Below, in pieces: positions 1 to 64,000 of a stretch of DNA of 64,000 bases. The notes under the pieces were generated by a model. The model was not told the DNA's origin. It saw nothing but the letters and a program-made list of their open reading frames with translations, and ran no database searches. Every line of letters begins with the position of its first letter. Position 1 is the first letter of the stretch. The stretch is from Ashinkailepas kermadecensis (taxonomy: Eukaryota; Arthropoda; Thecostraca; Neolepadidae), in assembly GCA_034440615.1 (NCBI GenBank), contig JAOTOM010004947.1:557012-621011 (forward strand), given 5' to 3'. The translations under genes were made by a program, and so were the position numbers.

Positions 1-8
1 GTATGAGG

Positions 9-1253
9 TTATTGCTGAAAATGTGTTAGTAATTTCACACAGTCCTGTACCCCAATCCCGAAAAGACAAATATCATCCAGATTGTTCTCGATTAGACGAA
101 TCACAGCATCTATTCCCTCCTTTATCGGAATGCTGCCATATAAATTTGTCACGTCCATGGTGAAAACAATACTGCCTTCCGGAAGTTTGGTAGGAAACGT
201 TTCTTTCACCCTCTGTAGGTACGACTCTGAGTTTGTCAGATGGGCGGGAACCAACGCTAGTATCTGGACAAGAATCTTGCTCAAGAACCAAGATAACTTG
301 TCTAGGGGGTCACCACTCGCCGACACTACAGGGCGCAGTGAAACCTCTAGTTTGTGGTTTTTGGGCACGCCGTATAATTCCGCTGTGAGGCTGGAATGAG
401 GAAGGAGAGATAACACTGTGTCTTTATGTAACTTCCCTGATAAAGTTTCCTTGATGATAGTACATGTTTCGACTTCGAGACGTTTGGTAGTGTTTGGTTG
501 GGAAGGAATGCTCTGATAATCGTCCGTTATTTTCCTGGCCTTTTGAATGTAATCCGTTTTGTTTAGCACGACGAATCCTTTGCATTTATCTGACTGCTTT
601 ACTATTACATTATCATTGTTTTTCATTTCCCGAAGTACTTCCCTCTGTTTCGCATAATTGTCCAACATTTTGTTCCATGATTTGTTGTGATATTCATATG
701 CTTTTAGAACTTTTGTTTTTAAATCTTTCAACTCAGATTCTAATTGAGTTGTGGCTCTCGGTGGTTGGTATGCAGGAGTGTCGGGAAACATGGGGCGAAG
801 CTTTGAATAACCTGTGCTAGAGGTGCTTTGTGATAAGCCTGCCTGCGGTACCTGAGGTACAGTTTGCTGTTTTGTCTCCTTCACATTCCTCCACCGCAAA
901 CCATAGATCGCCCTTTCTACGCCTGATTCTGCCTTTTCCAAGCAGCTACGATCTACTTTTTGAGCTAACGCAAAATTGGGGCCTTTGTCAAGCAATCCCA
1001 ATATATCTGAGTCTAGAGGTAACTTACTTAGATTAGACGTGCGATTTGTACGATATTGTTCAGTGCCATCGCCGTTGGTGTCCGTACCGTGGGTGCCAGA
1101 AGTAATGCAACTACCCGAGCTCTCTCCACTAGTAGCCGCGTGGTGAAGTAAATTATTTGTATCCGGGAGTGGCGTAGGTGGTTGGTACGATGAATGTGTG
1201 CCTAGGCGAAGTTCGTCCTCTTGTGGGGCGCTGCGGTCGGCTGCTGGCCTCAC
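9..1253 (-). pseudogene. Penelope-like element reverse transcriptase, N-terminal part (broken, runs to window edge)
   Basis: The 414-residue minus-strand frame carries the upstream part of a Penelope-like RT. From about residue 215 it has the PLE block DKCKGFVVLNKTDY. Near residue 290 comes YGVPKNHK, then LRPVVSASGDPLDKLSWFL. Near residue 365 comes FTMDVTNLYGSIPIKEGID, with the first catalytic Asp. The N-terminal ~190 residues are low-complexity and poorly conserved, as in PLEs generally. The frame stops at TAA (9-11) before the second RT half. A one-base shift just before the stop reads SNNLI, which resembles the usual continuation, so a frameshift is likely rather than a true end. The YxDD region and GIY-YIG domain would lie left of the window. 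It is a different PLE lineage from those at 12.5-15.5 and 31.8-34 kb. Confidence 0.85.
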
Positions 1254-2064
1254 GCCGCAGTTTCTGACTCAAGAAACAACGCTGGAGATCGTCAAACACA
1301 GAAACCACCCACGCATAGCCAAAGCCCACCCAAAGTTCCAAACAGTCACAACGCTGGGCACGAACGCACTAAACAACGAAGCGCACCAGACCCTGTCCGC
1401 ACAGCAGCGAAAATCGACAACACCACGTGGTGAAGCACCAACATCACTACAAACAGCTGTTTTCACTGGGCCGCAGTGTTTGTCCGCCTCTGACTCCTCA
1501 GGCAAGAGATGACCTGTTGGCCCGTTGGCCTGAGCGCAGCGCCGCGAGCAGACGCGTCTCGGTCGCTCATCCATCTTGAACGGTTGTAGGTGGTGGATGC
1601 GTTTTTTGGTGCTCGCTGTTCGCGATCGTTTTTTACCTTTTCTGTTACTTAGTGGGCCAGGTGTATATATACAAATTGAAGTTAATTTAGTTATAATCAT
1701 ATTGATGCGACTCCACGATGTATAAGGAGAAGTACGCAGAAGAACGCCGAAGGTAAAGCAAATCATTTTTGATATAATTCATCGAAATCTGACTTGACAC
1801 CTGGCATTTTGTGTACTTTTTCAAGCCAACATTTCTCTCCTCGAGCGGAAAAACGTGATATCTCTCACAAGAAGCGTCCATTCTATGTGTTTGAAAACAA
1901 TATGACCACCTATTTTGGGGGCGTTCAGGTTGCGAGCGCTTGACAGCGACCCCCGGCCGCCCCTTGCCGTTTCGTAGATTTATCCCAGAACTACGAAACA
2001 TCGCATTAATTTCATCATCAGCGCAAGCAACCAATAAATCAGCAAAAAATAGATAACTATCACC
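1254..2064. other. Region upstream of the PLE reading frame
   Basis: This stretch lies 5' of the minus-strand PLE frame and probably includes its untranslated or pseudo-LTR part, but I could not find an edge. A 165-codon minus frame (1269-1766) and a 115-codon one (1687-2034) resemble nothing I recognise. I looked for a hammerhead core here and found only CTGATGATGAAA near 2010-2025, which lacks a stem II. Confidence 0.3.
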
Positions 2065-2127
2065 ATGCCTACTAGCTGCCGAACAGCCACCAGCTGCAGA
2101 GGCGCAAGAACATCACCATCAATCACA

Positions 2128-2256
2128 GTCACGAGACTGGACATTGGCGGCGCCGACTCTGCAGTCGAGTCGCTCTGGCTCTCCGTGACGGGTGCCGGCC
2201 GGCGAACTGCGATCGTCGGCGCTATCTACCGGCCGCCCATTGTCTGGGAGTTATGA
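2128..2256 (+). pseudogene. LINE endonuclease-domain scrap
   Basis: A short frame contains AVESLWLSV followed by AIVGAIYRPP. This is the signature ESLWL...YRPP segment of the APE-type endonuclease of CR1/L2-group LINEs. No upstream GDFN-preceding context or downstream RT is joined to it, and the frame ends at 2256. It is best read as a short relic of a separate insertion. It cannot belong to LINE A, because LINE A has its own copy of this segment (ESLWAKV...AIYRPPRS) near 8.45 kb. Confidence 0.6.
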
Positions 2257-2313
2257 TGGAATCTGAAAGAGTTATCTGGTAGTTCACTGCCTTTTTTAAT
2301 GACGCCTTGGTGC

Positions 2314-2930
2314 TAAAGAGGGTAAATCGAGCTGTATGCTCTTGTATGCTCTTGAAATGTCTCTGACGCAATTTTCTTCACATGATGTGCTCACGCAACA
2401 TTGTCTGGGTGCAGAACAGCCACCACGTGGAAGTACCCCAATGCATGACTTTGACCTTATCCAGTCTTTCCCTCGCCCTCTTTGTTGCCTTTGTATATAG
2501 GGTGTGTGAAACTCATCAGAGAGAGTGAGTGAGAAGTGAAGCAGGAAAAGTGAAGTGTACCAGAAAAAAAGAAGAAGTGAGATATCGGCGAACCAAGACC
2601 GGCGTACCTATACGCTACAAGTGCGCGAAGTGGCTGAACTACTTGGTGAAAATTCTTCTGGTTATTCCTGACGGAAATTGTGCAGTGATTGGACAGTGAT
2701 TGCACAGCGATTGGACTGAGTGAGTGGATAATTTTCTTAACTGAGTGAGTGGAAAAGTGACAGCGCCTTTCTCTATATTGACTTTCCTTGCTTAAATCAT
2801 CAGCTACAGTGGTTAGTATTCTTTCCGACACTGCAGCGGAGAAGGCTGACGGACTGACGCCTTGGTGCCGCTCGGAATTCCTGTGCCTCCAGCAATAGTA
2901 TTCTTCATTGTCTATCTACAGCTCTACCAG
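2314..2930. other. Probable 5' untranslated region of LINE A, or unrelated insert
   Basis: There is no coding signal. The segment is bounded on the left and cut on the right by a perfect 14-bp direct repeat, TGACGCCTTGGTGC, at 2300-2313 and 2855-2868. The repeats could mark a small insertion, or be internal to a LINE 5' region. GAGTGAGTGAGAAG-type purine runs and several GTGATTGGAC-like short repeats (2676-2720) are present. Confidence 0.25.
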
Positions 2931-3357
2931 TTTTCATCATGCACACGGACATCATCAGGCTGCTGCTATCCATCGCACTCGTTCAAATTTTAACCGCCTT
3001 CACGTCCCCCGGTCACCCGGGCTCGCCACGGACACGCAGCCGTCCCGTCAGTGACGTCATCACCGACGCAGCGGCCTTCGCCGCCTCCGCCAGTCATCAG
3101 CTGGCCCACTCCTCGGCCAACCGGACCGAGGGGAGCGTCACCGTTATCAAAACAACGCCCAAGAAAACACGCCGGGGAAGGCGCGGCGCCAGGGGCGGCA
3201 GAAGCGCGGATCGCGGGGCGGAACAAGCCATGTGACAGCTCAACAGCACAAAGGACAGCTCCACCTGGGACTCATCAATGCACAATCTATCAAACCTAAG
3301 CTACTCGAACTACACAACGACCTTCATACTTACTCTCTAGACCTAGCTGTGGTGACT
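2931..3357 (+). mobile_element. LINE A (L2/Daphne-like non-LTR retrotransposon), 5' segment
   Basis: The frame 2939-3235 ends in a basic stretch (KKTRRGRRGARGG) like the N-terminal leader of many L2-group ORF2 proteins. A second frame from about 3232 reads LHLGLINAQSIKPK and LDLAVVT, the start of an APE-type endonuclease. The leader and endonuclease are in different frames, so there is an indel near 3230. The sequence breaks after codon ACT at 3355-3357 and resumes in phase at 8268 (ACT GAG ACC TGG, giving TETWL). The intervening DNA is a CR1 insertion. The endonuclease would nick target DNA for target-primed reverse transcription. Confidence 0.85.
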
Positions 3358-3479
3358 GGTCTGGTGGTCCCCACTCACGGTTCTGCTCTTTCCCCAGACG
3401 GACGTGTTCGCGCAGCTCCGAGGCCCGGGCAGGACTGGTTGAGGACACCGAGGGGAAAAAGAAGGTTGGACCACAAGTG

Positions 3480-3935
3480 ATTAAGATAAGTTTCTGTGTT
3501 TATTTTGTAGATAGCTTGTGGCTTTTAATCTGTGTGTAGGTATTATAAGTTAAGTCAGGAAATAGTATTTTTGTTCTTATAGCTCACTTTTTCTTATGGT
3601 GAATATTGTATACATTAGATAACCTTGAATTTGTGGCGTTCATGGTGTAGTTTCGTTCGTAAGATAAGTGTTCCTTTTCTATTTTGTAGATAGTTTGTTA
3701 CCTTCTTTCCTGTGTGTGGATATTATTAGTTAAATTAGAGCATACAATTTCTTTCTTAACTTAATGTATTAGTATTGTGGTGTATAGTTTTGTCAGTAGG
3801 TTGAGCCGTTTTTATAAATTTTGTCTTCTTCCTTTGTAGAAAGCTTGCTGCCTTCTTTCCTGTGTGTAGATATTATAAGTTACATTAGATAATACTAATT
3901 CTTTCTTCACATCATTTATTTAGACTTGCGTCATA
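3480..3935 (+). repeat. Degenerate tandem units in the CR1 5' UTR
   Basis: The block TTTTGTAGATAGCTTGTGGC near 3505 recurs as diverged copies near 3682 and 3833. Each is followed by CTGTGTGTaG(A)TATTATaAGTTA. Spacing is about 177 and 151 bp. A second motif, TTTTGGTGTTTAAGTTTAAGA, occurs near 3942 and 4217. Such 5' monomers are known promoter units in some LINEs; a promoter role here is inference. Confidence 0.6.
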
Positions 3936-4259
3936 GTATTTTTGGTGTTTAAGTTTAAGATAGAGTTTAAGACTAAACTAGTGAGCTTTGATTACACTAG
4001 TCATATCTTCATATACTGGAGTAATCGTAGAGGTACCTATATAGGCTTTTTGGGATTATATTAGTATTTAGTTTCATTTAGTTGGAGTTTGTAGCTGATG
4101 GGAGTTGGTATAACTAAGATTATATTTGCTTAGTTTAGCTTGCGAAAGCAAATATTTATTTTCTTGTTTATTCAGTGTGAGTGTTATTCTATTTTCTAGT
4201 CTTGTGGTGTAGTCTTTTTGGTGTTTAAGTTTAAGATTTAAGTTTAGAGAAGAAAAAAA

Positions 4260-5094
4260 ATGCAAGGTGACTGTGGGAAGTGTAAGTGTATGGAAGTAAT
4301 TGGGGACTTGAGTAAGAAAGTAGATATGTCAGCAAGGGAGGTGGAACGCCTGGAGTGTTTGGTGGCAGGGCCCACCATAGGAAATGTCAGCCAGGCAAGC
4401 CAGGTGCAGGAGCCTAGGAGTGATAGGGGTGGAGATAGTATGGACCATGATAGAAGAGAGTGGAAGGTAGCTAGACGCCAGAGTACTAGACTGGCTTTAA
4501 GGAAAATGGACAAAGGCATTGAAACTAATAATAGGTTTGAGGTACTGCAAGAGAGAGATAGTAATGCTAAAGAGGAAGGTAGGAATGACCAGGTAGCTGA
4601 GGATAGAGAGGGGGAGGTTTTAGTTATAGGGGACTCAAGAGTGAGGTACATGGACCGTACTTTTTGTAGCAGGAACCCCAACAAACGGATTCGTGTTTGC
4701 TTCCCAGGGGCCCAGGTAAAGGATGTTGGTGATAGGATAGAAGGAGTAATGAAGGGTAGTGGAGAGAGCACAACAGTAATTGTGCAGGTTGGTGTAAATG
4801 ATGTAGGAAAAGCAAAAACAGAGGAAACAATACAAGAATATAGGGCTTTGATAGGTAGGCTAGCTGTAAGTAGGAAACGAGGAATGGTAACTTCCATCCT
4901 CCCTATGGTTAACGCAAGCATAGAGTGGTACTCGAGGGCCATTGGGCTGAATACCAGGGTGGCCAAGATTTGTAAGGAACTTGGGTGTGGGGTTCTTGGA
5001 TTTGTGGGGGGAGTTCTGGGGGAAGACTGAAATGTTTGCATTAGATGGGTTACATTTGAGCAAGAGAGGAGTTGAATTGCTCAGCAATAGGTAA
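4260..5094 (+). pseudogene. CR1 ORF1 with SGNH-hydrolase (esterase) domain, frameshifted
   Basis: The main frame 4260-5030 starts MQGDCGKCKCMEVIGDL, a Cys-rich start followed by a predicted coiled-coil stretch. From about residue 120 it has an SGNH hydrolase fold: VLVIGDSRVRYMD (block I, GDS with the nucleophile Ser) and VIVQVGVNDVG (block III, GxND). The block V motif DGLHLS (DxxH with catalytic Asp and His) lies downstream in another frame (ATG at 5032, stop near 5094). A one-base indel around the G-rich run 5005-5030 therefore separates the catalytic residues. Esterase ORF1 proteins are known in CR1/L2 LINEs, where they are thought to aid RNP or membrane functions. All triad positions are present in the DNA but not in one frame. 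Confidence 0.85.
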
Positions 5095-5159
5095 TGAGGA
5101 GGCTCTCAATAGGAAAAAGGGAAACTAGGCAGGTCATGGGGGATGTAGCTGATAGAGAG

Positions 5160-7969
5160 AGAAGTCTTGCAAACAAGGGAAGGAATGGTTTATCATGTTT
5201 TTAAGTCAATGCCAGAAGTGTTAGGAACAAAATTGGGGAACTGCATGCTTATATGTTGTCTGAAAAGCTAGATTTGGTCTGCATAACAGAGGCATGGGTT
5301 AATGAAAGCATTTTTGGAGACAACTTGCAAGAATTCGACTTGACAGGCTACAACATGCATGCTTATCAAAGGCAGGCAAGGATAGGAGGAGGTATACTGT
5401 TGTATGTCAGACAAGTAATGAAATGTCATTCCATAGAAGATAGTGTACATGATGAAGGTGTAGAATCCTTGTGGTTAGATATTATTCTGAAAAATGGAAC
5501 ACAATTTAAGGTTGGGGCATTCTATAGACCTCCAGACCAGAATGAAAACACGGACAGGTTGATGCAGGAAGAGATAAGTAGGAGAGTACAGGAGAGTACT
5601 GTTTTGTTGGGGGATTTCAACATAACAGGATTGGGAAGCAAAACTATGGGTCTAAACAAATCAGGAAGAAGCTCCAGGGATTGTTTTGAGGAGAATTTCT
5701 TTTTTCAAATGATACATGAACCTACAAGGGAAAAGGAAATATTAGATCTTGTGCTTACTAATGAGGAAAATTTTGTACAAAATGTGAACATAGGAGAGAC
5801 TTTGGGTAATAGTGATCACAACATTATACGCTTCTCATTGTATGTTGGAAATGTAGGAACCAATAAGACATTGATTCCAAATTTTGCTAAAGGGAATTAC
5901 AATGAATTCAGGATCTTCCTGAATGAAATTGATTGGGAAGACTTATTGAAAGGCTTAGATGCTTATGAAATGTGGAGAATGATAAAATATAAACTATTTC
6001 AAGGTCAGGATAGGTTCATTCCCAATAGGCAAATTAGATTAACCAGGGTTAAGCACCCTTCATGGCTGACCAGGGAAGTAAAGCATTTACTGGAGTCAAA
6101 GAAGCAGGCATTCAAGAAACTAAAATATGCGAACTCTGAGGTAAACCTCAAATCATATCAAATAGCTAGAAATAAAGTTAGGAGGTGTGTTAGGGCATCT
6201 AAGAGACTGGCTGAAATCAAATTAGCTCGGGAATGTTCAGCAGGTAATGCTAAGAGATTCTTTAGTTTCTACAAATTTAAGGGTAAAAAGTGTGGTGTAG
6301 GACCACTGGAGGTAGATGGGGAATTAGTGGTTGATGATTGTGATATTGTGGAATCCTTAAGCAAGCAATTCTCATCAGTCTTTACTCAAGAGAATTCTAG
6401 TAGAATAGAAACAACTGAATCATATGCCATGACAGGTGATAGGTTGGAGTATCTTACAATAACTACAGAAGCTGTAGAAAAGCAGTTGCAGAATATAAAG
6501 CCTAATAAAGCTTCTGGACCAGATGATATATATGCTAGGGTTTTAGTAGAGTGTGCTAAAGCTTTAGCAGTTCCTCTAGGTATACTTTTCAGGCGGTCTA
6601 TGGAATACTCTGAAGTGCCTGAAGATTGGAGAAATGCAAATGTAGTTCCAATTTTCAAAAGGGAAGTATGAAGTGTGTAGGGAACTACAGGCCAGTCAGT
6701 TTGACCTCAATAGTTTGCAAGGAACTAGAAAATCTGGTTAAACAGAATGTTCAGATTCATCTTGATAGGCACAATCTTTTAAGGGATACTCCACATGGAT
6801 TTCGATCTCGAAGGTCTTGTTTAACTAACCTTTTGGAGTTCATGGAGTATGTTACTAAAGAAGTAGACAATCAAAACAGGATGGATGTTGTGTACTTGGA
6901 CTTTAGCAAAGCTTTTGATAAAGTTCCACATAGGAGGCTAATTCATCAACTACAGCAACATGGGATTGTTGGAAAAGTTCTAGGTTGGATTGAAGCATGG
7001 TTGAGGGGAAGGAAACAAAGGGTAATGTTAAATGGATGTAAATCTGATTGGAAGGATGTTCTGAGTGGAGTACCACAGGGCTCTGTTCTAGGGCCACTTC
7101 TCTTTATCATCTTTGTGAATAACATTGAGGTAGGGCTGAGGAATAGAGTGTTCAAATTTGCTGATGACATCAAGCTGGTAGGAGTGGCAAACAGTTGTGA
7201 TCAATCTAGTAATATTGAACTAGACTTAGAGGACCTAAAAAGTGGGCTGATCAATGGCAGATGTCATTCAACTATGACAAGTGTAAGGTTATGCATCTGG
7301 GGTCTGGAGGTGAGACTTTCAGATATACAATGGGAGGGAGGGAACTTGATGTTATTGAAGAGGAAAGGGACTTAGGTGTGTTGGTTTCAAAAGACCTTAA
7401 AGCAGAGAAACAATGTAGCTCGGCTAGGAACAGGGCACTCAGAATGCTGGGACTCATTAATAGAAGTGTGATGTATAAGAGCAAGGAAGTCATGAAAAAA
7501 CTGTACTTAGCATATGTGCGACCCCACTTGGAATATTCTGTGCAAGCTTGGAGCCCCTACCTAGAAAAAAGATATAGACAAGTTAGAAAGAGTGCAACGC
7601 AAAGCAACTAAACTCATCAGTGGACTAGGTAGCTTAGAATATGGGGAAAGGCTTGTGGCATTAGATATGTACTCACTCAAGTATAGGAGATTAAGGGGGG
7701 ACATGATTGAAATGTACAAAATTGTTAAAGGACTAGATCAGGTCAATTTAAATGGTGCTCTTCAGTTTAAAGTATCACACAGGGGTCACCAACTCAGGTT
7801 AGACAAGCTGAGGTGTAGGACAGTTAAGCGACAGCAGGTCTTCAGTCAAAGGGTTGTTGATCAGTGGAATGGGCTGCCTGCTGATGTTGTGGGAAGTTCC
7901 TCATTGAATGTATTTAAAGGTAGGGTGGACACATTTTTTAGACAGGAAAATCTTGTTTTTGAGTTCTAA
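5160..7969 (+). pseudogene. CR1 ORF2: APE endonuclease plus reverse transcriptase, broken by stop and frameshifts
   Basis: The endonuclease starts at VNARSVRNKIGELHA, directly after an in-frame TAA (5202-5204). It continues with ITEAWVNES, VESLWLDI, YRPP, LLGDFN and the catalytic SDH (GNSDHNIIRF). The RT follows: NYRPVSLTS, HGFRSRRSC, VYLDFSKAFDKVPH (catalytic Asp), GVPQGSVLGPLLF and the active site FADD. The C-terminal part has YVRPHLEYSVQAWSP, RRLRGDMIEMYKI and DQWNGLP...NVFKGRVDTFF, typical of CR1. The frames run 5253-6671, 6626-7375, 7261-7611 and 7592-7969, so indels lie near 6655, 7255 and 7590. Domains and catalytic motifs are otherwise conserved, implying a young copy or homopolymer assembly errors. 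Confidence 0.93.
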
Positions 7970-8267
7970 TTTGGATGGATGGGGTGATATTTACGTTAAA
8001 TGTGCACGGCACGGACCCCTTTAAGCAGGGGCTATGGTAGCACAATGGGTGTAATGGGAGGAGCTTGCGGTTGTTGAGTGTGTTATGCAATAGCAAGTGG
8101 ATGATGCTAGATAGGCTGGGATATATAGCTTCCTAGGAACTTGGGATAAGGGATTGATTGGGGTGAGAATATGTACATTTCTAGTACCTTTTTTAGATAG
8201 GCTTAACCCAGATGGGCCCCTGTGGCTCTTATTAAGCCTTAACACTTTATGACTTTATGACTTTATG
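7970..8267 (+). repeat. CR1 3' UTR and ACTTTATG tail
   Basis: The 3' UTR ends in three perfect ACTTTATG units (8244-8267). A diverged reverse-complement copy of this UTR and tail starts the minus-strand CR1 at 11132, showing that both belong to one family and defining the 3' end. Confidence 0.85.
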
Positions 8268-9550
8268 ACTGAGACCTGGCTGCGCCCAAGCACCCCCACG
8301 CGTCTCATTAACTTCCCCGGTTACCAAGTGAAACGCGCGGACCGGCCCGACTCGAGTGGTTACGGTGGGGTGGCGATTATCCCCAAGTCAGCTCTAACTA
8401 TTACCGTTTTGAAAATTTATACGTCTCCGAACTCTAGCTCCAAACTAGAATCACTCTGGGCCAAAGTCAAAGGGAAGAGCGGAAAGTATTTCATTCTAGC
8501 GGCAATCTATCGGCCACCTCGTAGCACTCTTCCTGCTTTAAATGATGACTTCGCTGAGCTCGAAAGACAGGTTCAATTGGCGACACTGAACTTTACCGGC
8601 ACTTTCTACCTCGCAGGTGATCTAAACTGTAACCTTCTCGACACGGCTAATAGCCCCAGCAAAACACACCTGCTTGAGTTCATCAGCAACTATTCACTTA
8701 CCGTGACAGTGCAGCGCCATACATTCGCCACAGGCTCTTTATTGGATGTCATCCTAACAAACTCGCCGATCTCAGTCGGCAGAACCAGAGTGAGTTTCTG
8801 CCACTACAGTCCTCATAAATTTATCATATGTTCCATTAAAGTAAACAGGCCTGTCTCAGTTAACACCGTAATAAAGTCACGTTCTTACGGACGAGTAGAT
8901 ACCTCGGAACTGACTCTTGACCTTGGTGAGATCGACTGGGTCCAGGTCACTGGGCGCATCTCAGTAACGGACAAATGGGACACCCTGCTGAAATTGCTGA
9001 CACCTATTCTCGACGAGCACCTGCCCCTCAGAAACATCAAAATCAGGAACCCAACAGCACAATACGTCAGCGAAGCTACCAAACAGCTCATGCACCGGCG
9101 AAATGTAGCTCTGCACTTGCAAGATAGAAGCACATACAAAATACTTAACAGACAAGTTCGCTCAGCTATTAGAGCTGACTGTAGGGACGATATTAGCAGA
9201 AAGATATCACAGAAAGGCCCATCAGCTGCGTGGCGTGCTATTAAGCCCATTATCGACACCAAGAAAGGCTCTCATAGAGTTCAACCCCAGGTCCTACCTG
9301 AGAATCTAAATCAATACTTTGTTAGTGTCGGACCTAAGGTATCAGCAGAGGTCAAACGTCAGGCAAACATGTCTGAACACACACCTCCCAGTTGCCGGCT
9401 ATCGCGCGTCTCTACCAGCTCCTATAAAGTATCACCCATATCCCTCGAACAGCTAACCAAAATTGTCATGGATATGAGGAGCACAAGTGCTTGCGGACCC
9501 GACGGGATCTGTATTAAGGTCATCAAATTCTGTTCTTTTTTATCGGAGAA
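8268..9550 (+). pseudogene. LINE A ORF2, endonuclease portion
   Basis: Motifs in order are TETWL, GYGGVAI, ESLWAKV, AIYRPPRS, FYLAGDLNCN and LDVILTNSPI. The SDH catalytic triplet expected near residue 187 reads SPH (HYSPHKFI), so the Asp is replaced by Pro. This should cripple cleavage if it is not an assembly error. After a linker with VSEATKQLMHRRNVAL, the frame reaches the RT entry (STSACGPDGICIKV) and then shifts out of frame in the TTCTTTTTTA run near 9533-9541. The first ~41 codons of this domain are at 3232-3357 on the far side of the CR1 insertion. Confidence 0.88.
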
Positions 9551-10978
9551 GTGCTGCTCGACATTATAAACACATGCCTGACTACAGTTGATATACCCTC
9601 CACTTGGAAACAGTCAATAGTAACTCCCATTCACAAATCAGGAGATCCTTCGGATCACTCTAATTTTAGGCCCATCTCATTGGTTCCGGTTATCGCCAAA
9701 ATCACAGAGAGGGTAGTGCAGAAGCAACTCTATCACTACCTGAACGCAAACCACCTACTGGCCCAAACTCAGCACGGCTTCAGACCACGCCACTCTACGG
9801 AAACCGCTCTGATTTCAGTCTCCGACAAAATACTAGCAGCAATGGACCGTTCGGAAGTAGCTCTTCTTTGCATTCTGGACCTCAGTAAATGCTTCGACGT
9901 AATAGATCACACCAAACTGCTCACTAAACTAGAACTCCATGGAATCGATACTGACTGGTTTAAGGCTTATCTGGGAGGTCACACGCAGGCTGTTAGCATC
10001 TCAGATCAACGCGGAAACAGGCATCTCTCCTCCTTTCTTCCTAACAACATAGGTGTTTTTCAAGGCTCATCACTAGGTCCACTCCTCTATTGCATCTTTT
10101 CGAACGACCTCAGTTTGCACGTCCCAGTAGCACACGTCACTCAGCTCGCAGACGACACCCAGGTCCTCATCTCCGGTCGCAAATCTGATCTCCCAAATCT
10201 GATAAATCAGATGGAGACATGTCTGAACCAACTATACGACTACTTCCTGGATAACGGTTTGAAGGTAAACCCGACCAAAACTCAGCTTCTCACGTTCGGA
10301 TCGCGTCAGAATCTTCGCAATATTACCCCGATACGAGTGTGCTTTAGGGACGCCGTGATAGATGAAAGTCATTCGTGTAGGAACCTTGGGGTGACATTTG
10401 ATCGCCACATGTCGTGGGATTCCCATGTAGCTGTTGTGGTCCGCAAGTGCACAGGATTCTTTCTGGCTCTGAGCCATCTGCGTCACCATCTGCCAACCAG
10501 TACCCTCTTCACTATAGTCAATAGCCTAGTTAGATCCAATATCCGCTACTGCATATCTGTTTATGGGAACGGGTCGGCAGCAAACATCCACAGACTAGAC
10601 AAGATCATTAACTTCGCCACTAGAGTCGTGTCAGGTCTACGGAAATTTGATCATATTTCTGATGCCCGTAACGAGTTGGGTCTTCTCACCGCAGCTGATC
10701 TGCATCTATTTCACAGCCTTACTTTGCTCCACAAGATCATTCTGACGGGTGAGCCAATGCACATTGCCGGTCAAATCTCTGCAAACTCTACCCTGCGAAA
10801 CAGTCATACGCGTGCATACGACCACCTGCACCTGCCAGCCATACACAGAGAGGCGGGCTGCAGGAGATTTATCTACTGGTCTGTCTTCCACTACAACAAA
10901 CTCCCTACTGAAACAAAAACATTGAAGCTGTCTAACTTCAAGAAGCGTGTGCGAGCTTATCTCCACGAGCAACACTAG
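9540..10978 (+). pseudogene. LINE A ORF2, reverse transcriptase portion
   Basis: The 475-residue frame holds a nearly complete RT: FRPISLVPVIAKITERVV, QHGFRPRHSTETAL, CILDLSKCFDVIDHTKLL (catalytic Asp), GVFQGSSLGPLLYCIF (usual GVPQGS changed to GVFQGS) and QLADDTQVL (active-site ADD). The thumb and C-terminal segments NLGVTFDRHMSWDSHV and IRYCISVYGNG follow. It ends with FIYWSVFHYNKLP and FKKRVRAYL, as in L2-group LINEs. Only one indel separates it from the endonuclease frame. Confidence 0.92.
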
Positions 10979-11131
10979 TCACACAAAAAAAAACTTACAA
11001 AATAGATTTGTGTACACCATGCACTCATATTTAGGCCATCGCTTTCATATCACTTCCATAAACTACTCGTTTACAGCTCGTGTTGCAAGCAACGGTGTGT
11101 GTAGTGCAGAGAGTGATATGGGTATTGTATT

Positions 11132-12370
11132 ATAAAGTCATAAAGTCATAAAGTATTAAGGCTTAATAAGAGCCACAGGGGCCCATCTGGGTTAAGCCTA
11201 TCTAGAAAAGGTACTAGAATGTACATACTCCCATCCCAATCAATCCCTTATCCCAAGTTCCTAGGAAGCTATATATCCCAGCCCATCTAACACCACTCAC
11301 TTGCTACCGCCTAACACCCTCAATAATCACAAGCTCCTCCCATTACACCCATCGTGCCACCATAGACAACCTCATCAGCATCACATCCCGAAGGAAGGTG
11401 CCGAATCCACTGCTAGGCACATCCCACAGAAATTCATAAAGCGTTCAGACTTAAGAGACTCACTTGCTATTGCATAATACACTCAACAATTACAAACTCC
11501 TCCCATCATACCCATTGTGCTACCATAGACAATCTCATCAGTATCACATCCCGAAGGAAGGTGCTGAATCCACTGCTAGGTACACCCTATATAAAGTTAT
11601 AAAGCATTTAGACTTAATAAGAGACTCACTGGCTATTTCATAACACAGTCAACAATTACAAACTCCTCCCAACTCACACTCCTCCCTGTCGATCAACCTT
11701 CCCTGGAATACAGAAAAACAATCCCCCTATTCTTATAATGATTGTCTATGCCGTTTTTAAAGATGTTCAGTGTGTTGCTACTGACAATGGTTCCTGGCAG
11801 CTGGTTCCAGTGTTCTACTACCCTGTTGGTGAAGAAAGACTGTCTTAACCTTGTCCTGCTGTGATTAACTTTAATTTTGAATTGATGACCTCTAATTGCA
11901 TCATTTCTGTTAAATTCAAACATTTCCCTGAGATATCCCTGTTCCTGACCATGAACAAATTTAAAAACCTCGATGAGATCTCCTCTCAGCCTTCTATATC
12001 TAAGTGAAAACATGTTCAATTTCTTCAGTCTTTCCTCATATTCCAGGTTGCCTATACCATTAACCATTTTTGTTGCCCTCTTTTGTACTCTCTCTAAAAG
12101 CCAACAATCTTTCTCATAACTAGGGGACCAAGCTTGGACACAGTATTCCAAATGTGGCCTGACATATGCACAGTAAAGCTTCCTGATGACCTCCTCACTT
12201 TTGTATGACACATTCCTCTGTATTGCCCCAAGCATTCTTAGTGCCTTCTTCCTGGCTTCTTTGGTCTGTTCTGATGCCCCCAATTTTGTGTTCAAAATAA
12301 CACCTAAGTCCTTCTCCTGCTGAGTCACAGATAGTACTTGGCCACCCATCGAGTATGGAGCCTTCATATG
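11132..12370 (-). mobile_element. 5'-truncated CR1-type LINE, minus strand
   Basis: It begins (3' end of the element) with a CATAAAGT-unit tail at 11132-11154, the complement of the ACTTTATG tail of the nested CR1. A 3' UTR of about 540 bp follows, then a frame 11693-12367 for the ORF2 C-terminus. That frame reads VTQQEKDLGVIL, KKALRMLGAIQRNVSYKS, YVRPHLEYCVQAWSPSYEK, RRLRGDLIEVFKFVHG and EHWNQLPGTIV. It is intact over 224 codons but lacks everything upstream, consistent with 5' truncation during target-primed reverse transcription. It is a sister subfamily of the 3.4-8.3 kb CR1, not a recent copy of it. Confidence 0.9.
11320..11690 (-). repeat. Tandem ~163-bp units in the CR1 3' UTR
   Basis: The block containing CATCCCGAAGGAAGGTGC and CCACTGCTAGG occurs near 11384 and again near 11547. 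Each is preceded by ACAA(G/A)CTCCTCCCAT and a CACCATAGACAA-like stretch. A partial third unit begins near 11650. The other CR1 copy has a single partial unit, so unit number varies between copies. Confidence 0.7.
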
Positions 12371-12374
12371 CTAC

Positions 12375-12540
12375 CTGCCTTCATATTATGTTGGTGTATG
12401 AATGTTTGTTGCGCATGTGTTCCCACTATTGACCACAAATCTATCCCTTCTTTGTAAATATCTGTGAGTTATACCCAGACTGTCCATAATAGCCACTATA
12501 CGTGGAGGGCATGTATTGTAAAATAAATAAATAAAATGAC
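12375..12540 (+). mobile_element. 3' end of another non-LTR element with (AAAT)n tail
   Basis: The stretch reads toward GGCATGTATTGTAAAATAAA, with an AAAT-unit tail ending near 12537. This is the usual look of an arthropod-type LINE or SINE 3' terminus. It carries no coding sequence and cannot be classified further. It lies between the truncated CR1 and the PLE. Confidence 0.45.
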
Positions 12541-12544
12541 TGGT

Positions 12545-13240
12545 TTCTAGGGGTAGTGAAATGGAGTCCCTAGAGCTCTGATTGGGCCGAGCCGTCGAAC
12601 TGGAGACTTCTTCTTCCGTTGCTGCAACACTTGAAGAAACAGAAGACTCGATCTTCTGGGCATTTTCAGGCAAGTGACTTGGACACGGTACCTGCAGGAG
12701 GGTACTTCCCGGAAGACAGGTGCTTGACAGAGTCCCGTGCCCTGGTGCAAGCCCACGGCCTGAGCCGCTGCTGTCTCCTAGACTCTGCTTCTGAAGCGAT
12801 TCAAATTTCTTGACTAACCTTTGTCTGCAAGCGCTTCTTTCATGACGAAGGAGAGAGTGGCACTGCTCTAACAACCAGCACCAATCTGGACAGCTGCAGG
12901 ACAAACGCCGCCCCTAACGGCGCAGACTTCTTCTTATATAGGCCCGATGTCTGTAAGCATCAGAAATCTCTTCTCGTAACATGATAGCTTGACGTTTGCT
13001 AACTTGTTTACGGACCCGCTGGCTACTGGAGCTGTGATGAATTGAAACCTTGGAGACTATGGAACTGGGGTAGAGCCTTTCCTGTCTGCAGTTGATGAGG
13101 AAGATGATCCGTTCTTCGACACGTCCTTGCTTTTGATACAAAATTGCAAAGTGGGCCATTTCTTCCGTGAGGTCGCCACTGTTATAACATTGTTTAATAT
13201 AACGAAGAATGGCTCTTAGATGCTCCTGGGTTTTAGACAT
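12545..13240 (-). pseudogene. Penelope-like element ORF, N-terminal part with an in-frame stop
   Basis: The minus-strand frame starts MSKTQEHLRAILRYIKQCY at 13238-13240 and continues with RVEERIIFLINCRQERLYP, typical of the helical N-terminal region of PLE proteins. A TAG at 12914-12916 interrupts it, but the same frame continues (GRRLSCSCPDWCWLL) to about 12545, so this is a single nonsense change. The match to PLE rests on linkage: the same start codons follow the PLE 3' UTR at 15463 and 33909. It is the downstream ORF start in a tandem pseudo-LTR arrangement and is cut before the RT. Confidence 0.7.
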
Positions 13241-14178
13241 TGCGTGTAAAGAAAATATACGGCCTTCAATATACCAGGAGGTGCTGAGTTGACATCAAAA
13301 GTAACGTTAAAGATTATACTTTATTACTCAACGTTTCGGCCAGGGGCCATCGTCAGGAGTGATAAAAAAATGTCAAGCTTAACAATTCAAAAAAGCACGC
13401 GGGAAAAAAGCGTGCAAAAAGACACGTGGAATGCAAGAAAAGCCTCCTCAGTGGTGCAGACACTCAAGGAAACTCCAAACCAGAAACATACTATGTCAAG
13501 ATGGAATACTCTGAGGAAGCCCGAGCCGATGTTCCATATACATATCGATGCATACACTCACGCACATATATAGACATATATCCAATATAACGCGTAATAC
13601 ATAAAATATAATTTATGTTTATGTAATTTTATGTCATATACCAAGACGTCGTTTGCGTGTTTAGTTGCGGCCGTAGATTACGTATATGTAGAGATTCGAG
13701 GACCTTCAGATCAGCGTTGTCCCTGGCTGTTGCTAGAATTTCTACTTTGAAGTTTGTGTTAGTGTCGCTGTGTTCCATGTTAGAATGTTTGTCAATCATG
13801 TGTTCGCCTAAAGGTGTGTATGCTCTCCGAAGTCTGGCATCTCCCAAGTGCTCATTTTACCTATCCCTAATAATACGTTTGGTTTCACCGACATGAAATG
13901 TTCCAAGACAGCGATTGCATGTTATTTTATAAACTACGTTTTTCCGCGTGCATCTGCCTTTGAGCCCGTTGATACAGGTGCGGCACGTTCTTCTACCAGC
14001 AGGGCATGGCGGAATTTCCAGGGCTGAGCGGACCAGGTAAGATTTCAGCGTAGGTCCGCTAGTCCAAGCTACCCTAACATGGTTTAGATGAGACGAACGG
14101 ATGCCTGCGTTTACCTGTCGACATAGTTGGTCATCGACAAAAGGAAGTCTCATGTAAACATAGTTTGGATTGCTACCC
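13241..14178 (-). mobile_element. PLE locus 1, left inverted arm: C-terminal ORF, 3' UTR and pseudo-LTR
   Basis: On the minus strand the frame 14189-13629 encodes the PLE C-terminus: NPNYVYMRLPFVDDQLC, then a CPAGRRTCRTC zinc-ribbon-like linker, then a GIY-YIG-type endonuclease (VVYKITCNRCLGTFHVGET, IRDR), ending at TSWYMT. The 3' UTR and a hammerhead-like motif follow before the next ORF start. Differences from the right arm include GIRSS for AIRSS and IIRDR for SIRDR. The arms meet tail-inward near 14175. Confidence 0.88.
13319..13367 (-). ncRNA. Hammerhead ribozyme-like motif, PLE locus 1 left arm
   Basis: Read on the minus strand it has CTGACGA, stem II GGCC/GGCC around a CCT loop, GAAAC and GTT before the cleavage position. 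The outer strands pair over about 11 positions (helix I). Hammerheads are known in PLE pseudo-LTRs. Helix III here would have only two pairs and no loop, so activity may need a dimeric form. Confidence 0.6.
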
Positions 14179-15075
14179 TCAGAACACACTGGTCATAGCA
14201 GTTCGATTCCTTTCCTTGATAAGTTGTTTGTAGTTCAGGCTGATGGGAGCTACACCACCGAACTGTACTTTAAACCAATGGCAGCCCCCATCATATTGCA
14301 CTATGATTCGGCCCACCCGATGGCCACTAAAAAGGCCTTTTTAACATCCCAAATGAGGAGAGCAGCACGAGTCTCCTCCGATACTATTTCATGCGAGCGG
14401 AGCCTTGCGAAGATGACAACTCTTTTCCTGGAAAACGGATACCCAGCACATCGGGTACACTCCGCCGCTCGTGCTGTTCACCCTCACAACAGGACTAGGA
14501 TAGGTGGGCAACGTCGGCATCGAGCGGGTTGCAATCCCAACTATGTTTACATGAGACTTCCTTTTGTCGATGACCAACTATGTCGACAGGTAAACGCAGC
14601 CATCCGTTCGTCTCATCTAAACCATGTTAGGGTAGCTTGGACTAGCGGACCTACGCTGAAATCTTACCTGGTCCGCTCAGCCCTGGAAATGCCGCCATGC
14701 CCTGCTGGTAGAAGAACGTGCCACACCTGTATCAACGGGCTCAAAGGTAGATGCACGCGGAAAAACGTAGTTTATAAAATAACGTGCAATCGCTGTCTTG
14801 GAACATTTCATGTCGGTGAAACCAAACGTAGTATCAGGGATAGGTACAATGAGCACTTGGGAGATGCCAGACTTCGGAGAGCATACACACCTTTAGGCGA
14901 ACACATGATCGACAAACATTCTAACATGGAACACAGCGACACTAACACAAACTTCAAAGTAGAAATTATAGCAACAGCCAGGGAGAACGCTGATCTGAAC
15001 GTCCTCGAATCTCTACATATACGTAATCTACGGCCGCAACTAAACACGCAAACGACGTCTTGGTATATCACATAA
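14179..15075 (+). pseudogene. PLE C-terminal ORF with GIY-YIG endonuclease
   Basis: The 300-codon frame starts in the RT connection: IPFLDKLFVVQADGSYTTEL, then YFKPMAAP and HYDSAHPMATKKAF. These match the PLE 'FLD...tELYrKPt...yDShHP..K' region. Next come a Cys-rich linker (CPAGRRTCHTC) and the GIY-YIG domain: VVYKITC, FHVGETKRSIRDRYNEH (catalytic Arg and downstream H/E) and TPLGEHMIDKH, ending in LRPQLNTQTTSWYIT. PLE GIY-YIG domains nick target DNA to prime reverse transcription. The upstream RT core is missing. Confidence 0.93.
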
Positions 15076-15335
15076 AATTACATAAACATACATTATATTT
15101 TATGTATTACGCGTTATATTGGATATATGTCTATATATGTGCGTGAGTGTATGCATCGATATGTATATGGACCATCGGCTCGGGCTTCCTCAGAGTATTC
15201 CATCTTGACATAGTTTGTTTCTGGTTTGGAGTTTCTTTGAGTGTCTGCACCACTGAGGAGGCTTTTCTGCATTCCACGTGTCTTTTTGCAAGCTTTTTTC
15301 CCGCGTGCTTTTTTCAATTGTTAAGCTCGACATTT

Positions 15336-15384
15336 TTTTATCACTCCTGACGATGGCCCCTGGCCGAAACGTTGAGTAATAAAG
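15336..15384 (+). ncRNA. Hammerhead ribozyme-like motif, PLE locus 1 right arm
   Basis: CTGACGA is at 15347-15353, GGCC-CCT-GGCC forms stem II, and GAAAC is at 15366-15370 with GTT directly after. Strands 15336-15346 and 15374-15384 pair at 10 of 11 positions (one C/A mismatch), giving helix I. The predicted cut is after 15373. Helix III is reduced to A-U and C-G with no loop. Confidence 0.65.
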
Positions 15385-15515
15385 TACAATCTTTAACGTT
15401 ACTTTTGATGTCAACTCAGCACCTCCTGGTATATTGAAGGTCGTATATTTTCTTTACATGCAATGTCTAAAACCCAGGAGCATCTAAGAGCCATTCTTCG
15501 TTATATTAAACAGAT

Positions 15516-17013
15516 ATATTTACGTTTGGACACGCAACGAGTACCTCGGTATAGGGATGTAGGAAAGGATGTAGGAAAGGATGTAGGAAAGATGTCGGAA
15601 ACGATATAAGAAAACAACGCGTCAGGTGTCAATCTCCACCCCATCTCACTATCGGAATTTGATAACACTGCCGCGCCTCCACACACCGTACTATAATTCG
15701 GCGCCATCCGGACTGCTACTTCACCCAGGTACGTCACCTGTTACCTCTCATCATTCCTGCAAATCAGCTCCGGAATCTGATCTCACCTCTGCTCATCTCT
15801 TCTCGTCTGCCATCTTCAAGTCATCTCTGGTCATCTCTCTTCTCTTCTGCTACCTTGAAATTAACTCACATCGTCTCTTCTCGTCTGATATATTCAAATC
15901 AGATCTCATCATTTCTCGCCGTCAAAGTCAGCACTCATTCGTTTCTTCATCAGCTCTTCTCAGCTACACACAACCACACGACACGGTAAACAACACAGCC
16001 CACACAATACAACATCACAGCATCACTAAGCATCCGATATCGCCGCACTGGTCACAGACTGGTCAAACTCAATAACACCGACAGCATAACTGAAGACGGG
16101 ACACTCGCCCTATATCTTGGGGTAAAGCTGAGGTTCGTCGCCTTATAATGGTAAACACACCCGGTTGCAAAGGGCAACTCCATGTCCCCAAGCAGTGGCG
16201 TTAAAACGTGACGGACCGTCGTCGTGTCTCCGGTGCGCCGTGTGCGACACACTTTCGATATTAAAGAACAGGCCGAATGCCTTTCCGATACGAGAAAGAA
16301 GCCTGCAAGCGCAACTGAGATAATTGAAGCCGGAACAAGAGACCAGTTTCAAAGTGGCTGTTGTGGTATGTGTCAAGTATCGCCCACACTGCCAGTGGTT
16401 TGTATTTGGCGTCAATTGGAGACCGTACCGCGGCACTGGGGAATGTGGGCAGGGTGGGGAATCCTGTGACGGTGCAAGTAAGCTCAACATTAAATATCAT
16501 AATTACCCGCCCTAGGCTTTTGATGGCGCACTGAAAGCCAAAGCTATCGCATCCGATAAAACAATGTGCTATGTTCTACATAGACATTGTCTTCGTACAC
16601 AACACAATTACTCTGTCTGTAAGGTTGATGTTTGGCATGGTAAAACCGTCGTGAGGGAAACAGATCATTTCTCAAAATTGCACGATCCTACGAATGCCAG
16701 AGGGCAGGCTTCGCTCCTCTCGCTGGGCCTCAATAATGGGCGCTAAGCAACCGCAAAGTGCATGCTCTGGAAGCTTTGTGTATTTGTTCATGGAGTTGTG
16801 TGGATGCTAATGATGTGCAGGTGCCTTTCGCTTCAAACAGCACGGAAATCAGCTTTCTAATTCAAGCAAACAGCTCGCGAGACGATGGTGCACCACGTTA
16901 GATAGGGACAGCGCACAAGTGTACGAAGGTGCATCAAGCCAGTCAAGGAGGAGAGTTCACAAGGTGAAGAGAAGCGTGAAGCAGGTTGCAAGGGAAGCGC
17001 GCCAACTCTGTCG
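15516..17013. other. No recognised gene
   Basis: There is a short GTAGGAAAG-type repeat near 15560-15600 and otherwise unique-looking sequence. Frames up to 149 codons (15626-16075) are Ser/His-rich and resemble no family I know. Confidence 0.4.
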
Positions 17014-17196
17014 CACCGTGCTGTACCGGGCCAAAAGGTGCTGCCACCGTGCTGTACCGGGCCAAAAGATGCTGCCACCGTGCTGTATCGGGCCAAAAGG
17101 TGCTGCCACCGTGCTGTACCGGGCCAAAAGATGCTGCCACCGTGCTGTACCGGGCCAAAAGATGCTGCCACCGTGCTGTATCGGGCTAAAAGGTGC
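17014..17196. repeat. 31-bp minisatellite, about 6 copies
   Basis: The unit contains TGCTGCCACCGTGCTGTA followed by (C/T)CGGGCCAAAAG(G/A). Copies differ mainly at C/T and G/A positions. The period is not a multiple of three, so frames on both strands repeat the same peptides in rotating order; they are not genes. Confidence 0.9.
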
Positions 17197-17382
17197 CTGT
17201 TGGAAAAAGGCTCCTGCAGCAGCAGCTGGAAAAACACGTGCGATCTACAATATCAGATCGGCCAATGTGTGTTGCACTTGAAAGATGTCTGGAGATTCAC
17301 AGCAATCAGCTTGGGAAGGAACGATCTATTTACGCTTTCTTCGAATCAGACTCTGAATTAATTGCTGCATGACTGGAAATGA

Positions 17383-17641
17383 TGGTTGCGTTTCTATGGA
17401 TGGTCTATGAAAGGCTGATCTATGGAAGGCTGGTCTATGAAATAGCTGGTCTATGAAAGGCTGTTCTATGAAAAGGCTGGTTTATGAAAGGCTGGTCCAT
17501 GAAAGGTTGATCTATGCAAGGCTGCTCTATAAAAGGCTGGTCTATGAAAGGTTGGTCTAAGAAAGGCTGATCTATGAAAGGCTGGTCTATGAAAGGCTTG
17601 TCTATGAAAGGCTTGTCTATGAAAGGCTGGTCTATGAAGGG
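17383..17641. repeat. ~15-bp minisatellite, about 17 copies
   Basis: Degenerate units of GGTCTATGAAAGGCT, with variants such as GATCTATGAAAGGCT and TGTCTATGAAAGGCT, lie between the 31-bp and 26-bp arrays. Confidence 0.85.
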
Positions 17642-17724
17642 CTAGCTATACTTGATGTACAATGCCAATCTAGGAAAAGGTGTCTTGCAGTATATCGCTG
17701 ATACACACTGCAAACGCGTGACAG

Positions 17725-19936
17725 AGCTGTCGAGGCTGGTGGCTCCCGCCAACTGTCGAGGCTGCTGACTTCCGCCAACAGTCGAGGCTGGTGACTCCCG
17801 CCAACAGTCGAGGCTGGTGACTCCCGCCAACAGTCGAGGTTGGTGGCTCCCACCAACTGTCGAGGTTGGTGGCTCCCGCCAACTGTCGAGGCTGGTGACT
17901 CCCACCAACTGTCGAGGCTGGTGGCTCCCGCCAACAGTCGAGGCTGGTAACTCCCGCCAACAGTCGAGGCTGGTGACTCCCGCCAACTGTCGAGGTTGGT
18001 GGCTCCCGCCAACAGTCGAGGCTGGTGGCTCCCACCAACTGTCGAGGCTGGTGACTCCCGCCAACAGTCGAGGCTGGTGGCTCCCGCCAACAGTCGAGGC
18101 TGCTGACTCCCGCCAACAGTCGAGGTTGGTGGCTCCCGCCAACAGTCGAGGCTGGTGGCTCCCACCAACTGTCGAGGCTGGTGACTCCCGCCAACAGTCG
18201 AGGCTGGTGGCTCCCGCCAACAGTCGAGGCTGCTGACTCCCGCCAACAGTCGAGGCTGGTGGCTCCCGCCAACAGTCGAGGCTGCTGACTCCCGTCAACT
18301 GTCGAGGCTGGTAACTCCCGCCAACAGTCGAGGCTGGTAACTCCCGTCAACTGTCGAGGCTGGTGGCTTCCGCCAACAGTCGAGGCTGCTGACTCCCGCC
18401 AACAGTCGAGGCTGGTGACTCCCGCCAACAGTCGAGGCTGGTGACTCCCACCAACTGTCGAGGCTGGTGACTCCCACCAACTGTCGAGGCTGGTGGCTCC
18501 CGCCAACAGTCGAGGCTGCTGACTCCCGCCAACAGTCGAGGCTGGTGGCTCCCGCCAACAGTCGAGGCTGGTGACTCCCACCAACTGTCGAGGCTGGTGA
18601 CTCCCGCCAACAGTCGAGGCTGGTGACTCCCACCAACTGTCGAGGCTGGTGACTCCCGCCAACAGTCGAGGCTGGTGACTCCCGCCAACAGTCGAGGCTG
18701 GTGACTCCCACCAACTGTCGAGGCTGCTGACTTCCGCCAACAGTCGAGGCTGGTGACTCCCACCAACTGTCGAGACTGGTGACTCCCGCCAACAGTCGAG
18801 GCTGCTGACTCCCGCCAACAGTCGAGGCTGGTGGCTCCCACCAACTGTCGAGGCTGGTGACTCCCGCCAACAGTCGAGGCTGGTGACTCCCACCAACTGT
18901 CGAGGCTGGTGACTCCCGCCAACTGTCGAGGCTGGTGGCTCCCGCCAACTGTCGAGGCTGCTGACTCCCGCCAACAGTCGAGGCTGGTGGCTCCCACCAA
19001 CTGTCGAGGCTGGTGGCTCCCGCCAACTGTCGAGGTTGGTGGCTCCCACCAACTGTCGAGGCTGGTGACTCCCGCCAACTGTCGAGGCTGGTGGCTCCCG
19101 CCAACTGTCGAGGCTGGTAACTCCCGTCAACTGTCGAGGCTGGTAACTCCCGTCAACTGTCGAGGCTGGTAACTCCCGTCAACTGTCGAGGCTGGTAACT
19201 CCCGCCAACAGTCGAGGCTGGTGACTCCCGCCAACTGTCGAGGCTGGTAACTCCCGTCAACTGTCGAGGCTGGTAACTCCCGTCAACTGTCGAGGCTGGT
19301 AACTCCCGTCAACTGTCGAGGCTGGTAACTCCCGTCAACTGTCGAGGCTGGTGGCTCCCGCCAACTGTCGAGGCTGCTGACTCCCGCCAACAGTCGAGGC
19401 TGGTGGCTCCCACCAACTGTCGAGGCTGGTGGCTCCCGCCAACTGTCGAGGTTGGTGGCTCCCACCAACTGTCGAGGCTGGTGACTCCCGCCAACTGTCG
19501 AGGCTGGTGGCTCCCGCCAACTGTCGAGGCTGGTAACTCCCGTCAACTGTCGAGGCTGGTAACTCCCGTCAACTGTCGAGGCTGGTAACTCCCGTCAACT
19601 GTCGAGGCTGGTAACTCCCGCCAACAGTCGAGGCTGGTGACTCCCGCCAACTGTCGAGGCTGGTAACTCCCGTCAACTGTCGAGGCTGGTAACTCCCGTC
19701 AACTGTCGAGGCTGGTAACTCCCGTCAACTGTCGAGGCTGGTAACTCCCGTCAACTGTCGAGGCTGGTGGCTCCCGCCATCTGTCGAGGCTGGTGACTCC
19801 CGCCAACTGTCGAGGCTGGTAACTCCCGTCAACTGTCGAGGCTGGTGACTCCCGCCAACTGTCGGTGACTCCCGCCAACAGTCGAGGCTGGTGACTCCCG
19901 CCAACTGTCGAGGCTGCTGACTCCCGCCAACGCTGC
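17725..19936. repeat. 26-bp minisatellite, about 84 copies, with higher-order structure
   Basis: The unit is GTCGAGGCTGGTGACTCC followed by CGCCAACA. Most variation falls at a few positions (GGCTG/GGTTG, GTGAC/GTGGC/GTAAC, CGCC/CACC/CGTC, AACA/AACT). Minus frames of up to 486 codons are repeat artefacts: 26 bp is not divisible by three, yet all frames lack stops. The right third contains a 416-bp (16-unit) tandem duplication. Confidence 0.95.
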
Positions 19937-21000
19937 CACGAGCTCGGCCGCGGCTGCGACGCCATATGCGCCCCCGAACCGACAATTCCACGCTCGTCCG
20001 AGGTGTCCGATTTACATTGTTTGTCAGATCCTCCGCAACGTGTCAAGCCAGCTTCCGACCGAGCGCTTCTCACAGACGGCGGACAAACACAGTTATCAGG
20101 TGAAGTCAGTTGTGGTCGGTTGATTCGATTGGCTAGGAGGACAGCCAGTGCATGTGATTCTACAACGGAAGTCACGTTGTTGTATCGGACTACTAATGCA
20201 GCCGCGAGGAAGCTGACACCAGATTGTTCCGTCGCGTAGCTCCTGTAGGATCTGAGAGCATGCTGTTAGTGACGCCTGACACAGATGTCGCCGTCCTTGC
20301 TGCTTACCACAGCCGATACGTGGATGAACAGAGTCGGCTGTACGGCAGACAAGGAGAGGAAACAAAAACAGTGAGTGCTATAATGCTGAGAGAATGTTTC
20401 CAGAAGGGAGGCTTTTTTGGCGTTCTGAAAAGATCATGATGAAGGACCGGATGAAGTATTGCTATTGATCGGCTTAAAGTGTCCATTGTATGTTGTGCAT
20501 CTACTTAATGTGAAAGCTGATCGTTGCCTCCGGCGGCGATTAACTTCCACATTTCTTCTCAATCTGAAGGAAACCTCTATTTACTGCTGTCGAGCGCATG
20601 CCGACGTGACATTGTTCAGTCAAGAAATGTAAACCTTGCCACTTGATTTCCCTGCTGCGTGCCGTGTACTGCACGAAGCATCGACGATGTTTTCGAGATG
20701 CCAAAAAAGAGCTGCTCGTGGCAAACACAAGATGTGAAGAACCTCCGAATTTTGTTTAATAATGCGACTAGCCGGCAGTGACTTCGGTACGTTCTCGCCC
20801 CCCCTCCACAATTACACCTCTTTAGTGGCACTGACAGAGCCCAGTTCTACTTCGTCCAAGCATTGTCTGCCCGAAGCTTGTTTCTGAACCCTAAAGCTTG
20901 GCAAACAGTGGGTCGCGTCTGGCTCCAAGAAGCAACATCACTGCGAATAGACTGAGAAGACGACGAAGTGATCCAAATGACTCAACAATGAAAGATTATT
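19937..21000. other. No recognised gene
   Basis: Mixed-composition sequence. Frames up to 89 codons overlap on both strands without a family signature. I see no repeat array or structured RNA. Confidence 0.4.
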
Positions 21001-21002
21001 GA

Positions 21003-21330
21003 GGCGGGGATGGCCGAGTAGTTAAGGTGTTGAGCTCTGGGTACCAAAGGTCCCGAGTTCAACACTCGCACCACTCGGGACATTTCCAAATCCTGCGGTC
21101 TACCGGCGAAACAGTGTGGGCGGCGCTATTGGCCGTGACCGTGCATGAAGTGCGTCGAGAACCAGCCAATAAGCAAACCATGACAGATTGTAGTTTCTAT
21201 AGGAGTGCGGACGCCGCTCTACCCGCAAAATTGGCCGGTGTCGACGTTGAGTACTCGGTGTGAATGCTCCCTGCAGTGCACCTTGTCCAATAAGGTCTGT
21301 AGATGTCGAGCAGAGGAGCTCAGAAAACAC
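21003..21330 (+). repeat. tRNA(Ser/Leu)-derived SINE or tRNA pseudogene
   Basis: An internal Pol III promoter is visible. The A box is TGGCCGAGTAGTTAAGG (21011-21027), as in type-II tRNAs, and the B box is GTTCAACAC (21057-21065), matching GWTCRANNC. The anticodon arm and the acceptor end do not close into a tRNA. The right boundary is a guess because no tail or TSD was found. Confidence 0.5.
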
Positions 21331-23751
21331 GCATCTGTGGCATAGTGCCTCAGTCGATCTGAATCATGGCAACTGACTCAAGAAGAAGGCACTGAGTTTG
21401 TACTACCTATATATGGCACAATGTCATGTACCGACTTCTAGAGAAAGACCTCTGTGTTCATTTCATTGTCTAAAGAAGCACAACAAGCCAGTGCGTTGTT
21501 GCATTTTATTAGATATTATTGTATGCGTAATACGATTCCTGCGACAGATAGGTAGCCAGTTCACAAATTGCTAAATATCGCTGAGCATGCGCGCAAGCCG
21601 ATGCTGTATACTGTACAATGTATCACTTTACCGAGTTGGATGAGTTGCAACATCCCCGCATGGGTGTCTCAATACAGAATTTGACTTTGTCAAATGCCAG
21701 ATCCACAGGCAACAACCAGTGCCATCACTCGCTCTTCGAGATCAAGCAGAAATAGCAGAGAGAAGAGCATCCTGGATTGTCAAAGCTGCTGCGATAGCAT
21801 CCATCACTCCATTTTCCTTGCTGTTTCGACCATAGCACAGCCAATAAGACGGGTAGGGTAGCAATGCAGAAAATCCGTGAGATATCCATTGTCTCTTGTG
21901 GTTATTTGCGACCCCCGCTTTTCAGTAAAAACAAAAATGAGCCAGTGGAAAGGGTCTTTCTGGCCTATTTGCGATCCACACTCAGGAATGTATTCCCTGA
22001 TTGGCGTTGGTGGCTCATCATCGCTTTGCGGACGGTTTTCAAGGGGCTTGTATGAAGATGGTTGAGTCCCCTTCCCTTCCCCCCTCATCTCCTCCAACAT
22101 ATATGCGAATGCAGTTAGGATATGAAGCGTGGCATCTAAATAGAGATCATTTATATCAAATGCTAGTCGCAGAATTGACATGTATCATATGAGCATGTAT
22201 CGTTGACCTTGTAAACCACGTCAGACAGTCGTCTCCGGTTGTTTGTCTAAACACGACACCCATGGGTTCGTCTGTTTGTACGAATGCCGAATGGCCTAAT
22301 AAGTGTTACTTGGCATCAAGTTATTAGGAATTACTGCTTACATCGAATTGGTCATACCAGAATACCCATGATTCTCAAGGTCAGCCGAGGCATCTTGCTT
22401 CACTGATTTCAGCTTGCTTTGTGTTGTCTTTAGGCCATACACGTCACCAGGACCGTGTTCTCCGCTGTCAACAACCACATGCTGACCGGGAGCTACTGCA
22501 AAATATCGGTTTTCAATCCAGAGGTCCGCTTGAAACATTCGAAGCGTGGGCAGCGGTCCTGACATGAACTTATTAAAAAAAAGCATTACTCCTCTTCCTG
22601 GCCTGATGTTTTGATGGACGTCCACTAACAGACGTCAAATTAGCGTGTCAAATAGCGCCATTTCGACGACCCTGTTTGGAAAATACGCTTGGTAATCCAA
22701 GGTCGGTTGACCTAGCCCCCTCCCCCTCGAAGAAGAGCGAGGGTTTATGGGAAGACTCTATATATGATGATTTCCCTATCATCATTTTCGTCGGATTTAA
22801 ATACCTTCACATGAATGTGCTCAATGTATGTGAAGCTATGTATGTGCTGCTCTCAATGTATGTGAAGCAATGTACGTGTCCATTTCTCGCATGCAAAAAT
22901 TAGTACTGTAAAAATTTGAACTTAATATTGCAGTCTCTATTAAGTTTGTTGGACAATTTCGCTCACTGCAAGGTCGAGCAATTCTTCAACAACATGCTAC
23001 GCATATTTTATGTAAATCGGTCCTTGTTTAAAGCAACAGCGCATACTCAACTGTAGCGGCCCATTTCCGTATTCCTCGCAACAATAGCCGAACTTTGACA
23101 TCTCCTAACTCTGATGATGTCGAGTTTCGAGAACAATGAGTCCAATGTTCGGAATACTCGTCTCCATAAAATGCAATACAAACCGGGCGCAAGTTGAAGG
23201 GTTCCACTAAAGTCGATGATGCGAGCTCTTGGCGGTACGGCTGATTGGGGTCGGACTTCCTTCTCGATGTCTAGGTCATCTATCGCATCGTCTCTTCATT
23301 TTATCGCTTGTTTTTTGTTTGTATTTATAGTTCAAGTTCGTATAACAGACGTAAAGTGCGTAACCTCTTCCAATACGATTTTTTTAACAGGGCAACTGAC
23401 AGTCTATATGAGCTTGGTGAGACTTGAGCTGATAACGCGGCAGACATAGGTCACAGTACCTCCCTGAAGGACTATCCTAACTTAGCCTACCCAAAATACG
23501 GCATGCGGTCAAGCTACACAACTGAAAACAAACAAAAAAATGTGTTTATGGATTGAAGATATGGCAACGTGGATTATAGCGTAATACATATAAATATTAT
23601 TCCGCCAATTTCTCATCCCATGCTCCCCAAAATATATATCCCCCTGTCTATCTATCCGCCTCTGCTAGTTTTTCAATAAACTAAATCAACTCCCGGCAGC
23701 TATGGAATTTGCAGTTACCTGTCGCTATGAGCAAGACCGAAGCTGGAGCGG
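21331..23751. other. No recognised gene; one possible exon
   Basis: The minus frame 22338-22625 (95 codons) reads FMSGPLPTLRMFQADLWIE and VAPGQHVVVDSGEHGPGD. It looks protein-like but matches no family I can name and lacks clear splice sites. The remainder shows nothing I can support. Confidence 0.25.
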
Positions 23752-24903
23752 ATCTGATCCCCGAGTATGTCCGCCCGAATGGTACCCAAGTAACACGACT
23801 GGGTTCAGTCCGACCGTCAGCGCGAGCGGATCTGATGTGTTCCGCCGGTATGTCCGCCCGAATGGTACCCAAGTAACACGACTGGGTTCAGTCCGACCGT
23901 CAGCGCGAGCGGATCTGATGCCGCGTATGTCCGCCCGAATGGTACCCAAGTAACACGACTGGGTTCAGTCCGACCGTCAGCGCGAGCGGATCTGATGCCG
24001 CGTATGTCCGCCCGAATGGTACCCAAGTAACACGACTGGGTTCAGTCCGACCGTCAGCGCGAGCGGATCTGATGCCGCGTATGTCCGCCCGAATGGTACC
24101 CAAGTAACACGACTGGGTTCAGTCCGACCGTCAGCGCGAGCGGATCTGATGCCGCGTATGTCCGCCCGAATGGTACCCAAGTAACACGACTGGGTTCAGT
24201 CCGACCGTCAGCGCGAGCGGATCTGATGCCGCGTATGTCCGCCCGAATGGTACCCAAGTAACACGACTGGGTTCAGTCCGACCGTCAGCGCGAGCGGATC
24301 TGATGCCGCGTATGTCCGCCCGAATGGTACCCAAGTAACACGACTGGGTTCAGTCCGACCGTCAGCGCGAGCGGATCTGATGCCGCGTATGTCCGCCCGA
24401 ATGGTACCCAAGTAACACGACTGGGTTCAGTCCGACCGTCAGCGCGAGCGGATCTGATGCCGCGTATGTCCGCCCGAATGGTACCCAAGTAACACGACTG
24501 GGTTCAGTCCGACCGTCAGCGCGAGCGGATCTGATGCCGCGTATGTCCGCCCGAATGGTACCCAAGTAACACGACTGGGTTCAGTCCGACCGTCAGCGCG
24601 AGCGGATCTGATGCCGCGTATGTCCGCCCGAATGGTACCCAAGTAACACGACTGGGTTCAGTCCGACCGTCAGCGCGAGCGGATCTGATGCCGCGTATGT
24701 CCGCCCGAATGGTACCCAAGTAACACGACTGGGTTCAGTCCGACCGTCAGCGCGAGCGGATCTGATGCCGCGTATGTCCGCCCGAATGGTACCCAAGTAA
24801 CACGACTGGGTTCAGTCCGACCGTCAGCGCGAGCGGATCTGATGCCGCGTATGTCCGCCCGAATAGTACCCAAGTAACACGACAGGGTTCAGTCCGACCG
24901 TCA
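23752..24903. repeat. 77-bp satellite array, about 15 copies, nearly identical
   Basis: The unit carries ATGTCCGCCCGAATGGTACC, then AAGTAACACGACTGGGTTC, then CGTCAGCGCGAGCGGATCTG. Units from about 23840 to 24840 look identical. The first two differ around GATCCCCGAG and GATGTGTTCCGCCG, and the last has point changes (AATAGTACC, GACAGGG). Homogeneity at the centre with diverged ends fits recent unequal exchange or amplification. The repeated 67-codon minus frames are repeat artefacts. Confidence 0.97.
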
Positions 24904-25125
24904 CGCTTCTCAGACCTGAATAACTTCAAGCTTACATCACTCCACGTCCTAATTCCTCCGGCCAGACGTAGACCTACTCTTTTAATATTACTTGTTAGCA
25001 CCGTTCACAGCCATATTTAATTTGAATCACTCGCGTTTTTGCTTACCGAAAGGTTTCATGGTGGAGTTTAGTCGCTGCCGGTTGGGCCGGCATCTGCTTG
25101 GCCCTCCGTCGCGGTCAGTCGCGGG

Positions 25126-25289
25126 TTGGTTTTGGTTATTGGTTTTACGACACGTCGACCGTTGAGTCATGTAGCGTCGCCAATCTCTCACGCCGATTGG
25201 TCGCGGGCGAAGAGTAGCGACAGGCGAGACTCGAACCCACAACCTTTCGATTGTGAGACGAGCATCTTACCCCTAGACCACTCGTCCCC
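25126..25289 (-). mobile_element. tRNA-derived SINE, 164 bp, with 10-bp TSD (copy 1)
   Basis: On the minus strand a tRNA-like head has A box TGGTCTAGGGGTAAGATGC (complement of 25263-25281) and B box GGGTTCGAGTC (complement of 25228-25238). A body with CCAATCGGCGTGAGAG and an AACC/AATAACC-rich tail follow. Perfect direct repeats CAGTCGCGGG at 25116-25125 and 25290-25299 bound it. The D-arm looks tRNA-Pro-like but the anticodon loop reads CTCACAA, so I leave the isotype open. Confidence 0.9.
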
Positions 25290-27596
25290 CAGTCGCGGGG
25301 TTAAGTTAATGTTAAGTGAATGTTATGCCGGTGATGCCGACATTTGGGGCGCCATTTCCGCGTCTGGATCCTCTGATACCAGTCGGGCACACATCACAAG
25401 TCTGAATGCACCCTGCCGCAATGCGAAACACGATTTACTTCATTTTGAAATTCACACACTGTCACGAAAATTGAACATGATACTGTGTGCTTTCACTAGT
25501 GGACAATACGGACACAGTTGTGGTCGATCTAGAAGTTCCCTGCCGCTGTACGGTTCTCCATCCTCGCATGCCTGCAGTAGGGGAGTATCATAGTCGACCT
25601 CTTTCCCTCGCTCGTTCAGTGCGCCTAATAAGGTGATATGGTGATACATCGAACTGCAGTGTACGTTTATATTGGGCAACACGAATAGTATCCAAGTTAC
25701 TGTCACACAATAACACATTTTGGAATTCCTCATATTTTTCATTTCTGTGTTCCTTTTCACAATGGTTCGGTTGAGGTATTTTATGAGCGTTGTTGTTTTT
25801 GAGCATTTTTCAGCAATTGGTGTAGTTTTCTTGATATATATAGGTTTAATTAAGGACGATTCCACCAGTGCAATTATCATGAGCAGCACGTACAGGTGAT
25901 GCATCTGAAACTACTTAGGCAATGACACACATTTGTGGAAGCAGCACGTGTCCCGAGACAACGGTCGGGTCATGCATGGACGTCATTAAACCACTGACGG
26001 CAGGAGCTGTGTGCTACCCGAATAGATGTATCATGACTAGCATCGGCCTCCGTGATGCCGCCATGGCTGGGAGACCCGAGGCGTGTGTGCATTATACGTG
26101 TATGTAATGTGTATGGAGCTAAAACCTGGCCCATTTGGTAATTAACACGTGCAGAGCAATGGAATGGACATCTATCACCTGCTTTGTTTGGATATCTTAC
26201 TGAAAGATCGCCTTAGAACGCCGATATTTGCACACATGATGACTACATGTCACAACCTGTGCACTGGAACTTTCCTAATATTTATATTTTCGAGCTTATA
26301 CTTTCGACTTTCGAGCCTAACAAGCAATCTTATTTCAAGTTGTCTCAAATCGATAATCACACTGGTCATCTAGCACTGATCGCAAATTGAAGTCTTCTAC
26401 TTCAACTTCCATGTTCCGAAACTGGTCAACATCGACGTCTTGTGGTGTTTCTGGTGTGCTCGTGGTTACCTCAATACCAGCCTCATAGAAGAAACGTGGC
26501 CCTGGGCTCCTCTACGACGCACATATAAGGTCATTTAGCGTTGACACATTGTCCCGCTGAATGGTTGCTGGAAGGACAAAATATCAAACAGCGAGCGAGG
26601 TTTAAGCCCGAGAGCCCTCGGCTTCGAAGATAAATCTCTACCCACAAGGCGACCGGATTATCCCAACACCTTTGATATGTTATAATTTCTGGGAGTGTCG
26701 GAATATTGCATCATCAAACCAGGCTGAGCCGGCCCGGAGCTTAGAATGGCTGATTTTGTCATGCTTATCACCACTGGCCACAAATCACTGATGTATATGA
26801 TTTTCAACGCCACTTTATGGTTTTTCTCCTGATGCCCCATCAATATAAATGTTCGTTTTGCTAGTAATTTTAGCTTTCGGAACTTATGGGGGGGGGGGGA
26901 GATCCGCCCTACCTAATTGTGTGTTATATAGAATATATCAATCATGATATGATGGGGTAGTTGAACATATAGTGGAATGATGAACGCGAAATTATATATC
27001 AATTGAGAATGAAATGATTTCTGCGGATCGAAATATCATTGCACTATTTTTACAACCTATACCTATCTCTCCGACAATTTATGATGGGATAAATTGCAGT
27101 GATCTAAAAATGAGACTATGCTACCAACAGGGCTAGAGATCTGTCGCCAAATCAGGGAGTTCAGGTTCTTCTTTCCATAATACATTTTCAGTTTCAACAG
27201 GGAAAATAAAAAATAAAAATATTAGCAGGGCACGAACCCAGGGTGTCCACCTCTCCCCCATCCCATCCAACCTGGGTCTCCAGCCATGACTACAGGCAAC
27301 TTGGTATGCGATTCCTCAATGACAAGGTTAGATCTCACCACCCAGGTAGGGGTGTAGGATCCTATTCAGTTTGGAGGACTCCAGCCCCCCACCCCAACCC
27401 CACCCCTACCCTTAAAATTGCTTTAAAATGGCGATGGTCGGATCGGCCGCTAATGTGAACTTCTGCCGTAGATGCACGATAATATTATTACCTAGGCCTC
27501 GACGTGGCAAATAACCATCTTGGCGTACAACATGATGATGGGCATGGCGTTGCGCAACAAACAAAAAACACAGAAGCGAAGAAAATTGCAGAGCAT

Positions 27597-27638
27597 GAAC
27601 CACTTTGGCATGCATGACTATGCATGCCAAAGTGGTTC
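27597..27638. repeat. Perfect 19-bp inverted repeat with 4-nt loop
   Basis: GAACCACTTTGGCATGCAT (27597-27615) is exactly complementary to 27620-27638, with loop GACT. Confidence 0.9.
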
Positions 27639-28254
27639 GTTTCAAGACTCAGGCTTTATTCACCTGGAATGGCCCAAACTAATCATTTTGACAGAATGTG
27701 TACAGATATTAGTTTGGAAGAGGCAACATGTATCGGAGCAACAGCTTCGAAACAGCTTGGAATAGGCACACGAAACATTTGAGGGCGTGGTGCAATCGGG
27801 TCCTCCCGCACCGGAATGACTTAGGAGATTATCGCGTTCTCTGGCTTCTCGAAGCGAAGTGGGCTGACGTAGACGAACTCAAACGAGCATGGCAAGATAG
27901 CGCGACCAGCACACCATCTCCATGCTTGGGTCATCGATCGACTTTTATAAATCAGGAGTCATCATTTTAAGCGAAGTCATATCATGACGCGCGTTACAGA
28001 TGCTGGTCGACATGACGCATGAAAGCATCATTACACGTCAGGATGCCAATCACTTTTCGAACCAGTGCTATGAAATGGAGCAGAGAGGCCTATTTGAAAC
28101 CGCACAGCTGTTTTGGTTAAAGTAAACAAAAAGAACAATACAACGGTTAGCGAGGAACATCAGGACTACCTTCGGGAGTCGCTCCATGGGCCAGGCCCTA
28201 CTAAGATTATGGCATTTTGCCTTTTAGTTAATATACGATATAAATATAATATCA

Positions 28255-28316
28255 AATGTAAATATATATATATATATTTATACTTATATATATGTACATA
28301 TATATATATATATACA
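28255..28316. repeat. (TA)n-rich microsatellite
   Basis: Alternating TA with interspersed TTTATACT and TGTACA; about 60 bp. Confidence 0.9.
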
Positions 28317-29784
28317 TGCTTCACTACAGATTGCTACTGGAAAGTTCATACATTTAAGATGCAGCAGACAGAATTCAGTATTCAAGTGTCGTGCTCGTAG
28401 TATCCCCACGAGATGAAAGAACGTCCAATGAAATGTGACGTCTTACGTCCATCGATCAGCTCGTACGTTCCGACGAGACAGGGGGCAAAGTCAGCCGGTT
28501 GTGGGAAGATTCCAATATGTAATGATCCAATCTAACGGTGTCTGGACGGCCATAAATTTCCGCGGCGCCGCAGAAGGCAGCAGCAGCACGGCACGACATC
28601 CCAAGTGCATATCGGCTATTCCAATATATCCAGACCGAGGCGCACATCCCGGCAATCGATCACGATTTGGCGGAGTCTGGCAGAATACCGATCATAGACC
28701 CTCACGGGTGCATGACGGGATATTGCTGACGTAAAGGTAGACGCAGGCAGCGATCAGTAGGACGGCGTCAACTGTCACAACTGTCACAACTACCACAACA
28801 GCAGGTGCGGGCCCACCGCAGCAGTGGATCATACCGCAGCGTCATGTGGGCGGACGGGCAGTGACGTCATGTGACAGAGATCGTACTTCCGATGTTGAGA
28901 AAGTAACACCCGTAATTTGTACATCCTCCATTGGGGATGAAGGTGGGTGGCGCCGGGGAGCCGGGACATTCGGGTTCCGTTATTTTTTTTTAAAGGAAGC
29001 TTATGGAGGGACCCCCATTGTCATAACCTACCCCCCACCCCTTCATGGGAATATCTACTCGGACTTACTTTACCCACTTGCTTTTGACCTAAGCGACCCA
29101 AATATTTTTGATGGTGCGTTGTAAGTCATTGTCACAGGTAAATGAACGCCATTTCTCTTGCGAACAAGACATTCGATGTTGGCAATTAGCCTAGCCTAAA
29201 TTCCTAAAAATTCATCGGTAAAGGTAAAGCCTTTTGTATTATCCGTAGGTGGGGAGGGGGACATTTGGTGAGTGCGGAGGAATTTCACCCCACCCTTCAC
29301 CAAACGCTCACTTAACATGCTATAAAGAAAACACTGAGGTCAGTTCTCCAGCCCTATGGGAGGCTACTACAGCCATAACCGGAGCGGTTGCCTCCACCCA
29401 ATGGTCCCCACCGATGGCTGGCGCACCTCCCCTAGACCCACAGCTGGGAATCCACCACTGGCCCCGGCTGATGCACGCCGTACTGAACGGCACACCTGCC
29501 GGTGACGCCCGGTCTCGGAGAATCAGAGCACGCGCTTACTCGTCTGGGATATTTTGACTCGGGGGCCGTGTTCATTGGCTACTACAGGGTCATCATCACC
29601 ACTCAGCCGACTCCGGCCCCCGCAGTAACGCTAAATCAATGGCGGAGGTCCTGTGAGACTGCAGGGGCCGCAGCTCCCGCAGCTAATATGGTAACCGAGG
29701 CCCTGGATCAGGGTGTCAGTCCAGCAGATCACGGTGTCGCAGCGCACAAGTACGCGCCATTTGGTCGCTGTCCCACACGAGATC

Positions 29785-30193
29785 GCTGTCAGGAGCTGGA
29801 GATCACTGTCAGGAGCTGGATATCACTGTCAGGAGCTGGATATCACTGTCAGGAGCTGGAGATCACTGTCAGGAGCTGGAGATCATTGTAAGGAGCCGGA
29901 GATCATTGTCAGGATCTGGAGATCACTGTCAGGATCTGGAGATCGCTGTCAGGAGTTGGATATCACTGTCAGGAGCTGGAGATCACTGTCAGGAGGCTGG
30001 AGATCGCTGTCAGGAGCTGGATATCACTGTCAGGAGCTGGAGATCATTGTAAGGAGCTGGAGATCACTGTCAGGATCTGGAGATCGCTGTCAGGAGCTGG
30101 ATATCACTGCCAGGAGCTGGAGATCATTGTAAGGAGCTGGAGATCATTGTAAGGAGCTGGAGATCACTGTCAGGATCTGGAGATCACTGTCAA
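29785..30193. repeat. 20-bp minisatellite, about 20 copies
   Basis: The unit is CTGTCAGGAGCTGGAGATCA with GATATCA, GATCTGG and TGTAAGG variants. One unit near 29990 has an extra G. The overlapping plus frames are repeat artefacts. Confidence 0.95.
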
Positions 30194-30360
30194 AATACTT
30201 CTAGGGGAGCAGAATGGAGGGAAATCCGCATTTAAGGTATTTTAGGCGTAATGTTAGCTGGACACAATTGTCGGTAGGGACACATCCCAGCCTCATCTTC
30301 GTCTCCCATGGCCCTTGTAAAACATTGACTGCGCGACCCCACGTGTATCTGCGACCCTCA

Positions 30361-30610
30361 GCACCTGGAGCATGCCCGCACAACGCCGCGCCGGAGTGCT
30401 ACAACATTGCGCCACAACACCGTACGCACCTGTACACGGGCTGCGGACGCGCTCCAGGCCACGGCGACGACGCCGCCCTCGGCACACACCACGCCGTCGA
30501 CGGCACCGACGGCCGACTGGTCGGCCGCCGCGAGACGCGTCGGACCGACGTCTGGGGGCCGCCGCCGGTCGGCTCCTTCCGTGTCCGCCCGACTCCCCAC
30601 CCCCGGCTGA
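30361..30610 (+). CDS. Possible terminal exon, Thr/Pro/Ser/Ala-rich, function unknown
   Basis: A GC-rich island holds a frame whose third positions are almost all G or C (for example ACG ACG CCG CCC TCG GCA, PPSAHTTPSTAPTADWS). It ends at TGA (30608-30610). An acceptor-like CTGCGACCCTCAG precedes it near 30360. The low-complexity, mucin-like peptide prevents family assignment. Frames on the other strand are also open, as expected at this GC content, so the call is weak. Confidence 0.25.
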
Positions 30611-31797
30611 CCTGGTTGTACTCTTGGTGTGAATAGCGAGGCGTCTACGCAGTTTGATGAGCCTATTTGAAGTGGATATTGTATGTATGTAGTGTCGTAC
30701 TACTATTGTATGTATGTAGTATGTAGTATCGATAGGCTCTGCTGAGTCCGGCTTTCACTCCTGGATTCCGGAAAAATAAGGCATTTGAGTTGCACTTTTC
30801 ATCAACGCTGGATTGCATGGAATATTTTTGACAGATCAATAGAAATTAGGAATTCACGCCAATCATTCTAATAATATTGAGGATGGGTTCAGTAATTTAT
30901 ATGTAATTATATGATATGATTTCGTTATGATATGATTTCGTTACGATGTGATTTCGTTATGATATGATTTCGTTATGATATGATTTCGGTTAATATCAAG
31001 TAGCAAACAATTATGTGAAGATACATAATTATAGAACAGCCAAATTAGTTGTGAAGGTAAATTATATATTAGCGAAACCTAATTTTGTATTATATTCAAT
31101 TCAGGGTTAACATAATTATTAAGATCAGTTGATTATTACGTTAGATTATGTTACGTTAGATTACGTTATTATTATGTTAGATTATGTTTTTTCTTCAGGA
31201 GCGGCATTATTAGTCTCGCAGTGAAGGGTATTCGTGTAGAACGAGCGGTGGAGTGGAAACTACTTTCTAGGAACATGTGAGATCCAGCGAAAAACCTTTG
31301 GTGCCATTGGACGTGCAATGACATGATGCATATGTGGTCGGAAAAGACGTCCATCATTCGATCCAAAGGCTACACATGTAGTGCGTACGCCAGAAATGCT
31401 GCATGCACTGGTAGTTGACATAATCTATCATAGCCATACGTCTAGCATAGGATCGCGCCTTTGGAATGCACATTACTCTGCGGGCGAAACTGACAATGCT
31501 ATCTAGTGGCATGATGCTAGAGTGGAGTGGAAACTACTTTCTCGGAACATAGTGGCATTATTCCTGGTTAGTTACTGAGTTATTTTAGCTGAGTAGCGGA
31601 TCGACTGCACACGTCATGCAGCACCGACAGAGGTGTGTCATTCAGAGGAGCAAGGTATGTCAGTCGACACGAGCTGCACATCACGCTGTCGAACGCTTTC
31701 TGTTTGCTATGCAAACAGGAATTTCGGATTGTCATTGACAATCCGACAATCACCCATGACAATCGGATCGGATTGTCATATTGTCGTCGGATCGTTA
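30611..31797. other. No recognised gene; short AT-rich repeats
   Basis: A TATGATTTCGTTATGA-type 16-bp repeat runs for about five units at 30910-30987, and ATTACGTTAGATTATGTT repeats occur at 31137-31190. Small GACAATCC/GGATTGTC inverted repeats occur at 31723-31785. No coding signal. Confidence 0.4.
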
Positions 31798-31889
31798 TGT
31801 TATTAACACATTGCGTGTAAAGAAAATATACGACCTTCAATATACCAGGAGGTGCTGAGTTGACATCAAAAGTAACGATAAAGATTATA

Positions 31890-31938
31890 CTTTATTACTC
31901 AACGTTTCGGCCAGGGGCCATCGTCAGAAGTGATGAAA
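31890..31938 (-). ncRNA. Hammerhead ribozyme-like motif, PLE locus 2 left arm
   Basis: It has the same core (CTGACGA, GGCC-CCT-GGCC, GAAAC, GTT) on the minus strand. The base before CTGACGA is T rather than C, which still pairs as a G-U wobble in helix I. Confidence 0.6.
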
Positions 31939-32210
31939 AAAGCTCAAGCTTAAAAAATTGAAAAAAGCACGCGGGAAAAAAGCGTGCAAAAAGACACGTG
32001 GAATGCAGAAAGCCTCCTCAGTGGTGCAGACACTCACAGAAACTCCAAACCAGAAACAAACTATGTCAAGAAGGAATCCTCTGAGGAAGCCCGAGCCGAT
32101 GGTCCATATACATATCGATGCATACACTCACGTACATATCTATATATGTATCTACATATATCCAATATAACGCGTCATACATACTATATATAATTTATGT
32201 TTATGTAATT

Positions 32211-32785
32211 TTATGTGATATACCAAGACGTCGTTTGCGTGTTTAGTTGCGGCCGTAGATTACGTATATGTAGAGATTCGAGGACCTTCAGATCAGCGTT
32301 GTCCCTGGCTGTTGCTAGAATTTCTACTTTGAAGTTTGTGTTAGTGTCGCTGTGTTCCATGTTAGAATGTTTGTCGATCATGTGTTCGCCTAAAGGTGTG
32401 TATGCTTTCCGAAGTCTGGCATCTCCCAAGTGCTCATTGTACCTATCCCTGATGCTACGTTTGGTTTCACCGACATAAAATGTTCCAAGACAGCGATTGC
32501 ACGTTATTTTGTAAACTACGTTTTCCGTGTGCATCTACCTTTGAGCCCGTTGATACAGGTGTGGCACGTTCTCCTACCAGCAGGGCATGGCGGCATTTCC
32601 AGGGCTGAGCGGACCAGGTAAGATTTCAGCGTAGGTCCGCTAGTCCAGGCTACCCTAACATGGTTTAGATGAGACGAACGGATGGCTGCGTTTACCTGTC
32701 GACATAGTTGGTCATCGACAAAAGGAAGTCTCATGTAAACATAGTTGGGATTGCTACCCGCTCGATGCCGCAATCTTCGCAAGGC
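32211..32785 (-). pseudogene. PLE C-terminal ORF with GIY-YIG, locus 2 left arm
   Basis: This arm reads NPNYVYMRLPFVDDQLC, CPAGRRTCHTC, VVYKITCNRCLGTFYVGET and TPLGEHMIDKH, ending TSWYIT. The frame breaks near 32520 (frames 32782-32516 and 32534-32211), where one A of the AAAAAC run seen in other copies is missing. All GIY-YIG motif positions remain in the DNA. Confidence 0.88.
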
Positions 32786-32799
32786 TCCGCTCGTGTCAT

Positions 32800-33492
32800 C
32801 AGCAGCACGAGTCTCCTCCGATACTATTTCATGCGAGCGGAGCCTTGAGAAGATGACGACTCTTTTCCTGGAAAACGGATACCCAGCACATCGGGTACAC
32901 TCCGCCGCTCGTGCTGTTCACCCTCACAACAGGAGTATAGGATAGGTGGGCAACGTCGGCATCGAGCGGGTAGCAATCCCAACTATGTTTACATGAGACT
33001 TCCTTTTGTCGATGACCAACTATGTTGACAGGTAAACGCAGCCATCTGTTCGTCTCATCTAAACCATGTTAGGGTAGCCTGGACTAGCGGACCTACGCTG
33101 AAATCTTACCTGGTCCGCTCAGCCCTGGAAATGCCGCCATGCCCTGCTGATAGGAGAACGTGCCACACCTGTATCAACGGGCTCAAAGGTAGATGCACAC
33201 GGAAAAACGTAGTTTACAAAATAACGTGCAATCTCTGTCTTGGAACATTTTACGTCGGTGAAACCAAACGTAGCATCAGGGATAGGTACAATGAGCACTT
33301 GGGAGATACCGACTTCGGAGAGCATACACACCTTTAGGCGAACACATGATCGACAAACATTCTAACATGGAACACAGCGACACTAACGCAAACTTCAAAG
33401 TAGAAATTCTAGCAACAGCCAGGGACAACCCTGATCTGAAGGTCCTCGAATATCTGCATATACGTAATCTACGGCCGCAACTAAACACGTAA
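32800..33492 (+). pseudogene. PLE C-terminal ORF, locus 2 right arm, decayed
   Basis: The start RAARVSSDTISCERSLEKMTT matches locus 1. A 2-bp insertion (AGGAGTATAGG versus AGGACTAGG) near 32932 breaks the frame. GIY-YIG residues VVYKITC, FYVGETKRSIRDRYNEH remain at 33131-33337. Another indel near 33310 (GGAGATACCGACTTCGG) breaks it again. The other arms lack these lesions, so the arms have diverged separately. Confidence 0.85.
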
Positions 33493-33779
33493 ACGACGTC
33501 TTGGTATATCACATAAAATTACATAAACATAAATTATATATAGTATGTATGACGCGTTATATTGGATATATGTCTATATATGTGCGTGAGTGTATGCATC
33601 GATATGTATATGGATCATCGGCTCGAGCTTCCTCAGAGGATTCCTTCTTGACATAGTTTGTTTCTTGTTTGGAGTTCCTGTGAGTGTCTGCACCACTGAG
33701 GAGGCTTTTCTGCATTCTACGTGTCTTTTTGCACGCTTTATTCCCGCGTGCTTTCTCAATTGTTTAAGCTTGAGCTTTT

Positions 33780-33828
33780 TTTCGTCACTCCTGACGATGG
33801 CCCCTGGCCGAAACGTTGAGTAATACAG
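33780..33828 (+). ncRNA. Hammerhead ribozyme-like motif, PLE locus 2 right arm
   Basis: CTGACGA is at 33791-33797, then GGCC-CCT-GGCC, GAAAC and GTT. Helix I has extra mismatches here (CGTCACTC against GAGTAATACAG), so this copy looks weaker than the one at 15336. Confidence 0.55.
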
Positions 33829-33970
33829 CATAATCTTTATCTTTACTTTTGATGTCAACTCAGCACCTCCTGGTATATTGAAGGTCGTATATTTTCTTTA
33901 CACGCAAGGTCTAAAACCCAGGAGCATCTAAGAGCCATTCTTTGTTGTATTAGACAATGCTATTAACACA

Positions 33971-36231
33971 CATGTGTCGGCGAGTTAGTGAGGAAAGCCA
34001 GCGGAAGGCCAACTATTTACCAGCCGCGGTCAGCGATGTGTGTCTGGCTGCGACACCCTGTGCAATCGGCAAGACTCTCCTAGCGCCATTAGGCTACTGC
34101 GTAAGTATCTATAAATCACTTGCTGAGCATTATCGCTGATCTCAACAAAACTCAGTGCTTTGTTTGTAGCGGTCAGCGCCAACGTGTATATAGGTCCACA
34201 CGCTGGGAGAGACAACGTTCGAATGACAGCGCCCGTCATAAAAGCAGTCCAAAGAACACGGCCTGTCATCTTCTGTCCAGTGATTCTGCAAGACCCGACT
34301 TCTTGTCGTTGCTGAAATGTTCTCTCCAAGCTGGTGGTCCATTGCACATGACGTGTGATTGATTAATTGCAGAGTTAATAAAATCCTATTGGTCGCATTG
34401 GCCATATTGCCCATATACGTATTATTGGCCAGTTTGACATCGTCATCATCAGAGGAAGTGTCTCGTGAATGCTGACTGGTATTGCTTGCAATTGTGCCGC
34501 TTTGCTTGTATTACTGAATACACGGACGCTATGAGCACCAGTCGAGTCAGCTATTTCAAATCGGGACGTCAAGTTCCAACAAATTTCCCGGAACGCTCTT
34601 GAGAAGTTCCCTGTAGAATCCTTCCAATAGGCTCTGGAAGTTTCAAATGAAATACTGCATGGAAGCTTACCGGTAATTTCGCTGGAAACCTACGAGTGAA
34701 GATGTACATGAAGTCATATGTACAATTGTTGCAATTCAACCTAAATATTGAATTGCAACAAAGGAAAACCAGACCTGAGCAGCCAAAGCATCCTTAAATT
34801 CGAACAATGTCTGGCACCTTCCTGGGAAGTATTCTACCTGAATCCCTTCAGGAAAAGTTGTAGCGGAGGTTCCTGGCGCTTCTCTATAACATGTCCGTGT
34901 TGAGCCTCTTACTGCCGGTTCCATTCTTGAAAGGGAGAACTGTCTGTAGGTTGCCTTCATTTTCGGCACAGTTTCTCACTGTCCAATCCTATTTCTAATC
35001 GTCAGTGCCAATGCTATCGGACACCGCTACGACACAAGGCCTACACACAAGGACATGTCCATAGCTTACCAACGGCCTCTCCCAGGAAACTACACCCATG
35101 ATCAGACCATCTAACAATTTGTAGTTTTCACACATCCCCGCACCTAAGTAGCTAACAATTTCAATAAACGAGAGTTAACTACAAAGTGCAATACATTTTG
35201 TACATTCGAGTTAAGCTTACTTGGTCCTAAGCGCTGAATCACGTGAGATAGGCTCTGCAGTTGAGGGTCATTCCAAATCATCGAGTAATTTCTTTGCAAC
35301 TGGAGGTAGAAACTAATCAGAAAAAAGAGCATGTCAACCGCAGTCGGAAGGATAGGAGCGACTATGGGAAGTAGATAATTATAGTAAAGCAGCAGGCAAT
35401 AATCATCATGCATAATACAGATTTGGTGAATAGATGTTATCACAGAAAGCACGTATACATGCATACCAGAATTAGTGGCCAGTGCAGAGGCGTTTTCAGT
35501 GTTTTCGCAGGAGGGGAGAGGAGGACGTTCGTACTTTGTGGCACCAGTGACACCTTCTATGTCGCGGTCTTCTAAAGTGATCGACGCGGCAGAGAAGTAC
35601 ATCTTTCAACTTGTTTGTAATGCATATGTAGTTGCACCCATGACAGGCACCTACATGGGTCCATGTTCATGCAGTGGTGCTCGGACTATTTTAACTTCAC
35701 TTCCTCAGCATCTTTCGCAAAGCTATCATGAATTCAGAGAATATTGAACTCTCCGCTTGATTAAATGGCGTTGGCGCTCATAAGCCTTGAGGGGAACTAC
35801 TTCTTCCAACAAAAGTAATCCCATCTCATAAAAAACATTGCTAGCACTGGTACTGGCTTTTCCAATGTAGCAAGTCGATTCAATCATGCATAACAAATCA
35901 TATGTGTAACCTGCTTCCTGTCAGATGTGGTTTACTGTCGCCAAATTGTCCAATCATACTAAAGTATTCCACGTTCTGGTAGAATCCAGTATGCATTTTG
36001 GCCAGGTCATTCCCGCCAGAGAACACTTGGAAAGCTGCCGAACGCTAAGCCGACGGTCACACACGTGCTGCAGCATTACAGCTTCATTTGTCCAGCTCAC
36101 TGACAATCCGCGGACGCGGAGTGACTGGCGATCTGCGTGAACGAATCACTAGCCTGGGCCACGAGAGGCTCGCTACCTAAGCTGCGAGGTTGACAGAGAG
36201 CTCTCCATTTTGACGTTTGGGAAGTGGGCTA
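33971..36231. other. No firm gene; possible small exons at 35.2-35.6 kb (minus)
   Basis: On the minus strand a good acceptor (CTCTTTTTTCTGATTAG) precedes a segment ending at a good donor CCAA|GTAAGC (about 35214-35312; one frame reads SMIWNDPQLQSLSHVIQRL). Another exon-like piece with acceptor CGATCACTTTAG and donor CTG|GTATGC lies at about 35468-35553 (GATKYERPPLPSCENTENAS). Phases between the two do not join cleanly, so I do not call a gene. A 14-bp perfect hairpin is at 34726-34761. Confidence 0.25.
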
Positions 36232-36476
36232 GTCGGTGTCATTAACGGATCAATGACGGATTAACGAGCTGTCGGTGTTATTAACGGACCAATAACGGCT
36301 TAACGAGCTGTCGGTGTCATTAACGGATCGATGACGGGTTAACGAGCTGTCTGTGTAATTAACGGATCACTAACAGATTAACCAGCTGTCGGTGTCATTA
36401 ACGGATCAATAACGGATTAACGAGATGTCGGTGTCATTAACGGATCAATAACGGATCAATTACGGATCAATAACGA
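36232..36476. repeat. 39-bp minisatellite, about 6 copies
   Basis: The unit GAGCTGTCGGTGTCATTAAC plus GGATCAATAACGGATTAAC varies by point changes. The last copy has an internal triplication of GGATCAAT(A/T)AC. Confidence 0.9.
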
Positions 36477-36479
36477 GCC

Positions 36480-37970
36480 GGTTGTTGGAGCCGATATTTT
36501 GCTCGGAGTCAGTATGTGATGACGGTCGTCGTATTTGCTCGGCTCGGCTGGAGAACGCCACCGCGGCTGGTCGGAGCTCGTTGTCAGCGTCATCGCCGGT
36601 CTGCCGGCCATCGCTTTCACTCGCCATCAATCTTCATTGAGTGGCGTCGGCCGAGGATCGGCCCGGAAGCCGGACGGATTTCCGCAATTCTGAACGAGTG
36701 GCTGATCGCAGCACTCCGGATGCAGACGGAGGAGCAGCGCGTGACCCCCCCCCCCCCCAGACATCACCCCACCCCACTAAACATCCCCCCCCCCCCCTCC
36801 CAAATTCAGAATGCAAGATTACTACCTAATCGTGTTTAGCTACACATCAATACAGTCAGTGCGCTTGCTGCTAGTTGAAAATTGCTCCAATTCTACTACT
36901 ATGCGATATTGCTGCTACAAAACTGAGCTGCTGCATATGTGCTGTCCGCGACATTCCTGTACACGACATTTCTGCTACACATTGCCGCTACAGGCTTTGT
37001 TGTTCCCGACATTACTTCCACGCGACATACTGCCGTACGACATTACTGTGATTTACTGTGTGTATTACTGTGAGATATAAAGAGAGTCCCTAAGCGCTGG
37101 CGATGGTTGTGATGAATACTGTGAGCCAGTTTCAGAACTCGAATACCCTGAGATTCCCTGAGAGATTCCCTGAGATTCCCTGAGAGCTAGAGCGGATCGG
37201 ACTGTGATGCTCCTGAGGCTTGGGAGGAACACTGATGGCGAAGTTTGCTAGAAATTGTGAGGCCGGTCTCGGATGAATATAATTCCCCTGAAAGCTAGAC
37301 AGGTTTGTCGAGGACTGAGGATGCTCCATGCTAGTTGAAGATGGCTCCTGGCGGATAGGTAGGTCCCCCGAGAGCCAGAGAGCACTGCTGTACCGGGATG
37401 TTCCTCAGCTTTGGGATGGGTACCTGAGGGACCGGTTATTACCCTTGAGAGCTAAGAGGTTATTTGAGAACTGGCGATGGGTGCGAGGAATACTGAAGAC
37501 CAGCATCATAAATAAGATATCCTTGATAGCCATAAATGCTGCCAAGGATCTAGAAGGTTACCCACCGTCACCTCAGCGGCGGCGGCTGCCCTTGTGGCCA
37601 CGGCCACCCCAAAGGCAAACAGCCGTCCTGGCGGTGACGATGACCGCCCAAGTAGTCACAGCTGTCCCAGTGGCCTCATCACAGCTGCTCCAGCAGCTAC
37701 GGTCGCTCCAGCGATGACGAAACAGACAGTTCAGCGATAGCTGTGATGACGGCCGCTCCAGAGGTGCCAGCTACTTAGCCTTCGACCCGGATGCCACATG
37801 TTAAGCAAAAGGAAAGAACCAAATAATGTTCATGATTCTGTGTGTTGGCCATAGCTGGTCAGGCATGTTGCTAGTCCTTCCCCTATCCCAAAATCTTGCA
37901 CTAATTTTCATTTCCCCCACTGTTATTCACGTTTCATTTTGAGAAAGTATGACGGTGTTGAGAAGGTGCA
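36480..37970. other. No recognised gene; member of a dispersed repeat family
   Basis: Two C-runs (36746-36755, 36787-36797) are present. At 37085-37500, blocks with GGCGATGG(T/G)TG(T/C)GA(T/G)GAATACTG and CTGAGATTCCCTGAGAG repeats occur. Similar blocks recur at 54390-54580. Confidence 0.4.
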
Positions 37971-38608
37971 GCCATAGGCGCACCGGAGGAGGGGGCAGGG
38001 GGCCCGCCCCTTCCCCCGCATGAGACCAAAGTGCCCTTTTGGCCGGAATGTCCCAAATTTAGCCCAAAAATCACCTGCCTTATGTGCCCCGCCTGTGCCA
38101 AAGGTGCCCTTTGGGCCCAAAACTGCCCTTTTGGCCTAAAAATGACATTCCCCTGTGCCCTTTCCTGTCCTATGCCTGTCCCAATTAGGTGCCCTTTTGA
38201 TCTAAAAGTGCCCTGTGCCCTGCCCTGTACCCTGCCCTGTGCCTTGTGCTGTACCGTGAACTCTGCCCTGCCCTGTGTCCTGCCCTATGCCCTGCCTTTA
38301 CTCCTTCTTACTTTTACTTGTCCTTTTTACTTTTTCATCAAAGGTAAGCGGGCAACCTTCATCTCACGACATAATGCATGCAGGCTGCATGTTTTTGGAA
38401 ATATTATTGTAAATACAAGGGTTCGGTGCTATAACATATAACGTGTCCCATGGAAAATTCACGCCCCCCCTCCCCGGTCAGCAAACCTTCCAGTGTGCTC
38501 CGGGCCGCAAAGTGCCCTTTTGGAGCCGATCAAGTGCCCTTTTGGAGCCGGCCAAGTGCCCTTTTCAGTCCGGGCCCCCATGGAAAAATCCTGGGTGCGC
38601 GCCTGGGT
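37971..38608. mobile_element. MITE-like element with imperfect terminal inverted repeats
   Basis: The left end ATAGGCGCACCGGAGGA is roughly complementary to the right end TCCTGGGTGCGCGCCTGGGT. The inside carries repeated GTGCCCTTTTGG and CTGCCCTGTGCC tracts and no coding frame. No TSD is evident, so both class and limits are uncertain. Confidence 0.35.
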
Positions 38609-39843
38609 GCAGCAATGTAGCCCTGATCATGAACATCCTCCCGGTTACATTTTGTCTGAGCGTAGCGGATAACAGAAATATGGAATTGTGTCCATGGAGA
38701 TGAGCACTCGTATTTTTATTCAAGCTAACAATATGCATGCCTTCATTAGACATGTCTTAATGTCCCTTGATTTGCTCCTAGTGGGTTTTATTTTATTGGT
38801 TATTGTCGGCAGTTGAATGGTTTGTTTTTATTTTTGGTCCTGACCGGACTGTTGAACCTTGATTGTATGACTCGCATTAGCCACGCTAACGCGGAGAGCC
38901 ATGTTTTCCCACGTATTTAACTATGTTTGCCTAATATACATTTTCGGCAAACATGTATATATATATATATATATATATGTATATGCTATCTCAACATAGA
39001 GAACCTACGAAAATAACGTGACCAAGACCCGAGGAGTTTAGGAAAAGTGGGGTGGGACCTCGGTAGGTAGGTAGGGGCCCTCTTCAGTCCCCCCCCAAAC
39101 ACCACCCACCTGGACCAAATCCTGGATACGCCACTGATCTCAATGTGTCCTATCTGGTATTCTGGTCCTATCCTATGTCCTATCTGGTCCTATCTGGTAT
39201 TCGCATAGGCGTTTGTGGGTGCAAAGGAAAACTCATTATCAACGAGTGCTAACGATATCCATAACGAACAGCACGTTTAACCCGGTCTTTCCGATCAGTT
39301 CCTCACTAGGGGAGGAAGGTCGAGGCATGCCCCCTCTAATCTCCGAACTAAGCATCGCACGAAAGTTATACAGGTGTCATCGGAAAGGGCTCGACGAGCA
39401 GAGTCCGAAACCACCCCCAAATTGTATCTCCCAATAAAGTGACGTCACTATGGGGGTCTATGTGATCACGACAGACATTATGTTTTTGTCTCTGTCGAGT
39501 TCATTTTGGGAGAGATTATGAAACACAAATTATCCGTAATCAGAAAAGGACGGCTACATCGACCAGGGCTCAAAATTCTTGCCCACTTAAAAATCATTCC
39601 AATTTTTAAGGTGCCAAAGTTTTGAGGTTTCAATTTTCTCCAGTTGTATTCTTCTAATGGGTAGAGAGGATCGCAAAACGTTGCTTGAAGTCAACTTGCC
39701 CTCCTAAAATGCCTACTTTAGCCATAATTGTTTTATTCTAGCACTAATGGGCACACATGGAAAACTAATGGTCATCACAAACGAAAAAGAAATCAAATGG
39801 TGCGTTTCGCTGCATCCTGAAAGATAAGCAAACGCTGAAAGCT
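38609..39843. other. No recognised gene; (AT)n tract and MITE-end-like scraps
   Basis: A (TA)n run lies at 38955-38980. CTGGATACGCCACTG at about 39120-39136 resembles the end of the element at 39844-40122. CCTATCTGGT repeats occur at 39146-39205. Confidence 0.4.
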
Positions 39844-40122
39844 CACTGGCGGATCTAGCCCACCGGTTTGGGGGGGAAACTTTCAGTTTACGGCGTCAGC
39901 CTCCACCTCCCGGGGGAGGGGAGGGGAGGCTGACCAAATAATTATAACAAAATACCTTTAAAATTGGAGATTATTTCACCCGGAACGCTATTTTTTTAAC
40001 CTCAGCAAAGGTTGCTGCATTTTAATTCGGTTTACTTTTGTTGGTTTGGGGGGCAAAAGACACTATGCCCACCCCCTTTACTTGGGGGCCATGGCCGGAA
40101 TGCCCCCCTGGATCCGCCAGTG
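39844..40122. mobile_element. Short inverted-repeat element (MITE-like, possibly hAT-related)
   Basis: The left end CACTGGCGGATCTAG mirrors the right end CTGGATCCGCCAGTG (14 of 15 complementary), about 280 bp apart. The ends are followed inward by G- or C-runs. CA(C/G)TGGCGGATC ends are common in non-autonomous hAT-type elements. No 8-bp TSD is visible, so the superfamily is inference. Confidence 0.5.
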
Positions 40123-40138
40123 CCCCACCCCCTGGTTA

Positions 40139-40301
40139 TCTCTTTCTCTCTCTGTCTCTCTCTCCCTGTCTCTCTCTCTCTCTCCGTCTCCGTCTCCGTC
40201 TCTTTCTCTCCGTCTCCGTCTCCGTTCCGTCTCCGTCTCCGTCTCCGTCTCCGTCTCCGTCTCCGTCTCCGTCTCCGTCTCCGTCTCCGTCTCCGTCTCC
40301 G

Positions 40302-40355
<54 letters not shown>
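40139..40355. repeat. (CT)n / (CCGTCT)n compound microsatellite
   Basis: CTCTCTGTCTCTCT grades into about twenty CCGTCT units and then a (CT)n run. Polar frames (RLRLRL, SPSPSP, ETETET) here are artefacts. Confidence 0.95.
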
Positions 40356-40357
<2 letters not shown>

Positions 40358-41451
40358 CGGACCCCTTCCGATGGTTAGAAGGCGGGGACGCGCCCTTGTA
40401 CCCTCCCTAGTACCCTTGTACCCTCCCTGAACATACTAAATCGTTAATTCGATGCTCCCAAATAAGCTTAACAAAATGTTCGCCATGACCAGACGTAAAA
40501 AGTCCACATCATCGAGACAATCTGCATCATAGGTGCTCTCGTTAATGAGTGGAGTAACAAGGTTAACAAGCATTTATAAATCCACACTTGCTCCTTCACC
40601 GGCGGGCACACGAACAGACAACTCGCACAACACAGCAGTAGGTAAAACGTTGTATTGGCGTCCATTCTCAGTGCGATTCTGAGAGCCACGCCCTCCCCTC
40701 CCCATCCTCCCGAGTCGGCGCAAAGCCTAGCGGTATCCGTAGACAGATAATCCGAAGGAAGTTATGGGGGAAATTGTACTGTTGACCTCTGCTTGTCATT
40801 CCCACACTCAATGCCACCAGGGACCGCTGGCCGTTACCTCTGGAAGCTTCCTTTATATTGAACTATATGACGACACTAAACTCCAATCAGGGGAAATAGG
40901 AAGTCTGGCAAACCGGAACCTCTTTTGTCGTCTGGTTGGTCCATTGCATGGACCAGATGGGTGCGCCCACGCATGTAGCAATTGCCTTCAGGACGCCCTT
41001 TATATTGATAATATGGTAGGATGGAAAATGTTATGTGCAACTTCTCTATGCACGGGGCTTTTTGCTCACTTGACAGGAGCCGAAGGGAACACGTCTCCAC
41101 AAGCCTGAGTGGTAGGCGTGCCCATACTCGCAAGCAAACCAACAATACACCCCACACTTCTAAACAATCAACTAGTCTAACAGCCACAGGCAGCGCGACG
41201 GGGGACAAGGCACGGGGACAGCGGGACGGGGGACAAGGCGGGTACGGGGGCAGCGGGACGGGTACGGCACCCATTAAATCCGGAAACCTAACACTGACAC
41301 TACAGCGTGGGCTGGGAAGAATCGATTTAAAGCGCCCGATCCCACCACCAGCTTAGCTTCTGACGTTCCGCCACCTATCCCAGCAGTCGCTGCAGCCTGC
41401 GCCGATGCGGGTTAAACCCACGCAGCCGCCCATCACATGACCGGACAGCGT
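40356..41451. other. No recognised gene
   Basis: Unique-looking sequence with GGGACGGGGGACAAGG duplicates at 41197-41270. No family signature in any frame. Confidence 0.4.
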
Positions 41452-41790
41452 GCACGGCGTCTCAGTGTCGCACGGTACGACGCCTCAGTGTCGCACGACA
41501 TGGTGCATCGGTGTCGCACGGTACAGCGCCTCAGTGTCGCACGACATGGCGCATCGGTGTCGCACGGTGCAGCGCCTCAATGTTGCACGGTGCGGCGCTT
41601 CAGTGTCGCACGATGCGGCGCTTCAGTGTCGCACGATGCGGCGATTCACTGTCGCATGGAATGGTGCATCGGTGTCGCACTATACGGCGTCTCAATGTCG
41701 CACGGCACGGGGCCTCAATGTCGCACGGTACGGCGCCTCAATATCGCACGGTACGGCGCTTCAGTGTCGCATTGTGCGCGAAGCATGGCA
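41452..41790. repeat. 23-bp minisatellite, about 15 copies
   Basis: The unit CAGTGTCGCACGGTACGGCGCCT alternates with ACGACATGGTGCAT and ACGATGCGGCGCTT variants, producing three similar plus frames. Confidence 0.93.
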
Positions 41791-41824
41791 GTGTGCGACA
41801 GAAGAGAATGGGATATAGAAGCAT

Positions 41825-42400
41825 ACGGTGGGAAATAGAAGCACACAGTAGGGCATAGTAGCACACAGTGGGGCATAGAAACACACAGTGGGGAATATAA
41901 GCACATAATGGGGCATAAAAGCACACAGTAGGGAGTAAAAGCACATAGTGGATAATTGAAGCACACAGTGAGGCATATAAGCACACAGTGGGGTACAAAA
42001 GCACACAGTGGGAAACAAAAGCACATTATGAGGAATAAAAGCACACATTGGGGTACGGAAGCACACAGTGGGAAACAAAAGCACATTATGGGGAATGGAA
42101 GCACACAGTGGAGCATGGAAGCACACAGTTGGGCATAGGAGCACACATTGGGTAATAGAAGCATAGTGGGGCATATAAGCACACAATGGGGAATAAAATT
42201 GCACAATGGGGAATAGAAGCACACAGTGGGGCATACAAGCACACAGTGGGGTATGGAAGCACGCAATGAAGTACAGGATCACACAGTTGCGTATAAAAGT
42301 ACTCAGTGCGATACAAAATCGTTCACTCGGGCACGGAAATACTTAGCGGAGTACATAATCATTTAATGAGATACAGAAGCATGTTCACTGTGGCACACAT
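41825..42400. repeat. ~20-bp minisatellite, about 28 copies
   Basis: Degenerate units of GCACACAGTGGGGCATAAAA abut the 23-bp array. Minus frames rich in CVLLCPTVCF peptides are artefacts of the period. Confidence 0.92.
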
Positions 42401-42472
42401 GCACACAGCGATGTCCAGCAACCAGCAGCAGAGTAGTGTAGAGCAGCGAGTAGCGCACTGAGTACGTGAGCC

Positions 42473-42900
42473 CAGGCAGCGCCGCAGCCTAGTTGTGCCG
42501 TCACCAGACCTCGCCACCGTCGGCGTCGAAAGAGGTCCACATGAGCCCAGGCAGCGCCGCGCCTGTTGTGCCGTCCGACCTCGCCACCGTCGGCGTCGAA
42601 GAGGCCACATGGCCCGGCGACCGCAGCCTAGTTGCGCCGTCACCAGACCTCGCCACCGTCGGCGTCGAAAGAGGTCCACATGAGCCCGGGCAGCGCCGCA
42701 GCCTAGTTGCGCCGTCACCAGACCTCGCTACCGTCGGCGTCGAAAGAGGTCCACATGAGCCCAGGCAGCGCCGCAGCCTAGTTGCGCCGTCACCAGACCT
42801 CGCCACCGTCGGCGTCGAAAGAGGTCCACATGAGCCCGGGCAGCGCCGCAGCCTAGTTGCGCCGTCACCAGACCTCGCCACTGTCGGCGTCGAAAGAGGC
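42473..42900. repeat. 75-bp tandem repeat derived from an exon end
   Basis: Landmarks GCAGCCTAGTTG at 42623, 42698, 42773 and 42848 give an exact 75-bp period; one unit near 42560-42620 is shortened. Every unit contains, on the minus strand, TCTTTCGACGCCGAC(A/G)G and GGCGAGGTCTGGTGACGG. This is the end of the open frame of the neighbouring exon, including its likely donor. Units carry the in-frame TGA, so they do not extend the protein. Confidence 0.92.
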
Positions 42901-43626
42901 TCCGCGCAGTCGGTCGTCGCCGTCCACCGTGCGCACGGGCACGCCGTCGGCCACACTGAAGTCCGCCTGGTGGCGAGTGAGGAAGTCGGCGTCGGCCGCG
43001 TCCACCGTGTCCATCTGCTCGACCGAGCCGGCCGGAGCGGCGACGGTGGCGCCGCCCGCGGCGCCGTGCGGCGGCGCGCCGCCGCCGGCCGCCGCCGGCT
43101 CGGCCCGCAGCCGCTCCTGCACGTAGCTGAAGTGGCGCAGCACGCGCACCGTCTCCTGCTCGCTGAAGCCGTAGGCGGCGCACATGTGCAGCAGCCGGGC
43201 GGCGTCCACGGGGATGGCCTCCAGCCAGTCGGCGGCGTCGGGCGCCGTGTCCAGCCGCCGGATCAGCCGACGGTCGGCCGGCTGCGCCAGCAGGTCCAGC
43301 TCGCGCAGCAGGTGGCCGTAGCGCGCCGGGTTGCTGAAGTACTGGCGGCGCGCGTCGATCTCGTACAGGCTCTGCGTGAGCACGATCTCGCGCGTCAGGT
43401 CGCGCACGGCGTGCACGACCACCGTCTCGCCCGACTCGCCGTCGCGCGTCAGTTGCGCCACCTCGCCCGTCTCGGCGTCGACGGCCGTGTCGTGCGGCGG
43501 CGGGCCGAGCACCACCGTGCGGATGTCGTCCGTGCGGCCGCCCGGACGGCAGAAGAACGTCACGTCCTGCTTGCTCGGGTTGGTGCCCGTCTCGGTCGAC
43601 AGCCAGAACCGGGACAGCCCGTACAC
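42870..43626 (-). CDS. Exon of an unidentified host gene (exon B)
   Basis: The minus-strand frame is open for about 250 codons with strong GC3 bias and a folded-protein look. It reads VYGLSRFWLSTETGTNPSKQ, then LTQSLYEIDARRQYFSNP, a Leu/Asp-rich helical stretch, then AAYGFSEQETVRVLRHFSYV, and an Ala/Gly-rich tail. It starts at a convincing acceptor (CTGCCCGCCCGCAG|GTGTAC, exon base 43626) in phase 0. A donor TCTG|GTGACG or GAG|GTCTGG would end it near 42870. I do not recognise the family and name no function. It is probably joined to exon A at 44258-44557. Confidence 0.55.
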
Positions 43627-44257
43627 CTGCGGGCGGGCAGGTCAGTCAGGTCAGAAAGGCAGGCAGACAAGCAGGAAGTCTGTGTGCGTATATTACCCCA
43701 GAGTGTTTTGCGTGCGTCTTACATCATAGTTTTGTTCCGCATTCCCTCTTCCAACGCACACAAAAAAGCATGTTAGTATCTAGCTTGATCTGCGTCACGT
43801 CATCTTGGTATGTTTAGAAGACCATCCAGCATTGTTATCAGATTGTAGGTGGTAAGGTCGAAATTTCCTCCAAACTCTTGCAGAAAAAAAAAATTGGCGA
43901 CATTGGCAAACTACTGCAAGAAATTCCGCTGCGTCGGGGTGTCTCAGCTGCATGGTGTCATCACTCCTTTTTTATAAACAAGAAATCGCAAAAATAGCAA
44001 TGGTCGACTACATGTGTAATGCAACTTTGTTGGCACGAAGCACGTTTCGCCCTGCTGAGCTGTCTAGGGTAGGGGTGGGGGTGGGGTGTTACGTTCGGGC
44101 CGGTCGGGGCACATTCGAGCAAACACGACCGGGCATTGCGGCGGGAGCTCTCTTCGCGTCACCGTTTGAAGCATCAACAGGTCTGCCCACCTCGTCCACT
44201 ACAACATCAGCAGCTCTATCCAGCTCTTTGGCCTGCAACATCAGCAGCTCTACCCAC

Positions 44258-44557
44258 CTCATTGGCGTGATCATGGTTCTGGACGTCGCAGGTTACTCCG
44301 GACATGCACGAACCCGCCGCCTGTCCATCCTGTCGGGCCTCAGGCTCGCTGGCCGGGTGCTGGCAGCGCGCCAAGAATCCGACAAAGTGTCGGATGATGC
44401 CGATAGAGGCGCTAGTGGTGCGCACCAGCACTAGCACGCTGCCCGAGAACGTCGACGTGTTGGGCAGGAAAGCCCACCAGGGCGGGCCGAAAACCGACGG
44501 ACCCCACCACGAGCGCTTGCTGCGCTCTTGCTGAGGCCACCGGAACGGGTTGATGAC
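44258..44557 (-). CDS. Upstream exon of the same unidentified host gene (exon A)
   Basis: The acceptor TTATGCGCCCACAG|GTCATC sets the start at 44557, and GAG|GTGGGT gives a donor after 44258. The exon is 300 bp, phase 0 at both ends, and so joins exon B in frame. The peptide starts VINPFRWPQQERSKRSWWGP, followed by a hydrophobic stretch around SGSVLVLVRTTSASIGII. GC3 is high in the first 60 codons and drops later, so the true donor could be earlier. No known domain is recognised; a membrane-associated segment is possible. Confidence 0.4.
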
Positions 44558-45170
44558 CTGTGGGCGCATAAGACACGGTCAGGAGCCAGAGCCAGATGGA
44601 GGGCACGACGAGCCAAGTGGACCACAGACCCACGGGCCCCACCACGGCAAGATGATCGAAAGGGATGTTAGGGTTTCTGCGTCTGATATTTAAATTGAAC
44701 GCCCATAATATGATTGATCTTCAGTTTTAAAACCGCCGAGTGGGATCCATCGCCCGCTACTCCCAGAACGAGCGTTCACGTACGTGTGTGTGTGGGGGGG
44801 GGCGGGGCGGCAGTTCAGGTTGACGGGATGCTGTCCTACCTAGTCACTGATGCACACTGAGCAGGTGAAATAGACATAATGTCAATACGAGTAAAGAAAG
44901 CAATGCTGCATTTTGTCGCAACACCAACACCTTCATTCAACAATTAGACGTATAGATGGCCCGTGCTCGTAATGCCTGTCGCTGAATCAATCCCAATTCA
45001 GATGGAACGCAAATACACACATCGTCTTGGAGAAGTACACCTTACCAATTAACGACACTGTGCGCTCCCTGCCCATCGATTGTCGCAGTTTGGGGGCATC
45101 ACCTTTGGCATGACAAGGGGTGCTTCAACTTCACATGGAACTAAATGCTATCTATTGCAGATAAACGACG
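44558..45170. other. No recognised gene
   Basis: Upstream side of the exon pair. A GTGTGTGTGGGGGGG tract lies near 44785-44805. No further exon could be supported. Confidence 0.35.
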
Positions 45171-45184
45171 GCAAACATCAGTTA

Positions 45185-45348
45185 GGTTGGTTGGTTATTA
45201 GTTTTACGACACGTCGACCGTTGAGTCATATAGCGTCGCCAATCTCTCACGCCGATTGGTCGCGGGCGAAGAGTAGCGACAGGTGAGATTCGAACCCACA
45301 ATCTTTCGATTGCGAGACGAGCATCTTACCCCTAGACCACTCGTCCCC
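45185..45348 (-). mobile_element. tRNA-derived SINE, 164 bp, with 14-bp TSD (copy 2)
   Basis: This is the same family and exact length as the copy at 25126-25289, also minus strand, about 95% alike by eye. GCAAACAT(C/T)AGTTA flanks it at 45171-45184 and 45349-45362. The B box is GGGTTCGAATC. The anticodon-loop position reads CTCGCAA here against CTCACAA in copy 1. The tail is AACC repeats (GGTTGGTTGG on the plus strand). Confidence 0.92.
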
Positions 45349-45362
45349 GCAAACATTAGTTA

Positions 45363-48300
45363 AATGTCTCGGAGTTCCATGGGCCGTTCTGGTGATCGGC
45401 ACGGTTAGGCAAGCCCTGCAGGCGTTGGTGAACCCACGCCATATCCATCCGACTCCCCCTCGACGCGCCTGCAGACTGGCGCACGTGTTCGCAGTGGATC
45501 CGGGGCCGTAGCCGGGGCTTGTCCGGGGCCGTAGCCGGGGCGTGTCCGTACTCGAGCGCCCCTCAGGCAGAGGCTAATCACAGCAATCGTCTGGACAACC
45601 CACCCACCGTGATTTGATTCAAATAGCGCCTAACTAGCCAAGTGAAGAACATATATTGCAAGGTGTACAGTGCACGTTGTCTTCCGTTATTACCTACTAG
45701 ATACACCTCATTTCCTGGCAACTGAGCAGGGCTCCTCGATTGACTGCTAAAGGTCGTTCGTTCCTATATGGTCTGTTTCCTCCATGGAGAAGCAGACATG
45801 CAGATGCAGGAGACGACGAGGGAAACGGCCAGCACAGGAATTGAGACAGGAAAGGAGAGGAGGCAAAAGGTGGAGGCGCAGACAGAGCCGGGGTGGCGGC
45901 GTGCGACCCTGCCTCCGTGGTGACGCAGACACTTCTCACTGCCGGCTGTCGCCCGTCGCCTCGTTGACCTGTGTGCGCGCGCTCTTCATAGCCGAGCCCA
46001 AACCGCGACTGCACACTCGGCAGCGTGTGACGACTCGCTGCTGGGTCCAATGATTGAGCAGGTGCAGACATTTCAGAAATAAGCATATTTTTTAATCCTC
46101 GACAGCTTGGCAAGGTGCGTTCAAATCCGGGCTCTGCGCGCTACATATTCCGCAAAAAAAAGATTGTAAAAATGGTGTCTCTCCAATTTCAACATGTGTG
46201 CACCGGAAAGCAATCAAATCCAGCGACAGCGGCTGCAGCCTTGTCGAAGTCCAACCCAACCGCCGGACATGGCACGCGCAGCTCAGACCGAAATGCAGTA
46301 TGCCAGATTGGTGAGGTAGCACAGGCACCACGCTGTGCCATGGTCCATTTTGTCTCACATAACTTGGGGGGCAGCCGGTGAACTGTGGTGGTGTACACCT
46401 TGTCTCAGCGCGACACCCTCCATCTAACTAACGCTAACGCTAGCCACGTAATCTCACGGCCTCAGGGCGCGCAGGTCACGTGACATTACGGTCACGTATG
46501 ACACACAGCCTAATATAGCCTAACCTAATGACGAAAGTACCTCGATAACCAAAAACGTACACATGTTCGATCGCGTGAAACCTACGGATGTTCGATTGCC
46601 GTTCGTTTTCTGCACGTTGTGAAACATAGAAAACCAACATAACCGTCACGTAGCAAAACAGTGCCAAGTACTCATCCTGTACAACGCATGCTTTTACCAG
46701 ATGACTATCGTATGCCGTTTGATGTTGCTATGCTGTGTTCTTTTCAGCCGTCCTTGCTTAATGATGTCATGCATTTCTTGTGGCGGGTGCGTGAAGTTTC
46801 AGTTGGCAGTAACTTCTGGGTGTTTCTTCTGATTCACTGTTACACATTGTGATATTAATGGTTGCTTGACTTCTCAGCTATGCCAAGTAGCTGACAGTCA
46901 TCACCAAATTAAGTTTAACATCAAAGATTCTTGGCTAAAAGCGAAACATCGCATAGATGGGTAGTAAGATGGACCATATGTTTTATGGTATAGGCTAGCT
47001 GAATGTGGCTATCTTGGCATAGCCAAACAAGCAGAAGTCTCGTCGCCGGCCGCCCAGCGGCGTCGGCACGGCGCGGCTGGTCGCGACGCCAGGATGGACC
47101 GCCACCGGCCAAGGTCCATCAGCGCTCGCCCGCCGATACCAATACTCTGCTGCCATCTATTGGCGGAGCACACCTGCCACCTGCCGACGCGGCAGCGAAC
47201 CTCCGTCGAGCATGTTTTCCCTTACCAATGTGGGAAGTAGTTGCGCGCCACGGGTACACCCAGAGGTCTAGAAACGTGGCTACTTAGCTACTATGGTAGG
47301 TAGCGCATCTGCTTATGACCTTTTTGCAGATGTATCGAATTTAGAGAATGTGTTTTAATACTTCGTATACCTGTGTCGGACGAGCGACAGAAAATAAGAA
47401 AACTGAATACGTCGCATCAATTCCATCAGCATCAGACCGTGAACAACATCAATGCAACAGAGTATGGCATAAACAACACTAAATGATATTCATTAGTGGG
47501 ATAATAAACATTTGCGGGATAATAAACATGGGATAATAAACATCTATGGCATCTAAGCTGACGTATCTTGAAATTATTTTAAGCAGTCTTGAACCAGAAG
47601 CGTATGGGGGCCTGGGGGGTGCAGCGTCAGCTGGTGCAGCTGCTGAAACAGGCCTTAGACTCCTCCCGCTCCCACCCACACTCCGTAGCTTTCCAGAGGT
47701 TCGGTCTTCAGCGATGCTTTGCACACATTAAGCATCGACTCCACAATCCACACTCCAAATCCATATCATTGAATCTGAATGGCAATTATACTGTTGTCTC
47801 TAGTTATCTTGATTATACCATGATCCAGATTATACGGTGAATGTTGTATTCTGTATACTGGATTGCCAATGTAGCGCCATGTAGCGCGACGTATCACAAG
47901 CAAAACTCGCCAGTTTAAGTTAAAATTGATGAGCATTGCTGGGTACATAATCATGGATTTTTATCTATTCATGTGCTATAACAAAGTATATATATATATA
48001 TTGTATTGTGATGCGGAAACTTCAGGTGATTATCTCCCTCCTTCGGGATGCGTAGCGCGGTGTATGCACTTTTAATGAAGTGTACACACTTCCCATTTGC
48101 GCATTATTTAATTATTTCATAATATTCCCTGCTGGGTAAAAAAACAGAAAATATTTCTTTATAATTAGAAAAGTAAGAAACAGTTGTTTCATTTTAGTAA
48201 TGTATGGAACAAGCATACATTCACAAGTCAACGCGCCTATTTATTAAAATCCGTGATATTCGTTTAAAACTGGCAGCATTTACATGCCAGACGCCGCAAA

Positions 48301-51260
48301 CGTCACATTTCTTTGGTCGCTCTATCAATTGAATTTATTGCGATCGTTGCCGCTAGGCACCGCTGGCAGCACGCCGTTCTGACGTCATGTATTATTTAAA
48401 GAAACGTTTTCCTATAAATACTGATATTGAACTAAGCAATGTTGTATTTTGTGATATTTTATTGGAGATTAACTACTGTAGGTAGATAATGTAGTCCATG
48501 CCAGGAAATGTTAATATAATATTAAACCATGACGTCAGAATGAAGTGACTCACGAGCGGTAGACAACTCCAATAAATGAAGTTGACAGAGCGACAGGTGA
48601 GTTTGCTTCCGTGCAGTTCCTTTCAAACGTGACCAGTTTTTACGCGGTTATTGCGCGTGGGCTCTTCCTTTTCGAGTGGTCCCGTGATGGCTTGCCACAA
48701 TGCCCAAGGAGCGAAAGTTGAGCAAGATCAGAAGTCCCATGAGGTCGGATGCCTGGGCATCATGGCAATTCGTGCATTGTGGGGTACCAGGTTGTAGTTG
48801 GTATAGCTACGAGTATTAGCTAGTATTAGCTATTAGCACACGTCACGTGGCAAGTAAGCACAAGGAATTGTCTGAGAAGGATATTCGGTTCAAAGGCACA
48901 GGATTTGCAACCGGGGAGAAGTTTGCGAGCTGGTGCCCGGTGTATGTGGAAAGTACCTACCTAGGTATGGGTAGGGGTGATGTCTCCGAACAGTTCTATG
49001 AGTCCTGAGCACTTGCCTTTGCTATGTAAAAGATACTTAACTTCATGATCATATCCCCTCATCTTTAAGCTTGGCACACACCCTACGAGGTGAGTGATTA
49101 ATCATTTGCAGATGCAATCCTTCATGGAAAAGGCAATGGCTCTGAATTTGAGAACTGTTTGGTTGAAACTCTACTTAATTTTCCTGAAATGCCACCCCTC
49201 AAGCCCTCTTGCAATCCCCAATTTGTTGAAATGCTGCCCTTCCAGCCCATTTGCAGCCATCAGCTGCATGTCTGACCAACATTGAGCACACCTTGATGGC
49301 CATGACCAAGGCTTAAAAATTGGGCTGTTTTGCAACACAAGATGTTGGTAGGTATTTGCTTAGCAGCATGGCATCTTTGGTTAAGCATGATGCAATGCAT
49401 AACATTAACCAACCTAACAAAATTTGGCTAAATCTGAAGCCTAATTTTGTGTGCATGGGCTGCCAATGTTAGCAAGTGCTGTAATACAGCTCGTTTTGGA
49501 CATGTTCTTTCAATACAGTTCTGGTTGGCTTTTGGCATCATCTTGCGCACCACAATTGTCACACAGTTTGCCATGGTGTTGTTCCATGCAATTCCTTATA
49601 CCATTGTCCAAAAAATGCATGTCTACCTGTGCAGATGAAGAACATTGTTGCTTAGAAATTGTGGATGATTTGAGAAAAACAAGACATGCATTCAAGGATG
49701 GAAAGCCAGCATTTTACATCATTGATCAGTTATGGTTATTATGTCTGTCTAAACAGTTTAAGCAGGGAAATGATGAAAACTTGAGAAAGTATGAAGGAAT
49801 ACATTGCCATCCATTGTGAATTTCTCGTCTTGATATGTGCTAGTATATTGAACGAATCACATATTCTCCGATTTGATATGAACCTTTAGCTGTTGTGTAC
49901 GGTGCCTGTGGAGATCAGCTGTGTTGTAGAATATTCAAACTGTAGCGGCGACTACGCCCTAATCCCAAATATACCCTTGGCTGTAATCCGTGCCATGGAG
50001 TTAACTGCGGGTTAAAAAAGGCCATAACCATGACATGGGATAACCGGAGCAAATGTGAACAAGTTATGAAGCGATAGTCCGACATTAAAGCGCTGGTTTG
50101 ATCGTATTTACATCATTTCATTCCATGTATTTTATGTTTTGACAAGAAACACAGAATGAATGACCTAAGGATAAGCCTCGAAGTACCTTAATATTTGGTA
50201 TACAGAGATGTTTTATAACACATAAATCGACGACCCGGCACATGTTCTTCGATTACTCGTAGTGATTTAAGAAGTTTTCGCTCTTCATGTAGCAATTACG
50301 TGTTTCCATAAATTGGTGTGTAGCGGAACCGGCAATTTTTAGATCTCTGGGTACACCTGTTGGCTATTCAAGCCCAAAATTGAATACGGTCTGAAGTGAA
50401 CCGACAGTCAACCGTTGACGAAATTCCATCATCCTACTGGCAATTTTTGCAGAAGAATAGACGTAAAAGTGCATGACATGGGGGCGGGGGTGCGGCGACG
50501 GCGGCGGCGCGAACCGACTTCGTTCAATCTATGTAAAATTATACCAGATTATGGTCAAGAGTGAAGACTGAAGAATATACAGCTTTAATTTCTGGCTTCG
50601 TAGTGGCATGATGTGATTCTTAAATACTTGATGTAGCTTCTTATAGCTTATTGAACAATGTCAAAGTATGGTAGTCTCAATATTGTTTCACTACATGATA
50701 TGCAAGATAACATACGCTAAAAAGCTGTTTTTTAACACACTTCAGTGCATTTCGACCGAGCCCAACCGGGCTTGGTCATAGCCCGGTTGGGCTATGGGCC
50801 CGGACTTCGGTCACACAATTATGACATTTGCCACCTCTAGCGGACAAACTTCGGATAGCCCTGGTGGCTGACTAATGGTCTACCAAATTCGGCGCAGCTA
50901 TGGCGCGTCCTGCACTCAACTCGGAGGTGCCCACGTCAAAGCAGAAGCACGCGCCCGACGGTCACGTGGTGCACGCCACCCCGTCGTCAAGCGACTGATA
51001 ACTCGTGGGTCACGTGCCTTCACAAAATCTGTGAGTCGCGCGGCTTGTGGAATGATCCTTGGAACAGCGATTCAGGGATTCAGGGATTCAGGGAACATAG
51101 CGAATAGCGATTCAGGGCATGTGTGCATGCCAAGCGTGCAGGCTGTAACGTTTCGGCTATAAATCATCTGTGCACGAATAGTTCGGGTTACGGCCACTCG
51201 CTCGCCAAATGTGAGGCCGCAGCACGCACAGTTCGAAACTCGGAGGTGCTCCATTCAAAG
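45363..51260. other. No recognised gene; possible decayed coding tract at 49.1-49.8 kb
   Basis: The plus strand at 49090-49830 has overlapping open frames (for example GNGSEFENCLVETLLNF, and DEEHCCLEIVDDLRKTRHAF in another frame). They look protein-like but are out of register and match nothing I can name, so this may be an old pseudogene. A 14-bp perfect hairpin lies at 50759-50793. A (TA)n run is at 47988-48001. A GATTCAGG triple repeat lies near 51068-51095. Confidence 0.3.
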
Positions 51261-51869
51261 TAGATGCACGTACTGGGCCGGCAAATGATGCAGCATAAAC
51301 CGCTGTTGAAACCAAACGCTGGTGGTTCGCCGACATGTGCATGTCCTAACCACATTTCGGGACTGTGGACTATCAGGTATCACCTGTGGCGCTGTCTAAT
51401 GGAATTGGATGCACAATACGTACACATTCAGCACATCCACAGCCTGGCATTTGTCACAAAAAAGTAGATGCACGTACTGGGCCGGCAAATGATGCAGCAT
51501 AAACCGCTGTTGAAACCAAACGCTGGTGGTTCGCCGACATGTGCATGTCCTAACCACATTTCGGGGCTGCCGACTGTCCGGTATCACCTGTGGCGCTGTC
51601 TAATGGAATTGGATGCACAATACGTACACATTCAGCACATCCACAGCCTGGCATTTGTCACAAAAAAGTAGATGCACGTACTGGGCCGGCAAATGATGCA
51701 GCATAAACCGCTGTTGAAACCAAACGCTGGTGGTTCGCCGACATGTGCATGTCCTGACCACATTTCGGGGCTGCCGACTGTCCGGTATCACCTGTGGCGC
51801 TGTCTAATGGAATTGGATGCACAATACGTACACATTCAGCACATCCACAGCCTGGCATTTGTCACAAAA
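51261..51869. repeat. 204-bp tandem triplication
   Basis: Three head-to-tail copies start TAGATGCACGTACTGGGCC at 51261, 51465 and 51669. Copies 2 and 3 are nearly identical; copy 1 differs at ACTGTGGACTATCAGG. 204 is divisible by three, so each unit shows the same 67-codon frame closed by TAG; I see no family match. Diverged relatives of the flanking GGAGGTGC(C/T)C...CGACGGTCA block occur at 50923 and 52262. Confidence 0.93.
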
Positions 51870-52599
51870 ACACCATTAAAACACTGGACAGGTACGGACA
51901 GCATTCATGGTAGGTCTATGCCCCCGCCGAATTTGGTGGCAATCGCACGCGCCGTTTGAAATGTTGATGGTGCCTAACTCGAAGAAACGCAGGTACGTCA
52001 TCGTCACGTAGTGCACTCTACTGGGCCAACTGCCCGAAATCTGTCCGACTCCGTGTCGGGCACATTTTCGAGAAATGTCAGATAGACACGCTGTGCATCA
52101 TAGGCTGTAGGTTTTCCTAGCTGCAAGATGGGTGCATTGCGTTTGCACGTGCACCACACGCCCACTGCGGCAACCACCTCTACCAATTGGACATATCTGA
52201 ATAGCCCCGGGGGCCGGTTACCCAATCACCAAATTTAGTGGCTGTAGCCGTCGCCGCTCTCCGCTGGGAGGAGGTGCCCCACATGCATGTATATGCACGT
52301 GCCTGACGGTCATTAGGTGCGCCACACCCGGGCGCCCAATACAGCAGCAACTGGGCTTGCATTCGTGGTCTGAGGACAGCAAGGTTTTAGCCTGCAACAC
52401 ATACCAATGTCGGAAAACGAAAGGGGAAGTTCACAGTTCAGAACTAATGTACTCAATTGTAATATGGTTGATGTCTGGCTAGTGGCATACCGAAGAGGGT
52501 GGGACAAAGGGGGCCAATCCCCCCCCCCCCTCCCTGACAGGTGGTGGATTGCCCAAGAGTCACGTCGGTTGCCCAAATATCGCACTAGGGTGGATAAAC
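51870..52599. other. No recognised gene; diverged repeat relatives
   Basis: Shares loose similarity with 50840-51000 (CCACCTCTA...CCAAATT...GGAGGTGCCC). A C-run is at 52519-52531. Confidence 0.35.
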
Positions 52600-53170
52600 A
52601 TTTCCGTCGGGCCCCAGATAAATAGAGCGTGACCTCAAAATTGGCATTGGAACCGAAACAAATCACGGCGGGCCCCAAAAATAAGCAGGGATTCAGAGAA
52701 ATAAATGTCCGGGCCGGAAAATCGCTGTGGAGCCCATAATCACGCATCAGGCTTCCAAAAATCGCGTGACATCCAGAATAATCGTGTCAGGGCTAGAAGA
52801 AAATTGGGATGGAGCACACTAATATGGCGATGGGGCACGAAAAATAACGCCAGGGCCTGGCTTCAAATAATTCAGAAGAGGTCTGGGAAAATCGTGTCGA
52901 GCCGAGAAAACTCTGCGGGGCCCAGAAAGCTCACCTTGTGACCGTTGTAGGGCGACATGGTTCACATTGCAGCTGTTGTACGGCGAATCAGTTCACCTTG
53001 TGCCCTGCTGTAGGTGACTCGAGCTCACCTTGCGGCTTTTCTAGGGCGACGTATCTCACCTTGTAGCTGTTGTAGGGTGGAACAGACCACCTTGTGGCCA
53101 ATGTAGGGCAACTCAACACACCTGGTAGCCATTGCAGGATAACTCAACTGACCTTGTAGCCATTGTAGGG
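52600..53170. repeat. Two degenerate minisatellites (~30 bp and ~38 bp)
   Basis: 52600-52930 repeats GGGCC(C/G)...AAAAATCGCGT-like units. 52930-53170 repeats CACCTTGTAGC(C/T)GTTGTAGGGCGACT-like units, about six copies. Confidence 0.6.
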
Positions 53171-55731
53171 TGACTGTGACTCAGTGCCAGTCGGGAGTCC
53201 ACTTCCGCTGGCGTAGGGCTGGTATCGCCCACTGCGACACTTTAGAGACAGCAGAGCCATCTGGCCGGCGGCGAGCGAACCACAGGTGTGTCGACTACCT
53301 GCGGCAAACAGGTAAACGTCACCTCCCAGTTACATGTGGCTCAGTGGAGTAGCCAAGGGACGGGGCGAAGGGGGCAGCCCTTGGGTCGACGGCATAAACA
53401 TCATAAATGTCCCTGGCCTAAGGGCCCAAGCTTTTGCTTTAAGCTTTAAAGGTCCCTGACCTAAGGCCTAAGGGCCTGGGGTCCCTGGCCCAAGCTATTG
53501 AAGAGGGGACTTCGGCTGGACGGAGTGTCCTGAGCTAGAGGGCTGCTGAGTCGAAGAGGGAGTCCGGCCGGACGTGCAGAGCCGGCTCAAAGCCGGCTCT
53601 GGGGGCTCAGGACTCTAGCCGGACGTGCAGCAGGAGCCAAAGACGGGGTCGACTTTGGCTCACGCTGGTCGAGGAGCTCAGAGCTGACAGCGAGCCTCAG
53701 GCCGATACAGAGGCACTGGAGACGATCCGGGCCGAAGCGGAGGGTTTCTGGTGTAAAAGGCCTCTGAGATCATGGAGGTGCCCCGGGCTGTTAAAAAGCA
53801 GTGGCATTTCCAAAGGGTGAACGGGCGCTCGCCCCCTAGCGAGCTCGATGGGGCCCTTCAGGCGACCACCCTGAGGGGCAGAAGTATAGCTGATGAAAAT
53901 TAAAGCGCATCTAACAGCTTGCATGGGAAGGGCCCTTGAGACCTGAAGACGTCCACCCTGAGGGCTGGAAAGGGCCGTGAAAGACAAGAGAGGGCCCTCC
54001 CGAGGGCTGGAATACCCATGCCAGCTGGAAAGAGCAGTCTCAGCCTGAATGGTCCTCTAACAGCTGAGGAATAAACATGGCGCTTGAGGGCCAGAGATGT
54101 CTGGCATGCTATTGGGATTCGAAAGGATCCCTGATGGATAAACAGAGCTTAAAGAGGACTAGTGTGTGTGTGAGGAGGGGGGGGGGGAAATTCAGAGTTG
54201 AAATTCCCCCGAGATGAGAGCTGGACAGGATTATTGTGGGCTGTGATGTGCCCGTAAAAGCAGGAGAGGGCCCTGAGGGATGAATAAAATATTTAGGTGT
54301 CAGATAGGGCGGGACTGAGATTCTCCTGATGTTGAGAGCGGCCTCTAGTGGATGAAAAAGGTCCCACGAGAGATTGAAGAAATTCGCTTTTGGCTAGCGA
54401 TTGCTGTGAGGAATACTGAGGGCCAGCCTCGGATATAGAATGTTCTTGAAACTACAACAGTTGCCGATAACTGGGAATGGCCCCTAGCAGCTTGGGAGGG
54501 CCCTTGGGGGCTAACAGAGCCTCCCTTGATCTGAGGAGAGTTCCTAAGGCTACCGATGGTCGTGAGGAATACTGAGTTTCAGGTCGTGTTGATCAACACC
54601 ACAACGTCATAGTCGTGATGCTAGATTTCATGAAGCCTTGGGGGACCCCCCACCCCCACCCCACCCCACCTCAGTCCTTCACCGTAGCGAAACTCATGTC
54701 GGTCACACTTGTGTTTATGTGCCGTGAATAATCGGAGCCGGTGCCTTTTGCGGCGATCAAGGCGCCGCTCCGGAAGCTCATGTGGTAGAGCAGTGGCATT
54801 GGTATCCCCTACGTCGATTAGCATCACTCAAGCTCTGCTGCACGCACTGCTGTTTAGCCAACCCCTCCCCTCATCCCTCTCAAGGGGCATCCTCTGGAAA
54901 GTGGTAAGATCGAAAGCGCACCGGCTTAGTGGCCTTGTCGGCCCATCAGTGACGCGTTACCCTGAGCCAACATGATAACACTCGATGGAGACTCATCGGT
55001 CTGCTGGTGACTCCAGGGACCAGGCGACAGGCACCAGCTCTGATCAGATGCGGCCCACTCCAGGAGCGGACGAAGGCCCGAAAAGCTGGGATGTCACCGC
55101 ATTCGAATGAATTGTATTTCCCCTTCAATGAAGTTTTGTTGGACAAGGCCTCGACTCGAACTACTACCAGACGAGATCAAGTGCAGTGGTCGAATGCTTT
55201 GACGATCAACATGCAGTTTGAGACAGTGGAGTCGGCCGAGCTGACGTCACAGAGCTTACGTAACGGGACACACAACGGGATGTAGCCTGCACCGAAATGA
55301 TACGCAATAACGGAACAGTTATTTTTCATTTTACTTGCCGATGAGCCGAATGAAATGAAACCACATACTGCGTATGATCACGAAAAGTGCGAAACTCACG
55401 ATTCCTCGAATGTTTGGGTACAGAAACGGTTCATGCATGCGTGCATGCGTGACGCGTGACGCGTGACGAGCCGGCTGGTGCAATGACCTTGATGATGGCC
55501 GCAGCCACCCAGCGCCCAGAGGCGTCCAGAGCGCCTCCAGGCGGCGGGGTAAAGGGGGACGGGCAGCCGGCTGCGGGGTGTATTTCAAACTCCTGCCGAG
55601 CCTTTCCCAGAATGATACCGAGTCGCGGGTGGCGTTTGCGGACGACGCGTCAAGATGACCGACCGATATCGCGGCCGTCCTATCTGCTCAGCCACAGCCG
55701 CATTGTGCTGCCGAAGCTAACCGGACCAGCA
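53171..55731. other. No recognised gene; dispersed repeat family members
   Basis: 53340-53400 carries a TCAGTGGAGTAGCCAAGGGA scrap like a MITE end. 53690-54580 has degenerate GAGGGCTGGAAAGGGCC blocks, plus GTGAGGAATACTGAG at 54401 and 54561, related to 37.1-37.5 kb. A G-run lies at 54177-54187. A tRNA-like GCTCATGTGGTAGAGCA at 54776 lacks a B box. Confidence 0.4.
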
Positions 55732-55925
55732 CTCAGGAGGGTGCGCTGCTGAAGCTGACCGGACCAGCACTCAGGAGGGTGCGCTGCTGAAGCTGACCGG
55801 GGCCAGCACTCAGGAGGGTGCGCTGCTGAAGCTGACCGGACCAGCACTCAGGAGGGTGCGCTGCTGAAGCTGACCGGGGCCAGCACTCAGGAGGGTGCGC
55901 TGCTGAAGCTGACCGGGGCCAGCGC
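55732..55925. repeat. 38-bp minisatellite, about 5 copies
   Basis: The unit is GCTGACCGG(A/G)(C/G)CAGCACTC followed by AGGAGGGTGCGCTGCTGAA. It lies at the left flank of the CpG island. Confidence 0.92.
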
Positions 55926-56039
55926 TCAGCGAGGGCGGCCGGAGCAAGGCCGACAAACAGCGGCCCCTCATCAGCGACCGCAGAGGAGTAGCCGCTGACA
56001 CTGACCACGTGAACACCGACCGACTTATCGCCAGAACGT

Positions 56040-56720
56040 GGTGAAACGCGCCCCGCCGAGCTGCGCTGATTTTGGCGCGTGCATCGCCCAGCAGTTGAGC
56101 CGCAGCCGGAACCTGGCGGCCGCCGCTCCGTTTCTCCTCCAGTGTGGGACGCGCCAGCGCCGCCGGTTTCACCACCGCACTCACCTCTGGCGCGGTGGCT
56201 TCCCGCTGCGGTGTGACGACCGTTCGCCGACCGCTACCCGGCCCGAAAGCACCCCATCACGCCGCGTGTCGTGTGTCCGGCACCACGTCAGAGCGTCCTG
56301 TCCGAGCGCCAGCACAGCCGCTCGGCAGCGGAGACAGCTCGGCAGCGGCCCGCAGCCTCCTCGCCTTGTCGCCGGGCGCAGGCCGTCCCACTGCACTGGC
56401 GCGGCCAGCGCCCGGCAGCCGGCGGCCAACCGAATCGCAAGCGCCGCCGCGCGGCCGGCCAATCACAGGGCGCGGCCTTGGGAAGCGACGCGAACGACGG
56501 CACGTGAGAAGGCCACCGACACGGCGCGCGCCTGGAGCCGCCCCTGCGGGGTATTTGCCGGGCGGGGCGGGGCGGGCGGCGGGAGGGGGCGGCGTGTCTC
56601 AGGGGTGCTGGAGCAGCCCTGCGGCCGCCCTGGTGAGCGTCGTCTGCCTGGACGCGCTGGAGCCCCCCCTGGTGACTTCGCAGCGGCGCTGGCGGTGCTC
56701 TTGGCAGCGTGCCGGCGATA
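56040..56720. promoter_or_regulatory. CpG island, candidate promoter
   Basis: The block is very GC- and CpG-rich. It has a CCAAT box in context (GGCCGGCCAATCACAGG near 56457) and stacked GC boxes (GGGCGGGGCGGGGCGGGCGG near 56560). All six frames are open for long distances because of composition, so the ~230-codon frames are not called. The direction and the gene served are unknown. Confidence 0.35.
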
Positions 56721-56839
56721 GAACAGTGCTGGGTCCGCCCGTGAAAATGTGCCGACCTCGAGTCGGGCCTGTGGAAGCAGACACCGGATATGTGCGGCCG
56801 ACGGACAGCCCTGTGGCCGCCTTTTGGAGGCGATTGTGA

Positions 56840-58004
56840 CGTCAGCAGATTATGTCAATGTTACTGCATCTGATATGGCATGTTGAGATAGGCGGCGGAC
56901 GTGCAAACCTGGGGTGGAGTGAGGACATACGCAGGGATCATCCTTGCTATGCGATAATTGGGGGGGTGGGGGTGGAGGAGTAGTAAGGTATTAAAAGTTG
57001 TTTTTTAGAGGAAACGTGATGTAGTATTTTTTCCCAAAGAACTGCAATGCAAGGGAAATGAGACAACTAGGGACAACACACAAAAACATATTGAGGAATG
57101 ATGGAGTGCGAGCAGGACGGAGGCTGAGGTAAGGTTGCCAGGGGTCGTAGACGACCCTGACTTCTCATATCCAAATATTTCAATCAAATCCAGTCATTGA
57201 AAAGTGTTTCAATAGACTGGAGAGCATTTGTCAGGCTCGGGGCTAGACGGTTCTAGAAGGGACTAGAAGGTTAAAAATCGATATGATTCATGTGAGTAGG
57301 ATTATTCAAAGAGGAGGGTAAATCCATACCTGATCAACATGGTCCGAGCAGACGAAAAGCTGTTCAGCGAGAGGACGGGTGAGGGAAGGGTGGGAACACG
57401 CGCCACCAAAAATGACAGTGTAGTCATGGACCGAACTGTGTCTACCATTTTAACTTGGAATGTCATGGTCTTTTATTCGGCACTTTACAGATCAATATGA
57501 ACTGAACTGAAGCTAAAGTAGCTTAAGTGAAACAGAAAGGAGTGTCGCAATCGTTGTTTCATTGGAATCTGTAAATAACAATGTTCGGCTATTCTGTTTA
57601 TGCGGATCCTTCGGAGAAGCCAAGGGAAGTCTGGGGAAGTTACCATTGCTGGTGCACCACTACCAAAAGTTGAGGCACGAGAACCACTGACCGATTCTCT
57701 TACGGTCAAGTCGTAGTTTAGTATTCAATAAATTAGTTGCACATGTTTTATAGCCACTGAATGGTCAGCTTCAACTCTCATTATGAACTTCAGCGGCTTT
57801 GTTGCTCAGGACACCCGTCGAATATAGCTGAGCGCGGGACCGACCGATGTGGTGTTAATTATGGAAATATCAATGCATTCCAGAAATACGGTCTGACCGT
57901 CTCCGGTTGTCGCTCAGCATTCAACGTAGAATCTATAATATAACAACCGAAGATGAAATGGTGATTGATCAGAAAATCGTCCTCGACAAGATCCCCGGGT
58001 TGAA
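56840..58004. other. No recognised gene
   Basis: A G-run tract lies at 56960-56970. No repeats or coding signal otherwise. Confidence 0.4.
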
Positions 58005-58156
58005 ACCGACGTCGGCTGCTCACGACAAACCGCACTCTGCTCACGACAAACCGACGTCGGCTGCTCACGACAAACCGACGTCGGCTGCTCGCTGCTCACG
58101 ACAAACCGACGTCGGCTGCTCACGACAAACCGACGTCGGCTGCTCACGACAAACCG
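58005..58156. repeat. 24/21-bp minisatellite, about 7 copies
   Basis: Units of GACGTCGGCTGCTCACGACA + AACC with a shorter GCACTCTGCTCACGACAAACC variant at both ends. One unit has a duplicated GCTGCTC. Confidence 0.9.
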
Positions 58157-58199
58157 CACTCTGCGGCCCAATCCAAACGATGGGAAAGAAATTGAGCCG

Positions 58200-58231
<32 letters not shown>

Positions 58232-58533
58232 AGGCGGCCGACGCTCCGACGGATGTGTGGCGCGCGGCGCCTCAGTTCAGCAGTGACACGGACCAGATGG
58301 GCGCCGAGCCTCCTCGCCCGGCCGGCGGGGCGGGGCAGAGTTGCAACACGGCCTTGTGACTGCAACACCGGTCCGGCTGGACCGGACCGGTGTTGCCGTG
58401 AAGGCCCCGCTCTCGGCCCCGCTGTCGGCTGCAACTGCATCTCCGCGCAAACGACAAGCACGAAGACAGATAGGGAGAGGCGAGCCGAGAGCGAGTGAGT
58501 CAGTGAAGGGGTGAGTGGATCAGAGAGAGACAG

Positions 58534-58624
<91 letters not shown>

Positions 58625-58969
58625 TGGGGGAAGGAGAGGGGGGGGGGGAGAGGAGGGGGGGGGAGAGAGCGAGCGAGAATATGGGATGGAGGGGACCATC
58701 CACCAGTAATAGGTACGCCCCTCCCAAAGTGCGAGACGGGCCGGAGATTGCGGCCGGTTGGCGTGAGCAGCAAACAACAGGCGTCCGTCACATCGGCCCC
58801 TGCGCCGGCCGTCAGCTACCAGCTTTGTTTGATCAGTGTGTGTCTGCTGCCGATGCTCGTCCAGCCTTGTTTTGCTGGGCTGGAGGCACACGACAAAACA
58901 ACGTTCTCCTTCATCGACAGCCACTCTATAATCCCACTGCTAAGGATCATCAGCTCGTGCCAGCCGACA
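58157..58969. other. Unique spacer with hairpin and (GA)n tract
   Basis: GCAGACGG(G) repeats lie at 58203-58233. A perfect 15-bp stem (GCAACACCGGTCCGG, 58362-58376, with 58382-58396) has loop CTGGA. A (GA)n/(GAGAGA) tract with G-runs runs at 58525-58675. No gene is supported. Confidence 0.6.
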
Positions 58970-60270
58970 TAGTGGGTCTGTACGTGCAGCACGCATTGTA
59001 TAAGATACAGAGTGTGAATGAACAGCACACATTATATAATATATCGGGTCTGTACTTGCAGCACACAGTTTATAACACGCAGGGTTCGTACGTGCAGCAC
59101 ACATTACATAATATATCGGGTCTGTACTTGCAGCACATTTTATATAACATGCAGGGTCTGTACGTGCAGCACACATTACATAATATATCGGGCCTGTACT
59201 TGCAGCACACAGTTTATAACACGCAGGGTTTGTACGTGCAGCACACATTACATAATATATCGGGTCTGTACTTGCAGCACATATTATATAACATGCAGGG
59301 TCTGTACGTGCAGCACACATTACATAACATATCGGGCCTGTACTTGCAGCACACATTTTATAACATGCAGGGTTTGTACGTGCAGCACACATTACATAAT
59401 ATATCGGGTCTGTACTTGCAGCACACGTTACATAACATGCAGGGTCTGTACGTGCAGCACACATTACATAATATATCGGGTCTGTACTTGCAGCACATTT
59501 TATATAGCATGCAGGGTCTGTACGTGCAGCACACATTACATAATATATCGGGCCTGTACTTGCAGCACACATTTTATAACATGCAGGGTTTGTACGTGCA
59601 GCACACATTACATAATATATCGGGTCTGTACTTGCAGCACATATTATATAACATGCAAGGTCTGTACGTGCAGCACACATTACATAATATATCGGGTCTG
59701 TACTTGCAGCACATTTTATATAACATGCAGGGTCTGTACGTGCAGCACACATTACATAATATATCGGGTCTGTACTTGCAGCACACATTACATAATATAT
59801 CGGGTCTGTACGAGCAGTGCACATTATATAAAGCACAGAGTCTGTACGTGCAGCACACATTATATAACATGCAGGGTCCGTACGTGCAGCACACGTTACA
59901 TTATATATCGGGCCTGTACTTGCAGCACACATTTTATAACATGCAGGATCTGTACGTGCAGCACACATTAGATAATATATCGAGTCTGTACTTGCAGCAC
60001 ACATTATATAACATGCAGGGTATGCACGTGCAGCACACTACATACTACACAGACTATGTACTTACAGCACACATTATATAATATATTGGGTCTGTACGAG
60101 CAGTGCACATTATATAAAGCACAGAGTCTGTCGTGCGCATAAGGGTCTGTACGTGCAGCACACATTGCATAATACACAGGCCCTGTACTTGCAGCACACA
60201 TTATACAATATATCGGGTCTGTACGAGCAGTGCACAGTATATAAAGCACAGAGTCTGTAGGTGCGGCACA
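58970..60270. repeat. 36-bp satellite in 72-bp A/B dimers
   Basis: Two 36-bp monomers alternate: one with TACGTGCAGCACACATTACA then TAATATATCGGGTCTG, the other with TACTTGCAGCACA and TATAACATGCAGGGTCTG. Because 36 is divisible by three, a plus frame stays open for 485 codons (peptide GLYVQHTLHNIS/GLYLQHILYNMQ) and minus frames for up to 354. There is no independent evidence of coding. Confidence 0.95.
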
Positions 60271-60668
60271 CAATATTTAACATACAGAGTTGGAGGACGA
60301 TAACGGGACGTACCGGCTGGGCGGGAGGCCGGCCGGTGCCGGCTGGGACGGTCGGTGGCCTCCAGACGGCGACGACCGCCCTCCCCCGCCGACTGGCTGC
60401 CGAGACGACCAGAGCGTCTCCGCATGGAACCTTGCGTGCTGACTCGGCCGGGCCGCCGCCAGGTTCCTGCCGGACGCTGAATGTGGCTGACTGATGTTGG
60501 TGCTTTTTGAACGTCGGTTCTGTGATTCTGGAAGTAAAATCTTAATTTCCAATTTGTTTAAATGATAGCTTACCGCGTGGTTATAGTTTGGCAGTGATTA
60601 ATACACATATGTTTTAAGAAACTTATGATGTATGCAGCGAAATACGGTCGTGTTATAAAAAATGCACA
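60271..60668. other. Unique block interrupting the 36-bp satellite
   Basis: About 400 bp with no satellite units. The first half is GC-rich (CGACGACCGCCCTCCCCC region) and the second AT-rich. It separates the main array from a smaller one of the same monomer. Confidence 0.6.
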
Positions 60669-60893
60669 CATGGCCTGTACGTGCAGAACACATTATGTAA
60701 TATATAGAGTCTGTACGTGCACCACACATTATATAGCATGGAGGGTCTGTACGTGCAGCACACATTATATAGCATGCAGGGTCTGTAAGTGCAACAACAT
60801 TATATAGCGTACAGGGAGAGTTTGTATGTGCAGCACACATTATATAACATACAAGGTATGTACGTGCAGCACCCATTATTCAATATATCGGGC
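60669..60893. repeat. 36-bp satellite, second block, about 6 degenerate units
   Basis: Units of GGTCTGTACGTGCAGCACAC + ATTATATAGCATGCAG continue the same family with more decay. A (TCG)n microsatellite follows at 60900-60922. Confidence 0.88.
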
Positions 60894-61805
60894 CACACAT
60901 CGTCGTCGTCGTCGTCGTCGTCTTCATCATATATTTCCTTGCATGGCTTTCCAGACTATCAGTATCATAAGCATACAGGGACGTAGAATGAATATAGTCA
61001 ATGAATCGGGTGGTAAAATTAAAAACACGAGTAACATAATCAATTAAAGCTAGTCACTCAGAGATCACAGGGAGCCGAGCTCATTGACCTTTCATGTGAG
61101 CTGGCATACGATTCCAGATGGCTGAAGATCGGTCGCCAAAAGATCTTCTAGCCAGCTCCGTGTGCTTTATTGGGGGGCTGCAGAAGGCTGATGCAGACGC
61201 CGAGCATGTTCTCAGTAGCCACTCCTACAAAACACCCCGCCAAGCATTGTCGAGAAAGTGCAGAATGCGGCACATCATTGGCAGGCCGCGTTCCAACACT
61301 AGGTCATCAACAGTCGGCCATTTAAGCCCACGCAAGAGAAGCGACACGTGTTCGGTTCGACTATGACGGAATTTAATGCGTATGCAATAATTTAGGCTGC
61401 CTCCTTTGTCGCGTTCCGTACACGAATTCCGTAGACTCTGACGTCATATGTCGTTCTTTGTCTATTCCTTACGAATTCCGCGGCCAGATTTCGTGGATTC
61501 CGCGGAGAAAGCGTAGGCTGAAAAAAAACTGTCCAGCCCGTCCTGTGCGATTTCTCCAAGATGGCGACTCACATTGTAGGTGATGTGCGAGCCAAAGGAA
61601 GACATTGACAATTCGCAAGTAATGCTGTGGAGTGGATACGATTGGGCTGGATTGTGCGAAAATGCCGCAAATGAATGCGCATGTTCCCACCGGCGCGGGA
61701 TTTCCATCGCAGCGTGGCTAAATTCTCAACTTTTGGTGTGAACCAGCAGTAAACTAGGCAGACACTACCTTCAGGAGCTTCGTTTTCTGATTGATTGCAT
61801 CTCCA
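60894..61805. other. No recognised gene
   Basis: (TCG)n at 60900-60922, otherwise unique. GAATTCCG(C/T)(G/A)G-type short repeats occur at 61424-61505. Confidence 0.4.
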
Positions 61806-62218
61806 CCCAGTAAACATGCCGATGTCGGCCCGCTGTCCGCATGTGTCGGGGTGAGCTCGGCATCTCGTAAACGGTATGTCAACATCGGGCCGCTCTCGGC
61901 CCAACATCGGCATACTGCCTGGGAACATCAACATATGTCGGGTTAAATTCGGCGTTTCAAAAGCGGCCAACTGACGTCGGGCCGTTGTCAGACATTTCAC
62001 TGCCCAGCCGACAGCAGGCCCAAGCGCACTACATCTGCCCCAGGTCGGCTACACGTCGGCTGGGTGTCGGCTACACGTCGGCTGGGTGTCGGCTGCATTG
62101 TCGGCTGGGTGCCGGCTGCATGTCGGCATTGGCGGACATTCCATTATCCAGCCGACAGCGGGTTGCTGACGTCCAGACAGCGGAACGACGTCGGTCAGCT
62201 GTCGGCATGTTCACTGGG
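61806..62218. mobile_element. MITE-like element with 17-bp terminal inverted repeats
   Basis: The left end CCCAGTAAACATGCCGA and the complement of the right end CCCAGTGAACATGCCGA differ at one of 17 positions, 413 bp apart. The interior is a patchwork of GTCGGCTGGGTGTCGGC and ACATCGGC(A/C) repeats with no coding frame. No TSD was found and the superfamily is unknown. Confidence 0.65.
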
Positions 62219-62559
62219 CAATGATGGGTGTAAATGTTCTCCCTGTCATTGACATGCCTGTCAGAACCTGCCCTGGACATATCTGACATTCATCTACATT
62301 TCATGTAACGCCATACAACAAATGCTAAGTGTGGAAATTAGTAGGAATGTTTACGAACAGCGACATACATAGCTCACATTAGTAATCCTGCACGAAATTT
62401 AACAGAACGCTCCGCGGCTGCAGTTCACTGGATATGCAACGTCATACTCCACGGAATCCGCGGAATAAAGGAGACAAAGAACGCACCCTTAATATTTATT
62501 GAGCTGGGCGCCGTGGTATGATCCCACACACACCGTACACCGTCAAGCAGTACATGACT
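62219..62559. other. No recognised gene
   Basis: Unique-looking sequence with no feature I can support. Confidence 0.4.
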
Positions 62560-62985
62560 TGTGGAATATAAGGGATTCGACAGAACCTTTTTTACTTCCA
62601 CCGGGAGCCGAAACGAAAATTTCGATAGACCAGGAAGTGTAGCTTTTCAACGGCGAACCACAAGAGATACGTGTGCTTCCCACGTCATGTTACAGTCCAC
62701 AATCATGATCAACACTGTGAGAGACTATCGCAGGTGGATATGGATGTCGCTAAGATTGACCGAGAAGCTGTCTAGATGGATGTGTCACTGACGTATTGGA
62801 ACCAGCGCAATGTCAATTTTATCAGGATTCATCTTCAAACTGTAATCCGTAAACCATGCACCAGCAATCTCAAGGGTCGCCCCTCCTGGTGACTTCAGGC
62901 CACGAAGGTCGCCAGGCAGGCTGCAATAGATGGACTGCGCATCGTCACCATGCACAATCTTGTAATAAGCGACTAAATGCAACCT
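62560..62985 (-). pseudogene. LINE reverse transcriptase relic, minus strand
   Basis: The frame 62982-62785 reads YYKIVHGDDAQSIYCSLPGD and WFTDYSLKMNPDKIDIALV. This is the RT active-site region (YADDAQ changed to HGDDAQ) and the following helix of an L2-type LINE. After indels and stops, another minus frame continues with IVDCNMTWEAHVSLVVRR and LSKFSFRLPVEVKKVL, which aligns with the LINE A segment NLGVTFDRHMSWDSHV. It is an old, frameshifted fragment of a LINE A relative. Confidence 0.75.
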
Positions 62986-64000
62986 GGAGAGTCAGAGTGG
63001 TTTTCTGGAGAATCGAAGTGGTTTCCGCTCCGATTCTCCCGGTGGCTCAAGTGAAGGCAGATCAACGATACAAAATTGCTAAAATCACCAAACTCATAGC
63101 CCTGGTGCGCAACAGATTAATGCATGGAACCGCGTTGTCCGTTTTGCTCTACTCCAAAAATCTGATTTTAGCGGGTTGGTCAAAGTTGGACAAAAAATCG
63201 AAATTTCCAAAAATATCCCGACGAGAGTAGATCCAAATTTTGTATGGGTCAATCGAGGTCAGATTAGGGTTTTTTCGGGGTAACTTTTCCCAAACTGACT
63301 CCGATGCCACCTGAAAAAGGGAGATCAAACGGTTTTGGTGGACACATTTCAAACGAAGTAGAGAGTGAAGGTATAAGTGTGAAGGTATAAGTGAAGGTGA
63401 AGGCGCGAAGTAGGGTGAAGGTGCTAATATACTAGTATCCCTTGTAGCTCTAAAGGACTTCACCGAATTTATAATTGAAATACTCTAAGTTTACTTTTGC
63501 ATATTGAACTTAATGCTACACAGAAATTCTTCAAGTGGTACTATTCAGGCGTAGAATGTCATGGCGAGTCTGCTCGTGAAATAATTTTTAATCGGATAAT
63601 TAGGGCGCGCTCTAGGAGCAAAAACGAATTAGAGTAACGCTATGGGAAATAGTCATTTTCGCCTAACACGTTAACTATGGGAAATTGTAAGGACAATTGC
63701 TGAAGAAGATGCTGCAATCAATTTCACATCATGCGGACCGCGGAAATTCAAAATCCCGTCCATAATCTTTCGACTTATTTTCCACGCAAAAAGTGGCCAA
63801 AAATGCGTGCATGTCAAGTTTGGCGTCCTCTACAAAACATACTAAGGAGATGTAGTGCTGCAGGGTTGATGCATAGTATAATAGTCCTCTTGGACTATCA
63901 CACATGAGGAAAGCATGCCTGGTGAGTTGTAACCTTTTGAGGCATAGGGGTGCAAACTAGGGGGCTAATTGCACCATGGCAATATTCGTCGGGCCGTAGC
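62986..64000. other. No recognised gene
   Basis: GTGAAGGTATAAGTGTGAAG repeats lie at 63367-63422. No other feature supported to the window end. Confidence 0.4.

What the first reader, a model, noticed from the sequence alone, without database searches (positions are those of the whole stretch)
31798..33970. Inverted PLE dimer inserted as one unit with a 13-bp TSD
Two PLE 3' portions face opposite ways, joined inside the C-terminal coding region, and a 12/13 identical direct repeat flanks the whole structure. That argues for a single integration event of an inverted product, such as template switching, twin priming or a hairpin cDNA, rather than two insertions. Independent lesions in each arm show later separate decay.
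Basis: partly seen in the sequence, partly recalled or inferred. Interest (0 to 1): 0.75.

Follow-up and report, generated by a model that had tools for sequence, protein, structure and literature searches.

The report
Head-to-head Penelope retrotransposon insertion
Two truncated copies of a Penelope-type jumping gene lie back to back and most likely entered the chromosome in one event, in a layout these elements are known to make, probably because the enzyme copied its RNA from both cut DNA strands.

Summary
Window 31811-33956 (A) is two 3' portions of a Penelope-like element (PLE), facing apart (886 of 919 core sites alike), inside a 14-bp direct repeat (13/14) that occurs at no other place in the window. 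One integration is well supported. But the layout is a known PLE one (head-to-head arms, one TSD, optional 3' 'tail'), and a second head-to-head locus of the family (B, 13191-15512) lies in the same window. B's left arm runs on into the PLE ORF N-terminus, so B is a PLE with an inverted arm at its 5' end; A has arms but no body. B's frame shows that the right arm's extra 50 bp is the start of the ORF: A's right arm begins at ORF nt 50, its left arm at the ATG. That matches in kind the two internal RT start sites of an anole PLE whose enzyme cuts and extends both strands. I favour two-strand ('dual') target-primed reverse transcription over hairpin cDNA or classical twin priming. Split sites (14 against 0 and 0) group the arms by locus, and 5 of 6 coding A-B differences are synonymous, so A and B look like separate insertions. 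An empty site and family-wide counts could not be checked: the own-genome search was unanswered 21 times.

The parts
31797..31810 (.). left copy of the 14-bp direct repeat (TSD)
   Evidence: 13 of 14 with 33957-33970; unique in the window at <=1 mismatch
31811..32770 (-). A left arm (AL): C-terminal coding part, 3' UTR/pLTR; its outer end is at the ORF ATG of the next copy (start site 1, no tail; TGT shared with the target)
32211..32534 (-). GIY-YIG endonuclease coding part in AL
   Evidence: Pfam GIY-YIG E 6.5e-4, 20.4 bits, below the cut-off of 22.6
32773..32793 (-). 21-nt block of the left arm, 102 nt further up the template, pairing with 32834-32854
32794..32800 (.). 7-nt filler at the central joint (TGTCATC)
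32801..33956 (+). A right arm (AR): C-terminal coding part, 3' UTR/pLTR and tail
   Evidence: matches B 14361-15512
33907..33956 (+). tail of AR = first 50 nt of the PLE ORF (ATG changed to AGG); end at start site 2
33957..33970 (.). right copy of the 14-bp direct repeat (TSD)
13191..14178 (-). B left arm (BL): C-terminal coding part, pLTR and ORF nt 1-50, continuing into the ORF to the left
14179..15512 (+). B right arm (BR), inverted arm ending at start site 2 (ORF nt 50); ORF open 14179-15072
12758..13240 (-). PLE ORF N-terminus following BL (ATG at 13240, stop near 12914, homology to about 12758)
9..1136 (-). PLE reverse transcriptase part, possibly the same body as B split by about 11.6 kb of nested elements (inferred)
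   Evidence: no TSD of the nested block found

Best explanation
A is one integration of a Penelope-like element. (1) The element's GIY-YIG endonuclease cuts both strands of an AT-rich site with a 14-nt stagger (inferred from the TSD). (2) Each free 3' end primes reverse transcription of element RNA that runs from one copy into the next ORF: one cDNA starts at the ATG (left arm), the other at ORF nt 50 (right arm). The end positions are shown by sequence; priming from both strands is inferred. (3) Both cDNAs stop inside the C-terminal coding region (shown). (4) The two cDNA ends are joined by end joining or template jumping, leaving a skip, a 21-nt block and a 7-nt filler (sequence shown, process inferred); gap filling makes the repeats. 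The result is head-to-head arms with 3' ends outwards. B shows the same kind of joint on an element that kept its body. I put a single integration of any kind at about 0.9 and two-strand priming as the route at 0.6.
For: One TSD around the whole. The outer ends are discrete sites at the ORF start: AL at the ATG, AR at nt 50, and B's inverted arm also at nt 50. The 5' ORF identity is shown by homology of 13240-12914 to N-termini of PLE proteins (P0082 E 6.9e-18). An anole PLE starts RT at two internal sites, the tail lies between them, both strands are cut and extended, and start sites do not differ between strands (PMC11167929 main text). Arms reach different template positions: 347 nt apart in B, 33 nt apart plus a 102-nt skip in A. 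Split sites AL=AR|BL=BR 14, other splits 0 and 0.
Against: Two loci only; the genome could not be searched. B has no convincing TSD and its other outer end is not in the window. By raw identity AL is closer to BR (96.95%) than to AR (96.41%), so the grouping of AL with AR rests on the split sites. The right TSD copy resembles the element's continuation. Arkhipova and colleagues prefer self-priming for head-to-head repeats with palindromic joints (PMC3846280 Discussion). The arms of A reach nearly the same template position, as a hairpin would predict.
Confidence: 0.6

Rival explanations
1. Hairpin (self-primed) second strand: one cDNA folds back at its end and copies itself, giving an inverted pair from a single priming event (close to the self-priming proposal of PMC3846280, made there for an antisense template).
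For: Proposed for PLEs with palindromic joints (PMC3846280). In A the arms reach within 33 nt of the same template position, if the 21-nt block is counted.
Against: AL stops at the ATG where AR carries a 50-nt tail, so AR cannot be a copy of AL; if AL is a copy of AR, changes should be shared or equally spread, but AR has 24 private changes and AL 6 (p 0.0014; 20 against 4 without sites near gaps). In B the arms reach positions 347 nt apart.
Confidence: 0.2
2. Classical L1-type twin priming on one RNA: the second strand primes at an internal RNA position.
For: Gives an inverted segment inside one TSD (PMC2837659 passages).
Against: Predicts an inverted piece without a second 3' end; here both arms carry the 3' end and overlap over about 960 bp.
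Confidence: 0.08
3. Two separate insertions, or a later inverted duplication, or a misassembly.
For: AL and AR differ at 33 of 919 sites, and unequally; PLEs are known to make partial tandems. The right TSD copy resembles the element's own continuation, which weakens the TSD somewhat.
Against: No host sequence and no second TSD seen at the centre; one repeat outside. Both repeat copies share TATTAACACA, which the element lacks. Split sites group AL with AR. The arms carry separate lesions, so this is not a simple read fold-back, and a second head-to-head joint with another breakpoint occurs at B. A later inverted duplication would carry flank with it.
Confidence: 0.08

Closest known systems
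Penelope retrotransposons of the rotifer Adineta vaga (Pen2a_Av and others; PMC3846280, passages and Discussion)
   Same: Inverted repeat head to head at the 5' end, one TSD around the insert (9 and 10 bp in two examples), optional short tail on one of the inverted repeats, the repeat including the ORF start; 5' truncation.
   Different: There the inverted repeats described are mostly short pLTRs (about 180-220 bp) with palindromic joints; here the arms are about 1 kb and reach into the endonuclease coding part, A has no body, and the tail is 50 nt.
Poseidon element of Anolis carolinensis (PAc; PMC11167929, main text)
   Same: RT part and GIY-YIG endonuclease; two internal RT start sites near the ORF start that define the tail; AT-rich targets.
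   Different: In PAc the main start is 111-118 bp into the ORF and not homologous to the target; here nt 50 and the ATG, with a possible 7-nt match of the A target to the RNA beyond the tail. That work does not describe head-to-head products in the sections read.
L1 dual priming (PMC2837659, passages)
   Same: Two RNAs primed from the two nicks would give oppositely oriented cDNAs, 3' ends outwards, inside one TSD.
   Different: Only postulated for L1 and not separable there from twin priming; no poly(A) here; a different enzyme family.

Membership tests
Penelope-like element with endonuclease | GIY-YIG endonuclease at the ORF C-terminus | tested here: met
   AL ORF Pfam GIY-YIG E 6.5e-4, below cut-off; the B ORF itself gives no Pfam match. 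Of 5 relatives scanned 4 match GIY-YIG, 2 above the cut-off (P0012, P0026); the B ORF aligns with them over the domain, 45-92% identity to nine relatives.
Penelope-like element with endonuclease | Telomerase-like reverse transcriptase in the same ORF | tested here: inconclusive
   Not present in A. Of 5 relatives scanned 4 match RVT_1, none above the cut-off. A PLE RT part lies at 9-1136 and may belong to B. No RT tree was made.
Penelope-like element with endonuclease | pLTR layout: partial tandem or inverted repeat, short TSD | tested here: met
   A: inverted arms and 14-bp TSD. B: partial copy before the ORF and an inverted arm, no convincing TSD.
Penelope-like element with endonuclease | Optional tail reaching into the ORF start | tested here: met
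   AR and BR end at ORF nt 50, AL at the ATG.
Penelope-like element with endonuclease | Hammerhead ribozyme in the pLTR | tested here: inconclusive
   A CTGACGA...GAAAC core is identical in 4 of 4 arms (the likeness is recalled), but no hammerhead match in Rfam at gathering scores in the window or at E up to 5 in 31500-34300.
L1-type twin priming product | Inverted segment from an internal part of the RNA, without duplication of the 3' end | tested here: not met
   Both arms carry the 3' end.
Dual-priming product | Two RNAs, one per strand, primed at one site | not testable with these tools
   Unequal outer ends and unequal private changes suit it; proof needs a marked-template assay or source copies from the genome.

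The most novel reading that the evidence does not exclude
PLE insertion normally proceeds by priming on both cut strands, each strand choosing one of two internal start sites, so that head-to-head arms are the direct genomic footprint of dual priming; body-less pairs such as A arise when both cDNAs stop early, and pairing of the cut strand with RNA past the tail can help to set the start.
Probability: 0.4. Interest if true: 0.65.

Novelty: new member of a known kind. Interest (0 to 1): 0.4.

Why it matters
How PLEs make their inverted ends is open: the 2013 account favours self-priming, and the 2024 biochemistry shows both strands extended but leaves the later steps to be validated. A has two outer ends at two discrete start sites inside one TSD, and with B it gives a family in which the alternatives make different, countable predictions. 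A product of this class was only postulated for L1. As a single locus it is an ordinary PLE insertion.

Tried and rejected
My first reading of B as a second dimer with tails at both outer ends was wrong: beyond 13191 the frame runs on into the PLE N-terminus, so BL is internal; the notes still carry the old reading, one search corrects it. A first test for a TSD at B used wrong ends and was repeated with the right ones: best were an exact 4-mer, a 6-mer with 1 mismatch and 9-mers with 2 mismatches, which I do not count as a TSD. The untrimmed arm alignment gave splits 15, 5 and 0; trimming to the shared core, which left out the non-homologous inner ends and the tails, gave 14, 0 and 0, with 18 gap columns and 3 three-state columns set aside; leaving out 4 nt around gaps gave 11, 0 and 0. 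Rfam: two tRNA matches elsewhere in the window, none in A at gathering scores; two microRNA matches with E 1.7 and 3.9 taken as chance. RNA folds of the pLTR: z -1.75, -1.77 and 0.36, not used. The structure model of the B ORF was of low confidence (mean pLDDT 61) and no fold search was run on it. A profile search of solved structures gave 3 matches, best E 0.21, taken as chance. Relatives in viral and prokaryote contigs: none confirmed. Flanks of A and B show no second copy in the window from which an empty site could be read. No exact repeat of 10-15 nt links 1001-1815 with 12301-12929, so the nested block in B's supposed body has no demonstrated TSD. The excess of private changes in AR is unexplained: 2 of its 11 coding changes are synonymous, so they do not mark a functional source; a transcribed dead copy, RT errors or later gene conversion of AL are possible.

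Full report
What is there. Window 31811-33956 (A) holds two 3' portions of one Penelope-like element. The left arm (AL) is on the minus strand, the right (AR) on the plus strand, so both outer ends are element 3' ends (head to head). They match at 925 of 971 aligned positions with 15 gaps, or 886 of 919 compared core sites. The coding part is the C-terminal GIY-YIG region: the left-arm ORF matches Pfam GIY-YIG with E 6.5e-4, under the curated cut-off, while the B ORF gives no Pfam match. The B ORF finds 81 proteins. Of 5 relatives scanned, 4 match GIY-YIG (2 above the cut-off) and 4 match RVT_1 (none above it); the B ORF aligns with nine relatives at 45-92% identity with conserved cysteines and a Y-G-E motif. 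The nearest named relatives are barnacle proteins (Amphibalanus amphitrite); the host of the window was not identified.

The direct repeat. ATGTTATTAACACA at 31797-31810 and ATGCTATTAACACA at 33957-33970 agree at 13 of 14. With at most one mismatch the 14-mer is found only at these two places on either strand. Random pairs reach that in 9 of 200,000 with fixed ends and 25 of 40,000 with 3 nt of freedom, and in 24 of 20,000 with 5 nt of freedom. One caution: the element's own sequence just past the tail is ATGTTATAACAG. The left copy shares its first 7 letters and the right copy 3; the 7-mer occurs at 25 of 128,001 positions, and 74 of 20,000 random 14-mers score as well with a gap allowed. Both copies share TATTAACACA, which the element lacks, so I read both as target. 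The likeness may mean that the cut strand paired with the RNA there; B's end shows no such match, so this is one case of the ends examined.

A second locus. The same family lies at 13191-15512 (B), again head to head. The finding handed to me does not mention it. Its centre differs from A's: the left arm stops at 14178, the right begins at 14179, and their template reach differs by 347 nt. Beyond 13191 the minus strand stays open from an ATG at 13240 to a stop near 12914, and this product resembles the N-termini of PLE proteins: 5 of the 140 fetched proteins match with E below 0.001, best P0082 with E 6.9e-18, and these five also match the RT part at 9-1268. B is thus a PLE whose ORF starts at 13240, preceded by a partial copy and an inverted arm. 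The RT part at 9-1136 may be its continuation beyond about 11.6 kb of nested elements; that is inferred, and no TSD of the nested block was found. Within the window I saw the family at these two loci only.

The tail is the ORF start. B's frame shows that the right arm's last 50 nt in A is the beginning of the ORF. AL stops at the ATG (three further letters are shared with the target); AR and B's inverted arm both stop at ORF nt 50. In the anole PLE, reverse transcription starts internally, the genomic tail lies between the two start sites seen, both strands are cut and extended, and start sites do not appear to differ between strands (PMC11167929, main text read). In rotifer PLEs the tail is optional on one of the inverted repeats, and head-to-head is called the most frequent arrangement (PMC3846280, passages and Discussion).

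History of the arms. In the trimmed core (935 columns; 18 with gaps and 3 with three states set aside) 14 sites unite AL with AR against BL with BR, and none supports the other two groupings. Against this, by raw identity AL is closer to BR (96.95%) than to AR (96.41%), because AR carries many private changes; BL and BR are 97.61% alike. Of 6 coding sites among the 14, 5 are synonymous (neutral expectation 0.23, one-sided p 0.003), whereas private coding changes are synonymous in 6 of 25 (p 0.53). So A and B probably came from different functional source lineages, each arm pair from one lineage, and the arms decayed afterwards. Private changes are 24 in AR and 6 in AL (p 0.0014), 13 in BL and 7 in BR (p 0.26); without sites near gaps 20 and 4, 13 and 6. 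The A imbalance is unexplained and does not suit a self-copied hairpin.

The centre of A. The left arm pairs with the right up to 32770/32957, then a 21-nt block (32773-32793) pairs with 32834-32854, then 7 nt (TGTCATC), then the right arm from 32801. This looks like template jumping or end joining with a short filler (inference).

Controls. Of 30 inverted pairs of 60 nt or more in the window, the 25 longest are listed; apart from the PLE pairs they are copies flanking a LINE-like element and simple repeats, so long inverted pairs are not general in this window.

Verdict. In the eight paper searches made I saw no listing or passage that explains PLE head-to-head arms by priming on both strands; most subscription papers are not in the library, and two older PLE papers that I asked for were not held. 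The dual-priming idea itself was put forward for L1 in PMC2837659 (passages).

Noticed in passing
window 8032-11672: A LINE-like element (ORFs 8253-9569 and 9518-10978, plus) is flanked by inverted copies of about 235 bp (8032-8266 and 11132-11365, 91%) that each end in short CTTTATGA repeats facing the element, with a further direct copy of about 210 bp to the right; perhaps 3' ends of another LINE, tail to tail.
   Followed up: partly
window 9-1268 minus and 12758-13240 minus: Two parts of a PLE ORF 11.6 kb apart in the same strand and order, as if one PLE had been split by nested elements.
   Followed up: partly
window 13333-13356, 15347-15370, 31904-31927, 33791-33814: An identical hammerhead-like core (CTGACGA...GAAAC) in all four arms, without an Rfam match.
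   Followed up: partly
window 25222-25282 and 45281-45341, minus: Two tRNA-like sequences very like each other, perhaps SINE heads (the SINE idea is untested).
   Followed up: no
window 17632-20265: Long arrays of an imperfect tandem repeat open in several frames on both strands.
   Followed up: no
P0001 (protein search hit): A 94% identical PLE protein from a 2,077-base JGI record, so a close relative's DNA is in a public collection; its DNA was not fetched.
   Followed up: no
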